Of a stretch of 64,000 nucleotides of DNA, positions 1 to 64,000 are shown in pieces; the stretch's first letter is position 1, and the number at the start of each line of letters is the position of its first letter. Source of the DNA: an uncultured Prochlorococcus sp. (GTDB lineage Bacteria > Cyanobacteriota > Cyanobacteriia > PCC-6307 > Cyanobiaceae). The notes below the pieces were generated by a model. That model had not been told where the DNA came from, did no database searches, and saw only the letters and a program-made list of their open reading frames with translations. Where the stretch lies: NCBI GenBank assembly GCA_902538515.1, contig CACBFH010000001.1, positions 124,001-188,000 of the forward strand, in the 5' to 3' direction. Both the position numbers and the translations under genes were made by a program.

Positions 1-757
1 TTGATCCATACTCATTAACTTTGGAGCTAATTAAAGGTAACGTGATTAAAACTAATCTTGAAGGAATAAATGTAAAAATATCTTCGATTTTTGCGCTGAA
101 AAAACCTAAGTATCTAAAATAATCATGTTTGTAACCTATCATTGAATCTAAAGTACTTATGGCTTTATAAGAAAAACCAAGTGATAAAGGCCCTGGCAGA
201 AAAATTGAAAATTTAATCAAAACAATTCCAATAAAAATCCAAAATAATGGCCCAAATATTCCATCAACAGAATTTTCGGTAAGACTCTCTGTACTTGATC
301 TCAAAAGATGTTCTAAAGAAGATGAACTTACATCCCTGCTTACTATCCTTTGAACCTTCTCTTTAATAACTCTATTATTTTGGTCATTAATTTCTTCGCG
401 TTCTATTAGCGCTGCAATTTCTTTAACACTTGAAATAAGTCCCTTAGTCGCAATACAACTTGAAAGTCCAAAAAAAATTAGCAATCCACCAAAAAAATTA
501 TTTCTTGATTGAAAATAACTGAGTTCTATCAATTTACCTAAACCAAAACTCATTCCAATGATTGATATGGCTACGATTAAACCTCCCCAAAATAAAATTT
601 TTTTATTTTCTCCAAAATTATTTATGAGATAATTAGATATTTTTTTTATATAAAAACCAATTATTTGAACAGGGTGTATTAAGAATCTTGGATCGCCGAT
701 CAATAAGTCAAAACCAATCGATCCAAGAAATATTAAAAATAAATTTATTTCAGCCAA
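1..757 (-). CDS. cbiB: Adenosylcobinamide-phosphate synthase (CbiB/CobD family), 3' part runs off the window
   Basis: Own reverse-strand translation from a TTG at 757 that overlaps the ilvC stop: [34 protein letters not shown]...[13 protein letters not shown]; family motifs GDP-x5-HPV and EN-x-DG. Not in the ORF track because it is truncated. Confidence 0.85.
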
Positions 758-1734
758 CTGAACATCGAGCGCAAACCTTTACCAACTTTTTCAATTTCAT
801 GTTTTGAGTTCTCTTCTCTTAATTTTGTCATTAAAGGTTTATTTTTATCGCATTCCTCTACAAAATTCTTAGCGAAAGTTCCATCTTGAATATCTTTTAG
901 AATTTTTTGCATTTCTTTCTTTGTATCACTATTAATAAGCCTTTTACCGCTTACATAATCTCCATATTCTGCAGTATTTGAAATGGAATCTCTCATTTGA
1001 GATAACCCACCCTTCACCATTAGATCAACAATTAGTTTAACTTCATGTAAACATTCGAAATAAGCAAGTTCTGGTTGATATCCTGCCTCTACAAGAGTTT
1101 CGAAGCCTGATTTAACTAGTTCTGACAATCCTCCGCATAAAACGGCTTGTTCACCAAATAAATCAGTTTCTGTTTCTTCTTTGAAATTTGTTTCAAGTAT
1201 CCCAGCTCGTGTACCTCCAATACCTTTAGCGTAAGCCATCGCAAATGATCTCGCGCTCCCAGAAGAATCCTGCTCAACTGCAAATAATGCAGGAACACCT
1301 TGACCATTCTGATATTCCCAACGAACAGTGTGTCCAGGACCTTTTGGGGCAATCATAACAACGTCCACAAAACTAGGAGGTTTGATAAGCTCAAATCTAA
1401 TATTAAAGCCATGAGCAAAACTTAATATCTTTCCTTCTTTTAAGTTTGGTTCTATTTCTTTAAGGTAAACATCTTTTTGAAACTCATCTGGAAGGAGAAT
1501 CATAATCCAGTCTGCTTTTTCGCAAGCTTCAGTGACACTAAAAACTTGTAGACCATCGCTAATAGCCTTGCTTTCAGACTTACTCCCTTTATATAATCCA
1601 ACAATTACATCCATACCGCTATCTTTAAGGTTTAGGGCATGTGCGTGTCCTTGAGAACCATATCCAATAATTGCTATTGTTTTATTCTTAAGAAGACCTA
1701 GATCTGCATCTGTGTCGTAAAAGAGTTGGGTCAT
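745..1734 (-). CDS. ilvC: Ketol-acid reductoisomerase
   Basis: 329 aa; [44 protein letters not shown] motifs. Confidence 0.98.
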
Positions 1735-1844
1735 AAGTTTTAGCTTCTTTGCATTTGATAATTAATATCTTAGACATTAAAGGGGTAAATAAACCAAAAG
1801 ATTATTGATTTAAAAAAGAAAATTAAAATATTTATTTAGAAAAT

Positions 1845-2456
1845 TTAAGACTGATTTGCTTCGCTTGGATGTGAGATTACTTTGTCAATTAAGCCATAGT
1901 TTTTTGCTTCTTCAGCACTTAGAAAATAATCTCTATCAGTATCTTTTTCAATTTTCTCGAATGATTGACCTGTCATGTCTGCCATAGACATATTTAACAT
2001 ATCTTTAATTCTTAATATTTCCTTAGCTTCTATTTCAATATCACTTGCTTGGCGTTGAGAAGTTCCTCCGAGGGGTTGATGAATCATTATTCTGCTGTGT
2101 GGCAAAGCAACTCTTTTACCTTTTGTGCCAGCGGCTAATAGGAAAGCACCCATTGAAGCTGCGAGGCCTACGCAAATGGTTACCACATCACTTTTTACGT
2201 ATTTGATAGTGTCATATATAGCCAAGCCAGCAGTTACAGAGCCTCCTGGGCTATTTATATATAAATAAATAGGTTTGGTGTTGTCATCAGAATCCAGATA
2301 AAGCATTTGTGCAACAAGGCTATTTGCAATACCGTCATTCACTTCTTGTCCAAGAAAAAGAATTCTTTCAACACCTAATCTTGTATATATGTCTACCCAT
2401 CTTTCGTATTGACTTCCTGGAAGTCTATAAGGCACGCTTGGAGTTCCTATTGGCAT
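1845..2456 (-). CDS. clpP: ATP-dependent Clp protease proteolytic subunit (ClpP3-like, catalytic)
   Basis: [19 protein letters not shown] with the catalytic Ser and MIHQPLGG with the catalytic His. Confidence 0.95.
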
Positions 2457-2482
2457 GATTTTAAAGTAGTTGTTTGTGAGAA

Positions 2483-3145
2483 TTAAATTTTTTTTGGTAA
2501 ATCTTTTTGAGTTGTGAGTATTCTATCGATAACTCCATAATCTAAGGCTTCTTGAGGATTTAGATAACTCATCCTGTCGGAGTCTTTAGAGAGTTCTTCA
2601 ATAGTCTTCCCAGTATTACGAGATAGAATCTCTAGCATTGATTTTTTATTTTTCAGAACTTCCTCTGCTCTTATTTGGATATCGGTTGCTTGACCTCTTG
2701 CTCCGCTTATCGGTTGATGTAAAACAATTGAGGCGTGCGGAAGAGCGGCTCTTTGCCCCTTTGTGCCAGAAGAAAGAATGACTGCTGCAGTCCCCATTGC
2801 TTGTCCGATGCAGATTGTATGTACTGGAGGTTTAATGTAACTAATGGTATCGCAGATGGCGAAAGCTTCTGTTTCGAAACCAACTGCGTCACCTGTGTAC
2901 CAACTTGTACCAGTTGAATTTATATAGAAAAAGATCGGTTTTTCTGGATCCTCAAACTCAAGGTAAAGGAGTTGAGCAATTATTAGCTCAGTAACATCCA
3001 TTCCTAATTGTCTTTTCGCATCATCATCTGAAAATAATGGTAAACCGAGATAGACAATCCTCTCTTTCAGTAAAAGAGAGGGTAGATCAGGAGGTGGAGT
3101 CCTCATAACGGTATTTTCCCCGTAATAAGGAGCAGATACAGTCAT
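2483..3145 (-). CDS. clpR: ClpP-like subunit lacking the catalytic Ser (ClpR)
   Basis: [38 protein letters not shown] in place of AASMGA; paired with clpP3 as in other cyanobacteria. Confidence 0.88.
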
Positions 3146-3185
3146 TTATATCAAAAAAGAAAGATTTATTTGATTCTAGCTAGAT

Positions 3186-4295
3186 TTAGCTCTGTGTCGC
3201 TGGTGATTTAAAAGATTTGTTTGACTCAGGATTATTTATCAGTTTTCCAAAGACCATTCTTCCGGTGGGAGTTTGTAGCGCTCCTGTTATTACAATATCT
3301 AATCTGCTTCCTACAAAATTCTTTGCTTCATCAATTACAACCATTGTGCCATCGTCTAAATATCCTATACCTTGCATTTTTTCTTTACCCTCTCTTACGA
3401 TTTTTATATTAAGTGATTCTCCTGGTTGTACTTCTGGTCTTAAAGCTATAACTAAATCACTCAAATTCATAACTTTTAATTCTTTAACTTCCGCAATTTG
3501 AGAGAGATTATAATCAGCGGTAATCAAAGTTCCTGTCATATCTTCCGTGATTTTCAAAAGTTTTTCATCTACCCCATTACCTTCATACTTTGTTGGGTTT
3601 ATTACAAGTCTTCTTCCGTATAAATCTCTTAATTCTTTTAACAATTTTAGACCCCTTCTTCCCTTGGATCTTTTTTCATTGCTGCTGGAGTCAGCTAAAG
3701 TTTGTAGTTCATCAATTACACTTTGAGCAACGATTAATTGCCCTTCTAGCAAGCCGCAACTTAATAGGCCATTTATTCTGCCATCAATAATTACACTGGT
3801 ATCTAGAATTTTTGGACTTGCAGCGGGAAGTATTCCTTCATTAACTAGATATGCATCAGTATTATTTGGATTGAATAATCTTAATAATGTCCTGCCATGG
3901 GTATCTGCCAACTTATAACCAAGTACACCAAAGAAAATATTACTTAATATAGCCGCCAAAGGTTTTGCAAAAAAGACTTCCCTAGGGAATGGAATTAATA
4001 GTATTGGAGCAAGAAGAAGATTCGCAACAAGTAATCCTAAAATTAATCCAACTGACCTACTAATTAATAAATCAGTAGGCATTGTCCTTATTTGATCAAG
4101 AAAAGTTTTTCTAAGTTGAATGAATACGAAACCGGCTGCTAGTCCAATAAAAAAACCTATTATCGATAAAACAATTCTAAAACCTTCAACATTAGATACC
4201 TGTTTAAGAATATCTACTGGCAATAAATCAACTCCAAGCCATCCTGAAGCAGCTCCAGACAATACAAATAGAATTAATACTAGGATATCTGTCAT
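3186..4295 (-). CDS. PIN/TRAM-domain integral membrane protein (YacL-like)
   Basis: N-terminal membrane segments, ILDTSVIIDGRI PIN motif, LITADYNL, C-terminal TRAM-like GIGYLDDGTMVVID. Confidence 0.85.
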   Translation of the reverse strand: MTDILVLILFVLSGAASGWLGVDLLPVDILKQVSNVEGFRIVLSIIGFFIGLAAGFVFIQLRKTFLDQIRTMPTDLLISRSVGLILGLLVANLLLAPILLIPFPREVFFAKPLAAILSNIFFGVLGYKLADTHGRTLLRLFNPNNTDAYLVNEGILPAASPKILDTSVIIDGRINGLLSCGLLEGQLIVAQSVIDELQTLADSSSNEKRSKGRRGLKLLKELRDLYGRRLVINPTKYEGNGVDEKLLKITEDMTGTLITADYNLSQIAEVKELKVMNLSDLVIALRPEVQPGESLNIKIVREGKEKMQGIGYLDDGTMVVIDEAKNFVGSRLDIVITGALQTPTGRMVFGKLINNPESNKSFKSPATQS

Positions 4296-4391
4296 ATCTA
4301 TAATCTACTAGGATTTACTTATTGAGTAAATAAGGATGTTATTTTTTTCGATCCTTAATACTCTTTTGGAGCTTAAAAATGTATCTAGATT

Positions 4392-5615
4392 ATGAATAAG
4401 TTTCCTAAAAGTGCTTATGTACACATACCTTTTTGCCATAGAAGGTGCTTTTATTGTGATTTTGCAGTTATTCCATTGGGAAATAATGTTGATACTTTAA
4501 AAGGTTTTGGAAGCAAAACGGTTAAAGAATATTTGCACTTTTTATTTAAAGAAATTTTATCAATTAAGCATAAATCAACTCTTTCGACAATTTATATAGG
4601 CGGTGGAACGCCATCAATTTTGCATCCAAAACAAATCAAAGAGTTAATTGATCTTTTTAGAGAAAATTATGGAATTGACTATGGTGCTGAAATCACTATG
4701 GAAGTAGACCCAGCGAGTTTTAATCAAGATGATCTTAATGGATTCATTAATGCTGGGATAAATAGATTTAGTCTTGGAGTGCAAAGTTTTAATAATCAGA
4801 TACTTCAAAAATCTGGAAGGAGGCATTTGAGAGAAGATGCTGAAAAATCTTGTTCTTGGTTAAAGAAGGCATATATTTCTGACTTAATAAAAAGTTGGAG
4901 TTTAGATTTAATTCAAAACTTGCCCCTTAGTGGATTTAAAGAATGGCAAGAAGACTTAAAAAAAGCAATAATGTTTTCTCCGCCACACATATCCATATAT
5001 GATTTAAATATTGAGAATGGAACTGTTTTTAAAAAATTAGATAATTTAGGGGAATTACAATTTCCAAGTGATGAAGAGGCTATTAGAAATACTGAATCAA
5101 CTCATTTAATTTTAAAAAGTTCAGGGTATTCAAGATATGAAATTTCTAATTATTGTCTTCCAGGGCATCAATCAAGGCATAATAAAGTTTATTGGAAAGG
5201 TCTAGGCTGGTGGAGTTTTGGTCAAGGTTCCACAAGCTCACCATGGGGTGAAAAGCTCACTAGACCAAGGGTTAGTGGAGAATACAAGGAATGGGTAATT
5301 AAGCAATACAAACAAAACTTAGATTCAACCCTCACTAACGAAAATTTTGCCTATAAAGAATTGGATGAGAAAATAATGTTGGGATTAAGACTTAAAGAGG
5401 GTCTAGATATCCACAAGGTGTTCAAAGAACAAAACTGGGAAAACAATAAATTAGATAGTAACTTTAGTAAATTGATTGAAGAGTGGGAAAAATTTCTTGA
5501 AAGTGGACTATTAGTGCGAAAGGGGAATAGATTCTTTTTAAGTGATCCAAAAGGCATGGAACTAAGTAATCAAATTCTTATTTCCATGTTTAAGTGGTGG
5601 GATGAAATTAATTAA
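4392..5615 (+). CDS. hemW: Radical SAM coproporphyrinogen III oxidase-like protein (HemW/HemN)
   Basis: AYVHIPFCHRRCFYCDF CxxxCxxC motif, YIGGGTPS, FSLGVQSF. Confidence 0.9.
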   Translation: MNKFPKSAYVHIPFCHRRCFYCDFAVIPLGNNVDTLKGFGSKTVKEYLHFLFKEILSIKHKSTLSTIYIGGGTPSILHPKQIKELIDLFRENYGIDYGAEITMEVDPASFNQDDLNGFINAGINRFSLGVQSFNNQILQKSGRRHLREDAEKSCSWLKKAYISDLIKSWSLDLIQNLPLSGFKEWQEDLKKAIMFSPPHISIYDLNIENGTVFKKLDNLGELQFPSDEEAIRNTESTHLILKSSGYSRYEISNYCLPGHQSRHNKVYWKGLGWWSFGQGSTSSPWGEKLTRPRVSGEYKEWVIKQYKQNLDSTLTNENFAYKELDEKIMLGLRLKEGLDIHKVFKEQNWENNKLDSNFSKLIEEWEKFLESGLLVRKGNRFFLSDPKGMELSNQILISMFKWWDEIN

Positions 5616-6381
5616 GTCTTTCAGAGACTACCCATTCCTTTAATTTATCTTTAAATAGTTTCTTACCTTGAATTATCGGTTTGCAAAATGGTGGTTGATT
5701 ATCATTAAGGCCTAACAAATCTGCAGTAACTCTTACCTGCCCATCGCAATGATTGCCTGCACCAATGCCTATTGTAGGAATCGATAGGTTTTTTTGTATC
5801 TCTTTAGCAAGAAGCTCAGGAATATGTTCAAGAACTATTGAAAAACATCCTAATTTTTCAAGGGTAGATGCCTCTTTCTTGATTTTTTCTTGGCTTTCTA
5901 TGCTTTCTCCTTGTTTTTTTAGTCCTAGATTTAAATAGCTTTGCGGTGTAAGACCTATATGCCCCATAACAGGTATTCCCATTCTTATTAATCTGGAAAT
6001 AACTTTTTGTATTTCTGGTTCAGCTCCTTCTACCTTTACAGCTTTTGCATAAGTACTTTGAATTATTTTCCCTGCATACGCAACAGCTTTATCCTCTCCA
6101 CATTGGTAAGTTAGAAAAGGCATGTCAGAAACGACTAAAGGTTGATCCTCAATTTTATTTTTAAATCCTCTCGAAACAGCATTGGTATGATAAATGATGT
6201 TTTCTAAAGTTAGTGGCAATGTGGATTTGTATCCCAAACAAACCATCGCTAAGGAATCTCCTACTAAAACTAGATCAACATTAGCTTCTTCTGCGATGGA
6301 TCCTGATATTGAGTCCCATGCAGTTAATGCAATAATTTTCTGAGATTTTTCTTTATATTTAACGAGGTCTGAAGGCAACAT
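5608..6381 (-). CDS. panB: 3-methyl-2-oxobutanoate hydroxymethyltransferase
   Basis: LTAWDSISGSIAEEANVDLVLVGDSLAMV, MGHIGLTPQ, TIGIGAG. Confidence 0.96.
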   Translation of the reverse strand: MLPSDLVKYKEKSQKIIALTAWDSISGSIAEEANVDLVLVGDSLAMVCLGYKSTLPLTLENIIYHTNAVSRGFKNKIEDQPLVVSDMPFLTYQCGEDKAVAYAGKIIQSTYAKAVKVEGAEPEIQKVISRLIRMGIPVMGHIGLTPQSYLNLGLKKQGESIESQEKIKKEASTLEKLGCFSIVLEHIPELLAKEIQKNLSIPTIGIGAGNHCDGQVRVTADLLGLNDNQPPFCKPIIQGKKLFKDKLKEWVVSERLN

Positions 6382-6428
6382 AAGAAATTTATGTATCTTT
6401 TTTAATCAAGAATTGCTAATATATCACT

Positions 6429-6523
6429 GACTCGGCCTTTCGCGGTTTTAACGCCTAAACCTGGTCAGGACCGGAAGGTAGCAGCCACATGGGATGCTTG
6501 AGGCAGGCGGGATATCCGAGTCA
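6429..6523 (+). ncRNA. ffs: Signal recognition particle RNA, small bacterial type
   Basis: Conserved apical loop CTGGTCAGGACCGGAAGGTAGCAGCC; closing stem GACTCGG...CCGAGTC. Confidence 0.93.
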
Positions 6524-6537
6524 CTTTATTTTACCTA

Positions 6538-7689
6538 TTAATCAATATCTTTATTATTTTGCCTTAACCTCAAAAATTCTGGAATATTTGCTCCTTTTTC
6601 TTTATTATCGGAAACATTATAAAAAGACTGATTTGATAATCTGTTCTTTATTCTTTGTTGCTTAAGTGGTTGGTTTGTATCAAAACCTGTCGCAATGACA
6701 GTAACTTGTATCTCACCATCCATGTCTTCGTTAACCGCTTGACCAACAATTATATTTGCATCTTGATCTACGACATCACTTATTACTTCTCCAACTGAAT
6801 TCACATCGTCAAGTGTTAAATCTCTTCCCCCAGTGATATTAACAAGGCAACCTTTCGCTCCATCAATTCTTCCTGCTTCAAGTAATGGACTATTAATTGC
6901 AGCTTGAGCAGCCTCTATGGCTCTAGAACGACCAGATCCAATACCCACACCGAGAAGAGCTGTGCCAGCCTCAGTCATAACTGATCTGACATCAGCAAAA
7001 TCAAGATTAACCTCACCTGGACGGGTAATTACTTCACTTATACCTTGAACTCCCATTCTTAGAACATCATCCGCATTCATAAATGCTTCTTGAATAGAGG
7101 CACCTGCGGAAACTTCTTTTAACCGATCATTTGGGATAACAATAAGTGTATCAACATTCTCTGCTAATCTTGCTATTCCTTCTTCTGCTTGACGCATTCT
7201 CCTTTTACCTTCAAAAGAAAAGGGTTTAGTTACTATGCCAATTGTTAATGCACCGCTTTGCTTTGCTACTTCAGCGACAACTGGAGCTGCTCCTGTGCCA
7301 GTGCCTCCTCCCATTCCTGCAGCTATAAAAACCAAGTCAGATCCCTCAAGTGATTGTTGAAGTTCATCTCTAGATTCTTCAGCAGCCTTTTGACCGATAC
7401 TTGGATTACCTCCGGCTCCGAGCCCTCTTGTTAAGTTCTGACCTAACTGGACCCTTCTTTCTGCAGAAGACTGCAGCAAGGCTTGTGCATCAGTATTAAG
7501 AACTCTGAATGAAACGCCTTCAAGATCACTATCTATCATCCTGTTGACAGCGTTACTACCTCCACCACCAACGCCGATTACTTCAATTTTGGCATTCTGA
7601 CTTGGAAGGATGTCTTTTGATTGATCAAAGTTTGGATTGTTACCGAAGCTCATCTCTAAATAAGGATCTAATACTAGTGTTGGGTGCAT
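6538..7689 (-). CDS. ftsZ: Cell division protein FtsZ
   Basis: [25 protein letters not shown] tubulin signature. Confidence 0.98.
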
Positions 7690-7831
7690 TATGAACTTAC
7701 TAAGCTCGTATTTATGGAATTGTTGAGAAAAGTCCTTAAATATTCACTTAATAAATATTTTGTTTAGAATGCTAAACACTTTCTAACACTACAATAATTA
7801 AAAAAATTAATTTAAAATTGAAAGTCAAATA

Positions 7832-8566
7832 TTAGGGTTTGAACACTTTTATTTTTGGTTTATTTGGGTCAGTAAGATCAATATTATCAATTTTTTGAGA
7901 AAAGTTATTTTTCTTAAATTTAATCTTTAGGTTATTGATTATTTGTAATTGATTGTTGATTAAATTTGGGTTAAATCCTAATAATATTTTTTTTAAATCT
8001 TTTTCCTCAACTGTTAGAAAACCATTGGTTGAGAAAGTTATTTTAACTATCTCAAATTCAAAGTTCTCTTGGGAAATTAAAATATCAGATAATATATTTT
8101 TAAATTTTTCTTTCCATCCAAAAACTTTTATTGATAATTTGTTAAATTTTTTTTCTTCTACATTTTGTTTATCAATAAAAATTCCCTCTTTATCAATAAA
8201 GCCTAATATTTTTTTATTATTTAATATTCTTTCACCGAAAGCTACTGGAGTTCTCGTATTAATATGAACTTTCAAACCAAAAGGAAATATTTGTCTACTT
8301 ACATAAACATTCTTGAGAGATAAATTGTGTTTTAACTCTTTTTCTAAAAAATAAGTGTTAATAAAAATTAGCCGGATCGGAATTTTTAAAGATGAATTAT
8401 TTAGTACATCTTTCTGAGAAAATAATTTACTACCAGAAATTTTAATGTCTTGAATATCTACTTTTTTAAGAGTTTTTAGGCTCATTAGGCTTGTTAAAAA
8501 TAAAAATGAAATTAGAAAAAAAAAGCTTCTATTTTTTATATTTTTTTCAGTCTTTTCACAAATCAC
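7832..8566 (-). CDS. ftsQ: FtsQ/POTRA-type cell division protein
   Basis: Single N-terminal TM, POTRA-like DIKISGSKLFSQKDVL, position between ddl and ftsZ. Confidence 0.8.
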   Translation of the reverse strand: MICEKTEKNIKNRSFFFLISFLFLTSLMSLKTLKKVDIQDIKISGSKLFSQKDVLNNSSLKIPIRLIFINTYFLEKELKHNLSLKNVYVSRQIFPFGLKVHINTRTPVAFGERILNNKKILGFIDKEGIFIDKQNVEEKKFNKLSIKVFGWKEKFKNILSDILISQENFEFEIVKITFSTNGFLTVEEKDLKKILLGFNPNLINNQLQIINNLKIKFKKNNFSQKIDNIDLTDPNKPKIKVFKP

Positions 8567-8966
8567 ATCTAGCCTTTTCCATTAATTGGTTCATCCATGC
8601 TTTCGCTTGCTCTGCATCTGAAAATGGTACATCCATCTCTTTCCCATCTCCTACTAATCTCAACCTGCATTTACCTTGAGATTCGCTTGTTAGAGGAGCT
8701 TCTCCTGAAGTTAGTGCCATTAATTCAACTAACTCTAGTTTCTTGATAATAAAACTATCCTTTTCTTCAAATTTGCCAGCTTCGAATGCGCTCCATTTTA
8801 ATTCCCCATCTTTTAAGGATGCTGCACCTGAACTATCTAACTTGCAAAGTTCAGAATCACTCGCCCAACTTCTAAAAAGATTTTGCCTTCTTCTTTCTAA
8901 CCAGCCAAGTGCAGTTAATAAAATGAAGATTAAAAGTAATGGTAACCAAAGTAGTCCATGCAACAT
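8556..8966 (-). CDS. Conserved hypothetical membrane-anchored protein
   Basis: Intact 136-aa ORF with N-terminal TM (LLWLPLLLIFILLTALGWL), overlaps ftsQ start. Confidence 0.7.
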   Translation of the reverse strand: MLHGLLWLPLLLIFILLTALGWLERRRQNLFRSWASDSELCKLDSSGAASLKDGELKWSAFEAGKFEEKDSFIIKKLELVELMALTSGEAPLTSESQGKCRLRLVGDGKEMDVPFSDAEQAKAWMNQLMEKARCDL

Positions 8967-8976
8967 TTTATTAAAA

Positions 8977-10044
8977 TTACAAATCTAAAGTAATATCTAC
9001 CAGTTTAGCCACAAGTTGTTCAATTTTTAAACCTGAAGCTTCCCAAAGCATTGGAAACATACTGTTTTTTGTAAAACCAGGAATTGTATTTATTTCATTT
9101 AGCAATATTTTATTTGAAGATTTTTCTAAAAAGAAATCTACTCTTGCAAAACCGAAAATATTAAGTGCTCTACAACTTTTAATAGCAATTTCTTTAATTT
9201 CTTTTGTGATTTTAGAATCTATTTCTGCTGGGATAATTATTTTATTACTTGAGTGATATTTTGAATCGTAATCATACCAATCACTTTTGTAATTTACCTC
9301 ACCTATCTCAGAGGTTAAGAGCTTTGAATTACCAATTATTCCGCATTCAATCTCCCTTACCTCTAGACCTTCCTCTATTAAGATTCTTGGATCTATTTCC
9401 CTAGCCTTTTCTAATGCTTGTGGTATTTCTGATTCATTTATGACTTTGGAGATACCAAGAGATGATCCAGAGTTCGATGGCTTAACAAAAATAGGAAAAT
9501 TTAATTTTTTTAGAATTTCATTAATTATTTTATTTTTTACTTTCTTATCGTTGAGATCTTCATTTTGAAAAATTAGATAACTAACTTGTGGAAGTTTAAG
9601 ATTTGTGAAAATTGTTTTCATCAATATTTTATCCATTCCAAGTGCAGAGCCAATAACTCCACATCCGATTAAAGGTTTCTGTGTAAATCTAAGTAAGCCA
9701 TGAATTGACCCGTCTTCACCATTAAATCCATGCAAGAGAGGAAACCAAACATCAACATTTTGAAATTCAATTCCGTCAAGGAAGTTAATTTTTTCATGAT
9801 TAGAAATTTCTTGCTTTTTTGTTTTATTGTTTTCAATTTCACCAATTAAGATTTTTTCTGAATTATCACTACCAAACCAATCTCCATATTTGTTTATGTA
9901 AAAGGCTTTAACTGTGAAGCGTTCTTTGTTTATTGCTGAATTAAATGCTTGATAAACTGTTTTCGCAGAGGATATCGAAACTTCATGTTCATTGGAATTC
10001 CCGCCAAATATTAACCCAATACATTTTTTCTTACCTCCAATCAT
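8977..10044 (-). CDS. ddl: D-alanine--D-alanine ligase
   Basis: IGLIFGGNSNEHEVSISSA, LHGFNGEDGSIHGLL, LNEINTIPGFT. Confidence 0.97.
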   Translation of the reverse strand: MIGGKKKCIGLIFGGNSNEHEVSISSAKTVYQAFNSAINKERFTVKAFYINKYGDWFGSDNSEKILIGEIENNKTKKQEISNHEKINFLDGIEFQNVDVWFPLLHGFNGEDGSIHGLLRFTQKPLIGCGVIGSALGMDKILMKTIFTNLKLPQVSYLIFQNEDLNDKKVKNKIINEILKKLNFPIFVKPSNSGSSLGISKVINESEIPQALEKAREIDPRILIEEGLEVREIECGIIGNSKLLTSEIGEVNYKSDWYDYDSKYHSSNKIIIPAEIDSKITKEIKEIAIKSCRALNIFGFARVDFFLEKSSNKILLNEINTIPGFTKNSMFPMLWEASGLKIEQLVAKLVDITLDL

Positions 10045-10055
10045 TTATAAAAAAA

Positions 10056-11450
10056 TCATAAATAAAGTTGACCTGTTAAAGAAAAAGGTCTCGCTTCATA
10101 TATTTTGACATCTACCTCATCTCCCAATAAAAAATTAAAGTTTATGTTTTTGGGAATCTCTACGAAAGTTAATCTATTTGTTCTAGTTCTGCCCATAATT
10201 TGCGAGGAATTTTTTGGATTTAAACCCTCAATTAAAACACTTTCGATATTGTTGAGGTATCTTTGGTTTCTACTCCTAGCAGTTTTCTCTACCAAATCAT
10301 TAATTTCCTGCAATCTGGCTTTTTTCACCTCTTCTGTAAGTTGATTCGCCCAAGCTGCTGCAGGCGTGTTTGGTCTTGGAGAGTATGCTGCTGTATTCAC
10401 CTGATCGAAGCCAATTTCTGAAATTAGCTTTAATGTATCTTGATATTGTTGTTCGGTTTCTCCTGGGAAAGCAACTATTGCGTCAGCTGTGATTGATGCA
10501 TCTGGCATTAATGATCTTATATTCTCGATAATATTTTTATACTTTTTGATAGTGTATCCCCTGGACATTTGCTTTAAAATTTCATCATTTCCACTTTGGA
10601 AGGGGATATGGAAATGTTCACAGACTTTATCAAGTTCATAACAAGCTTGAATCAACCTTTTTGAAAAATATCTTGGATGACTAGTAGCAAATCTTATTCT
10701 GCGAATACCTTTAACATCATGAATATAATACAAAAGATCAGTTAAGGTATTCTCTTTTCTCCCCTCTTTTGTAGTTCCTGGAAGGTCTCTGCCATAAGCA
10801 TCAATGTTCTGACCCAAAAGAGTAATTTCTTTAAAATTATCATCCGCTAATTTTTGGATTTCACTTTTTATCGCATTTGGATATCTTGATTGCTCTTTCC
10901 CTCTTACAGAAGGAACTACACAATATGAACATCTTTCATTACATCCATAAATGATATTCACCCAGCCACAAATAGAGCTTTCTCTTCTAGCACTTGTTAT
11001 GTCTTCAGAAATGAAGGTTTCTTCAGTAGCAGCAACTTGATTTCCTAAATCAACTTTCCCCAGAAGATTCTCGAGATTATTTACGTGTTGAGGCCCCATA
11101 ACCAGATCAAGTTCTGGGACTCTTCTTAGTAAGGATTCTCCCTCTTGCTGAGCAAGGCAACCTGCAACAACAAGTTTTAAGCTAGGTGTTTTGTGCTTTC
11201 TTTTTGCTTGTCTTCCTAGAAAGCTATAAACTTTTTGTTCTGCATTATCTCTAATAGTGCATGTATTGTATAAGACCAAATCGGCATTTAATTCATTATC
11301 TGCTCTGGTGTAACCCATTTTCTCTAATATCCCAGCCATCCTCTCAGAATCAGCCTTGTTCATTTGGCATCCAAATGTGGTTATCCAATAACTGCTAGTA
11401 GTTGAATTCTTTTTAAATTTTTTCCCGTCTGGTTTTGTTTTTGTTAGCAC
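10056..11450 (-). CDS. miaB: tRNA-2-methylthio-N6-dimethylallyladenosine synthase
   Basis: [39 protein letters not shown]. Confidence 0.96.
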
Positions 11451-11522
11451 TTTGCTAGTAATTTTTTATGATTCTTTAATTCAAAATTACAAGTTAAATA
11501 ATTTTGCTGCAATTTTTTTGAG

Positions 11523-11596
11523 GGCGAGCGAGGGGATTCGAACCCCCGAATAGCGGCGCCACAAGCCGCTGCCTTAACCACTTGGCGACGCCCGCC
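11523..11596 (-). tRNA. tRNA-His (anticodon GTG)
   Basis: Reverse strand GGCGGGC...AGCGGCTTGTGGCGCCGCT...GGTTCGAATCC...GCTCGCC; 7-bp acceptor stem, anticodon loop TTGTGGC. Confidence 0.93.
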
Positions 11597-11724
11597 TCAC
11601 ATTTATAAATTTAACAACTCAAGGTAATTTTTCATAGTTATTTTTTATCTTTTAGCGAAATTTGAATTATTTTCTAATTTAGTAATTTTTTCTTATGATT
11701 TAAAATAAAGAAAAATTTAAAAAT

Positions 11725-12960
11725 TTGAGTAATTCCGGCACAGCTGAGGTTCTTATTCCCAGAAGCCTTTGTTTAATAGAAGATATTGATAACCTCATTA
11801 TTGATGTAGAGGATTTATGTTCAGTTTCCATTAGTTGGGAGAATGGATTTGTTTCTGAGTTAAAACCTTTAAAAAATAAAGTTACAAAACCAAAAAATAT
11901 TTTATTCCCAAGATTTGTTGAAACGCATTCGCATTTTGATAAATCTTTTACATGGACAGACTTTCCTAATCTGGAATCAAACTATGAAGGAGCATTATCA
12001 GTAAATCTTGAAGAACATAAAACTAGAACAACAGATAAGGTTCTTGAAAGAGTTGAGAAATCATTAAAACTTGCCTTACAAAATGGATACCGAGCTATTA
12101 GAAGTCATATTGATACTTACAAAAGTCAATCTATTGAAATTTGGATTGAACTTTTTAAATTACAAAAAAAATTTTCTTCTGAGTTGACTTTACAATTCGT
12201 TGCTCTAGCTCCATTGGAATTCTGGGACACAACTAATGGAGAAGATTTGGCAAAAATATTTTCCTCTAATGGAGGTATTTTAGGAGGTGTTATTGTTCCT
12301 CCTTTTAATAAAAAAGATACAAGAAAATTTCTCGCAAAGATGCTTCTTCTAGCTAGTAAATATAAATTAGAAATAGATTTGCATATAGACGAATCGATCA
12401 TTGAGCCTGGAGCGGGAATAAAAGTTTTGTTGGAAACAATCGAAAATTTAAAAATTAACAATATTCCAATAACTTGTAGTCATTTGAGTAGTCTCATTTC
12501 TCTAAGTCATAGAGAGATTTTAAATTTAGGAGAAAAAATGGCTGAGAAAAATATTAAAGTTATTGCTTTACCTCTAACAAATTTTTGGCTGCTCAATAGA
12601 AGTAATAAAACTACCTTATTAAAAAGACCAGTTGCTCCAGTTAAGCAATTACAAAAATCACACGTGGATGTATCTCTTGGTAGTGATAACGTTCAAGATT
12701 CCTGGTACCCATTTGGTAATTTTGATCCTTTTTATATGTTGTCTTGCTCGATACCTATGCTTCAACTAAATCCCTGGGAGAGAATGACTCTATCTTCTAT
12801 TTTTTTAGCTCCAAGCAGATTATTAAACTTAAAGTGGGATGGTTTAATTCAAAAGGGTTGCCCCGCTGATTTTGTAATTTTAGATGCACAAAGATGGGCA
12901 GATGTTTTTTCGAGTTCCTTAAAGAGAAAAGTTTTTATAAAAGGCGATTTATATTGCTAA
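11725..12960 (+). CDS. Amidohydrolase, cytosine deaminase-like
   Basis: ETHSHFDKSF metal HxH, DLHIDES, TCSHLSS, SLGSDNVQDSWYPFGNFDP typical of CodA-like deaminases; TTG start. Confidence 0.8.
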   Translation: MSNSGTAEVLIPRSLCLIEDIDNLIIDVEDLCSVSISWENGFVSELKPLKNKVTKPKNILFPRFVETHSHFDKSFTWTDFPNLESNYEGALSVNLEEHKTRTTDKVLERVEKSLKLALQNGYRAIRSHIDTYKSQSIEIWIELFKLQKKFSSELTLQFVALAPLEFWDTTNGEDLAKIFSSNGGILGGVIVPPFNKKDTRKFLAKMLLLASKYKLEIDLHIDESIIEPGAGIKVLLETIENLKINNIPITCSHLSSLISLSHREILNLGEKMAEKNIKVIALPLTNFWLLNRSNKTTLLKRPVAPVKQLQKSHVDVSLGSDNVQDSWYPFGNFDPFYMLSCSIPMLQLNPWERMTLSSIFLAPSRLLNLKWDGLIQKGCPADFVILDAQRWADVFSSSLKRKVFIKGDLYC

Positions 12961-12998
12961 TCGGCTAATTTATATACAAAACAATAAAAATTTAATTA

Positions 12999-14354
12999 AT
13001 GACATCAAATACTCTTAAATTTATAGACAAATTTAGGGAAGTTAAAAACTTAGAGATTATTGAAAGCCAATCTGATATAAAAAGACTTTCAAAAGATTTT
13101 TATAATTACTCTCCAATCCTTACTGAAAAATTAGACGATTGTATTGCTGATTTGGTGGTAAGACCTAGTGATCACAAAGCAGTAAAGGCAGTAGCAGAAA
13201 TTTGTTGGGAATTTTCTATCCCACTTACTTTAAGGGGTTCAGGTACAGGTAATTATGGACAAGCTGTCCCATTGTTTAATGGAGTTGTAATGCAGATGAG
13301 TCATTTTAATAAGTTAGAAGAATTTGATCCAGATACAGGTTTTGTAAAAGTACAGTCTGGCTGTGTTATGGGAGATTTGAATAAACAATTAGAGAAATAT
13401 GGGAGGGAATTGAGGTTGCTTCCTAGTACTTGGAAAACTGCAACAATTGGAGGTTTTATTGCGGGCGGATCAGGTGGTATTGGTTCAATTAGGTGGGGAT
13501 TTTTAAGAGATCCAGGAAATCTTATCGGTTTAGAGGCAGTAACGATGAATGAAAAACCCGAATTATTAAAATTTGATTCTGAAGAATCCGAACCTCTTAA
13601 TCATGCTTATGGGACTAATGGAATAATTACTTCTTTATTACTTGCTACTGATATCAAACGTAAGTGGTATTCTATAGTTATCGACTGTATTGAATTTGGA
13701 AAAACAATAGAAATATTAAAAACTCTCACCAGCGCAGCAATTGATCTGAAACTAGGAGCAATTCTTGAAGAAGAAATTGTTGATCAAATGCCCAAATGGT
13801 TTAAAACTAATTCTAGAAGTCACAAGATATTAATTCAATCTACTCTTGGAGGAATAAAAACCATCGAGCTAATTTGTAAAAAATTCAAAGTTGAATCTAC
13901 CCTCCTTGGGGAAGAAGAAAAACTCGTCAATGGAATTTCTGAAGTCGTATGGAATCATACAACTCTTCATATGAGGTCTAAGGATAAAAATTGGACGTAT
14001 TTGCAGATGCTTTTGCCACTAAATAATGAACTAGAATTAATTGATTTTTTGAGAAAAAAATGGGGTAAAAAAGTTCTTTGGCATTTAGAGGCAGTTTCTC
14101 AACAAGGATCACCGCGATTAGCGGCTTTGCCTGTATTAAAGTGGAATGGGGCAGAAGAATTAGAAGAAATAATGGAAGATTGCCTGAAACTTGGTGCGTT
14201 TATTTTTAATCCTCATGTTTTAACAGTTGAAGGCGGAGGACTCGGAGTGGTGGATGCAGATCAAGTAAAAGCGAAATTAAGATTTGATCCTAAAGGACTA
14301 TTAAATCCAGGAAAATTGGAAGGTTGGGAAGTGAAAGAACAATTTAAAATTTAA
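12999..14354 (+). CDS. FAD-linked oxidase (GlcD-like)
   Basis: VVRPSDHKAVKAVAEIC, TLRGSGTGNYGQAVP, TIGGFIAGGSGGIGSI, C-terminal DPKGLLNPGKL. Confidence 0.87.
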   Translation: MTSNTLKFIDKFREVKNLEIIESQSDIKRLSKDFYNYSPILTEKLDDCIADLVVRPSDHKAVKAVAEICWEFSIPLTLRGSGTGNYGQAVPLFNGVVMQMSHFNKLEEFDPDTGFVKVQSGCVMGDLNKQLEKYGRELRLLPSTWKTATIGGFIAGGSGGIGSIRWGFLRDPGNLIGLEAVTMNEKPELLKFDSEESEPLNHAYGTNGIITSLLLATDIKRKWYSIVIDCIEFGKTIEILKTLTSAAIDLKLGAILEEEIVDQMPKWFKTNSRSHKILIQSTLGGIKTIELICKKFKVESTLLGEEEKLVNGISEVVWNHTTLHMRSKDKNWTYLQMLLPLNNELELIDFLRKKWGKKVLWHLEAVSQQGSPRLAALPVLKWNGAEELEEIMEDCLKLGAFIFNPHVLTVEGGGLGVVDADQVKAKLRFDPKGLLNPGKLEGWEVKEQFKI

Positions 14355-15583
14355 CATTTCTGTTTATTCGCAAATTTAATAAATTCAGCAACTAAAAAAA
14401 TAGAACCTGTTAGAACAGGATGATTAGGTGGCCATTTTTCCAGGGAAAATAAATACTCAATGGCAAGTTCAAATGTTTTAAATTCAATTGTTTTTTTAAA
14501 TTCAATTTCTTTAATCTGAGAGAGATCATTTAATTTCCAACTAGGTTGGTTTGGAACTGGAACAAGTAATAAGCGATCATTTTTCTTTAGAAGTGTTTTT
14601 AATATTGCGTAAATATCTTTTTGTCTTTGGACACCTAAAATCCAATAAATTCCTTTATCTTCATTCTCCCAATTGCTTCGCTCATTAGAGAGTGCTTTTG
14701 CAGCAGGATAATTATGCGCACAATCTACAAGAATTTCTTTGTTGAAATAATTTATTATTTCCAGCCTTCCGTTCCAAGTTGTCTTTTTAAGACCTTCAGA
14801 TATGTGTTTTTCTTTTATATTAAATCCCAAATTATTCAGTGCTTCAATTGCTCCAACAGCTACTGAGGCATTTTGCTTTTGAAAAATTCCTTTTAATCCA
14901 AGCTCATAGCTATTTGAAATTGAATCTTTCCAAATAATTTCTGCTCCTACCTCTTTAACTTTTTTGGTTATTAAATTTTCAACTTGACTATTTTGATTGC
15001 ATGAGATGACAATTGAGTTTTTTTCAATAACTGCTAATTTTTCTTCGGTAATTTTTTCAATCGTATCTCCAAGAAATTCTTTATGGTCTAAACCAATATT
15101 TCCAATAGCAATGATTGGTCTAGATTTATGGGCTGTTGTCGCGTCTAATCGTCCCCCTAAGCCAGCTTCAAGAATGAGTAATTCAACTTTTTGATGGTCA
15201 AAAAAATTTAGTGCGCAACAAATAATTTTTTCAAAAGGAGTTAATTCAAATGTTGAAAAATTTTTTTCTATTAACCTATAGATTTTTTCAAAATCAGTTT
15301 TATTAATATTTTTTTTATTAATTCTAATCCTCTCGCATACATCCAAAAGATGAGGGGATGTCGTTACACCGAAATTCCTTTTAGCTTCAAAAAGTATACT
15401 TTCTAAATATGCCGCGATTGATCCTTTCCCATTGGTTCCAATAATCTGTATCGCGGGGATATTCTTGCAAGGATTACCAAGTTCTTGAAGTGCTTTTTTA
15501 ATTCTTGATAAACCTAACTTGATATTATCCCTTTCATATTTAGGAGATAATAATTCAAAAGTTTTTAAATTTGCATTTTTCAA
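14351..15583 (-). CDS. folC: Folylpolyglutamate/dihydrofolate synthase
   Basis: IQIIGTNGKGSIAAYLESIL, TSPHLLDVCERIRIN, LEAGLGGRLDATTA. Confidence 0.93.
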   Translation of the reverse strand: MKNANLKTFELLSPKYERDNIKLGLSRIKKALQELGNPCKNIPAIQIIGTNGKGSIAAYLESILFEAKRNFGVTTSPHLLDVCERIRINKKNINKTDFEKIYRLIEKNFSTFELTPFEKIICCALNFFDHQKVELLILEAGLGGRLDATTAHKSRPIIAIGNIGLDHKEFLGDTIEKITEEKLAVIEKNSIVISCNQNSQVENLITKKVKEVGAEIIWKDSISNSYELGLKGIFQKQNASVAVGAIEALNNLGFNIKEKHISEGLKKTTWNGRLEIINYFNKEILVDCAHNYPAAKALSNERSNWENEDKGIYWILGVQRQKDIYAILKTLLKKNDRLLLVPVPNQPSWKLNDLSQIKEIEFKKTIEFKTFELAIEYLFSLEKWPPNHPVLTGSIFLVAEFIKFANKQKC

Positions 15584-15594
15584 AATTTAAATTG

Positions 15595-16770
15595 CTATAA
15601 CTCTTCAAAAATTGAATTTAGCTTATCCAAAAGAATATTAATTTCTCTTCGAGAAATAATTAATGGTGGGACAATCCTTACAACATTTCCTCCTGCAGGA
15701 ACTACCAGTAATCCTTTATCAAAAGCTTTTAATGTAATTTTTTTTGCATCAGCATAATTAGCATTGATCACAAGACCTTGTATTAAACCCAAACCTCTTT
15801 TCCCGCTAATAATATTTGGAAATTTTTTTGACAATTCTTCAAAACCAGCACTTAATTGTTCCCCTCTTAGATAAACATTATTGATAATATTTCTTCTATT
15901 TATTTCTTCTAATACAGTTAGGGCAGCTTTACAAGCGAATGGGTTCCCTCCAAAAGTACTTGCATGATCCCCTGGAGAAAAAATGTTGGCTTTTTCTTTT
16001 ACCAATAATGCTCCAATTGCATGACCTCCCCCTAATCCTTTAGCAAGGGTGAATCCATCAGGTTCGATTCCTAAATTCTCATAACCCCACATTTTCCCAG
16101 TTCGACCTACTCCACTTTGGACCTCATCTAAAATGAGAAGAGAATTATATTTATCACATATTTCTCTCAGGCTTTTAAAAAATATTTTACTTCCAGGAAT
16201 TACGCCGCCTTCGCCTTGTATTGGTTCAACTAAAACGCCGGAAATTTTTTGATCATTATTTTCACACTCTTCAAATAATTTTTTTACAGAATCAAAATTG
16301 TTAAATTTAAAAAATTTGAACCCTTGAATCATTGGTTCGAAACCTTTTTGATATTTTGGTTGTCCTGTAGCGCTCAAGGCTGCAAGCGTCCTTCCATGGA
16401 AGCTGGATTCTGCTGCGAGAATAATTGATTCTTTACCTTTATTTGTTGTATTACCATATTTTTTAATTAATTTAATTGCTGATTCATTTGCTTCCGCGCC
16501 ACTATTACAGAAAAAGACGCTTTTAGCACAACTCATATTCGTTAAAGTTCTGCTTAATTGTTCTTGTTCTTCAATATTGTAGAGATTAGAAATGTGCTGA
16601 ATCTTTTTTAGTTGAGTTGATAACCTTCTTCTTAAAACTCTGTCGCTATGTCCAAGACTACAAGTTGCTATACCAGCGACTGCATCAAGATACCTTTTAC
16701 CTGTTTTGTCCCATAGCCAACAACCTTTTCCTTTTTTGAAAGATATATCGAATCGACTATAGGTGTTCAT
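15595..16770 (-). CDS. argD: Acetylornithine aminotransferase (start placed at MNTYSRFDI)
   Basis: ILDEVQSGVGRTGKMWGYE, TLAKGLGGGHAIGA, STFGGNPFACKAAL; start moved downstream because the ORF-track N-terminus lies in tRNA-Leu. Confidence 0.93.
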   Translation of the reverse strand: MNTYSRFDISFKKGKGCWLWDKTGKRYLDAVAGIATCSLGHSDRVLRRRLSTQLKKIQHISNLYNIEEQEQLSRTLTNMSCAKSVFFCNSGAEANESAIKLIKKYGNTTNKGKESIILAAESSFHGRTLAALSATGQPKYQKGFEPMIQGFKFFKFNNFDSVKKLFEECENNDQKISGVLVEPIQGEGGVIPGSKIFFKSLREICDKYNSLLILDEVQSGVGRTGKMWGYENLGIEPDGFTLAKGLGGGHAIGALLVKEKANIFSPGDHASTFGGNPFACKAALTVLEEINRRNIINNVYLRGEQLSAGFEELSKKFPNIISGKRGLGLIQGLVINANYADAKKITLKAFDKGLLVVPAGGNVVRIVPPLIISRREINILLDKLNSIFEEL

Positions 16771-16775
16771 CAAAG

Positions 16776-16858
16776 TGGGAGCGGTCGGACTTGAACCGAC
16801 ATACCCGAAGGTGCCGCATTTTGAGTGCGGTGCGTCTACCAATTCCACCACGCTCCCA
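16776..16858 (-). tRNA. tRNA-Leu (anticodon CAA)
   Basis: Reverse strand TGGGAGCGTGGTGGAATTGGTAGACGCACCGCACTCAAAATGCGG...GGTTCAAGTCCGACCGCTCCCA; long variable arm. Confidence 0.94.
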
Positions 16859-17138
16859 AGGCTTTAGAAAAAATTAACTTATCTATTATAACAAAAATCA
16901 ACTTGTTGACTATTGTTTTAGTCAAGGAGCAGTGATCAAGATAACGTTTGTTAATAGCTAATCTTTTCGTTAAAAACATAGATTTGTATTTATTGAATTT
17001 CTGACAATAATTAAGATTAAAATGCACTAATAAACATAAATGATACATTAATGCAACAAGAATCCAACTAAAACCCTATTTTTGAGAAGATAACTTCATA
17101 TTAAGTAATACTATGTTATATTTAGAAAAAAAAAATTA

Positions 17139-17246
17139 ATGACGAGAGTTAAAGCCAAAAAATTATCTTTACAATTAGTTCCCTATCTTTTTATTGTAGT
17201 CACTATCTTGACAACATTTGGATCCAACACAGGAACATGGGCATGA
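17139..17246 (+). CDS. Putative 35-aa membrane protein, unlisted small ORF
   Basis: Own translation MTRVKAKKLSLQLVPYLFIVVTILTTFGSNTGTWA*; one hydrophobic segment; overlaps next ORF by ATGA. Confidence 0.45.
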   Translation: MTRVKAKKLSLQLVPYLFIVVTILTTFGSNTGTWA

Positions 17247-17353
17247 ATGATCTCAAGATTAATGGTTTAGATAAAATTTGGTCTAGTCGCTTCCTAGTGT
17301 TATTCCTCATATTTTTAGGTTGTATTTCACTAATCAATATTGCTTACGTTTAA
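17243..17353 (+). CDS. Putative 36-aa membrane protein, unlisted small ORF
   Basis: Own translation MNDLKINGLDKIWSSRFLVLFLIFLGCISLINIAYV*; start overlaps preceding stop (ATGA). Confidence 0.45.
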   Translation: MNDLKINGLDKIWSSRFLVLFLIFLGCISLINIAYV

Positions 17354-17382
17354 ATATTTATAATCCTTTTGCTTTTTGCAAT

Positions 17383-18753
17383 TTAAGCAGCTCTATATCG
17401 AGGAATATCTGCAGGGTCTGAACTGGTCTTGAATTCCTTATTTTTCAATGTTTTTTTGTTAAAATCTCTGGTTATTTTGATACCCAATATTTTTAGTTTT
17501 GATTCAAAATTTTCATAACCTCTATCCAAATGCTCTAAACCATAAATCCTACTAGTACCCTCAGCTATGATCCCAGCAATTATTAATGCAGCTGAAGACC
17601 TCAAATCAGATCCAATTAGATCCATACCCTTAATTTTGTTAACACCTTTGATATAGGCTGTATTTTTATTTAATTTTATATTTGACCCCATTTTGTTAAG
17701 TAAATGAACATGGTTCATTCTGTTTTCGAAAATTGTTTCAGTTATCTTTGATTCACCATTTGCGATTGCCATTAAAGTTGTAAATGGTGCTTGCAAATCA
17801 GTTGGAAATCCTGGGAAAGGAGCTGTTTCAATATCTACCCCTTCGATCTTATTGCCCTTGATTGTAATTGAATTACCTTTAATTGTAATTTTACTTCCAC
17901 TTTCTTGAAGCTTATCCGTGACAGCTTCAAGATGATTAGGAATTACAGGAGAAATTGTTATCGAAGAGGAAGTCGCAGCAGCAGCTATTAAAAAAGTGCC
18001 AGCTTCTATTCGATCTGGAATTACTTTATGAGTACAACCACACAGCTTATTAACACCATCAATAATTATTTTTTCTTTGCCAGAGTCGTAAATTTTTGCC
18101 CCCATTTTATTTAGCATTTGGCATAAATCCTGAATTTCAGGTTCTCTTGCAGCATTCTCAATCGTAGTTCTTCCCTCCGCTAATGATGCGGCCATTATTA
18201 AAGTTTCAGTAGCTCCTACGCTTGGGCACTTTAATTTGATATCGGTACCAATTAATCTGTTTTTATCTCCTTTTATATTTGCTTTGACAATTTCTTCTTC
18301 AATAAGAATTTCCGCTCCTAGTGCTTTAAGCCCGTTAATGTGCTCATCTATTGGCCTTGAACCAATGTTGCACCCTCCAGGTAAAGGGACTTTAGCCTCT
18401 CCAAATTTACTTAATAGTGGACCGATACAAAAGAAACTTGCTCTTAGTCCATTAACAAGTTCATATGGAAGTTCTTTAATAGAAATATTTTGTGAATCTA
18501 TCTCTAATTTATTGTTTTTTTCTATTATTTTAACCCCTAAATTTCTAAGAATATTAGCCATTTTTTCAATATCAGTAAGGCAAGGAACATTCTGAAGAAC
18601 TATTCTTTCATTAGTTAGTAATGATGCAGCAAGCAAAACTAAGGCCGAATTCTTCGCACCACTTATTTCAACGATTCCATTTAATTTGCCTTGGCCAAAA
18701 ATCTTTAAATTTTGTGATTTAAGATATGACTTCTTATTGCTTACGCAAATCAT
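17383..18753 (-). CDS. murA: UDP-N-acetylglucosamine 1-carboxyvinyltransferase
   Basis: VEISGAKNSALVLLAASLL, PLPGGCNIGSRPID, DRIEAGTFLIAAA. Confidence 0.97.
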   Translation of the reverse strand: MICVSNKKSYLKSQNLKIFGQGKLNGIVEISGAKNSALVLLAASLLTNERIVLQNVPCLTDIEKMANILRNLGVKIIEKNNKLEIDSQNISIKELPYELVNGLRASFFCIGPLLSKFGEAKVPLPGGCNIGSRPIDEHINGLKALGAEILIEEEIVKANIKGDKNRLIGTDIKLKCPSVGATETLIMAASLAEGRTTIENAAREPEIQDLCQMLNKMGAKIYDSGKEKIIIDGVNKLCGCTHKVIPDRIEAGTFLIAAAATSSSITISPVIPNHLEAVTDKLQESGSKITIKGNSITIKGNKIEGVDIETAPFPGFPTDLQAPFTTLMAIANGESKITETIFENRMNHVHLLNKMGSNIKLNKNTAYIKGVNKIKGMDLIGSDLRSSAALIIAGIIAEGTSRIYGLEHLDRGYENFESKLKILGIKITRDFNKKTLKNKEFKTSSDPADIPRYRAA

Positions 18754-18916
18754 TAAGACTTAATTTATTAGATTCATGATGACAAACGAAAATTAGTAAG
18801 TCCACCCTATGTAACGTCTTGAATATTAATTAAAAGTGAAAATATTTTTTTTTGATTTCTTGAGAAATAAAAATTTAATAAATAATTGATCAAAATATTT
18901 ATGTAATTAAAATATA

Positions 18917-19804
18917 ATTGAAAACGAATTTTTCAAATTACTCATAGAAAATACTTTTTTAAAAATAACTAGTAAAAACAATAATCTAGTTAAAAGATTT
19001 AGATCTTTTAAAAGCGGATCCTCTCGCAAAGATAAAGATTATTTTTGTATAGAGGGTACTCATCTTATTGAGGAATTACTGAGGTCTGGAAATTCTCCCT
19101 CCAAAATTTTAGTTACTGATAAATGGCTAAAAAAGAACCCAAATCTTAGCAAAAAGTTTGATGAATCATTATTAACTTTGGTCTCAGAAGAGGTTTTAGC
19201 TTCAGCAATTTCAACAGTTAATCCAGATGGCATCGCAGCATTAGTAGAAATTTCATCGATACCTAATTATCAATTCAATAGTAAAGATGATTTTGTTCTT
19301 GTTCTAGATAGGATTCAAGATCCTGGGAATATGGGTAATCTTTTTAGAACTGCTTTAGCTGCTGGTGTTGATGCAATTTTTTTAGCTGGAGGTGCGCACC
19401 CATTAAGCCAAAAAGTATTAAGAGCATCAACTGGCGCGGTCTTTAATCTCCCATTTCAAAGATATGAGGGTACTGAAGAAGAAATAATAAATTCTTTATT
19501 AAAGTCTTTATCTGAATTATCAAATGAAGGATTTAAGATTTTTTCCACTAGTAGCTTTAATAAATGCTCAATAAAACATTCAAAACCATACTGGGAAATT
19601 GATTGGACCAAGTCTACTGTCTTGATTTTGGGTAATGAAGGTCAAGGCATACATAAAAAAATAAAAGAAGCTTTTAATGAAACAATTACAATTCCGCATA
19701 GTGAGCTTGTAGAATCATTGAATGTGGCTTGTGTTGCAGTTCCGTTATTACTAGAACGAAAAAGAGTCGCATACACATCTAATAAAAAAATAAAAAGTGA
19801 CTGA
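18917..19804 (+). CDS. SpoU/TrmH-family RNA 2'-O-ribose methyltransferase, 5' end uncertain (no canonical start)
   Basis: In-frame extension upstream of the ORF-track start encodes the substrate-binding N-domain (SKNNNLVKRFRSF...KDYFCIEGTHLIEELL); C-domain DRIQDPGNMGNLFRTALAAG, LGNEGQGI, SLNVACV. Confidence 0.85.
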   Translation: MENEFFKLLIENTFLKITSKNNNLVKRFRSFKSGSSRKDKDYFCIEGTHLIEELLRSGNSPSKILVTDKWLKKNPNLSKKFDESLLTLVSEEVLASAISTVNPDGIAALVEISSIPNYQFNSKDDFVLVLDRIQDPGNMGNLFRTALAAGVDAIFLAGGAHPLSQKVLRASTGAVFNLPFQRYEGTEEEIINSLLKSLSELSNEGFKIFSTSSFNKCSIKHSKPYWEIDWTKSTVLILGNEGQGIHKKIKEAFNETITIPHSELVESLNVACVAVPLLLERKRVAYTSNKKIKSD

Positions 19805-21236
19805 TTCAAGTTTTGATTTCGATTTAATCGTAATAGGTGCAGGATATGGAGGTTTTGATGCTGCTAAACATGCTGCTGGTAAAGGACTAAAAGTTGCAAT
19901 AGTAGAATCTTCTGATATGGGAGGCACTTGTGTTAACAAGGGTTGTGTCCCATCTAAAGCTCTTTTGGCTGCAAGTGGAAAAGTTAGAGAAATAGCTGAT
20001 TATGAACATTTAGCTAAATTTGGTATTCATGCTTCCCCAGTAAGGTTCGAGAGATCAAAAATTGCAGATCATGCAAATAATTTAGTTTTAAATGTTAGAG
20101 AAAATTTAACAAAAACTCTTAAAAGGAGTGGAGTTGAAATTATTTTGGGCATTGGCAGAATTGAAGGAAATCAAAAAGTAGGTGTAAGAGATAAAAACGG
20201 AATTGATAAAACTTTTACAACTAAGAATATTGTCATAGCAACTGGTTCTTCTCCTTTTGTGCCCCGTGGAATAACTTTGGATAATAGGACTGTATTTACT
20301 AGTGATGATGCGGTTAAACTTGAGTGGCTTCCCAGATGGATAGCAATTATTGGAAGCGGATATATAGGACTAGAATTTGCTGATGTTTATACCGCGCTTG
20401 GTTGTGAAGTAACCATGATAGAGGCTTTGGAAAATATTATGCCTACATTTGATCCAGACATCACTAAAATTGCTAAGAAGAATCTTATTCAAGCAAGAGA
20501 CATAGACACAAAATCAAATGTCTTCGCCACAAAAATAACACCCGGATGTCCTGTAAAAATAGAACTGACAGATGCAAAATCTAAGGAAGTTGTAGAAACT
20601 TTAGAAGTTGACGCTGTACTAGTTGCAACTGGCAGAAGTCCTAATAGTAATAACTTAAATCTTGAGTCAGTTGGGATCAAAACAGTAAAAGGTTTCATTC
20701 CTGTAGATGATCAAATGAGAGTTAAGAATGGTAATGAAATAATACCTCACATTTGGGCTGTTGGAGATGTAACAGGCAAACTAATGCTTGCCCATACAGC
20801 TGCAGCGCAGGGTACTATTGCTGTTGATAATATTTGCGGCGGTAGTGTCGAAATAAACTATAACAGTATCCCTGCAGCAACCTTTACTCACCCTGAAATA
20901 AGTTCAGTTGGTCTCTCTGAGGCTGAAGCTAAAGAGATATCTGAAAACGAAAATTTCACTTTGGGAGTCGTCAAAAGTTTCTTTAAGGCTAATTCAAAAG
21001 CATTAGCTGAATTGGAGAGTGATGGATTGCTAAAGTTGATTTTCAATAAAGATAATGGGAAAGTATTAGGTGCTCATATTTTTGGATTACATGCAGCTGA
21101 TTTAATTCAAGAAATTTCGAACGCTATTTCAAGGAACCAGGATGTAATTGAATTATCTAAAGAAGTTCATACTCATCCCACTCTTAGTGAAGTAGTTGAG
21201 GTCGCATATAAACAGGCGGCTTCTCAAATAAAATAA
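19797..21236 (+). CDS. lpdA: Dihydrolipoamide dehydrogenase
   Basis: VIGAGYGGFDAAKHAA, GGTCVNKGCVPSKALL, HTHPTLSEV; GTG start. Confidence 0.96.
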   Translation: MTDSSFDFDLIVIGAGYGGFDAAKHAAGKGLKVAIVESSDMGGTCVNKGCVPSKALLAASGKVREIADYEHLAKFGIHASPVRFERSKIADHANNLVLNVRENLTKTLKRSGVEIILGIGRIEGNQKVGVRDKNGIDKTFTTKNIVIATGSSPFVPRGITLDNRTVFTSDDAVKLEWLPRWIAIIGSGYIGLEFADVYTALGCEVTMIEALENIMPTFDPDITKIAKKNLIQARDIDTKSNVFATKITPGCPVKIELTDAKSKEVVETLEVDAVLVATGRSPNSNNLNLESVGIKTVKGFIPVDDQMRVKNGNEIIPHIWAVGDVTGKLMLAHTAAAQGTIAVDNICGGSVEINYNSIPAATFTHPEISSVGLSEAEAKEISENENFTLGVVKSFFKANSKALAELESDGLLKLIFNKDNGKVLGAHIFGLHAADLIQEISNAISRNQDVIELSKEVHTHPTLSEVVEVAYKQAASQIK

Positions 21237-21248
21237 TATCTAAAATTA

Positions 21249-22136
21249 ATGGAGATAAGACGCAGGCCACCAAATCCAACAGTAAGGGTAGAAAACTTAG
21301 AATATGCTGTACCTCATAGAGAAGCACAAGCAAAAAATATTCTGGAAGAAATTGTATGGCACAAGGATATTGAAATTAAGAATTTTAAAAAAATAGTCTC
21401 TTTAGAAGATCTCATCAAAAAGATTGAAAAACTTCCTACACCCAAAGATTTTTGCAAAAGTATCTTGGAGTCAAAAATAAAACCAGGAGTTATTGCTGAA
21501 ATAAAAAAAGCTAGTCCTAGTAAAGGAGTTATTAGAAAAGATTTTAACCCTGAAAATATAGCAATTTGTTATGAAGGATTAGGTGCATCATGTATCTCAG
21601 TACTAACCGATAAAAGGTTTTTTCAAGGTAGTTATGAAATACTCGAAACTGTTAGGAAATCAACTAATCTCCCTCTACTCTGCAAAGATTTTATTATTTC
21701 TGCTTACCAGATTTATAAAGCAAGGGTATCTGGTGCTGATGCAATATTATTAATCGCTGCGATTTTAAGTGATGATGATTTAATTTATTTAAAGAAAATA
21801 GCTGATAATTTAAAGATGAGTGTTCTTGTTGAAGTCCATAACTCTAATGAATTAGAAAGGATTCTAAAGTTAAAATCTTTTAATTTGATTGGAATAAATA
21901 ATAGGGATTTAAAGACTTTTAAAACGGATTTAAAAACATCAAAAGAATTGATGCATACGTATGCTGATATATTTTTAAAACAAAATATTATTCCCATAAG
22001 TGAATCTGGAATTAATTGTGCCGAAGATTTAGAATCGCTTAGATCTATTGGAATCAAGGGAGTATTAATTGGTGAAACTTTTATGAGAGAAAGTGATATT
22101 GAACAATCATTCAAGAAATTATTTAACTCAATTTAA
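21249..22136 (+). CDS. trpC: Indole-3-glycerol phosphate synthase
   Basis: [40 protein letters not shown]. Confidence 0.96.
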
Positions 22137-22191
22137 TATTGACTTCAAATCGTGCTATAAAATTGAATAAACAGAGATGTACTGAATATAT

Positions 22192-22863
22192 ATGCAGGCT
22201 GTAATTTTAACAGGTATAGTAGCAGGATTTGTGCATGTAGTTAGTGGCGTTGATCATCTAATTACAATGGCACCAGCAGCGATTAATAATCCTCAAAAAG
22301 CTCTTAAAAATAGTTTCTCATGGGGCTTGGGACATTCTTCAGGAGTCCTCTTGTTAGCTTTTCTAGCGATTTTTATTAAGGATATTACGCCATTAAACAA
22401 ATTTTCTAGTATTGCCGAATTCCTAGTTGGGATTTCACTTCTAATTGTTGGAGTATTTGCTATAAAAAATTCTTTTCAATTAAGTATCCACTCGCATTCC
22501 CATAAGCATGAGAATGGAATTGCTCATCGTCACTTTCACTTTCATGTGAAGGAACAAAAAAATAATAATAAGCACTCACATGCTTTGACTGGTTTAGGCT
22601 TGCTACACGGTATAGCTGGAGGTTCACATTTTCTTGCAGTTCTTCCTGCTCTAGCGCTACCTTTAACAAGCGCTTGCTTATATTTGATTTCATATTTGAT
22701 TGGTTCACTTATAAGTATGAATCTTTTTACTTGTTTAATATCTTTTACCACCTTTAAAGCAAGTCAAAAATTTATTAAAAATTTAATAGCTGTAGCAGGA
22801 GGGCTTTCCTTTTCTCTGGGATTATTTTGGATTCAAAGAAGTGCTTCTGTTTTTTTGAATTAA
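22192..22863 (+). CDS. Putative nickel permease (HupE/UreJ/NicO-like) with His-rich loop
   Basis: HVVSGVDHLITMAP, multiple TM segments, HSHSHKHENGIAHRHFHFH metal-binding loop; adjacent to sodX-sodN. Confidence 0.75.
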   Translation: MQAVILTGIVAGFVHVVSGVDHLITMAPAAINNPQKALKNSFSWGLGHSSGVLLLAFLAIFIKDITPLNKFSSIAEFLVGISLLIVGVFAIKNSFQLSIHSHSHKHENGIAHRHFHFHVKEQKNNNKHSHALTGLGLLHGIAGGSHFLAVLPALALPLTSACLYLISYLIGSLISMNLFTCLISFTTFKASQKFIKNLIAVAGGLSFSLGLFWIQRSASVFLN

Positions 22864-23214
22864 AAAATTTTTTAATTTAGGAATAATTAATTTAGAGGTG
22901 ACAATCCCAATTATTTTTTCGTTATTGATTAATCCAAATTTATTACTATCTTCGCTAACTTTAATATTGTCTCCAATAACCTCAACGTTATTTTGATTTA
23001 CTGAATTTATTCTTTTTATTAGGTTTTTATTTTTAATTGGATGATTAAAAATAACTATTTGTCGATTTTTAAGTATTGATTTATTCTTTTTATATTTTTT
23101 AAAAAATACAATATCTCCTTCTTTTAGGTAAGGGAACATCGATTGACCAGTAACAATCGCGGTTTTTCTTAAACCTAAAAAAAATAAAATAAAATCAAAA
23201 AAACTTTTGAAAAT
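22822..23214 (-). CDS. sodX: Nickel-SOD maturation protease (S26 signal-peptidase-like), 5' end uncertain (no canonical start)
   Basis: Frame extended beyond the ORF track gives ...VTGQSMFPYLKEGDIVFFKKY, the S26 Ser motif GxSMxPxLxxGD; directly downstream of sodN. Confidence 0.82.
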   Translation of the reverse strand: MFKSFFDFILFFLGLRKTAIVTGQSMFPYLKEGDIVFFKKYKKNKSILKNRQIVIFNHPIKNKNLIKRINSVNQNNVEVIGDNIKVSEDSNKFGLINNEKIIGIVTSKLIIPKLKNFLIQKNRSTSLNPK

Positions 23215-23222
23215 AACTCTGA

Positions 23223-23696
23223 TTAACTAGCTTTTACAAAAGCGTCTGATCTTCCTTTTGAAGCCCAGAAAATATCATGAATTTTTTCTACATAATTCAT
23301 GAGTTCTTCAGCTTGGGCTAAGTCAATATTAACTTTGCATGCACTGCATAATTTGGCCGCCTTCCAAATGATTTCATGTAAGTCTGGATAAGTTTCTAAG
23401 TGAACTGGTTTAAAGTAATCTGTCCACAAGATTAGAATCTCTTTCTTTGTTTCTTTTGCTTGCTCCTCTTTAACTGCAACATATCTAGAAAATGTATTAC
23501 TGTATGCAGCCCACTCTGCTGAATCAGTGCTAGAAGGAGCTTCTAATGCAATAAGTTTTTTTGTCATTGATAAAACTGCTTCAGCTGCAACTCTCGTAGA
23601 TGCTGGGTCGTAAACACCACAAGGACCATCACAGTGAGCATGGACTGTCATTGGGAATTTTTTATCTAGAAAAGAATTGATGAATTTACTTAACAT
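23223..23696 (-). CDS. sodN: Nickel-type superoxide dismutase precursor
   Basis: Leader followed by HCDGPCGVYDPA, the Ni-hook motif. Confidence 0.97.
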   Translation of the reverse strand: MLSKFINSFLDKKFPMTVHAHCDGPCGVYDPASTRVAAEAVLSMTKKLIALEAPSSTDSAEWAAYSNTFSRYVAVKEEQAKETKKEILILWTDYFKPVHLETYPDLHEIIWKAAKLCSACKVNIDLAQAEELMNYVEKIHDIFWASKGRSDAFVKAS

Positions 23697-23774
23697 TTCA
23701 AATATTTGGTGTTGTATATATATTACTTGGAGAATAACTAAATTGAAAAGTCTTAGATATTTTTCTTACTTAAT

Positions 23775-24347
23775 TTAATTGACTTTTAATAATTCAACTT
23801 CAAATATTAAAGTCGCATTAGCAGGTATTACATTTCCAGCCCCTCTTGATCCGTATCCAAGTTCCGGAGGTATTGTTAATTTTCTTTTGCCTCCAACTTT
23901 CATGCCTGCTACACCTTCGTCCCAACCTTTTATTACTCGTCCAGCACCCAATGGAAAGCTGAATGGAGCTCTGCCGATACTGGTATCAAATTGTGTCCCG
24001 TCTTCTAGTGTTCCTGTGTAATTTACAGTAACTGTTTGCCCAGACCTAGCCTCATCTCCTTCCCCGTTTACGATATCTGCAATAATTAGACCACTTTCTG
24101 TAGTCCTTGAATTGTTGTCTGATGGTGTTTCATCTGCCATGGCGAAAAGTATAGGATTTGGATCTAATGGGTCTAGTTCAAATAAATTATTATTTGAGAC
24201 ATTTGATGATTTTGCAACAGGTGTTCTTTGAACTGACTGAGTTTCTGATTCAGCAGCATTAACAACTTGAGGTGAATTAAATTGACTGAAAAGAGTTAAT
24301 GAAATACAAAAAACAAAAACTGCAAAACTAATAAAGACTTCTTTCAC
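23775..24347 (-). CDS. FKBP-type peptidyl-prolyl cis-trans isomerase
   Basis: [60 protein letters not shown]-terminal TM/signal. Confidence 0.94.
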
Positions 24348-24433
24348 TTAAATTTAGAAAGTTACTTAAACTTAGTCTACAGAATGAAGGTACAATAAAT
24401 GGGTGATTATAAATTTAATTTCGTAATTTTAGA

Positions 24434-25921
24434 TTGTTAATCCCAACTCAAATTAAAAGCCTAAGAAAATATTTTTACCCTTGTTTAGGGGGGATATTAG
24501 GAGGAATTTCAGTTTCAACTCATTTTTGGCTGATTTTTATGCCGATATCATTATTTATTTTATGGAAGGGAAGTGAAGGGAGAATAGCAAATTTTTGTTG
24601 GGGTTTTTTCTTTATCTTGATAAGTCATTCTTGGCTTTATGATCTTCATCCATTGACATGGCTTGGATTTTCATGGCTTGCAAGTTTAATTATTGCCATT
24701 TTAATATTATTATTTTGCGCTTTTTTAGGTGGGATATTAGTTTATTTATGGGGATTGTTAGTTGAAATTATTCTCTGGAAAGAGGATGTTTTCAAAATGA
24801 AAATATTATCTTTAATAGTGAAAGTATTTTTTTTATCTTTGACTTGGGGTATTGGCGAATTGATACTTTCTCAAACACCTTTTTTTTGGATAGGTTTAGG
24901 AGAGAGTCTTATCCCAGGTGATATTTATCTTGCTGGTTTAGCAAGATGGATTGGTGCAAGTGGTTTATGTGTATTACAAATATTGATTGGATTTTGGATT
25001 TTTTATATTCAAGGTAGATGGGAAAGAAAACTTTACTTTAAAAAAATATTTCTTTTAGGACTTTTGGTTTTTATTTTCTTACATTTATTTGGAAGTTTAA
25101 CAACTCCAATAAAAAGAAATTACGAATATCCAGTAGCTATTTGGCAAACTAATATATCAACAAGAGAAAAATTAAAAATAAATGATGAATTTATTGAAGA
25201 AAAGTTTTCTGTCGCTCAAAAATATGCTTTATCAAATAAAGCGAAACTTCTTGTTGCTCCTGAAGGAACTCTATCTAATAATTTTTATTTTTCTAAAGGC
25301 ATTAAGGTTAATACTTTGTCAGGAGGTTTCAGAAATTCAAATAAAGAGTTAAGAAGTTCTTTGCTCGGTTTTCAAATTGGAGATAAATCTTTTACCTCAT
25401 TTATAGATAAAAATAGACTTGTTCCATTAGGTGAAAAAATACCTAGATTTCTAGATAGTTTTTCAAGAGGATTATCTGCAGTAGGAGGAATTCAACCAGG
25501 CTCTGATTCAAGATTTTTTGATCCTAAATTTTCCCCCCCACTAGCAGTAGCTATTTGTTACGAAATTAGTGATGGACTAGAAATAAGGAAGGCTATTAAT
25601 AGTGGTGCAAAATTAATAATAACTGCAGCAAATTTAGATCCATATCCAACTAAGCTTTATAATCAATTCCTATCTTTGGCTAGATTAAGAAGTATTGAAA
25701 ATAAGAAAAATAATTTACTAGTCTCAAATACCGGCCCTTCGGGCCTAGTTCAAGATGATGGAAAAATAATTAAACTTTTAGATTATGAAGTTGAGCAAAA
25801 TGAAATAGTGTTCCCTAATTTTTCATCCGAAAAGACTTTCTACACAAAATTTGGAGATAAACCTATTTTGTTTTTGTTTATATTATTTATGGGATTAAAT
25901 TTCTTTTGGAAAATTAACTAA
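24434..25921 (+). CDS. lnt: Apolipoprotein N-acyltransferase
   Basis: Multi-TM N-terminus, nitrilase-like C-domain ([18 protein letters not shown]); TTG start. Confidence 0.9.
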
Positions 25922-27071
25922 TTAATCCACCACCTAATAAAATTTCTCCTTTATAAAAAACTGCAGCTTGACCGGGCGTTACCGAACTTTGACTTTCTTC
26001 AAAAATTAATTTAAATGTTGTAGTTTTATTATCTATATTTTTCAAAGGTATTAATGTTCCTTTTACTGGGTGACTTCTATATCTGATTTGTACTTCTACT
26101 TCTATCTCTTGCTTAGGTTCTTCGATTGAAACCCAGTTAACCTTACTAATTATTGCTTCTTTATTAAATAGATCACTTTTATCTGATACATAAACTATGT
26201 TTTTTACCCTGTCTAAACTTTTTACATATAATGGTTCCGGCCAAGCAATGCCCAACCCTTTTCTCTGACCTACCGTAAAGTGCTGAATCCCATTGTGCGT
26301 CCCAAGGGCTTTCCCGTTTACATGCACAATTTCTCCTTCTTTGGGTTCTATGTGTTTGTCGATAAATATCTGCATTGATCCATAATGCTCAACTAAACAT
26401 AAATCTTGACTTTCTTGTTTTTGAGCAGTTCTAAGGCCTAATCTTAGGGCTTCCCTTCTTGTTTCTTCTTTTTTCATTTCACCAAGAGGAAATTCTAATC
26501 TGCTTAGTACTTCTTGAGAAAGAGAATAAAGAAAATAACTTTGGTCTTTGTTTTCGTCAGCACCTCTGAGAAGAAGGAAGTCCTTAAATGCATAGCTTTT
26601 GCAATCAATTTTTTCAGCATAAGATGATTTTTTTATCCTTGCGTAATGTCCGGTAGCAATATGAGTAAAGTCTTTTTTGCTTATTGCGTAATTAAGCATC
26701 TCTTCAAACTTCACATTCTTGTTGCACATCGAACATGGAAGTGGAGTCAATCCTTTCTCGTAGCTTTCAGTAGTTTTTTTAATTACCTCTCTTTCGAAAA
26801 TTTCTCTTGAGTCTATTATTTTATGATTAATTCCCAAATCTTCACAAAGACCAGCAGCATCTACTAATCCTTCAGAACAACAGGAGCCTTGCCCTTTCAT
26901 TAGCCAAAGAGTTAGTCCCTCAACATTCCAGCCTCTTTCTACAAGAAGAGCAGCTGAAAGTGAACTATCTACGCCACCGGAAAGACCTACAATAATACTT
27001 TTCTTCTGTTTAGTTTTATTATTAGAAGAAAAAAAGTTTTCTAATTTTTTATCCTTTTGTGTCTTTAACAT
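25914..27071 (-). CDS. mnmA: tRNA-specific 2-thiouridylase
   Basis: [42 protein letters not shown]. Confidence 0.96.
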
Positions 27072-27116
27072 GGAAGTTTAAATTTTGAACAGTACTTCAA
27101 TTGCTTTGTACAAATT

Positions 27117-28682
27117 ATGAACGAAATTGTATGGCCAACAATTGACTCTAAACATTTAATTGTTGATTCAAAGCAAATGTTGATGTTAGAGAAAGAAATG
27201 TTTTCTGATGGAATGCCTCAAGAAGCATTGATGGAAAAAGCTGGTATTCAAATTAGTAGATGGCTCTTGAAAAGGAAACATCTTCTAAAGTTTGGAATAA
27301 CTGTTTTTATTGGTCCTGGGCATAATGGTGGGGATGGTGCAGTAATAGCTAGAGAGCTTTTTTTGAAAGGTTTTTTAGTAAAGGTATGGTGTCCATTCCC
27401 GATAAAAAAAACATTAACAAATAACCACCTTAATTATCTTACATCTATTGGGGTCGCAAAATTAGTAGAGCCCCCTGATGCAAATGGTAAAGAACTTTGG
27501 ATTGATGCAGTTTTTGGTAATAATCAAACAAGAGAAGTTGATAATAAATTAATTAAACTTTTTAATCAAAAATTTCATAACAAATATGGCAAGGTAATAA
27601 GTATTGATATACCAACAGGATTATGTCCCAATAAAGGAGAGCCTTTTTTAGATAACGCAGTAAAGTCAGATTATACCTTGGTAATTGGCCTTAATAAGAT
27701 TGGGTTGACCCAAGATTCTGCATTACCTTTTATTGGAGAATTGCACCATATAGATGTTGGGGTGCCTATTAGTAAACTGTCCAAAGTTGATAAAAAGATT
27801 TTTAAGGTTACTTACAAAGATTTAAAAAAAATTGATTTATCTTCTTTACCAAAAAATTCCAACAAATATAAAAGAGGTAGAACATTATTAATAGCTGGAA
27901 GTGAAAAATATCCTGGTGCTGCATACTTAGCATTAAAAGGTGCGATATCAAGTGGAGCAGGCTATGTCTCGGCTGTCCTGCCTGAGTTAGTTGCTGAATC
28001 TATTTGGCAAGTTGCTCCAGAAATAGTTTTAAAAGATACTATGCAATCTAATCAAAATGGAAATGCATCTTTATTTAGTGCATTAAAAAATATTGATTTA
28101 AGTGCATTTGATTCAGTAGCTGTCGGCCCAGGGATAGGAATTGATAATGATGATTGGCAAAAATCAAAAGACTATCTTATTGATTATGGAGGGTTATTGA
28201 TCTTGGATGCAGATGCACTTAATAGAATTTCAGAATCTAGGTTAGGGTCAAATTTCTTTTTAGAAAGAAAATTTAAAACATGGATTACACCACATAGCAA
28301 AGAATTTCGAAGGTTATTCCCTAATATCAATTCCGCTACCAATGTAGGGCTGGCTCTTGATGCAGCAAAAGAATTCAATATCAGTATTTTATTTAAGGGG
28401 GCTAATAGCATAGTTGCGGATAGTAAAAAAGTTTGGCAGCTTTTCGGAACCGATTCACAGACAGCTCGAGCTGGATTGGGTGATCTTTTATCTGGATTTA
28501 TAGCTGGCAGTTCTGCGATTGATTTAACATTTTGTAATAACATAAGAACAGATTTTTTTGCTAAATACGTACTTTTGCATTCATTTGCTGCATCAAAGTG
28601 CAAAAAAGGGTCAAACGCTTCTGCTATTGGTGACGAATTGTCAAAATTAATGAGAAATATAAAAATGAGACAAATATCTTGA
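27117..28682 (+). CDS. nnr: Bifunctional NAD(P)HX epimerase/dehydratase
   Basis: GPGHNGGDGAVIARELFLKG (YjeF-N); ITPHSKEFRRLF, TARAGLGDLLSGFIAG (carbohydrate kinase-like). Confidence 0.94.
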   Translation: MNEIVWPTIDSKHLIVDSKQMLMLEKEMFSDGMPQEALMEKAGIQISRWLLKRKHLLKFGITVFIGPGHNGGDGAVIARELFLKGFLVKVWCPFPIKKTLTNNHLNYLTSIGVAKLVEPPDANGKELWIDAVFGNNQTREVDNKLIKLFNQKFHNKYGKVISIDIPTGLCPNKGEPFLDNAVKSDYTLVIGLNKIGLTQDSALPFIGELHHIDVGVPISKLSKVDKKIFKVTYKDLKKIDLSSLPKNSNKYKRGRTLLIAGSEKYPGAAYLALKGAISSGAGYVSAVLPELVAESIWQVAPEIVLKDTMQSNQNGNASLFSALKNIDLSAFDSVAVGPGIGIDNDDWQKSKDYLIDYGGLLILDADALNRISESRLGSNFFLERKFKTWITPHSKEFRRLFPNINSATNVGLALDAAKEFNISILFKGANSIVADSKKVWQLFGTDSQTARAGLGDLLSGFIAGSSAIDLTFCNNIRTDFFAKYVLLHSFAASKCKKGSNASAIGDELSKLMRNIKMRQIS

Positions 28683-28823
28683 AAGAAACAATTAAATAGA
28701 GTTATTTATAGTTTTAAACACATAAGTGTACAAATATTACTTGAAATCTGAAGCGCGTGTTAAGTATTTAGCCTTTTCCAAAAATATGTAGGAAAGTTTT
28801 AATACTCTTATTAGGTTAAAAAA

Positions 28824-29765
28824 ATGGTTTCATCCATAACAGCTCATGCTGAACCCCAAAAAAGAAGAGGTAATGACCCAATAAGTTGGTATTTGCAAAA
28901 TATTGGAAGAGTGCCATTATTAACTCCCGCTGAGGAGATTGAATTGGGTAATCAAGTTCAAAAAATGATGATTCTTACAGAAGATGGCCAATTAACTGAA
29001 AAAACCAAAGAATTTACTACTCAGCAAAAAAGGACAATAAAAATTGGAAGAAGAGCCAAAGAAAGAATGATGAAAGCTAATCTAAGATTAGTTGTCAGTG
29101 TGGCAAAAAAGTATCAAGGCAAAGGACTTGAACTTTTAGATTTAGTTCAAGAAGGTTCTCTTGGGTTGGAGAGGGCTGTCGAGAAATTTGATCCTACAAG
29201 AGGATATAAGTTTTCTACTTATGCTTTTTGGTGGATCAGACAAAGTATGACAAGAGCAATCGCTTGTCAATCACGGACCATTCGTTTACCAGTTCACTTG
29301 AGCGAACGTTTAGCATCAATTAGAAAAATTAGTAGAGAACTGGCACATAAACTTGGAGCTATGCCAAGCAGAATTGAAATAGCAGAAGCAATGGAAATTG
29401 ATGTTGAAGAATTAGATTCTGTTTTGAGACAGGCTTTATCAACGAGTAGTTTGGATGCTCCGGTTAGTGGTGACGATGGTAGAAGCTTTTTAGGTGATTT
29501 AATTGCAGATAGTAATAATGAAGAACCTTTAGATCAAGTTGAGCAAAAAATGCACCAAGAGCAACTTGGCAAGTGGTTAACTCATCTCAGTGAGCAAGAG
29601 CAACATGTTCTTAAATTAAGATTTGGACTAGATAGTAATGAAAGACATACACTCGCTGAAATAGGAAGATTATTAGAAGTTTCTAGGGAAAGAGTAAGAC
29701 AAGTTGAACTTAAGGCATTAAGAAAATTAAGAAATTTGACCAGAAAATTACCTAGTAGTATTTAA
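28824..29765 (+). CDS. RpoD-family group 2 sigma factor
   Basis: DPISWYLQNIGRVPLLTPAEEIELG, DLVQEGSLGLERAVEKFDPTRGYKFSTYAFWWIRQSMTRAI. Confidence 0.95.
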   Translation: MVSSITAHAEPQKRRGNDPISWYLQNIGRVPLLTPAEEIELGNQVQKMMILTEDGQLTEKTKEFTTQQKRTIKIGRRAKERMMKANLRLVVSVAKKYQGKGLELLDLVQEGSLGLERAVEKFDPTRGYKFSTYAFWWIRQSMTRAIACQSRTIRLPVHLSERLASIRKISRELAHKLGAMPSRIEIAEAMEIDVEELDSVLRQALSTSSLDAPVSGDDGRSFLGDLIADSNNEEPLDQVEQKMHQEQLGKWLTHLSEQEQHVLKLRFGLDSNERHTLAEIGRLLEVSRERVRQVELKALRKLRNLTRKLPSSI

Positions 29766-29766
29766 T

Positions 29767-30840
29767 CTAATCTTCAACCCAAATATATTTAGTTAATTCT
29801 TTTGAGGGTGGTTCAGGTGCTTCTAAAGCATTTTTGACCGACTGAGATATTTCAGTATCAATTTTCTTTTCGATACTTTTTAATTCTTCTTCCGTTGCAA
29901 ATTTACCATCAATAATTTCTTGGGCTAACTTCTTAATAGGATCTCTCTTCCCCCAGAAATCCTTCTCTTCTTCAGACCTTAATTCATCTGGATCTGCAAG
30001 GGAATGTCCCCTATATCTATAGGTTAAGCATTCTAAAAGGGTGGGCCCTTCTCCTGCTCTAGCGCGCTCAATAGCTCTTTCTGCTGCTCCTCTCACTGCT
30101 AATACATCCATTCCATCAACTTCCTCTCCATGCATCCCAAAAGCAGATGCTTTTCTCCAGATTTCTGGATTACTAGTAGCTCTATCGTGCGCCATACCAA
30201 TAGCCCATTTATTATTTTCAACTACAAATATTATTGGTAATTTCCATAGTTGGGCCATATTTAAACATTCAAAAAACTGCCCATTATTGCAAGTTCCATC
30301 GCCAAAAAACGCTGCAGTTACTGAATCACTATTAATATTACCAGCAACTTCCTTTTTGTATTTACTTGAAAATGCTGCCCCCAAAGCAACTGGAATTCCT
30401 TCACCGATAAATGCATATCCTCCTAGTAAGTGATGCTCTTTTGAAAATAAGTGCATGGATCCACCTCGGCCTTTACTACAACCAGTAGCTTTACCAAAAA
30501 GTTCACTCATTACTTCAAATGAGGGAACACCTGCACTTAGTGCATGGACATGATCGCGGTAAGTACTACAAAACCAATCATGTTTCTTTCTCATAGCGCC
30601 AATTACTCCAGTACTAATAGCTTCTTGACCGTTATATAAGTGAACAAATCCAAACATTTTCCCCCTGTAATACATTTCTGCACACTTATCCTCGAATCTC
30701 CGACCAAGCGTCATATCTTCATAAAGAAATAATCCAGTCTCTCGATCTAATTCGGCTCTTTTAATGTCTTGAAGATTTGAGATTCTTTCTACGTGTGTTT
30801 CCAAGAAAAATACCTTAATGAAGTTTTGATTTGTTAACAT
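29767..30840 (-). CDS. pdhA: Pyruvate dehydrogenase E1 component alpha subunit
   Basis: [49 protein letters not shown]. Confidence 0.95.
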
Positions 30841-30951
30841 TCTAAGCTGTGAAGGGCGATTTTCATGATTTTTTTTAATAACTCTGCAAGACCTTATGAA
30901 AAAATTTCTTAACTTGATAAAATTTGTCTAAGATTTAACAAGGATAATTGT

Positions 30952-33057
30952 TTGGAACTTCCTTTAGACCATTTTCGTTTAATTGGCGTAAGCCCCTCTG
31001 CAACATCTGAGGAAATATTAAGGGCGTTTCAATTGCGTTTGGATAAAACACCTGTCGAAGGATTTACTCATCAAGTGTTAACTCAAAGATCAGAATTGCT
31101 TCGCTTGACTGCTGACTTGCTCACAGATCCAGAAAGTAGGAGAGAATACGAAAATTTATTACTTAATGGAGCATCTGGTTTAGAGTTTTCTTCAAATAGA
31201 GAAGTGGCAGGGTTAATTCTTCTTTGGGAATCAGGTAGCGCAAAAGAAACTTTTAAAATCGCAAGAAAAGCTTTGCAGCCCCCGCAAACTCCAGCTTTAG
31301 GGAGTGGTAGGGAAGCGGATTTAACTTTATTGGCTGCTTTAACAGCTAGAGATTCTGCTATTCAGGAACAACAACTTAGATCTTATTCAAACGCTGCAGA
31401 CTTTTTACAAGAAGGGATACAACTCCTTCAAAGAATGGGAAAGCTTGGTGAATTAAGGAAGGAACTAGAGGAGGACTTGGCTTCTTTACTTCCCTACAGG
31501 ATCCTAGATCTACTAAGTAGGGATTTAAATGATCAAGAATCTCATAAAAAAGGTTTAAACATGCTGGAAAATTTAATTATCAAAAGAGGAGGTTTGGAAG
31601 GTAACAATAAGTCAGAATATGAAGATTATCTGAATCAGCAAGAATTTGAAGCCTTTTTTAAACAAATAAAGCCGTATTTGACAGTACAAGAGCAGATTGA
31701 CTTGTTTCTGGCATTACAAAAAAGAGGCTCACTAGAAGCAGGATTTTTAGCATTTTTATCCCTTACAGCAATTGGTTTCTCAAGAAGAAAGCCTGAAAAA
31801 TTATTTGAAGCCAGGAGAATCCTTAAGAAACTAAATTTATCAGGTCTTGATTCAATGCCTCTTGTAGGTTGTTTAGACTTGCTTTTAGCTGATATTGACC
31901 AAGCCTCTGCAAGGTTTTTGAGTAGTTCTGATGAAAATTTACAAGATTGGCTTAATAATTATTCTGAAAATCAGTTAGAAGCAATATGTATTTTCTGTAA
32001 AAATTGGTTAGAGAATGATGTTTTAGTTGGGTATAGGGATATTGATTCAAAAGAGGTGGATTTAGATTCTTGGTTTGAAGATAGGGAAATTCAAGAATTT
32101 ATTGAAAAACTAGAAAAGAAGTCAAATAAGAATTTACTTAGATCAAATCTTCAGAACCAACAAATTGAGAATGAATCTTCGATAAAAACTACTGAAGACT
32201 TTAATAATACATTAAGCAGTATTGATGAAAGAAGATTACCTTGGCCTGGCGGCGTAAAACTAGATTATGAAAAAGTTGAGGTCAAAGAAAACGAATTCAA
32301 TAAGGAATACTTTAAGAAAAAACCAATAGAGTTATATAATTTTTTAATTGAAAAAGTTGCTGAATTAAAGTTTAGTTTTGGGGAATTCTTAAAGGATAAA
32401 GAAATTATTAATCGGTCACCTTATTTAATTTATATTTATGCTTTTTTAATCTTATTTACATTTGGTATTGGCATTGGATTTTTAAGAAATAATTTAAAAA
32501 AATCAATTCAGGACGAATCTATTAGTGAAAAAACTTTAATTTCCATAGATAAAAATCAAAAGCCTAGTGAGGAAGATATTATTCAAGGAATAAAAAAAAA
32601 TCCTTCAAATAAATTAAATTCCGTCGCTGATAAACCTAATTTATTAAATTTCCCTAAAGTAAAAGAACTTACCAAAGCCTCACCTTCATTATTGGAGATA
32701 AGAAATTTAATTAATGGATGGCTTCTAAGTAAAAGTAATTACTTAGCAGGAAAGAGTGAAATTAATCTTTCTAATATTGTTAGTAAAGGTCTAATTAATC
32801 GAACAATCGAAGAAAGACAGAACGATATCAAGAAGGGAATTTATAAAGAAATTAATTCCCAAATACGTAAGATTGATTTGGAATCGCAAACCTCATCTCG
32901 TATAGTTGTTTTAGTTGAATTGAATTATCTAGAGAGAATAGTAAAGAATTCTGGAGAATTTGTTAACGAAACGTCACTGACTCCTCTGAAAGTTAAATAT
33001 ATTCTGGGTTTTTCAAATAAATCATGGAAATTAGTTGATTTCGTTAGTGGCTTGTAA
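30952..33057 (+). CDS. ftn2: Cell division protein Ftn2/ZipN (ARC6 homologue)
   Basis: DnaJ-like N-terminus LDHFRLIGVSPSATSEEILRAFQLRL, single TM around residue 500, C-terminal domain; TTG start. Confidence 0.85.
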   Translation: MELPLDHFRLIGVSPSATSEEILRAFQLRLDKTPVEGFTHQVLTQRSELLRLTADLLTDPESRREYENLLLNGASGLEFSSNREVAGLILLWESGSAKETFKIARKALQPPQTPALGSGREADLTLLAALTARDSAIQEQQLRSYSNAADFLQEGIQLLQRMGKLGELRKELEEDLASLLPYRILDLLSRDLNDQESHKKGLNMLENLIIKRGGLEGNNKSEYEDYLNQQEFEAFFKQIKPYLTVQEQIDLFLALQKRGSLEAGFLAFLSLTAIGFSRRKPEKLFEARRILKKLNLSGLDSMPLVGCLDLLLADIDQASARFLSSSDENLQDWLNNYSENQLEAICIFCKNWLENDVLVGYRDIDSKEVDLDSWFEDREIQEFIEKLEKKSNKNLLRSNLQNQQIENESSIKTTEDFNNTLSSIDERRLPWPGGVKLDYEKVEVKENEFNKEYFKKKPIELYNFLIEKVAELKFSFGEFLKDKEIINRSPYLIYIYAFLILFTFGIGIGFLRNNLKKSIQDESISEKTLISIDKNQKPSEEDIIQGIKKNPSNKLNSVADKPNLLNFPKVKELTKASPSLLEIRNLINGWLLSKSNYLAGKSEINLSNIVSKGLINRTIEERQNDIKKGIYKEINSQIRKIDLESQTSSRIVVLVELNYLERIVKNSGEFVNETSLTPLKVKYILGFSNKSWKLVDFVSGL

Positions 33058-33104
33058 TTGCAAACTTCAAGATCATCTATAATAATTGAAATTACTTTTT
33101 AATA

Positions 33105-34529
33105 ATGTTTGATGAACTCTCGTCACGCTTTGAAGATGCAGTAAAGGGTTTAAGAGGCGAAGCAAAAATCAGTGAAAATAACATTAACGATGCCCTGAAG
33201 GAGGTAAAAAGAGCACTCCTTGATGCAGATGTTAGTTTATCTGTAGTTAAAGAGTTTATATCTGATGTCAAAGATAAAGCTATCGGAGAAGAAGTAGTTA
33301 GGGGTGTAAACCCAGGTCAGAAATTTATAGAAGTTGTAAATAAAGAATTGATTAACATCATGGGGAATGAAAATTCTCCATTAAAAGAAAATAAAAATAG
33401 TCCTACAGTAATCTTAATGGCTGGACTTCAGGGTGCGGGTAAAACAACTGCAACAGGAAAATTAGGCCTTTATTTGAAGGAAAAAGATAAAAAAGTTCTC
33501 TTGGTTGCTGCAGATATTTATCGACCAGCAGCTGTAGAGCAGCTTAAAACATTGGGAAGTCAATATGACTTAGAAGTTTTTTCGGCTAAAGAAAAAAATA
33601 TTAAACCAGAAGAGATAGCAAAGGAAGCATTGAATTTTGCTAATGAAAACGATTTTAATTCGATAATTATTGACACCGCAGGAAGATTGCAAATTGATGA
33701 TTCCATGATGAGTGAAATGGTTCGAATAAAAGAAGTCTCTAACCCTGATGAAGTTTTGCTCGTTGTTGATTCTATGATTGGGCAAGAAGCTGCTGACTTG
33801 ACAAAGTCATTTCATGAAAAAGTAGGAATTTCAGGAGCGATATTAACTAAGTTGGATGGAGACTCAAGAGGTGGCGCTGCTTTATCAATAAGAAAAATAA
33901 GTGGTAAACCAATCAAATTTATCGGCGTAGGAGAAAAAATAGAGGCATTACAACCATTTCATCCAGAGAGAATGGCAAGCAGAATTTTGGGAATGGGTGA
34001 TGTATTAACACTTGTTGAAAAAGCCCAAAAAGAAGTTGAACTTGCTGATGCTGAAGCAATGCAAAAAAAACTTCAAGAAGCGACATTCGATTTTAATGAT
34101 TTTGTAAAGCAAATGAGACTAATTAAAAGGATGGGATCACTTGGAGGATTGATTAAATTGATTCCTGGAATGAATAAAATCGATGATGGGATGATAAAAG
34201 ATGGAGAAGATCAACTTAAGAAAATAGAATCTATGATCTCTTCAATGACTCTTGAGGAGAAACAAAAACCTGAAGTTCTTGCCGCTCAGCCCTCAAGAAG
34301 ACAAAGAATCGCTAATGGTAGTGGTTATGAAGCAAAAGATGTAGATAAAGTATTATCTGATTTTCAAAGAATGAGAGGCTTTATGAAACAAATGTCTAAT
34401 GGAGGAATGCCAGGAATGGGAGGAATGCCAGGAATGGGAGGAATGCCAGGAATGGGAGGGATGAGTGGTAATAAACCAATGAAAAAACAAAAAAACAATA
34501 AAAAGAAAAAAGGGTTTGCTGATTTATAA
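33105..34529 (+). CDS. ffh: Signal recognition particle protein Ffh (SRP54)
   Basis: AGLQGAGKTTATGKLGLYL, DTAGRLQIDD, TKLDGDSRGGAALSI, Met-rich M-domain. Confidence 0.98.
   Translation: MFDELSSRFEDAVKGLRGEAKISENNINDALKEVKRALLDADVSLSVVKEFISDVKDKAIGEEVVRGVNPGQKFIEVVNKELINIMGNENSPLKENKNSPTVILMAGLQGAGKTTATGKLGLYLKEKDKKVLLVAADIYRPAAVEQLKTLGSQYDLEVFSAKEKNIKPEEIAKEALNFANENDFNSIIIDTAGRLQIDDSMMSEMVRIKEVSNPDEVLLVVDSMIGQEAADLTKSFHEKVGISGAILTKLDGDSRGGAALSIRKISGKPIKFIGVGEKIEALQPFHPERMASRILGMGDVLTLVEKAQKEVELADAEAMQKKLQEATFDFNDFVKQMRLIKRMGSLGGLIKLIPGMNKIDDGMIKDGEDQLKKIESMISSMTLEEKQKPEVLAAQPSRRQRIANGSGYEAKDVDKVLSDFQRMRGFMKQMSNGGMPGMGGMPGMGGMPGMGGMSGNKPMKKQKNNKKKKGFADL
34404..34457 (+). repeat. 18-bp tandem repeat (three copies of GGAATGCCAGGAATGGGA) encoding GMPGMG units in Ffh C-terminus
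   Basis: Direct reading of three identical consecutive units. Confidence 0.9.
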
Positions 34530-34583
34530 TTTCTAAATTTTTACCTTTAAATGATATTATTATTAAAAACGCATTAATTTAAG

Positions 34584-34949
34584 ATGATTAAATTGCGCCT
34601 TAAGCGCTTTGGAAAGAAAAAAGAGGCAAGTTTCAGAATTATTGCATGCAATAGTACTTCCAGAAGAGATGGTAGACCTCTACAAGAACTAGGTTTTTAT
34701 AACCCAAGAACCAAAGAAACTAGACTTGATACGGAAGCTCTAAGAACAAGACTTACTCAGGGTGCGCAGCCAACTGATGTTGTGAGAACTTTATTAGAAA
34801 AGGGAGGGTTACTTGAAAAAATAGAAAGACCTTCTATCGCAATTGGTAAGGCAAAATTAGAGAAGGAAAAATTGGCTAAGGCTAAAATAAAAGATGAAGA
34901 AAATGATAGTAGTAAAGCTGAAAGCGAGGGTAATGAAGCTGAAAGCTAG
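34584..34949 (+). CDS. rpsP: 30S ribosomal protein S16
   Basis: [41 protein letters not shown]. Confidence 0.98.
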
Positions 34950-34985
34950 TGGGTTGATTAATTTCTATTCTTATAAAATATCTAG

Positions 34986-35942
34986 ATGAAGGAAGTTTCC
35001 AAAACTGGTCACTTCACAATAGACTTGCCAAGCTCTGATGCTGCTACAGCATTATCTGGCCCAGGTAATTCCTTTTTAAAAAAGTTTGAGTCTTTAACAG
35101 GGGTTTCTATAACCATAAGAGGCTTACAACTCGAGATGAACGGTGTTATATCTAAAATTGAAAGAGCCTCAGCATTAGTAGAACTTACAAGACCAATTTG
35201 GGAACAGGGGTTAGAAGTTCCAGAGGTAGATCTTAAAGCGGCTTTAAGTTCTTTAAATATGGGAGAATCATCGTCACATGCTGAACTCGGGAAAAAGGTT
35301 CTTGTGCGTTCAAAAGAAGGAAGATATTTGAGGCCAAGAACTATAAGACAAAAAGAATATGTTGAATCAATTGAAAATTTTGATCTTACTTTCGCAATTG
35401 GTCCCGCTGGAACTGGGAAGACATTTTTAGCAACTGTTTGCGCAGCGCGGCTATTGAGTGAGAAAAAAATAGATAAAATTGTTTTAACCAGACCAGCAGT
35501 TGAAGCTGGTGAAAGTCTAGGATTTCTCCCTGGAGATTTGCAACAAAAAGTTGATCCATACTTAAGACCACTATTTGATTCTTTGCATAGTATTTTTGGA
35601 TTTGATAGGACTAATTCGTTAATCGATAAGGGAATTATTGAAGTTGCTCCTTTAGCATTTATGAGAGGCAGAACCTTAGACAACTCTTTGGTTATTCTAG
35701 ATGAAGCACAAAATACTACTTGCTCCCAAATGAGAATGTTTTTGACCAGATTAGGAGAGAGATCAAAAATGGTTGTAAATGGAGATATTACACAAATTGA
35801 TTTGAAAAAAGATCAGGAAAGTGGCCTCATCGAAGCATCTAGACTTTTCTCTGAAACTCAAGGTATAAAATTTTGTTATTTAACTATTGAAGATGTGGTT
35901 CGTCATCCTTTAGTTCAAAAAATTATTGAGGCTTATCAATAA
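34986..35942 (+). CDS. PhoH-like ATPase
   Basis: FAIGPAGTGKTFLATVCAARLL, VILDEAQNTTCSQMRMFLTRLG, VNGDITQIDL. Confidence 0.95.
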   Translation: MKEVSKTGHFTIDLPSSDAATALSGPGNSFLKKFESLTGVSITIRGLQLEMNGVISKIERASALVELTRPIWEQGLEVPEVDLKAALSSLNMGESSSHAELGKKVLVRSKEGRYLRPRTIRQKEYVESIENFDLTFAIGPAGTGKTFLATVCAARLLSEKKIDKIVLTRPAVEAGESLGFLPGDLQQKVDPYLRPLFDSLHSIFGFDRTNSLIDKGIIEVAPLAFMRGRTLDNSLVILDEAQNTTCSQMRMFLTRLGERSKMVVNGDITQIDLKKDQESGLIEASRLFSETQGIKFCYLTIEDVVRHPLVQKIIEAYQ

Positions 35943-36016
35943 ACTTTGTAACTCTGGAGATCCGTACCCTGAAATCTTAAAAATCAAGTAGAATATAATC
36001 ATATTTATTATGAAAA

Positions 36017-36754
36017 ATGCCAGCAAGTAGTAATTTTAATCAAGCTATTCGTGAAGCCCAAACAAGTTCAATTGTTGGACCAAATGTTGTTCAAAAAGCT
36101 TTACCTTATGTAGGCGGAGGTATGGTTTTAACTTCTTTAGGTGTTTTAGCAGGTGTCTCACTCATAGCAACAAATCCCGGGCTTTTTCAGCCGCTTTCAA
36201 TAGTTGCATTAATAGCAGAATTGATTTTGTTTTTTATAGCCACAAGCGCTGCAAATAATGCTAATAATGCTAAGGCATTGCCTTTATTAACTGGCTTTAG
36301 CTTGTTAACTGGTTTCACCTTGAGTGGAATAGTTGCTTTAGCAATAGGAACAATTGGTATTGGTTCGGTTGGAACAGCTGCTTTAGCTACAGGTATAACT
36401 TTCGTTATTGCATCTTACACTGGCCAAAGAATGAGTGATAGTGTTGGTCAAGCACTAAGTGGGGTGGTTGGACTTGGGTTGATAGGACTCCTTATAGCAA
36501 TGTTTGTCCAATTAATTGGAGGATTCTTTGCGCCAGGAGTTTTTGGAGGTTCAGGACTCGAATTGATAATTGCAGGATTTGGAACTGTCTTATTTGTTGC
36601 AATGTCTTTCGTGGATTTCTATACAATGCCAAGAAGATATAGTGATGATCAATACCTTGCAGGGGCATTAGGTATGTATCTTACATATATAAATCTTTTT
36701 GTTTTTATATTGAGATTAATGATTGCACTTCAAGGCGGTGGAAGAAGAGACTAA
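36017..36754 (+). CDS. Bax inhibitor-1 family integral membrane protein
   Basis: Multi-TM protein with SYTGQRMSD and LGMYLTYINLFVFILRL typical of YccA/BI-1 proteins. Confidence 0.85.
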   Translation: MPASSNFNQAIREAQTSSIVGPNVVQKALPYVGGGMVLTSLGVLAGVSLIATNPGLFQPLSIVALIAELILFFIATSAANNANNAKALPLLTGFSLLTGFTLSGIVALAIGTIGIGSVGTAALATGITFVIASYTGQRMSDSVGQALSGVVGLGLIGLLIAMFVQLIGGFFAPGVFGGSGLELIIAGFGTVLFVAMSFVDFYTMPRRYSDDQYLAGALGMYLTYINLFVFILRLMIALQGGGRRD

Positions 36755-36775
36755 ACAAATTAGTTAAAAAAAACT

Positions 36776-36804
36776 AAAGCGTAGATTTGTTTCTACGCTT
36801 TTTT
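36776..36804 (+). terminator. Rho-independent terminator
   Basis: AAAGCGTAGA-TTTGTT-TCTACGCTTT perfect 10-bp stem followed by T-run. Confidence 0.85.
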
Positions 36805-37330
36805 ATTGGATGATATCAAGTATTTGTTTTTTTATAAATTCTTTTTGCTCTGAGTCATATTTTAATGAGTTATCAAAACTGTTTCCCATATCATCAAGGT
36901 TTTTTAGGGCTTGATTGACAGAATTCGTAACTGATTTACTTTCAAGCAGTCTCAAAATAGCTTTACATCTATCTGAAATATTTTCTGATGATATCTCATA
37001 TTCATTATTTTTTTCTCTTCGATGAATAATAATTTGAGCGGAACTCATTATTAAATTTTTTACTACTATTTCTGCTACAGCACCCCCACTTTCGTTCAAT
37101 TTGTAAATTAGTGAAAAAGGAAGTTTATCTAACAAGAAACAATCTTTATCTGATAAAGCGTACGCAAAAAATCCTCTTAGTCCATTTCTTGTTTTAATTA
37201 GCTCTGCAATTCTATCTGCTAAAACCTCTTCGCTGAGTAAATCTTCACCCCATTCTTTACACCATTGTGCGGATATATTTATTGATTGCGTAAAAGAAGC
37301 TTCCTTTAAATTTATGGTTTTTTTTTCCAT
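36803..37330 (-). CDS. Conserved hypothetical protein
   Basis: Intact 175-aa ORF ending at the terminator hairpin. Confidence 0.7.
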   Translation of the reverse strand: MEKKTINLKEASFTQSINISAQWCKEWGEDLLSEEVLADRIAELIKTRNGLRGFFAYALSDKDCFLLDKLPFSLIYKLNESGGAVAEIVVKNLIMSSAQIIIHRREKNNEYEISSENISDRCKAILRLLESKSVTNSVNQALKNLDDMGNSFDNSLKYDSEQKEFIKKQILDIIQ

Positions 37331-37368
37331 TTTTGATCAGAATTTTATTATTGATGCATTAAAAGTCA

Positions 37369-38280
37369 TTGTCTAATTATAGATCTGGGTTTGTAACTTT
37401 ACTAGGAAGGCCAAATGTGGGTAAATCTACTTTAATAAATAAATTGATTGGAGAAAAAATAACAATAACTTCTCCAATAGCGCAAACTACTAGAAATAAG
37501 TTAAAAGGCATACTTACTACAGAAAATGGGCAAATAATTTTTGTCGATACACCAGGTGTTCATAAACCTCATCATCGACTTGGAGAAATATTAGTAAAAA
37601 ACGCAAAATCTGCAATTAATGGAGTTGATATGGTTATTTTTGTAATTGATTCAAGTGAAGAACCTGGTAGAGGAGATGAATATATATTGAACTTTTTAAT
37701 CGCAAATAAAACTCAGTTTATTGTTGCATTAAATAAGTGGGATTTGGTTAATAAAGAATTTAGGAATTTACGATTACATCAATATAGAAGATTCTTTGGA
37801 ATTAATAGAAATTTTCAAATTGTAAGTGCTTCTCAAGGAGAAGGATGTCCTGAACTAGTAGATATGGTGCTAACTTTTCTTCCAGAGGGGCCAAAACTTT
37901 ATGGCGAAGAGACGGTATGCGACCAACCCCTAGATAGTTTATTATCTGATTTAGTAAGAGAGCAGGTTTTAATAAATACAAGAGAAGAAGTACCTCATAG
38001 TGTTGCAGTAAAAATAGAAAAGATAAAGGAAATGACAAGAAAAAATGGCAAAAGTTTTACAGCTATTTTGGCTACCATTATTGTTGAAAGATCAACTCAA
38101 AAAGGGATTCTTATTGGAAAGAAAGGTTCAATGTTAAAAATTATTGGTCAGTCAGCAAGATCAAATATGTCAAAATTGATTGATGGTCCAGTTCATCTAG
38201 AGTTGTTTGTGAAAGTTGTTCCAAATTGGAGAAAAAAAGAATCAAGGTTAATTGAGTTTGGTTATGAGGAGGATTTTTAG
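37369..38280 (+). CDS. era: GTPase Era
   Basis: GRPNVGKSTLINKLIGEKITITSPIAQTTRNKL, DTPGVHKPHHRLGE, C-terminal KH domain. Confidence 0.97.
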   Translation: MSNYRSGFVTLLGRPNVGKSTLINKLIGEKITITSPIAQTTRNKLKGILTTENGQIIFVDTPGVHKPHHRLGEILVKNAKSAINGVDMVIFVIDSSEEPGRGDEYILNFLIANKTQFIVALNKWDLVNKEFRNLRLHQYRRFFGINRNFQIVSASQGEGCPELVDMVLTFLPEGPKLYGEETVCDQPLDSLLSDLVREQVLINTREEVPHSVAVKIEKIKEMTRKNGKSFTAILATIIVERSTQKGILIGKKGSMLKIIGQSARSNMSKLIDGPVHLELFVKVVPNWRKKESRLIEFGYEEDF

Positions 38281-39054
38281 ATGAGTGGGTTTAATTTTGA
38301 TGTAATTACACTTTTTCCTAAAGCTTTTGAATTAATAAATAATTTGGGAGTAATAACAAGAGCTATAGATAATAATTTGATTAATGTGAATTTGCATGAT
38401 TTAAGAGAATTCGGAGAAGGATGTTATAGGCAAGTGGACGATAAGCCATATGGAGGTGGCTCAGGCATGGTTTTAAAACCGGGGCCTATATATGAAGCAC
38501 ATGATTCAATCAATAAAAGTTCAAAAAGTAAAACTATATTAATGACACCTCAAGGTAAAGTTCTTAAACAAAAAGATTTTATAAGATGGACATCGTTAGA
38601 TCAATTAATAATAATATGTGGTCAATATGAGGGTTTTGATGAAAGAGTTCGTTGCTTAGCAGATGAAGAAATTTCTATAGGAGATTATGTCCTATCTGGA
38701 GGTGAAATCCCAGCAATAACAATAATTAATGGGGTAACAAGATTATTGCCTGGAACACTCGGAGACCCCAACTCTCTATTGGATGAAAGTCATAATAATT
38801 TTTTATTGGAATACCCACATTACACAAGACCCTTGATATTTAGAGAAATGAAAGTTCCAGATATTCTCATTAGTGGTAATCATAAAGAGATTAGTTTATG
38901 GAGAAAAACAAAAATGTATGAAAGAACTTTGTTGAAGAGAAATGACTTAATTAAAATGGTCAACGTTTCGGATTTTCATCAAAGAAATACCGATTCAAAT
39001 GATAATCTGAATTTTTATTTGCAGGAAGAGAACGAAACATATCCTGACTGGTGA
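38281..39054 (+). CDS. trmD: tRNA (guanine-N1)-methyltransferase
   Basis: [50 protein letters not shown]. Confidence 0.97.
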
Positions 39055-39226
39055 GGACAAAATTCAGACACATTAATCAACAAAGCAAAAAAAGATTTTT
39101 ATCTTAAGGTTGGAATATATCTTAATTTTCTAAAGATTCTTAAAAAAGGTTTCTATTCACTATTAAGTAATTCATAAGTGTAACTAGCATTATTAAGTTC
39201 AAAATTGTACTTTTTATTGCTTAAAA

Positions 39227-39748
39227 CTAATATATTACTTCAGATGCCACCTCAAAGTTAAGCTTTGATCTAGCTTTTAATGCTGAGAGTTCAACAACAA
39301 CCGATAAGCCAGTAATTATCTTATTTTGTTGACTTAATAAATTTGCTATGGCATTTACAGTTCCACCAGTAGCTAAAAGATCATCTACGATTGCAAAACT
39401 TTTATAAGGTTTTAATGATTCTAATTGTAAAACCAAAGAATTATTACCATACTCAAGTTCATATGATGATTTAATTAATTTCCCTGGTAATTTGCCAGGT
39501 TTTCTTGCAAGAATAAACGGTTTTGATAAATAATATGACATGCTGGATGCAAATATGAAACCTCTCGCATCAACAGCAACAATACATTCTGAATCTTTTA
39601 TTAATGGCCGATCAGACATCTTTTTGATAAGCTCTGAGAATAATGTTGGATCTCTCAAAATAGGGGTAATGTCTCGAAATAAAATATTCTTCGTGGGGAA
39701 ATCTTTATAATTTCCAATTTTTGCCTTAAGTTCATCTGAAAACATCAT
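39227..39748 (-). CDS. apt: Adenine phosphoribosyltransferase
   Basis: DFPTKNILFRDITPILRDP, VAVDARGFIFA, AIVDDLLATGGTVNA. Confidence 0.95.
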   Translation of the reverse strand: MMFSDELKAKIGNYKDFPTKNILFRDITPILRDPTLFSELIKKMSDRPLIKDSECIVAVDARGFIFASSMSYYLSKPFILARKPGKLPGKLIKSSYELEYGNNSLVLQLESLKPYKSFAIVDDLLATGGTVNAIANLLSQQNKIITGLSVVVELSALKARSKLNFEVASEVIY

Positions 39749-39858
39749 ATTAAATGGAAATTATTTAAAAAAATTTTGAATAAATTTTTATCACTTATTA
39801 TATATTTGATTTGTAAATTAAAAAAAATAAAAGGTTTTAAACTATTATCAAAAATTGA

Positions 39859-40035
39859 TTGAATAAATTTTTTAAGGTAGACAGGATTTTAAGTATTCAG
39901 TTTTTATCTAGAGATGATTTTATTTGAGATAAAAATAAAATTTCAGAAATATTAGTTAAAAATGGACATAAGATTGTTTTTAAAAACTATCCATGGCTAA
40001 CTAAAGGAGATATCTGGGCTGTTTTTAATAGATAA
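39859..40035 (+). pseudogene. Decayed small ORF with internal TGA; C-terminal part resembles DUF433-type antitoxins
   Basis: Own translation LNKFFKVDRILSIQFLSRDDFI*DKNKISEILVKNGHKIVFKNYPWLTKGDIWAVFNR*; TGA at 39925-39927. Confidence 0.4.
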
Positions 40036-40224
40036 ATTAATAATAAATTTTCTGCCAAAATAAATGTGTAGCAAAAATCATTATTCTCCTTATTCTTTAA
40101 AGGTACTTTCCCTTGGTAAAATAATGAGTAAGGAGGAAAAAGTATCATTAAATGTTAAGTAAAATATCCATTTGGAATTACATATTAGTTACAGGTGGTT
40201 TAATGATGCTCCAAATCTATTGGT

Positions 40225-40725
40225 ATGAATAGAAAATCTCCACTGTTTCGCATCGGTAATGGATATGATATTCATAGACTAGTCAAGAAAAGAGATTTAA
40301 TTATTGGAGGTGTTAATTTACATCATCCAAATGATTTAGGTTTGGACGGTCATAGTGATGCTGATGTTTTAAGCCACTCAATTATGGATGCATTATTAGG
40401 AGCACTTTCATTGGGTGATATAGGAAAGTATTTTCCACCATCTGATAAAAAATGGGAAAATGCTGATAGCTTGTTTTTGTTAACAAAAGTAATTGATTTA
40501 ATAAGACAAAATGGATGGGAAATAAACAATATTGATAGTGTTATTGTTGCCGAGAGACCAAAAATCATGCCCCATATAAAGCTAATGAAAAAAAATATTT
40601 CTGAGATCTTAAATATTGATGAAAATTTAATTGGGATTAAAGCAACCACTAATGAAAAATTAGGTCCAGAAGGTAGAGAAGAGGGTATAAGTTGCCATTC
40701 TGTAGTTCTGCTAGAGAAAAAATGA
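40225..40725 (+). CDS. ispF: 2-C-methyl-D-erythritol 2,4-cyclodiphosphate synthase
   Basis: [59 protein letters not shown]. Confidence 0.97.
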
Positions 40726-41168
40726 AATTAAATTTAAATTTAATAAATTTTTTTCAAAAATTTTGTGTAGTATTAATTTTTTTAGTATTTTTAATTTTTC
40801 AATCTAATACTCCAATTTTAAAAGCTCTTCCTATGGATAATTATCAAAGTGAAATGGTCACTGAGGAATTGAGACTTAAAGTCCCTTCCGATGTAAAAGC
40901 AGTATGGTTAAATGCTGAAAAAGAAGTATGGGATCCATGGTTATCTTCTCAAGATGGTTTTTTGGGGAGGCAATTATTTTGGGATAAAAAAAAAGAAGAA
41001 GCTTTAATACTGGTTAATTGGAAAAGTAAACAATTATGGAAAAGCATACCAATGTCAGAAGTAAATTTAGTTCAACAAAAATTTGAAGATAGCGTTAAGG
41101 CGACTTTAAATGTTGGGGAAAATCCTTTTAAATTGATTTACGAGGGAGAGTTAGATAAGCAAGGATGA
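40722..41168 (+). CDS. Conserved cyanobacterial hypothetical protein (TIGR03792-like) with signal peptide
   Basis: Start placed at [11 protein letters not shown] (ATGA overlap with ispF); hydrophobic N-terminus; [40 protein letters not shown]. Confidence 0.7.
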
Positions 41169-41821
41169 ATATTGATATCAGATTTGATTTTCAAAGAAGA
41201 GAGAGGCTTGGACTCATTGAAGCTATATGGGGTCAAGACAAGAGTGTTGACCAATTAAAGAGATTATCTGAAGATGTATTAAGTAAAAATGAAGTTGTTT
41301 TCATTACTAGAATTAATAGTGAAAAGGCTAATAATCTCTTAGATTTGTATGATGATGCCCGATTCTATGAAGAAGCAAAATGTCTAATAATTGGGAAAAA
41401 TCTGAATCAAATTAATACACTTAAAAAAGTTGCCATAATCTCGGGAGGCTCAAGTGATTTAGCTGTAACACTAGAAACGCAATTAGCTCTTGAGATTTAT
41501 GGAGTGCATTGTCAATCTTTTATAGATGTTGGAGTGGCAGGACTTCATCGTTTAATGAGTCAGTTAGAAGAAATTAATAAATATGATGTATTAATAGTTT
41601 GTGCTGGAATGGAGGGAGCTTTAGCGACTGTTGTGGGAGGATTGTTGGCGCAACCTATAATCGCAGTACCTGTCTCAGTAGGATACGGAGTCAGCAAGAA
41701 TGGAGAAACTGCTTTAAATAGTATGTTGTCAAGTTGTTCTCCAGGTATTGCAGTTATGAATATAGATAATGGTTACGGAGCAGCGATGGCGGCTCTAAGA
41801 ATTATTAAAAGTATTTCCTAA
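41165..41821 (+). CDS. larB: LarB-like (PurE-related) protein
   Basis: FDFQRRERLGLIEAIWGQDKS, AIISGGSSDLAV, DVGVAGLHRL, CAGMEGALATVVGGLLAQPIIAVPVSVGYG. Confidence 0.87.
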   Translation: MNIDIRFDFQRRERLGLIEAIWGQDKSVDQLKRLSEDVLSKNEVVFITRINSEKANNLLDLYDDARFYEEAKCLIIGKNLNQINTLKKVAIISGGSSDLAVTLETQLALEIYGVHCQSFIDVGVAGLHRLMSQLEEINKYDVLIVCAGMEGALATVVGGLLAQPIIAVPVSVGYGVSKNGETALNSMLSSCSPGIAVMNIDNGYGAAMAALRIIKSIS

Positions 41822-41825
41822 ATAT

Positions 41826-41957
41826 TTATTTTTTTTCTATTTCTAATAGGTTTTCTATCCAAAGATTCAATTGTTTTGAAAGCATTCCCTCTTCTCTCAT
41901 TTTGATTGCCTTAATAACGACTTCTGTGTTTACCCACTCGGGAAATCTTTTAGGCAT
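41826..41957 (-). CDS. Small hypothetical protein, 43 aa, unlisted
   Basis: Own translation MPKRFPEWVNTEVVIKAIKMREEGMLSKQLNLWIENLLEIEKK*. Confidence 0.5.
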   Translation of the reverse strand: MPKRFPEWVNTEVVIKAIKMREEGMLSKQLNLWIENLLEIEKK

Positions 41958-42024
41958 TTATTTATGTAGTTAGTAACTTTAATTTGGTACAAATTTTTAT
42001 AAAAACAAGATCTAAGTAACAAAT

Positions 42025-42192
42025 TTAATCTTTTATGTTTAATTTTTCACCTAGTCTTGATAGCTCTGAAGATGTATGTTCACTTTCTACATTTTTTAAT
42101 CTCTCAATTAACTCAGAGAGATCTTTGTGCGCTAATTCACCATTTTGTTCCCATTTTAGAGTCCTTGAATTTATATCAATTTCTTTTTTCAT
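42025..42192 (-). CDS. Small hypothetical protein, 55 aa, unlisted
   Basis: Own translation MKKEIDINSRTLKWEQNGELAHKDLSELIERLKNVESEHTSSELSRLGEKLNIKD*. Confidence 0.5.
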   Translation of the reverse strand: MKKEIDINSRTLKWEQNGELAHKDLSELIERLKNVESEHTSSELSRLGEKLNIKD

Positions 42193-42304
42193 TATTTTAT
42201 TTAAGTATTAAGAATATAAAACGAAAAAGGGAAAAATTCGGTTATTGTATCATGCTTAAACTTAAAAAATTATGAAGATTTTTATATGTGAAAAATTTTA
42301 TCTT

Positions 42305-42514
42305 TTAACCACCACCAACTATTGAAACAATTTCTAAATTATCCCCATCTTTAAGATTCACTTTCCCCCATTTTTTTGAATTTATAATTAAATAATTTAA
42401 CTCGACCACAATTGTATTGGGGTTATACCCCAATACATTTAGAGCTGTTGATAGTAGAACATTTTTTTTATCAAGTTCTATTTCTCTTTCTTCTCCATTT
42501 ACCTTAATTCGCAT
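42305..42514 (-). CDS. thiS: Sulfur carrier protein ThiS
   Basis: MRIKVNGEEREIE... ending in IVSIVGGG (C-terminal GG). Confidence 0.93.
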   Translation of the reverse strand: MRIKVNGEEREIELDKKNVLLSTALNVLGYNPNTIVVELNYLIINSKKWGKVNLKDGDNLEIVSIVGGG

Positions 42515-43559
42515 GAGACAAATCTTTTAGAATCATAATAGCGTCTTCTTTAGGATCTTTAGAATTCATTAATTGAGATACTAAGGCAACTTTTTTAAAA
42601 CCATTTCTTTTTAAATGTAAAATATTGTTTAATTTAATTCCTCCGATAACAAACCAAGGAATATTTATATCTTTTGTTAATGTTTTGATCTTTTCAATAC
42701 TTATAGTTTTTTTGGCCTTTTTTGTTGAAGTTTTAAATACTGGTCCTATTCCAATGTAATCACAACCATCTTTAAGAGCATTAGAAATATCAATTTCATT
42801 ATTTGCGCTTATACCGATAATTTTTGAATACCCTAATAATTTTCTTGCGGTTTTTAAGTCTAAATCATCTTGTCCAAGATGAATTCCATCAGCATTTGAA
42901 GCTAAAGCTATGTCTATCCTATCGTTAACAATGAACAATGAATTATATCTTTTACATAGATTTTTAATTTGAAGTGCTTCTTCAAGATTATCTTTATCAG
43001 TCCCTGTTTTAAATCTATGTTGAATGATTCTTACTCCTGCAATTAAAATGTCTTCTATTATTTCCAATAAGTTTTCCTTTTGATCTGTAATGACATATAA
43101 GTCATTGTCTTTTAGTATTGCTTCCGACTTCTTACGCTTATTTAAACTTAATAAGTCGATCTCTAAAGTATAAATTTCATATCTAATTTCCGAAGCGATT
43201 TTTGAAAGCTCATGGTTATGTAGCCTAGAAAATTCTTCTATTACTCTTAATGCTTCTTGAACTCTGGCTGAGTTAGAATTTATGATTTGCTCAGAGGTTT
43301 TCCTGTTGACTTGCTCTTGATGAGTCAATCCTTTACATTTATCTTCAATATGATTCCTCGATTGTTTATAAACATCTAAATGCTTTTTTCCTAAAATTTG
43401 TCTAAAATTTTTAATTCTAATAACATATTTTTCTTCGCATAGACCGAATCTAGCCCAATCCTCTAGAACTCTTAGTCCTTCCCTGGCTCTATCTAGATTA
43501 GCGTCAATAATTTGATAAATTCTTAAATCTTCGGCGTTTGCAGTATTGGGATTCAACAT
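42504..43559 (-). CDS. thiE: Thiamine-phosphate synthase with N-terminal extension
   Basis: LYVITDQKE, IIQHRFKTGTD, FIVNDRIDIALASNADGIHLGQDDL, YIGIGPVFKTSTKK. Confidence 0.94.
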   Translation of the reverse strand: MLNPNTANAEDLRIYQIIDANLDRAREGLRVLEDWARFGLCEEKYVIRIKNFRQILGKKHLDVYKQSRNHIEDKCKGLTHQEQVNRKTSEQIINSNSARVQEALRVIEEFSRLHNHELSKIASEIRYEIYTLEIDLLSLNKRKKSEAILKDNDLYVITDQKENLLEIIEDILIAGVRIIQHRFKTGTDKDNLEEALQIKNLCKRYNSLFIVNDRIDIALASNADGIHLGQDDLDLKTARKLLGYSKIIGISANNEIDISNALKDGCDYIGIGPVFKTSTKKAKKTISIEKIKTLTKDINIPWFVIGGIKLNNILHLKRNGFKKVALVSQLMNSKDPKEDAIMILKDLSHAN

Positions 43560-43566
43560 TTGAAAT

Positions 43567-44490
43567 TTATTTTTTGTAGTTTTTAAAAATTCTTAAGGCA
43601 TTTTTTCTATCTTTTCTAATTTGATTAGAAAGTTGATCTATATTCTCGAACTTGATTTGAGATCTAAGCTTCTCGATTGGTTCTACAGTTAGATTTAAAC
43701 CATAAAGATCGATATCTCTATTGATTAAATGAACTTCAACTGCAGATGGTAATAAAGGATTTATTGTTGGTTGAGAGCCTAGATTCATAATAGATTCAAT
43801 TTTATGGTTGGAAGTTTCTATGGTTGCCCAAGCTGCGTAGACTCCCTCTCCAGGTAAAAATTTTCTGCCATCTATTTCAAGATTTGCGGTGGGCCATCCT
43901 ATAGTTTTCCCAATCCCTTTACCTTTAACTACCTTCCCATTAAAACTATAAGGCCTATTAAGAATTTTGAAAGCATTTTTCAAATCACTTTTCTCTAATA
44001 AATTTCTTATTCTGCTGCTACTGATTCTACCTTCTTTGTCTTCTAAAATTGGAGTGATTTTTAGTTTTATATCCTTATCTTTAATCGTTTTTTTTATAGT
44101 ATTTATGTCTCCACTTCTTCTAAAACCAAATTTAAAATTAGCACCTACAGAAATATTTTTTGCTTGTAATTGATTGATCAAAATTTCTTTTATAAATCTT
44201 TCTGGACTTAATTTAGATAGTTCCTCATTAAAAGGTATCAGAACTAGTTGTTCAATCCCAAGATCTTCAAGAATAGGTAGTTTTTCATCAGGGAGATCTA
44301 GTCTAAGACGCGTCTCTTTGTATAAGACCTCTCTTGGATGAGGCCAGAAGCTTGCAATTGTGGGGGTATATTGATTTTCTTTAACTACACTTTTTATTAA
44401 TTTTCTATGGCCAGCATGTAGGCCATCAAAACTTCCAATAGCAATTGAAGTAGGTTTTTTAACTTCAGATGGCGATATTAAAGAGATCAA
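43567..44490 (-). CDS. ribF: Riboflavin kinase/FAD synthetase
   Basis: IAIGSFDGLHAGHRKLI, SSSRIRNLL, GKGIGKTIGWPTANL. Confidence 0.95.
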   Translation of the reverse strand: MISLISPSEVKKPTSIAIGSFDGLHAGHRKLIKSVVKENQYTPTIASFWPHPREVLYKETRLRLDLPDEKLPILEDLGIEQLVLIPFNEELSKLSPERFIKEILINQLQAKNISVGANFKFGFRRSGDINTIKKTIKDKDIKLKITPILEDKEGRISSSRIRNLLEKSDLKNAFKILNRPYSFNGKVVKGKGIGKTIGWPTANLEIDGRKFLPGEGVYAAWATIETSNHKIESIMNLGSQPTINPLLPSAVEVHLINRDIDLYGLNLTVEPIEKLRSQIKFENIDQLSNQIRKDRKNALRIFKNYKK

Positions 44491-44557
44491 AAGATTTCGT
44501 GCAATTTTATGATTTTGATGGCAAATTTGAATAGATTATAATTATTCAAACAAATGA

Positions 44558-45091
44558 ATGTCTGACAAAATTGATTTTCAGTCCCTTTCATTTGAAATGC
44601 GGCGCATTGGATGGATACGCTTTTGGGTTCAGTCCATTTTAGGTGTTGTTGTTGCAGCTGTTTTGCTTTTTTCAAATGTTGTAAATAATAGCGAAGGACA
44701 GCTTGGCTTGGCACCTGGTCTATCACTTACAACAATATCTTTGATCTTACTACTTTTTAGTCTTTGGCATGGTTGGTTAATAGTTAAAACAGGAAGAGCA
44801 ATCGCCAGCAACGCAAGACCCTCAAGAGGGCAAACTAGTAAATTAATAAAAAGAGGTCTAGTAGCTGATTTATTAGGAATTTTGTTTGGATTAATTGGAT
44901 ATCAAGCTCTTATGGGTGCATTATTTATACAAGCATCCTCTCAAACAACAGGACAATTGATAACAGCAACATCTGATATCCCTATTACCGGACTTGAAAT
45001 ATTATCAGTACTTAGTAACACACAAGTTATTGCTTCTCACTTCTTTGGACTTTGCTTTTCTTTATGGCTCTTAAGACGGATTTACAAATAA
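44558..45091 (+). CDS. DUF3611-like membrane protein
   Basis: [28 protein letters not shown] and further TM segments. Confidence 0.75.
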
Positions 45092-45880
45092 ATTATTAAT
45101 TTTAGGTAAGTCGTCTAAATCCCCCCTCCAAAATAAATCTGGTTCTACAGGTGTCAGTGATATTTTATTATCTTGTATTTGAGATACATCACTGGGCCAG
45201 TTTTTTGGACCATAACCTTTTGATTTTAGATCTAAAACCACCTCACCCGCTAACCAATAATAATCATCACCTCTAGGGTCTTCCCTTTTGGAAAATTGAT
45301 TTTTATATTTTCTTATTGATAATCTTGTCCAGGATAATTCTTTTATTTTGCTTTCCTCGCAGGGGGGTATATTCAAGTTTAATAAGAGAGAAGCTGGCCA
45401 ATTATCATTTATTGCTTGTTCAGCAATATTCATTGCAATTTCTCCAGCAAATTCAAAATTCTTCCATTTAAAACTAGCAACACTTATTGCCATGGAAGGA
45501 ACATTTTCTAAAGTGCCCTCCATAGCTGCAGCGACTGTGCCAGAACAAAAAATATCTGTCCCTAAATTGGGCCCGTGATTTATTCCAGAGAGAACTAGAT
45601 CAGGTTTATTATCCAAGAGTTCAGATAGTGCTAATTTGACACAGTCAGCAGGCGTGCCAGAACATCCCCAAGCTTCAATTCCTTCCTCAAATAATTCGTC
45701 TGCTCTTTCCACTCTTAATGGGGATTGTAAAGTAAGACCATGACCAGTCGCTGATCTTTCTTGGTCAGGACATACTACTTTTACCTTATGTCCTCTTTTT
45801 AGCGCTGATTTTGCTAAAGCTCTGATTCCCGTTGCAAAAACACCATCATCATTGCTAATTAGTATATTTAACGGTTTCAT
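45071..45880 (-). CDS. surE: 5'/3'-nucleotidase SurE
   Basis: [62 protein letters not shown]. Confidence 0.97.
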
Positions 45881-45948
45881 TAATCAATAAATTTTATTTA
45901 TGGACGATATTTAAGTAAAATAAACGTATACTTATTTTTACTATATCA

Positions 45949-46956
45949 GTGAGTCAAATTGAATCGTTAAGTCAAATTGAGGAAAAACTAAATAATCTTT
46001 CTCTAACAGCAAAGAATAAAATAGAAAATTCTATTACTAATGCAGAACTGGATCAATTGAGGGTGTCCTTGCTGGGAAAAAAAGGGGATTTGTCAATTAT
46101 CTTGAAAACAATGGGTCAACTATCTGGTACTGATAGACCAATAGTTGGCAAGAAAGCAAATTTAATAAAGATACATTTGCAAGCATTAATAACTGAAAGA
46201 AAAAATCAACTAAACAGTGAAGCCTTAGATAAAAAGATTAAAAACGAAAAAATTGATGTAACTATACCTTCAATCGGAACATCACGTGGAAATAAACATC
46301 CTTTGATTTCAACTCAAGATGAAATTATAGATATTCTTTGTGGTTTGGGCTACTCAGTTGAAAGTGGTCCTGAAATAGAAACTGATTTTTATAATTTTGA
46401 GTCCCTCAATATACCTAAAAATCATCCGGCAAGGGATATGCAGGATACTTTTTACTTGGATGAAAATCGACTCTTAAGAACCCATACCTCTCCTGTTCAG
46501 ATAAGATATTTAGAAAAAAATCCGCCCCCAGCAAGAATTATTTCTCCTGGGAGAGTTTACAGGAGAGATGCTGTAGATGCTACGCACTCTCCTGTATTTA
46601 ATCAGGTTGAAGTTTTATGTATTGATCAAGATATTGATTTTAGTCACTTAAGAGGAACAGTTCTTACTTTCTTAAAGACTTTTTTTGGCGATATCCCTGT
46701 AAGATTTAGAGCTAGCTATTTCCCATTCACTGAACCTTCAGCGGAAGTAGATGTACAATGGAAAGGTAAATGGTTAGAAGTTATGGGCTGCGGAATGGTA
46801 GATCCTAAGGTCTTAGAAAAATTAGGAATTGATTCTGAGAAATGGACTGGATTTGCAGCTGGATTAGGAGTTGAAAGATTTTGTATGGTGAGACATCAGA
46901 TTGATGATATTAGAAGATTTTATACGAATGATCTTAGATTTTTAGAGCAGTTTTAA
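45949..46956 (+). CDS. pheS: Phenylalanine--tRNA ligase alpha subunit
   Basis: [48 protein letters not shown] start. Confidence 0.98.
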
Positions 46957-47026
46957 TAGAATTAGATTTTTAAATTAGGATTGTCCAACAAATTAGTTTA
47001 AAATAATACTAGTCTTATTTTTTTGA

Positions 47027-47935
47027 TTGGTTCGTAAAGCAGGTCTAATTGTTAATGACGGGAAAGAACTGGCTGTTAAAACCGCATCTTCTGTGCAAAA
47101 AAAATTGGAAAAATCCAATTTTGAAGTTGTAAGGGTTAGTAGTTCTGGGGGTATGGTTGGTTTTGCTAATCCTGATCAACACGTGCGCCCATTAGGGTAT
47201 ACAAATTGTGTGCCAGAAGGTTTTGATTCGTCAATTGAGTTCGCTATTGTTCTTGGTGGAGATGGAACTGTGCTTTCTGCGGCAAGACAAACGGCACCTG
47301 CTAAGATTCCAATTCTTACAATAAATACTGGACATTTAGGTTTTCTTGCCGAAGCTTATTTATCTAACTTAGAGGAGGCTATTGATAAAATTATTACTGG
47401 GAATTGGGATATTGAAGAAAGAACTTGCTTCATCATTAGTGTAATGAGGAATGATCAAAGGAGATGGGAGTCTCTTTGCCTTAATGAGATGGCTCTTCAC
47501 AGAGAACCACTTACAAGTATGTGTCATTTTGAGATTTCTATAGGGCGACATGCTCCTGTGGATATTTCAGCTGATGGAGTTATTTTATCCACTCCAACTG
47601 GTTCTACTGCATATTCTTTAAGTGCTGGAGGACCAGTTATTACACCAGATTGTCCAGTAGTGCAATTAACTCCAATCGCCCCACATTCCTTGGCATCAAG
47701 AGCATTAGTTTTTAATGATTCAGAGCCAGTGACTGTTTTCCCTGCAACACCTGAAAGGTTAGTAATGGTTGTTGATGGAAATGCTGGTTGTTATGTTTGG
47801 CCTGAAGATAGAGTTTTAATAAGAAAAAGTAATCACTCAGTAAAGTTTATTAGGCTTGAAGATCATGAGTTTTTCCAAGTTTTAAGAAATAAATTAGGTT
47901 GGGGATTACCCCATGTAGCTAAACCTAACAAGTAA
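47027..47935 (+). CDS. nadK: NAD kinase
   Basis: [52 protein letters not shown] start. Confidence 0.96.
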
Positions 47936-47942
47936 CAATTAT

Positions 47943-48197
47943 TTAAATTAATTTTTTCCCTTTCAATAAAAAAACAGGATTGTTTGGTTCTAGTCTTAGT
48001 CCCTCTGAGATACTTATGCTTTTGTAAGTCTGAATTAAATTTAAATTTGTTTTGAAATTTTTATCTTCTAATTGCTTTTTCAAATCTTTTATAGTTTGAA
48101 TATCTATTATCGGGATTAATATAATATCTCCAATATTCATATCTTTAGCAAGATTATTTATAATTAGAAGTTTAGTTTTTTTATCCCCCCCCCCCAA
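47943..48197 (-). CDS. cobL: 3' fragment of cobL (CbiT-like methyltransferase C-terminus), separated by frameshift
   Basis: GGGDKKTKLLIINNLAKDMNIGD continues the IGGG motif of the upstream ORF across the 11-G run. Confidence 0.85.
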   Translation of the reverse strand: MGGGDKKTKLLIINNLAKDMNIGDIILIPIIDIQTIKDLKKQLEDKNFKTNLNLIQTYKSISISEGLRLEPNNPVFLLKGKKLI

Positions 48198-49227
48198 TTA
48201 CTAATCTGTTAGGTTTTTCCAAAAAACTAAAACTTCTTGTATTTAAAATATCTTTTATATCTTCCTCAAAAATAAATTTTGGTTTAACGCCAAGTCTTTT
48301 TGCGTTCTCTAATATTAATGATTTTGAGCCAATTCTTTTATCGATACAAAATAAATCTAAATTAGGTCGTAGTTTTAATGCCTCTAAACCAATTGAACCA
48401 CAACCGGCCCCTATGTCCCAAATAACACCATTTTTAGGAAGCTCTAGATCAGCTAAGATTTGAATACGAACTTCTCTTTTTGTTAATAAATTTGGTCGAT
48501 CTTCAAAGGTTTTAAAAATAATATCGCTGATTCCAAAAAAAGGGAGATTATCATTTGAGTAATTTTTCTTTGTTTTCGTAAGAACAACAATGTTTAAACT
48601 TGATATATCAGATGGTAATGATTCTTTAAAATTTAATTTTCTTATATTTTCATTGTCGAAGCCTATCTCTTCACAAAGCCAAAAATCATAGAAGTCAATC
48701 AGATTTAATTCTGATAAGTTTTCTTTAATTATTTCTAAACTTTTATTATTTGAGTCTGTAATTATAGCCAAACTAGAGGGCCTTGCTTTAAGTGCCTCAA
48801 CTAACTTAGTAGAATCTCTGCCGTGAATACTTACATTAACAGTATTTTGCCACGGAATCTTTAACTTACTAAATGCTAATTGAATACAAGTATTTGAAGG
48901 GTAAAAACTTAATTCATCTTTTGAAAAATTTTCTAGTAATATTCTCCCAATTCCAAACCAAAGTGGATCTCCTCTAGAAATTAAAATAATATCAGTTTTT
49001 TGAGATTTAAGCCATTTAACAAGTTCATTATTACTTTTGCTCGAAAAAAATGATTTCTTTTTTAATAAACTATTTTCGCTCCATGATTTAATTTCTTCAA
49101 AATATGAATTTGGAACTGCAATATTTTCTGTTTCTAAAAATAAATTCTGTAATTTTAGAGATATATCTTCGAATTTATAAGAATTAATCCCAATTACATG
49201 AATTTTTCTACTTACTTCAGTCATCAA
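48181..49227 (-). CDS. cobL: Precorrin-6Y C5,15-methyltransferase (CbiE-CbiT fusion), frame ends prematurely in a poly-G run
   Basis: CbiE part VIGINSYK...ILISRGDPLWFGIGRIL; CbiT part KREVRIQILADLELPKNGVIWDIGAGCGSIGLEA...RLVIGGGG*. Confidence 0.9.
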   Translation of the reverse strand: MMTEVSRKIHVIGINSYKFEDISLKLQNLFLETENIAVPNSYFEEIKSWSENSLLKKKSFFSSKSNNELVKWLKSQKTDIILISRGDPLWFGIGRILLENFSKDELSFYPSNTCIQLAFSKLKIPWQNTVNVSIHGRDSTKLVEALKARPSSLAIITDSNNKSLEIIKENLSELNLIDFYDFWLCEEIGFDNENIRKLNFKESLPSDISSLNIVVLTKTKKNYSNDNLPFFGISDIIFKTFEDRPNLLTKREVRIQILADLELPKNGVIWDIGAGCGSIGLEALKLRPNLDLFCIDKRIGSKSLILENAKRLGVKPKFIFEEDIKDILNTRSFSFLEKPNRLVIGGGG

Positions 49228-49308
49228 TAATTAATGTAAAGGGAATAGAGTGTTTGAATGTTTGATTAAATTATCCTATTATTGTTCGGAGTTATCATAG
49301 TAAATTAA

Positions 49309-49560
49309 TTGTCTGAAAGGAGAAAGAGATTACATGACTTATTGTTAACTCTAATTGAAAAAGATAGTGAATTTGAGTTTATTGAAGAAGACTCCAGCGA
49401 TTTAACATCTAGCTATTCTGAAAAAGACACTTTAAATTTATCTCGAGTTATAGAAAAAAATCGTAAAATAATCAAAAGATATCAAGCTATTGTAAGAACG
49501 GCTGTAACTCTAGACGCTCTAATGGATTCTGAAAATGAAGAAAATTACAAAATCAAATAA
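49309..49560 (+). CDS. Conserved hypothetical protein
   Basis: 83-aa ORF, TTG start, 26-bp overlap with the next CDS. Confidence 0.6.
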   Translation: MSERRKRLHDLLLTLIEKDSEFEFIEEDSSDLTSSYSEKDTLNLSRVIEKNRKIIKRYQAIVRTAVTLDALMDSENEENYKIK

Positions 49561-50035
49561 AAATATTTTTTTGAAGGGAATATTACCTTTACTTTTACTA
49601 ATATCCTTTGTTTTTAACCCAATAATAGTATCTGCAGAAGTTGCAGAAACAGAAATAAATGGGGAATTAATGACTGCTAGCAGTGAGTTTTTAAGGGACT
49701 TAGACTTCGAAACTTGGCAATTAGTAGCTTATAATTCACCTCTTTTTGAAGATAAATTGATCTTGAGAGTAATAGGATATCCAGGAAATCTCAGGATTGA
49801 TCATCCCACAGAACTAAATGTTGAATCTGGAAGAAAGCAATGGATCTTGGATGACAAAACATTACTTAACCCCGGATTAGCAAATGACGGTAGACAAGCT
49901 GCTGCAGAATTTGATCTTGATGAGCTTATTCAAAATATAGAAAAAAATAGACCATTGAGACTATCTTTGCCAGGTGTTTTTTCAGAATTACCTGTTCCTC
50001 CCTTTGTTGTTAAAGAGTGGAGATCATTAAACTGA
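49535..50035 (+). CDS. DUF3122-like exported protein
   Basis: Signal-like N-terminus ILPLLLLISFVFNPIIVSAE; LRVIGYPGNLRIDHPTELNV. Confidence 0.75.
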   Translation: MKKITKSNKNIFLKGILPLLLLISFVFNPIIVSAEVAETEINGELMTASSEFLRDLDFETWQLVAYNSPLFEDKLILRVIGYPGNLRIDHPTELNVESGRKQWILDDKTLLNPGLANDGRQAAAEFDLDELIQNIEKNRPLRLSLPGVFSELPVPPFVVKEWRSLN

Positions 50036-50044
50036 ATTTGATTC

Positions 50045-51145
50045 TTGAGGATGTCTAAAAAAAATGTAAGCCATACAAAATGGATGAAAAGGGCAATTTT
50101 TTTGGCTTCGCTAGGCAGAAATACAACGAGTCCTAACCCAAATGTTGGAGCTGTAATACTTGATAAAAATGGAAACCTTATTTCAGAGGGATTTCATTAT
50201 AAAGCAGGAATGCCTCATGCCGAGGCAATGGCTTTTGAAAAACTAAACAAAAATGCCAAAGGGGGCACAATGTATGTAAACCTTGAACCTTGTTGTCACC
50301 ACGGTAGAACACCTCCATGCGTAGAAAAAGTAATTTCCTCAGGAATTAAAAAAATCTACATTTCTGTTAAAGATCCTGATAAAAGAGTCTCTGGTAAAGG
50401 TATTAAGCTTCTTAAAGAAGCTGGAATTCAAGTTGACTTAGGATTATGTAAAAAAGAATCCTTGGAATTAAATAAGGCTTTCATCCATAGAAATATTACT
50501 AATAAGGCATTTGGAGTTCTTAAATGGGCAATGAGTATAGACGGTAGAGTTGCTCTAAAGAATGGGAAAAGTAAATGGATTACTAATGAAGAATCAAGGT
50601 CATTAGTTCACTCTTTAAGAGCAGAATTTGATGCAATAATCATTGGTGGAAACACGTTAAGGAAAGATAATCCACTTTTGACTACTAGAGGTTCAAAAAA
50701 AACTGAGCCCTTGAGAGTTGTTTTTACAAAAAGTTTAGATCTTCCTTCAAAATCTAATCTTTGGGATTGTAGTAGAGCCAAAACTTTAGTTATTTATGAT
50801 TCTTCTACAGCAAATGAAAGCTATCTCACAAGGTTGCCCAAAAGTGTGGAAGTTGAAAAGGTATCATCAGACAATCCAGAATTAATTTCAAAAATACTTG
50901 CTGATAGAGGGTGTAATAAAGTTCTTTGGGAATGTGGCCCTAGATTGGCTACCGCCGCTATTCAATCTAGATGTATCCAGGAAATTATTACCTTTATTGC
51001 TCCAAAAATTTTAGGTGGAGAAAATAGTATGAATCCATTTGGCGATTTCGAATTTGAACAAATGAATGAAATTATTAAATTAAGTGATTCTCAGGTAAGT
51101 TTGATTGGCAATGATATATGCGTTAAAAGTTCTTTTAAAAATTAA
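50045..51145 (+). CDS. ribD: Bifunctional diaminohydroxyphosphoribosylaminopyrimidine deaminase / reductase
   Basis: PNPNVGAVI, GMPHAEAMAFE, VNLEPCCHHGRTPPCVE, MSIDGRVAL. Confidence 0.96.
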   Translation: MRMSKKNVSHTKWMKRAIFLASLGRNTTSPNPNVGAVILDKNGNLISEGFHYKAGMPHAEAMAFEKLNKNAKGGTMYVNLEPCCHHGRTPPCVEKVISSGIKKIYISVKDPDKRVSGKGIKLLKEAGIQVDLGLCKKESLELNKAFIHRNITNKAFGVLKWAMSIDGRVALKNGKSKWITNEESRSLVHSLRAEFDAIIIGGNTLRKDNPLLTTRGSKKTEPLRVVFTKSLDLPSKSNLWDCSRAKTLVIYDSSTANESYLTRLPKSVEVEKVSSDNPELISKILADRGCNKVLWECGPRLATAAIQSRCIQEIITFIAPKILGGENSMNPFGDFEFEQMNEIIKLSDSQVSLIGNDICVKSSFKN

Positions 51146-51249
51146 TCTTTGATACTTATTAATATGGGTCAAAGTGCCGTTCGGTTCTTACCCAAAAAAA
51201 ACAATACAGATACGGAAACTCATTGTTTAGTTTATAATAAGTTCACAAT

Positions 51250-53124
51250 TTGATAACAATCATGCCAATAAGACAAGACGATAATCAACCTAATAGAAGA
51301 TTTGGAATTGTAAATATTATTTTGATAGGCGTTGGAGCATTACTTTTATTTAGTAGCCTATTCCCAAATCAAAATATGCAAATCCCTAGGGTTCCTTACT
51401 CTCTATTTATAGATCAGGTGAACGACGGGGAAGTTAAGCGCGCATATATAACTCAAGAACAAATTAGATACGAGTTAAATGGAGCTGAAGAAGGCGCACC
51501 TTCTGTTTTAGCGACAACCCCAATTTTTGATATGGACCTTCCACAAAGATTAGAAAGTAAGGGGGTGGAATTCGCTGCTGCTCCTCCAAAGAAACCTAAT
51601 TTCTTCTCAACCATTTTAAGCTGGGTTGTTCCTCCTTTAATTTTTATCCTTGTTTTACAATTCTTTGCTAGAAGAAGTATGGGAGGTGGAGGCGCTCAAG
51701 GGGCTTTAAGTTTTACTAAAAGTAAAGCTAAAGTATACGTTCCTGATGATGAGTCAAAAGTAACATTTGCTGATGTTGCTGGAGTTGATGAAGCTAAAGA
51801 CGAATTAACGGAAATAGTTGATTTTTTAAAAAAACCAGAGAGATATACAGATATCGGTGCTCGAATTCCTAAAGGTGTACTTCTTGTAGGACCACCTGGA
51901 ACTGGAAAAACCCTTTTATCTAAGGCTGTTGCTGGAGAGGCTGAAGTACCTTTTTTCATAATTTCAGGTTCAGAATTTGTAGAACTTTTTGTTGGAGCAG
52001 GTGCGGCTAGAGTGAGAGACTTATTCGAACAAGCAAAAAAGAAAGCCCCTTGTATAATTTTTATTGATGAATTAGACGCTATTGGTAAAAGTCGATCGGG
52101 GTCAATGGGGGTTGTTGGGGGAAACGATGAAAGAGAACAAACCTTAAATCAATTACTCACAGAGATGGATGGTTTCGCTTCTGCAGATAAACCTGTTATA
52201 GTTCTTGCGGCAACAAACCAACCAGAGGTTTTAGATGCGGCCTTGTTAAGACCAGGTAGATTTGACAGACAAGTCTTAGTTGATAGACCTGACTTATCAG
52301 GAAGAAAGACAATTCTAGAAATCTATACAAAAAAAGTAAAACTTTCCGAAGATATTGACTTAGAATCTATCGCTCAAGCTACAAGTGGTTTTGCAGGCGC
52401 AGATTTAGCTAACATGGTTAATGAAGCAGCTTTATTAGCTGCTAGAGCTAAAAGAAAAAGTGTTGAGCAGCAAGATTTAAGTGAAGCAATAGAAAGAGTC
52501 GTTGCTGGGCTAGAGAAAAAAAGCAGAGTACTACAAGCAGACGAAAAAAAAGTTGTTGCTTATCATGAAGTGGGTCATGCCATTGTTGGCCATTTAATGC
52601 CTGGCGGTTCAAAAGTTGCAAAAATTTCTATTGTTCCAAGGGGTATGAGTGCACTAGGTTACACACTTCAACTCCCCACAGAAGAAAGATTTCTTAATTC
52701 TAAAGATGAATTGAAAGGACAAATAGCCACACTTCTAGGAGGGAGGTCAGCTGAAGAAGTTGTTTTTGGCAAAATCACAACTGGAGCTTCAAATGATCTT
52801 CAAAGAGCAACAGATATTGCAGAACAGATGGTAGGTACCTTTGGAATGAGCGATATACTTGGCCCTCTAGCTTATGACAAACAGGGTGGTGGTCAATTTT
52901 TAGGCAATGGAAACAATCCAAGAAGATCTGTAAGTGATGCCACTGCTCAAGCTATAGATAAAGAAGTAAGAGACTTAGTTGACGATGCTCATGAGACAGC
53001 ATTAAAAATTTTGAGGAATAACTTGCCTCTACTAGAATCTATTTCACAAAAGATACTTAAAGAAGAGGTTATTGAAGGTGAGGATCTTAAAACTCTTCTT
53101 GCTGAAAGTAAAATGCCTGCATAG
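51250..53124 (+). CDS. ftsH: ATP-dependent zinc metalloprotease FtsH
   Basis: [21 protein letters not shown] region [25 protein letters not shown] zinc site. Confidence 0.98.
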
Positions 53125-53149
53125 TAGAATTTAGTTCTCTGTTATAAAA

Positions 53150-54079
53150 TTGATGCTTAAACCAAATAAGCTTGTTAATTCAAATTTTTTATCATGTTTA
53201 GACCTTTCAGCTGAAGAAGTTTTCGATATATTGAACCTTGCGCAAAACTTTAAAAATAAAACTTTAAATATTGAATTTAAAGATAAAGTTTTAGGACTCA
53301 TTTTTGATAAGTCCTCTACCAGAACAAGAGTTAGCTTTCAGGTTGCAATGTCTCGACTAGGGGGGACAACAATTGATTTAAACCCAAATACTGCTCAAAT
53401 TGGTAGAGGCGAGCCTATAAAAGATACAGCAAGAGTACTTAGTAGATATTGCGATGCACTTGCAATAAGAACATTTAAGCAGTCAGATTTAGAGGAGTAT
53501 GCAAATTGGTCTTCGAAGCCTGTTATCAATGCTCTTACTGATTTAGAGCATCCTTGCCAAGCTTTGGCAGATTTTATGACTATTAAAGAAGAATTCATCG
53601 ACTTTAGTAAAGTTGTTTTGACATTTATAGGTGATGGTAATAATGTTGCAAATTCACTTATTTTATGTGGAGCATTACTTGATGTGGAAGTAAGAATTGC
53701 TTGCCCAAAGGGATATGAACCAAATCCTTTGATTTTGGAAAGAGCGAATGAAATATATGAGAATAAAAATTTATTAAAAGTGACTAATGATCCATATGTC
53801 GCAGTATCTGGAGCTAATGTTCTTTATACAGATGTATGGTCTTCTATGGGAGAAGAAAGTCTCAAAGAAGAAAAAGATAATGATTTTGCTGGTTTTACAG
53901 TTGATTCTGATTTAGTCAGCAAAGCAGATAAAAATGCAATTATCCTACATTGCCTTCCGGCTTATAGATCTAAAGAAATAACTGAGGAGGTATTTGAAGG
54001 CGAGAATAACCGAATTTTTCAACAAGCAGAGAATAGACTTCATATTCAACAAGCACTTTTAGCCTCACTTCTCTCTTAA
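53150..54079 (+). CDS. argF: Ornithine carbamoyltransferase
   Basis: FDKSSTRTRVSFQVAM, HPCQALADFMT, HCLPAYRSKEITEEVFEG. Confidence 0.96.
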   Translation: MMLKPNKLVNSNFLSCLDLSAEEVFDILNLAQNFKNKTLNIEFKDKVLGLIFDKSSTRTRVSFQVAMSRLGGTTIDLNPNTAQIGRGEPIKDTARVLSRYCDALAIRTFKQSDLEEYANWSSKPVINALTDLEHPCQALADFMTIKEEFIDFSKVVLTFIGDGNNVANSLILCGALLDVEVRIACPKGYEPNPLILERANEIYENKNLLKVTNDPYVAVSGANVLYTDVWSSMGEESLKEEKDNDFAGFTVDSDLVSKADKNAIILHCLPAYRSKEITEEVFEGENNRIFQQAENRLHIQQALLASLLS

Positions 54080-54119
54080 AACTTGCAAAAAGTTAATTAA
54101 AAAGGTACAAATGTATTAG

Positions 54120-54133
54120 AGTACATTTGTTCC
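54120..54133 (+). promoter_or_regulatory. Predicted LexA (SOS) box
   Basis: AGTACATTTGTTCC fits the cyanobacterial LexA consensus RGTACNNNDGTWCB and lies directly upstream of lexA. Confidence 0.75.
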
Positions 54134-54751
54134 TTGATTAAATACTCAGGCGAGAACCTCACTGAAGCTCAAAATGAGCTTTATGAATGGATAAGAGATT
54201 ATGTAAGAGATTTTCAGCATAGTCCTTCAATTAGGCAAATGATGAACGCAATGGGTTTAAAGTCCCCGGCTCCAATTCAAAGTAGACTTAAACATCTTCA
54301 AGATAAGGGATTTATTTCTTGGCAGGAAGGTAAAGCGAGAACCCTTAAATTAGTTGATGAAATTATTGATGGAATTCCAATTAAAGGATCTATCGCGGCA
54401 GGTGGATTAATTGAAACTTTTTCAGACGTTCAAGAAAATCTTGATGTGACAGAAATTTTTAAGAAAAAGGATGTTTTTGCACTAACTGTAAATGGTGACT
54501 CAATGATTGATGCATGTATTGCTGATGGAGATATGGTATTAATGGAACCTTTAAGAGATTCTTACTCTCTTAAAAATGGAACAATTGTAAGTGCAATGGT
54601 CCCTGGCTTGGGTACAACATTAAAGTATTTTTTCAAAAGGGGAGGAAAAATCTATTTAGAGGCAGCCAATCCGGCTTATGACCCTATTGAATTAAATTTA
54701 GATGAAGTCATATTTCAAGGTAAACTTTTAGCCGTTTGGCGAAAAGTTTAG
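54134..54751 (+). CDS. lexA: LexA repressor / SOS S24 peptidase
   Basis: LTEAQNELYEWIRDYVRDFQHSPSIRQMMNAMGLKSPAPIQSRLKHL; IAAGG cleavage region; NGDSMIDACIADGD; TTG start. Confidence 0.95.
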   Translation: MIKYSGENLTEAQNELYEWIRDYVRDFQHSPSIRQMMNAMGLKSPAPIQSRLKHLQDKGFISWQEGKARTLKLVDEIIDGIPIKGSIAAGGLIETFSDVQENLDVTEIFKKKDVFALTVNGDSMIDACIADGDMVLMEPLRDSYSLKNGTIVSAMVPGLGTTLKYFFKRGGKIYLEAANPAYDPIELNLDEVIFQGKLLAVWRKV

Positions 54752-54764
54752 TAAAAAATTAAAA

Positions 54765-55871
54765 TTATTGATCTAGAAGTTTTTCGAAAATATTTTTATG
54801 TTTATTAATCCAGTTTTGTATATCAAAAAACTCAATTGCTCTGATTCTTGAGGCTTGAGACATAATGATTTTTTTGTCTATAATTTCCTTCATCCCATTA
54901 CAAATATCAGATTTGTGAGGAATTATAGTTTGCTCCCAATTTTCTTGAACTTTTATTCCTAGACCTGATTCTTGCCCTACCAATTCTGGAATCCCGCCAC
55001 TAGAAGAATATAAAATAGGAAGTCCACTTGCCATTGCCTCAAGCACCGCTGTTGGGCAATTATCTTGAAAACTCATTGTTATATAGGCATCTGCTTTTTG
55101 ATATATTTTTGGAGCATCTTTTTGAGAATATTTCTCTATGAATTTTATGTGATCTTCTAGTTTCAATTGTCTAATATTTAAATTAATATTAGTTCTATCT
55201 TCAATTAAACCTGCGATTATTAATTGAATATTATTACTTTCCAAAAGTAATTCTTTCAATGCATAAAGAACAGATAAGATTCGATAATTACTATTTTTCC
55301 TAATATTTCCTGTGATCAAAAATGTAAAAAATTTATTTTCCGATTTATTAGCTGGGGTAAAGATTGATGTATTAACTGCATTGTAGAGTATCTCACCATT
55401 ACCAACCCTTTTGCCTAGAAATTTCTCAGAGGCTTTTTTACAGAAATTTGATTGCCAAAGAACATAATCTGCAGAATGATAAATTCTTGACATTCTTTGG
55501 TTTTCTTTCCTCCAATCACCTTTGAACCATTCCGGATAAAAGACCCCATTTTGATTAAGAACTATTGGAACTTTTTTTCTCCTCATAAGATTAATTGAAA
55601 AGGGTGATATATCTACAGAATTTGACAAGAGATAAATGATATTAAAATTCCAATTATGTTCTGGGAAGAAATGATTTAATTTTTTAACCTTCACTAATGG
55701 ACCACCAATATTACCTATTAGTGAGCCTCCATAATATAGTTTGGGATTTTTTATAGAAAAGTTTGATGAAACAAATAGATAATTATAAATTAATTTTATT
55801 GACTCTTTTAAAGTCCAAAAATTTTTAATTGGCCTTTTAATTATTGAAAAAATCTTTAAGAAATTTGTCAC
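54765..55871 (-). CDS. Glycosyltransferase, GT-B/group 1
   Basis: ADAYITMSFQDNCPTAVLEAMASGLPILYSSSGGIPELVG. Confidence 0.88.
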   Translation of the reverse strand: MTNFLKIFSIIKRPIKNFWTLKESIKLIYNYLFVSSNFSIKNPKLYYGGSLIGNIGGPLVKVKKLNHFFPEHNWNFNIIYLLSNSVDISPFSINLMRRKKVPIVLNQNGVFYPEWFKGDWRKENQRMSRIYHSADYVLWQSNFCKKASEKFLGKRVGNGEILYNAVNTSIFTPANKSENKFFTFLITGNIRKNSNYRILSVLYALKELLLESNNIQLIIAGLIEDRTNINLNIRQLKLEDHIKFIEKYSQKDAPKIYQKADAYITMSFQDNCPTAVLEAMASGLPILYSSSGGIPELVGQESGLGIKVQENWEQTIIPHKSDICNGMKEIIDKKIIMSQASRIRAIEFFDIQNWINKHKNIFEKLLDQ

Positions 55872-56986
55872 TAAATTATATCTTTATAAACTTTTTCCCA
55901 ATGTTGTTTAGCAATTTCTTTCCAATCAAATTTTAATATATGTTCTCTTATTAATTTTTGAGATTCTTTTTCATTTTTATAAAAATTATTCAGAATTAGT
56001 TCGACTTTATTAGCTAAATTTTTGGAATCAATTGCTCTGGATATCTCTCCTGGAATATTATCTTTAATAACATCTTCGGCCATGCCTACTCTTGTTGTAA
56101 CTACAGGGACTCCACATGCCATACTTTCGATAAGCCCTAAAGGGCCTCCCTCTTCCCTTGAGGTTATTAGATAAAGATCTAATGCTTGATATAAGGGGAT
56201 AAGATCATCTATTTCTGAAACAAAAGTATGGTAATAGGGTATATTATTTTTTCTTAGTTCCTTTTTTACGTAACCTCTAGATGGTCCTGTGAGTAAAGCA
56301 TATATTGGATATCCTCTTTTTTTAAGTATTTTTAATGTATTTATAAATATATCAGGGCCCTTAATTAACTTAGGTTTTAAACCTTCTCCCCATCCTATTC
56401 CATCTTTCTGAAATGATCCAATAACTATAGAATCGCGTGGGATTTTTAAAATATCTCTAATCTTCTCTTTTCCTCTTTTAAAGGTAGGTGTAAATTGTTT
56501 TGTATTTACACCAAGAGGAATTCTTACTATTTTTTCTTGAGAAATTCCCCACTTTAATAATCTTTTTTCGACAATAGTCGAGGCGGTAATAACTTTGGAG
56601 AGTCTAGGAATGGTTTTGAGAAAATTATCGATATGTATTTTTACTTCATCTCCGTCAGTTGACTTGCCATGAAAAAATGTCGAAATAAAATAATTATCTT
56701 TTGACATATGTTCTCCCCAATTTACCCACATATATTGAGAACCAAAATGAACTATTTTTTTGATAGTTTTTGAGGGATTGGTTAACATCTCTATTTTGTT
56801 GGGTGTTAAGATATCAAGTTCTCTTTTTAAATTGAGTCCTACATTTTTTATTGCCCAATCTTTATTTTCAGTTACATATTTAATAGGACAGCCTTTATCT
56901 TCATATAAATTTAATTTTGTAAGATACTTCCATGGGAGACAATAAAGTTTGTTTCTGTAAGTTCGAGTTATATTTTTTAATTTCAT
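55871..56986 (-). CDS. Glycosyltransferase, GT-B/group 1
   Basis: DLYLITSREEGGPLGLIESMACGVPVVTTRVGMAEDVI. Confidence 0.9.
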   Translation of the reverse strand: MKLKNITRTYRNKLYCLPWKYLTKLNLYEDKGCPIKYVTENKDWAIKNVGLNLKRELDILTPNKIEMLTNPSKTIKKIVHFGSQYMWVNWGEHMSKDNYFISTFFHGKSTDGDEVKIHIDNFLKTIPRLSKVITASTIVEKRLLKWGISQEKIVRIPLGVNTKQFTPTFKRGKEKIRDILKIPRDSIVIGSFQKDGIGWGEGLKPKLIKGPDIFINTLKILKKRGYPIYALLTGPSRGYVKKELRKNNIPYYHTFVSEIDDLIPLYQALDLYLITSREEGGPLGLIESMACGVPVVTTRVGMAEDVIKDNIPGEISRAIDSKNLANKVELILNNFYKNEKESQKLIREHILKFDWKEIAKQHWEKVYKDII

Positions 56987-57960
56987 AATAGATTATCCTT
57001 TATAAGATCAAATTCTTCTTTTGCCATAATGTTGGCTAACTCAGGCATATATGTTTTTGCACACCACTTTAGTTTTGAATTTGCTTTCTTTGGGAAACCA
57101 AAACCTGATTTTATTTCTGAGGGTCTTTTAAATGAATCATTTATAATTACATGATTTTCCCAATTTAAATTAAAGTATGAAAAGACTATATCAACGAAAT
57201 CTTTTAGACCATAAATTTTCCCAGTGGCAATTACATAATCTTCTCCTTTTTCTTGCTGCAACATTTTCCACATAGCCTCAACATATTCGGGAGCCCATCC
57301 CCAATCCCTTCTGATAGATAAATTACCGAGTTCAAGAATACTTTGCTTACCTAAAGCTATTTTTGCTGCAGAACGGCATATTTTTCGAGTTACAAATCTA
57401 GATGGTCTTAAAACAGATTCATGATTGAACATAATACCGGAACAGGCAAATAATCCATAACTTTCTCTATAGTTAGCAACTTGCCAATATGCTGAAGCCT
57501 TTGCAACTCCATAAGGACTCTTAGGCCGGAAAGGAGTATTTTCATCTGCAGGCTTTTCTCCAGTGTCACCAAAGCACTCTGATGAACCTGCATTGTAAAA
57601 CTTACAATTAATACCAAAAAATCTTATGGCCTCAAGAATATTTATTGTTACATTGGCAATACTTTCTAAAGTTTCTAGAGGTTGCTCGAATGATAACCCA
57701 ACTGAGCTTTGTCCAGCTAAATTATATATTTCATCTGGAACAACTTTTTCTATAACTTTTAAAGTGCTTCTAAAGTCATTTAATGCAACGGAATGCAAAA
57801 TAATTTCACCTTTGATTCCAAGTTTCTCAAGTGAAGTGAATAATGATATCTCTGCATCTCTCGATGTGCCGTGTACTTTATAGCCTTTATTCAATAAAAA
57901 TTTCGCAAGATATCCTCCATCTTGTCCAGAAATACCAAAAATTAGAGCAACTTTTTTCAT
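56983..57960 (-). CDS. gmd: GDP-mannose 4,6-dehydratase
   Basis: ALIFGISGQDGGYLAKFLLNKGY, NLAGQSSVGLSFEQP, AGSSECFGDTGEKPADENTPFRPKSPYGVAKASAYW. Confidence 0.92.
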   Translation of the reverse strand: MKKVALIFGISGQDGGYLAKFLLNKGYKVHGTSRDAEISLFTSLEKLGIKGEIILHSVALNDFRSTLKVIEKVVPDEIYNLAGQSSVGLSFEQPLETLESIANVTINILEAIRFFGINCKFYNAGSSECFGDTGEKPADENTPFRPKSPYGVAKASAYWQVANYRESYGLFACSGIMFNHESVLRPSRFVTRKICRSAAKIALGKQSILELGNLSIRRDWGWAPEYVEAMWKMLQQEKGEDYVIATGKIYGLKDFVDIVFSYFNLNWENHVIINDSFKRPSEIKSGFGFPKKANSKLKWCAKTYMPELANIMAKEEFDLIKDNLL

Positions 57961-58058
57961 ATAAGGGATTTACTTTTCAAATCTTTGAAAATCATAATTT
58001 TTTAAGTCAAATTAAATTGAAATTTATTGATGTAAAAAAACACATTTTCTTATATCAT

Positions 58059-59417
58059 TTAGAGTCTGATTGGATTTAATTCTCTAGGAACTATACCTTT
58101 TAAATCATATACAATAGCATTAACTTTCAAAATTCTTTTCCATTCTGCATTGCTCATTTCAATGAATTTTTTGTGAGCAACTGCACAAAGTATTGCATCA
58201 TATTTTTTACTATTAGGAATATTATTTTTGATATCTAATCCATAAATATTTTTTGCTTCTGAGGGATTTATTCTGGGATCTACAATATCTAAATTTAATT
58301 TATATTCTCTTAATGCTTTTACAATATCAAACACTTTGGTATTTCTTAGATCTGGACAATTTTCTTTGAATGTAAACCCTAGAATTAAGGCATTAGACCT
58401 AACTAAAGAAATATTTTTTTTTGAAATCTCTAAAATTAATTGCTCTGCTACCCACTTGCCCATGTCATCATTTATTCTTCTTCCTGCTAAAACGATTTCT
58501 GGTTTATATCCTAATAATTGAGCTTTGTAGGTTAAGTAATAAGGATCTACTCCAATACAATGTCCTCCAACTAAACCAGGTTTAAATTTTATAAAATTCC
58601 ATTTAGTACCAGCAGCTTCTAAAACATCTAGGGTGTCAATATTTAGAAGTTTAAATATGATGGCAAGTTCATTCATTAATGCAATATTAATATCACGCTG
58701 TGTATTTTCTATAATTTTTGCCGCCTCTGCAATCTTGATATTCTTTGTGGGATGTGTTCCTGCTTTTATAATTGATCCGTAAAAGGAATTAATCCATTTT
58801 GCGGCTTTATTATCAGAGCCGCTAGTAACTTTAACTATATCCTTTAAACGATGTCTTGAATCTCCAGGGTTTATCCTCTCTGGACTATAACCGCAAGCAA
58901 AAATATTTTTTTTATCAGAATCTTCACATAATAGACCTGATTCTTTTTCTATTATTGGAATGCATATTTCTTGAGTTGTCCCAGGATAGACCGTGCTTTC
59001 GTAAATCACAATTGGGATTGATTTGTTAAGTGTTTTAAATCTTATTTTTAATGCCTCAGCAACAGTCCTTGATGCTTTTTCTAGTGGTATTAAATCTGGT
59101 TGTTTATTTTCATTAATTGGTGTTGGAACAGTAATTATGAAAACATCAGCATTTGCAATAATTTCAATTTTATTTGTTAAGTCGAAAAAATCTGCTTTTA
59201 AAAGACTTTTTTTATTGACTTCATTTGTTTTATCAAAACCGCTCTTCAATTCAGAAATCCTTTCCTCATCAATGTCAAATCCAATAACTTTTCTATTTAA
59301 TTGCTTTCCGGTTTTGTAACATTTTTGTTTTTTTGCGATTTCAATGCAAAGTGGTAATCCAACATATCCCAAACCTATAACTGCTACTGTACATTTTTGA
59401 AGATCAGGAAATTTCAT
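58059..59417 (-). CDS. Nucleotide-sugar dehydrogenase (UDP-N-acetylgalactosamine/mannosamine dehydrogenase type)
   Basis: VAVIGLGYVGLPLCIEIAK, ESTVYPGTTQEI, GGHCIGVDPYYL, GFTFKENCPDLRNTKV. Confidence 0.9.
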   Translation of the reverse strand: MKFPDLQKCTVAVIGLGYVGLPLCIEIAKKQKCYKTGKQLNRKVIGFDIDEERISELKSGFDKTNEVNKKSLLKADFFDLTNKIEIIANADVFIITVPTPINENKQPDLIPLEKASRTVAEALKIRFKTLNKSIPIVIYESTVYPGTTQEICIPIIEKESGLLCEDSDKKNIFACGYSPERINPGDSRHRLKDIVKVTSGSDNKAAKWINSFYGSIIKAGTHPTKNIKIAEAAKIIENTQRDINIALMNELAIIFKLLNIDTLDVLEAAGTKWNFIKFKPGLVGGHCIGVDPYYLTYKAQLLGYKPEIVLAGRRINDDMGKWVAEQLILEISKKNISLVRSNALILGFTFKENCPDLRNTKVFDIVKALREYKLNLDIVDPRINPSEAKNIYGLDIKNNIPNSKKYDAILCAVAHKKFIEMSNAEWKRILKVNAIVYDLKGIVPRELNPIRL

Positions 59418-59428
59418 TTTAAGATTTT

Positions 59429-60451
59429 CTAAATTTTATAAAAATTTTTATACCAATTTATAAACTCATGAATACCTTCCTTGATTGGAGTATTAGGTTT
59501 ATAGTTAATCCAATTTTTAAGTAGGGAACAGTCTGAAGAGGTGGCGGCTACATCCCCTGGTTGCATTGGCAGGAAAGTCTTTTCTGCTTTCATATTCAAT
59601 GCATCTTCAATTGCGTTAATATAATCTATTAATAAAGTTGGTTTAGAATTTCCTATATTAAATATTCTATGAGGCGCCCAACTTGCAGATGGATTAGGAT
59701 TATTTTTATTATAAGTTTTATCTTCTTCAGGTGGTTTATTAATAACCTTCAAAATACTCTCAATTATGTCATCAATATAAGTGAAATCTCTTATCATTTT
59801 TCCGTGATTAAATACTTTTATTTCTTCTCCATTTAATATAGATTTCGTAAATAGGAATAAGGCCATATCTGGTCTTCCCCATGGACCATAAACAGTAAAA
59901 AATCTTAGACCAGTTGCAGGTATTGAATAGAGGTGACTATAAGAATGAGCCATCAACTCATTGGATCTTTTCGTAGCAGCATAAAGACTAACTGGATGAT
60001 CTGCATTGTTTGTTTCTGAAAAAGGCATTTTTGTATTGCCTCCGTAAACAGAACTACTACTTGCATAAACTAAATGTTTTACTTTATTGATTCTGCAAGA
60101 TTCTAAAATATTTGAAAATCCAATTAAATTTGAATTTATATAAGCATCTGGATTTTCTATTGAATATCTAACACCAGCCTGTGCGGCAAGATTTACTACT
60201 ACAGATGGCTTAAATTCAGAGAATATTTTTTTTAGATTATCTTTATTACAAATATCTCCATTAACAATTTTTACCTTTGACTTATTTGAAATCGCAATTT
60301 TTTCTAATTCATTAACTCGAGCTTCTTTCAGACTTGGATCATAATATGAACTGAAATTATCAATTCCTATAAATTTTATATTACTTTTTAAGAGTTTCTT
60401 ACATAAATGGAAACCAATAAATCCAGCAGCTCCAGTTACAAATATTTTCAT
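59429..60451 (-). CDS. NAD-dependent sugar epimerase (UDP-glucuronate 4-epimerase type)
   Basis: FVTGAAGFIGFHLCKKLL, GIDNFSSYYDPSLKEAR, AQAGVRYSIENPDAYINSN, FTVYGPWGRPDMA. Confidence 0.9.
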   Translation of the reverse strand: MKIFVTGAAGFIGFHLCKKLLKSNIKFIGIDNFSSYYDPSLKEARVNELEKIAISNKSKVKIVNGDICNKDNLKKIFSEFKPSVVVNLAAQAGVRYSIENPDAYINSNLIGFSNILESCRINKVKHLVYASSSSVYGGNTKMPFSETNNADHPVSLYAATKRSNELMAHSYSHLYSIPATGLRFFTVYGPWGRPDMALFLFTKSILNGEEIKVFNHGKMIRDFTYIDDIIESILKVINKPPEEDKTYNKNNPNPSASWAPHRIFNIGNSKPTLLIDYINAIEDALNMKAEKTFLPMQPGDVAATSSDCSLLKNWINYKPNTPIKEGIHEFINWYKNFYKI

Positions 60452-60563
60452 AAAATATTATCAATCTGAAATTTTTACTTAAATTTTAATCTCTAGAGGT
60501 CGAAAAATATAAAAATATCAATTTAACTTAAAAATTAATTTCTTAATTCTATTATTTAAGAGA

Positions 60564-62003
60564 TTATTTTATGCGGCCATAACTATCTTCAAACCTCTCA
60601 ATATCATCTTCTCCAAGATACTCCCCGCTTTGTATCTCAATTAATTTTAGAGGTAATTTGCCTGGGTTTGATAATCTATGTTTTGTTCCTAACGGAATAT
60701 AAGTACTTTGATTTTCTTCTAAAATAAAAACATCTTTATTAATTTCTACTTTAGCTAACCCGCTTACTACAACCCAGTGTTCTGATCTATGATGATGTAA
60801 TTGAAGAGATAATTTACCACCTGGATTGACATTTATAAGTTTTACTTGCCATCTTGAGTCTAATGCAATTGATTCATAAGAACCCCACGGACGAAATATT
60901 TTTTTATGCTCTTCTCCTTCTATTATATTTTTATTTTTAAGACTATTTACAATATCTTTTACTTTTTGAGACTTTTTCTGATCGGCAATTAAAACAGCAT
61001 CTTTTGTTTCAACAACTATTAAATTTTCTAAACCTATTGCAGCTATTAATCTGCTTTCGCCCCTTAAATAGCAATTAGATATATCTTTCGCAACTATATC
61101 GCCCTCAAATTTGTTCCCGTATTTATCTTTTTTAGAGATTTCCCAAACGGAATTCCAACTACCAATATCTTTCCAGCCAGCATCTAAAGGTAATACAGTA
61201 CCTTTTTTTGTTTTTTCCATCACGGCTACATCTACAGAAATATTCGGACAATTAATAAATTTATCCGGGTTAATTCTTTGGAAGTCCAAATCAATTTCAT
61301 TATCTTTTAGAGAATCTTTGCAAAAACTGATAATTTCAGGGTTGAATTTTTGTATTTCTTCGAGTATCAATCTCGCGTTAAACAAGAAAATACCACTATT
61401 CCACGTATACCTCTTATCTTTTATTAATTCTTCGGCTCTTTTTTTGTTAGGTTTCTCTATAAAGCTTTTTATAGTAGATCCTTTTAGTATTCCATTTTGG
61501 AATTGTTCAGATGATTTTATATATCCATAACCAGTTTCTGGGGATGTTGGAATAATTCCAAATGTGACAAGTCTTCCTTTAGATACATAATCTAAACCAG
61601 ATAATATTGCTTCTATGAATCTATTTTTATTTTGAATTTTATGATCTGATGAAAGGATCAAAAGGCATGGATCATCATATTTTTCAATTGCTTTTAAAGC
61701 TGCGAGGGAAATTGCAGGTGCGGTACTTCGGCCAAAAGGTTCTAATAAAATAGTAGATGGTTTGATATTTATTTCTCTCATTTGTTCAGCAACAATGAAT
61801 CTATGTTCTTCATTGCAAATAATTATTGGTGGTTTTATTCCTTGAATGGAACTTATTCTTTCTTGTGTTTCTTGTAATAATGTTTTTCCTTCTTTTGAAT
61901 TTATTGATAAAAATTGTTTAGGGTAACTTTGACGAGACAGAGGCCATAGTCTAGTTCCAAAACCTCCGCTAAGTATTACAGGTATAATTGTTTTTAATTG
62001 CAT
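60564..62003 (-). CDS. manC: Mannose-1-phosphate guanylyltransferase / mannose-6-phosphate isomerase
   Basis: VILSGGFGTRLWPLSRQSYPKQFL, FIEKPN, cupin C-domain SLQLHHHRSEHWVVVSGLA. Confidence 0.96.
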   Translation of the reverse strand: MQLKTIIPVILSGGFGTRLWPLSRQSYPKQFLSINSKEGKTLLQETQERISSIQGIKPPIIICNEEHRFIVAEQMREINIKPSTILLEPFGRSTAPAISLAALKAIEKYDDPCLLILSSDHKIQNKNRFIEAILSGLDYVSKGRLVTFGIIPTSPETGYGYIKSSEQFQNGILKGSTIKSFIEKPNKKRAEELIKDKRYTWNSGIFLFNARLILEEIQKFNPEIISFCKDSLKDNEIDLDFQRINPDKFINCPNISVDVAVMEKTKKGTVLPLDAGWKDIGSWNSVWEISKKDKYGNKFEGDIVAKDISNCYLRGESRLIAAIGLENLIVVETKDAVLIADQKKSQKVKDIVNSLKNKNIIEGEEHKKIFRPWGSYESIALDSRWQVKLINVNPGGKLSLQLHHHRSEHWVVVSGLAKVEINKDVFILEENQSTYIPLGTKHRLSNPGKLPLKLIEIQSGEYLGEDDIERFEDSYGRIK

Positions 62004-62130
62004 TAATTATTTTATTTTCATATTCATCTAATATTAAACTAATTATAAGTTTTCTAAAAATTGCTGAAAGTATTTCATAATATAATTTAGAAAAAATTAA
62101 TTAGGGTTCATAATTAATTGATTAAAATCT

Positions 62131-63153
62131 ATGTCTTTTTTAGAAAATAAAATTAATTTTGAAAAAAATAATGAATGTCCTTTGTGTAGAAGTAAAGATT
62201 TTTCTTTAAATATATCAAAATACAAAAATGTTTATTCCGAATTAATATCGCAATATATTAATTGTGAAGAAAATGATCTTTTTAAATTTAATAAAGTATG
62301 TAGATGTAATACTTGTTCATTAGTTTTCTGGAGATTTAAATTAAGTAAAGAAATTCGAAGATATTTGTATAATAAATTAATTCCTATTCATCCAAAGGGG
62401 GAAGATTCATCAGGAAAAAATTTTAATCTAAAATCCTTGATAGTAAGAATTGAAAAACTAGATAAATTTTCTGGTGAAAAAAAAAGGATTCTAAAAGGAT
62501 ACCTAACATCTATGGATTTTAAAAATCAAGATGAAATAGAAAAAGTAACTGATATGTTTTTTAAAAAAGAGGATTTTTTAAATTCTGATATTGAGTTTTT
62601 AAAAAAAATATTTAATAGAGGACCTAAATATTTAAGTAGATATTCCGGGTTCAGAGATACTAAAATAAACCAACTTATTATGGAAATTTTTAATAAATAT
62701 AACGATACTAAACATTATTTTGAATACGGTTGTACAATTTGGGGAGCAATTTCATTCGTGGAAAATAATGGCCATGAATGTATTTCTATCGTTCCGAAAA
62801 ATGAAATATTTTGGGATTGTAGATCACATCAAATAGAAACCAATCAATTAATAATAGATGAAATTAATATTGGTAAATATTCTCATCTTCTGAAAAATAG
62901 TTTACTTTCTTTATTTTTAATTTTGGATCATATTGATGATCCCTATTACTTTCTAAGGAATTTAATAGATAAAGGTTTAAAATTTGTTTTTATAGTACTA
63001 GAAAAATCATCAGAACAAAATTTACCTTTGCAGCATTTGACAGGTTGGAATGAGACAAGTTTAATTTACTTATCTAAGAAATTAGGTGGGAGAATAAAGA
63101 TGATAGATTTAGAATCAAACTCCTACAATGCCGCTTTGTTAAGCTTTATATAA
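62131..63153 (+). CDS. Putative SAM methyltransferase-like protein with N-terminal zinc-finger-type Cys cluster
   Basis: CPLCRSKDF ... CRCNTCSLVFW; YFEYGCTIWGAISFVENNGHECISIVP motif-I-like; LILDHIDDPYYFLRNLIDKG. Confidence 0.55.
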   Translation: MSFLENKINFEKNNECPLCRSKDFSLNISKYKNVYSELISQYINCEENDLFKFNKVCRCNTCSLVFWRFKLSKEIRRYLYNKLIPIHPKGEDSSGKNFNLKSLIVRIEKLDKFSGEKKRILKGYLTSMDFKNQDEIEKVTDMFFKKEDFLNSDIEFLKKIFNRGPKYLSRYSGFRDTKINQLIMEIFNKYNDTKHYFEYGCTIWGAISFVENNGHECISIVPKNEIFWDCRSHQIETNQLIIDEINIGKYSHLLKNSLLSLFLILDHIDDPYYFLRNLIDKGLKFVFIVLEKSSEQNLPLQHLTGWNETSLIYLSKKLGGRIKMIDLESNSYNAALLSFI

Positions 63154-63167
63154 ACAAATTTAGAAAT

Positions 63168-63860
63168 ATGCAAATGGAAAAGATAAGGATGGTCATACCT
63201 GCGCGAGGTGGTTCAAAAGGTCTCAAAAACAAACATTTGCAAATAATCAAAAATAAACCTTTAATCTTTTGGACTATTGATCAATTTATTGATGCATTTC
63301 AAGATGATGTTGAGATTTATATTTCAACTGACTGCAATAAAATAATAGATTTATGTTTAAAAAAATATAATAATATCAAGATTTTAAAAAGAAAACCTTC
63401 TTTAGCTAATGATACAAGCTCTACTGAAGAAGTTTTAAAAGATATCGCGTCAGATTGGTATAAAGATTTATCAGAAGATCAGTTTGTAATATATGCAAGT
63501 GCATGTGAAATTAATAGATCAAAAAAGTATTTACTGCAAGCAGTAGAATCATTAAGCGAGGATAAATCTATTGATACATTTATGTATGGCGAAAAGTCTC
63601 ATAAACACTTATGGGAAAATTGGCACAGAGAACCAGTTTTAATGAAGGATTGGATGAAGATTTATTCACCAAGACAATCCCAAGAATCAAATTTTCTCAT
63701 AGAACATTCTGGTTTAATCTTAATTACAAAATTAAAATACTGGTTAGATGGTAAAAGATTTGGTGGCAAAACTTTGATTAAAGAACTTGATGAATCATAT
63801 AGACATATAGATATACATAATGCAATTGATTTAAAAATTGCTAATTCAATACTAAATTAA
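63168..63860 (+). CDS. Cytidylyltransferase (NeuA/CMP-sugar synthetase-like)
   Basis: MVIPARGGSKGLKNKHLQIIKNKPLIFWTIDQ. Confidence 0.9.
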   Translation: MQMEKIRMVIPARGGSKGLKNKHLQIIKNKPLIFWTIDQFIDAFQDDVEIYISTDCNKIIDLCLKKYNNIKILKRKPSLANDTSSTEEVLKDIASDWYKDLSEDQFVIYASACEINRSKKYLLQAVESLSEDKSIDTFMYGEKSHKHLWENWHREPVLMKDWMKIYSPRQSQESNFLIEHSGLILITKLKYWLDGKRFGGKTLIKELDESYRHIDIHNAIDLKIANSILN

Positions 63861-63865
63861 AAATC

Positions 63866-64000
63866 ATGCTAGATATTGCTATTATTATTCGAACTAAAAA
63901 TGAGTCTAGATGGATAAATTTCTGTTTAAGTGCAATAGAAAAGCAAGATTTTTCTAATTATAAAATTGTTATTGTTGATAATTGTTCAAATGATGCAACA
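63866..64000 (+). CDS. Glycosyltransferase family 2 (partial, runs off window)
   Basis: Own translation MLDIAIIIRTKNESRWINFCLSAIEKQDFSNYKIVIVDNCSNDAT, GT-A fold N-terminus. Confidence 0.85.
   Translation, partial: MLDIAIIIRTKNESRWINFCLSAIEKQDFSNYKIVIVDNCSNDAT

Follow-up and report, generated by a model that had tools for sequence, protein, structure and literature searches.

The split cobL gene

The window analysed here (the whole stretch of 64,000 nucleotides) is part of contig 1 of a 1.148-Mb Prochlorococcus assembly that comprises 50 contigs and is 74% complete. On the minus strand of this window lies a gene that is divided between two reading frames at a tract of 11 G. The 5' fragment (48181-49227, 348 aa) encodes CbiE and the first ~100 aa of CbiT and, because of the 11-G tract, ends with the residues NRLVIGGGG and a stop codon. 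The 3' fragment (47943-48197) encodes the remainder of CbiT in the +1 frame: its translation begins LGGGDKKTKLLIINN, it ends at the normal cobL stop and it contains no further lesion. When compared with NCBIfam, the 5' fragment matched both the CbiE profile TIGR02467 (111.4 bits, cut-off: 92.9, E-value: 3.7e-32) and the CbiT profile TIGR02469 (101.5 bits, cut-off: 78.3, E-value: 3.8e-29, profile positions 2-98 of 124), while the CbiT C-terminus was recognised in the 3' fragment. As both equivalog domains exceed their cut-offs, the split gene is cobL, which encodes precorrin-6Y C5,15-methyltransferase as a CbiE-CbiT fusion.

Read on the minus strand, the site consists of GTA ATT followed by 11 G (48195 to 48185) and then ATAAAAAAAC. 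The original prediction, made from the letters of this DNA, was that the upstream frame would here read VIGGGG-stop and that a run of 10 G would instead carry it into the 47943-48197 ORF. Both statements are borne out: as assembled, cobL does not form a single continuous frame, as it meets a stop after VIGGGG, and with 10 G the two fragments would be joined into a protein of ~426 aa. The joined frame resembles other Prochlorococcus CbiE-CbiT fusions (TIGR02467 plus TIGR02469, related to PDB entries 3e05 and 2bb3) in its domain order, in its length and in the flanking residues KPNRLVIGG and DKKTKL, and it is 88-91% identical to the cobL products of its nearest relatives. This copy differs from them in its +1 split and in having IGGG in the joined frame where the relatives have IGGC.

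The tract was also predicted to be striking in DNA this rich in A and T, and it is above chance. No second run of at least 8 G occurs in the window, where 0.41 eight-base matches are expected, and no second run of at least 9 G occurs in the whole 1.15-Mb assembly. Under Markov models, 0.008-0.02 runs of at least 11 G are expected in 756 kb of this assembly. Elsewhere in the window (38281-40725), trmD and ispF are separate genes, divided by an apt-like gene on the minus strand; in the finished genome G012, TrmD and IspF share one frame of 406 aa.

The cobL site in related genomes

A search of 267 Prochlorococcus genomes detected cobL in 210. Among the matches listed, the gene is open through the site and nearly all frames are 421-443 aa in length, with orthologues forming a single frame of 426 aa. 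A flank-anchored, site-specific pattern recovered 101 genomes, this one included. In all of the other 100, the site is occupied by 10 nt of the form GGN GGN TGY RA, encoding IGGC[D/N]K, and G11 is found in this genome alone. The tract (48185-48195) therefore replaces a 10-nt sequence of the GGNGGNTGYRA type, and the in-frame length at this position is 10. Relative to G012, the site shows four substitutions, all of them to G, and one inserted base. The original prediction had looked to the length of the G-run in related genomes: an in-frame length of 10 nt is universal among the 100, while a G-tract is present in none.

The joined frame of this cobL would read IGGGDKK. The tract had been placed on an IGGG motif of the CbiT methyltransferase domain, but such a motif is not ancestral here; an ancestral IGGG was considered and rejected because the relatives encode IGGC at this site. 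As the 100 other genomes lack the tract, the G-tract allele at cobL is probably new in this lineage. In the CbiT structure 3e05 the aligned position reads IGGSG, so a cysteine in this motif is not universal, and an allele with 10 G may well be functional.

A second interrupted cobL was observed in the fragmentary genome G131 (AG-347-M23, L026), where the gene is cut at 362 aa beside an A7 run, ~30 nt 3' of the IGGC codons. This break is probably an error of the same kind as that proposed below for the 11-G tract.

Selection on cobL and the requirement for B12

dN/dS in cobL was 0.138 before the tract and 0.149 after it (genus median 0.178, rank 30 of 107), values that give no sign of decay. 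The 3' part of the gene is under ordinary purifying selection. The possibility that cobL is an old pseudogene was rejected, as there is no second lesion in the gene and selection on it is not relaxed.

Pseudo-B12 is made and used by cyanobacteria, including Prochlorococcus (PMC9296465). The B12-dependent methionine synthase gene metH is present in this genome and is the only methionine synthase gene found; metE was found neither here nor in the complete genome of G012. Loss of cobL should thus be costly unless corrinoids are imported. The NrdJ profile TIGR02504 matched neither this genome nor G012, although this profile may represent the wrong subtype.

Assembly type and frameshift census

The pipeline used for Prochlorococcus single-cell amplified genomes (SAGs) combines phi29-type amplification, NextSeq 500 sequencing, SPAdes assembly and retention of contigs >2000 bp, with benchmarks of ~3 indels per 100 kb (PMC6122165, PMC5519541). 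The smallest (and last) contig of the assembly studied here is 2157 bp in length and its named nearest relatives are largely single-cell genomes, so the assembly is probably a SAG. With the terms used, a literature search found no account of homopolymer indels in SAGs.

In a frameshift census covering 756 kb of this assembly, 614 genes of G012 had a counterpart and were compared with it. Three of the 614 orthologues are frameshifted (0.4 per 100 kb), each by +1 within a homopolymer: cobL, a zeta-carotene desaturase gene (A6 to A7) and a gene that we take to be MPBQ-methyltransferase-like (A5 to A6). The last of these had no NCBIfam match at the cut-off used. The two frameshifts outside cobL are located at C3:65678-65691 (L250) and at ~19.8 kb of C11 (L241). 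In the reverse census, none of 598 genes was frameshifted in the finished genome of G012. Because a carotenoid-desaturase null is implausible in a free-living phototroph, this assembly very probably holds false +1 indels, and the frameshifts in the zeta-carotene desaturase and MPBQ-methyltransferase-like genes are probably technical as well. A uniformly error-ridden assembly was nonetheless rejected, since only three of the 614 orthologues are affected. This low rate counts against an artefact at cobL in that a single indel is not automatically an error.

Poly-G tracts across the genus

G-runs of at least 9 were gathered from genomes across the genus and their reading frame was judged against G012 proteins. 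Genomes were treated as isolate-like if they were at least 99% complete and in at most 20 contigs, isolate or single-cell status being judged from completeness and contig number only. In fragmentary, single-cell-like assemblies, 23 of 34 coding tracts of at least 10 G were out of frame, versus none of the three in the small isolate-like sample (Fisher P=0.047). With coding tracts of at least 9 G, the corresponding counts were 23 of 39 and 0 of 12 (Fisher P=0.0002); none of the five 9-G coding tracts in fragmentary assemblies was out of frame. Out-of-frame homopolymers are thus in excess in the fragmentary class relative to isolate-like genomes, as expected of technical indels. Eighteen of the 23 out-of-frame tracts are +1 shifts, as is that of cobL here, a bias that comes partly from selection because sampling at G≥10 is blind to deletions (9 to 8).

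The genes broken by these tracts include psbC (photosystem II CP43), the gene for ATP synthase subunit a, pgk (phosphoglycerate kinase), ftsH, typA, lipA (lipoyl synthase), trmD and the gene for ribosomal protein PSRP-3. A phototrophic cell cannot be expected to live without psbC, pgk and the like, and most such frameshifts must therefore be technical. The cobL tract shares with the homopolymer-length errors of single-cell amplified and short-read assemblies the +1 shift, the concentration in the fragmentary class and the presence of indispensable genes among those affected, a likeness drawn from assembled sequence rather than from reads.

Lineage-specific coding G-tracts of 9-11 that remain in frame were observed at L268 (G019), L274 (G043), L282 (G060), L036 (G004) and L355 (G255). 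These replace or insert unrelated codons (QKHN to GGGD, KKKK to GGGE, KKK to GGG and an added GGG in a truB-like gene). Single-contig genomes also carry in-frame tracts of G10-11, namely in tilS of G019 (QKHN to GGGD) and at the KKKK to GGGE site of G043. Judged from these assembled genomes, G-tracts are repeatedly born in frame within genes of the AT-rich Prochlorococcus.

Outside coding sequence, the rpsK-rpoA intergenic region of many Prochlorococcus genomes contains a run of T and then one of 9-16 G (L035, L039, L042, L058, L061, L062, L264-L267, L272, L277, L278 and others). The length of the G-run varies and reaches 16 G in single-contig G033. This is possibly a conserved hypervariable tract.

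Origin of the 11-G tract

The original prediction offered three options for the tract: a contingency locus, slippage that restores the frame, or an indel artefact. The evidence as a whole favours an artefact for the +1 length, and nothing speaks positively for a contingency locus. It also calls for a refinement, in that only the extra base appears to be technical, while the underlying tract is probably genuine, an in-frame 10-G allele specific to this lineage. We therefore consider it likely, with good confidence, that an in-frame 10-G allele has been recorded as 11 and that the break in cobL is not a biological switch. In this explanation, the codons for IGGC[D/N] (GGN GGN TGY G) would have become GGG GGG GGG G in this lineage, encoding IGGGD and keeping the frame. 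The +1 length would then have been gained during whole-genome amplification, library PCR, base calling or consensus. Because G-runs that are one base too long break indispensable genes in other fragmentary genomes, the break in cobL most likely stems from an error in sequencing or amplification. We infer that the template most likely carried 10 G and that CobL, at ~426 residues, is most likely intact in the living population.

A real slip from 10 to 11 G in the sequenced cell, which would make cobL null in that cell or in a small lineage, is an unlikely source of the extra base. G10 is intrinsically slippage-prone, the length of the tract is an outlier for this genome and the remainder of cobL is intact, as expected of a very young mutation. 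Against this, the sole methionine synthase detected requires B12, and similar out-of-frame tracts in similar assemblies strike indispensable genes, so that most of them did not arise in vivo. A broader proposal, that coding G-tracts of 9-11 arise repeatedly in Prochlorococcus in place of unrelated codons (QKHN to GGGD in tilS, KKKK to GGGE, GC to GG in cobL) and that some of them (including that of cobL) are real length-variable switches tolerated through transcriptional or translational slippage, seems to us quite improbable.

It is very unlikely that 11 G are present in the genome and that slippage of RNA polymerase or the ribosome yields enough full-length CobL. Bypass of homonucleotide repeats, including those of G and C, has been documented in a laboratory evolution study (PMC3812077), and the cobL tract is similar to such rescued frameshifts in that it lies inside a homopolymer with the downstream sequence under selection. 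Purifying selection on the 3' part is, however, equally expected from an artefact, and the tract is not conserved at the cobL site. Isolate-like relatives also lack such broken genes: the absence of out-of-frame tracts among their 12 coding runs of at least 9 G, together with the absence of frameshifts in G012, suggests that the genus does not tolerate them.

Poly-G contingency (phase-variation) loci are known in bacteria such as Neisseria and Campylobacter, where coding G-tracts of 10-11 change the reading frame by one unit. In length the cobL tract matches such established loci, and its position within the coding sequence suits on/off switching, here of B12 (pseudocobalamin) synthesis. In contrast to those loci, the tract is not conserved (0 of 100 other genomes), it lies in a housekeeping gene, encoding a metabolic enzyme for an apparently required cofactor, and no paired on/off alleles were seen among the assemblies, which would not show length variants. 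The literature searched held no account of slippage-based phase variation in Prochlorococcus, and we give a phase-variable cobL very little credence. We give equally little to the entire tract being a two-colour Illumina base-calling artefact over true IGGC[D/N] codons, for although G is unlabelled in two-channel chemistry (PMC11140927), the SAG pipeline used NextSeq 500, and one insertion and four substitutions, each of them to G, are packed into 10 nt, dark stretches should normally reach the end of the read rather than give way to correct bases again after 11 cycles, opposite-strand reads should reveal the true bases, and the single-contig genomes G019 and G043 likewise have lineage-specific in-frame G10-11 in place of other codons.

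A true switch at cobL would mean that strand slippage controls whether a dominant ocean phototroph makes its own form of B12, an unexpected arrangement. The tract read as a 10-G allele recorded one base too long carries a caution instead: poly-G in fragmentary Prochlorococcus assemblies yields false pseudogenes in indispensable genes, and claims of gene loss or phase variation that are based on such tracts therefore need to be supported by reads.
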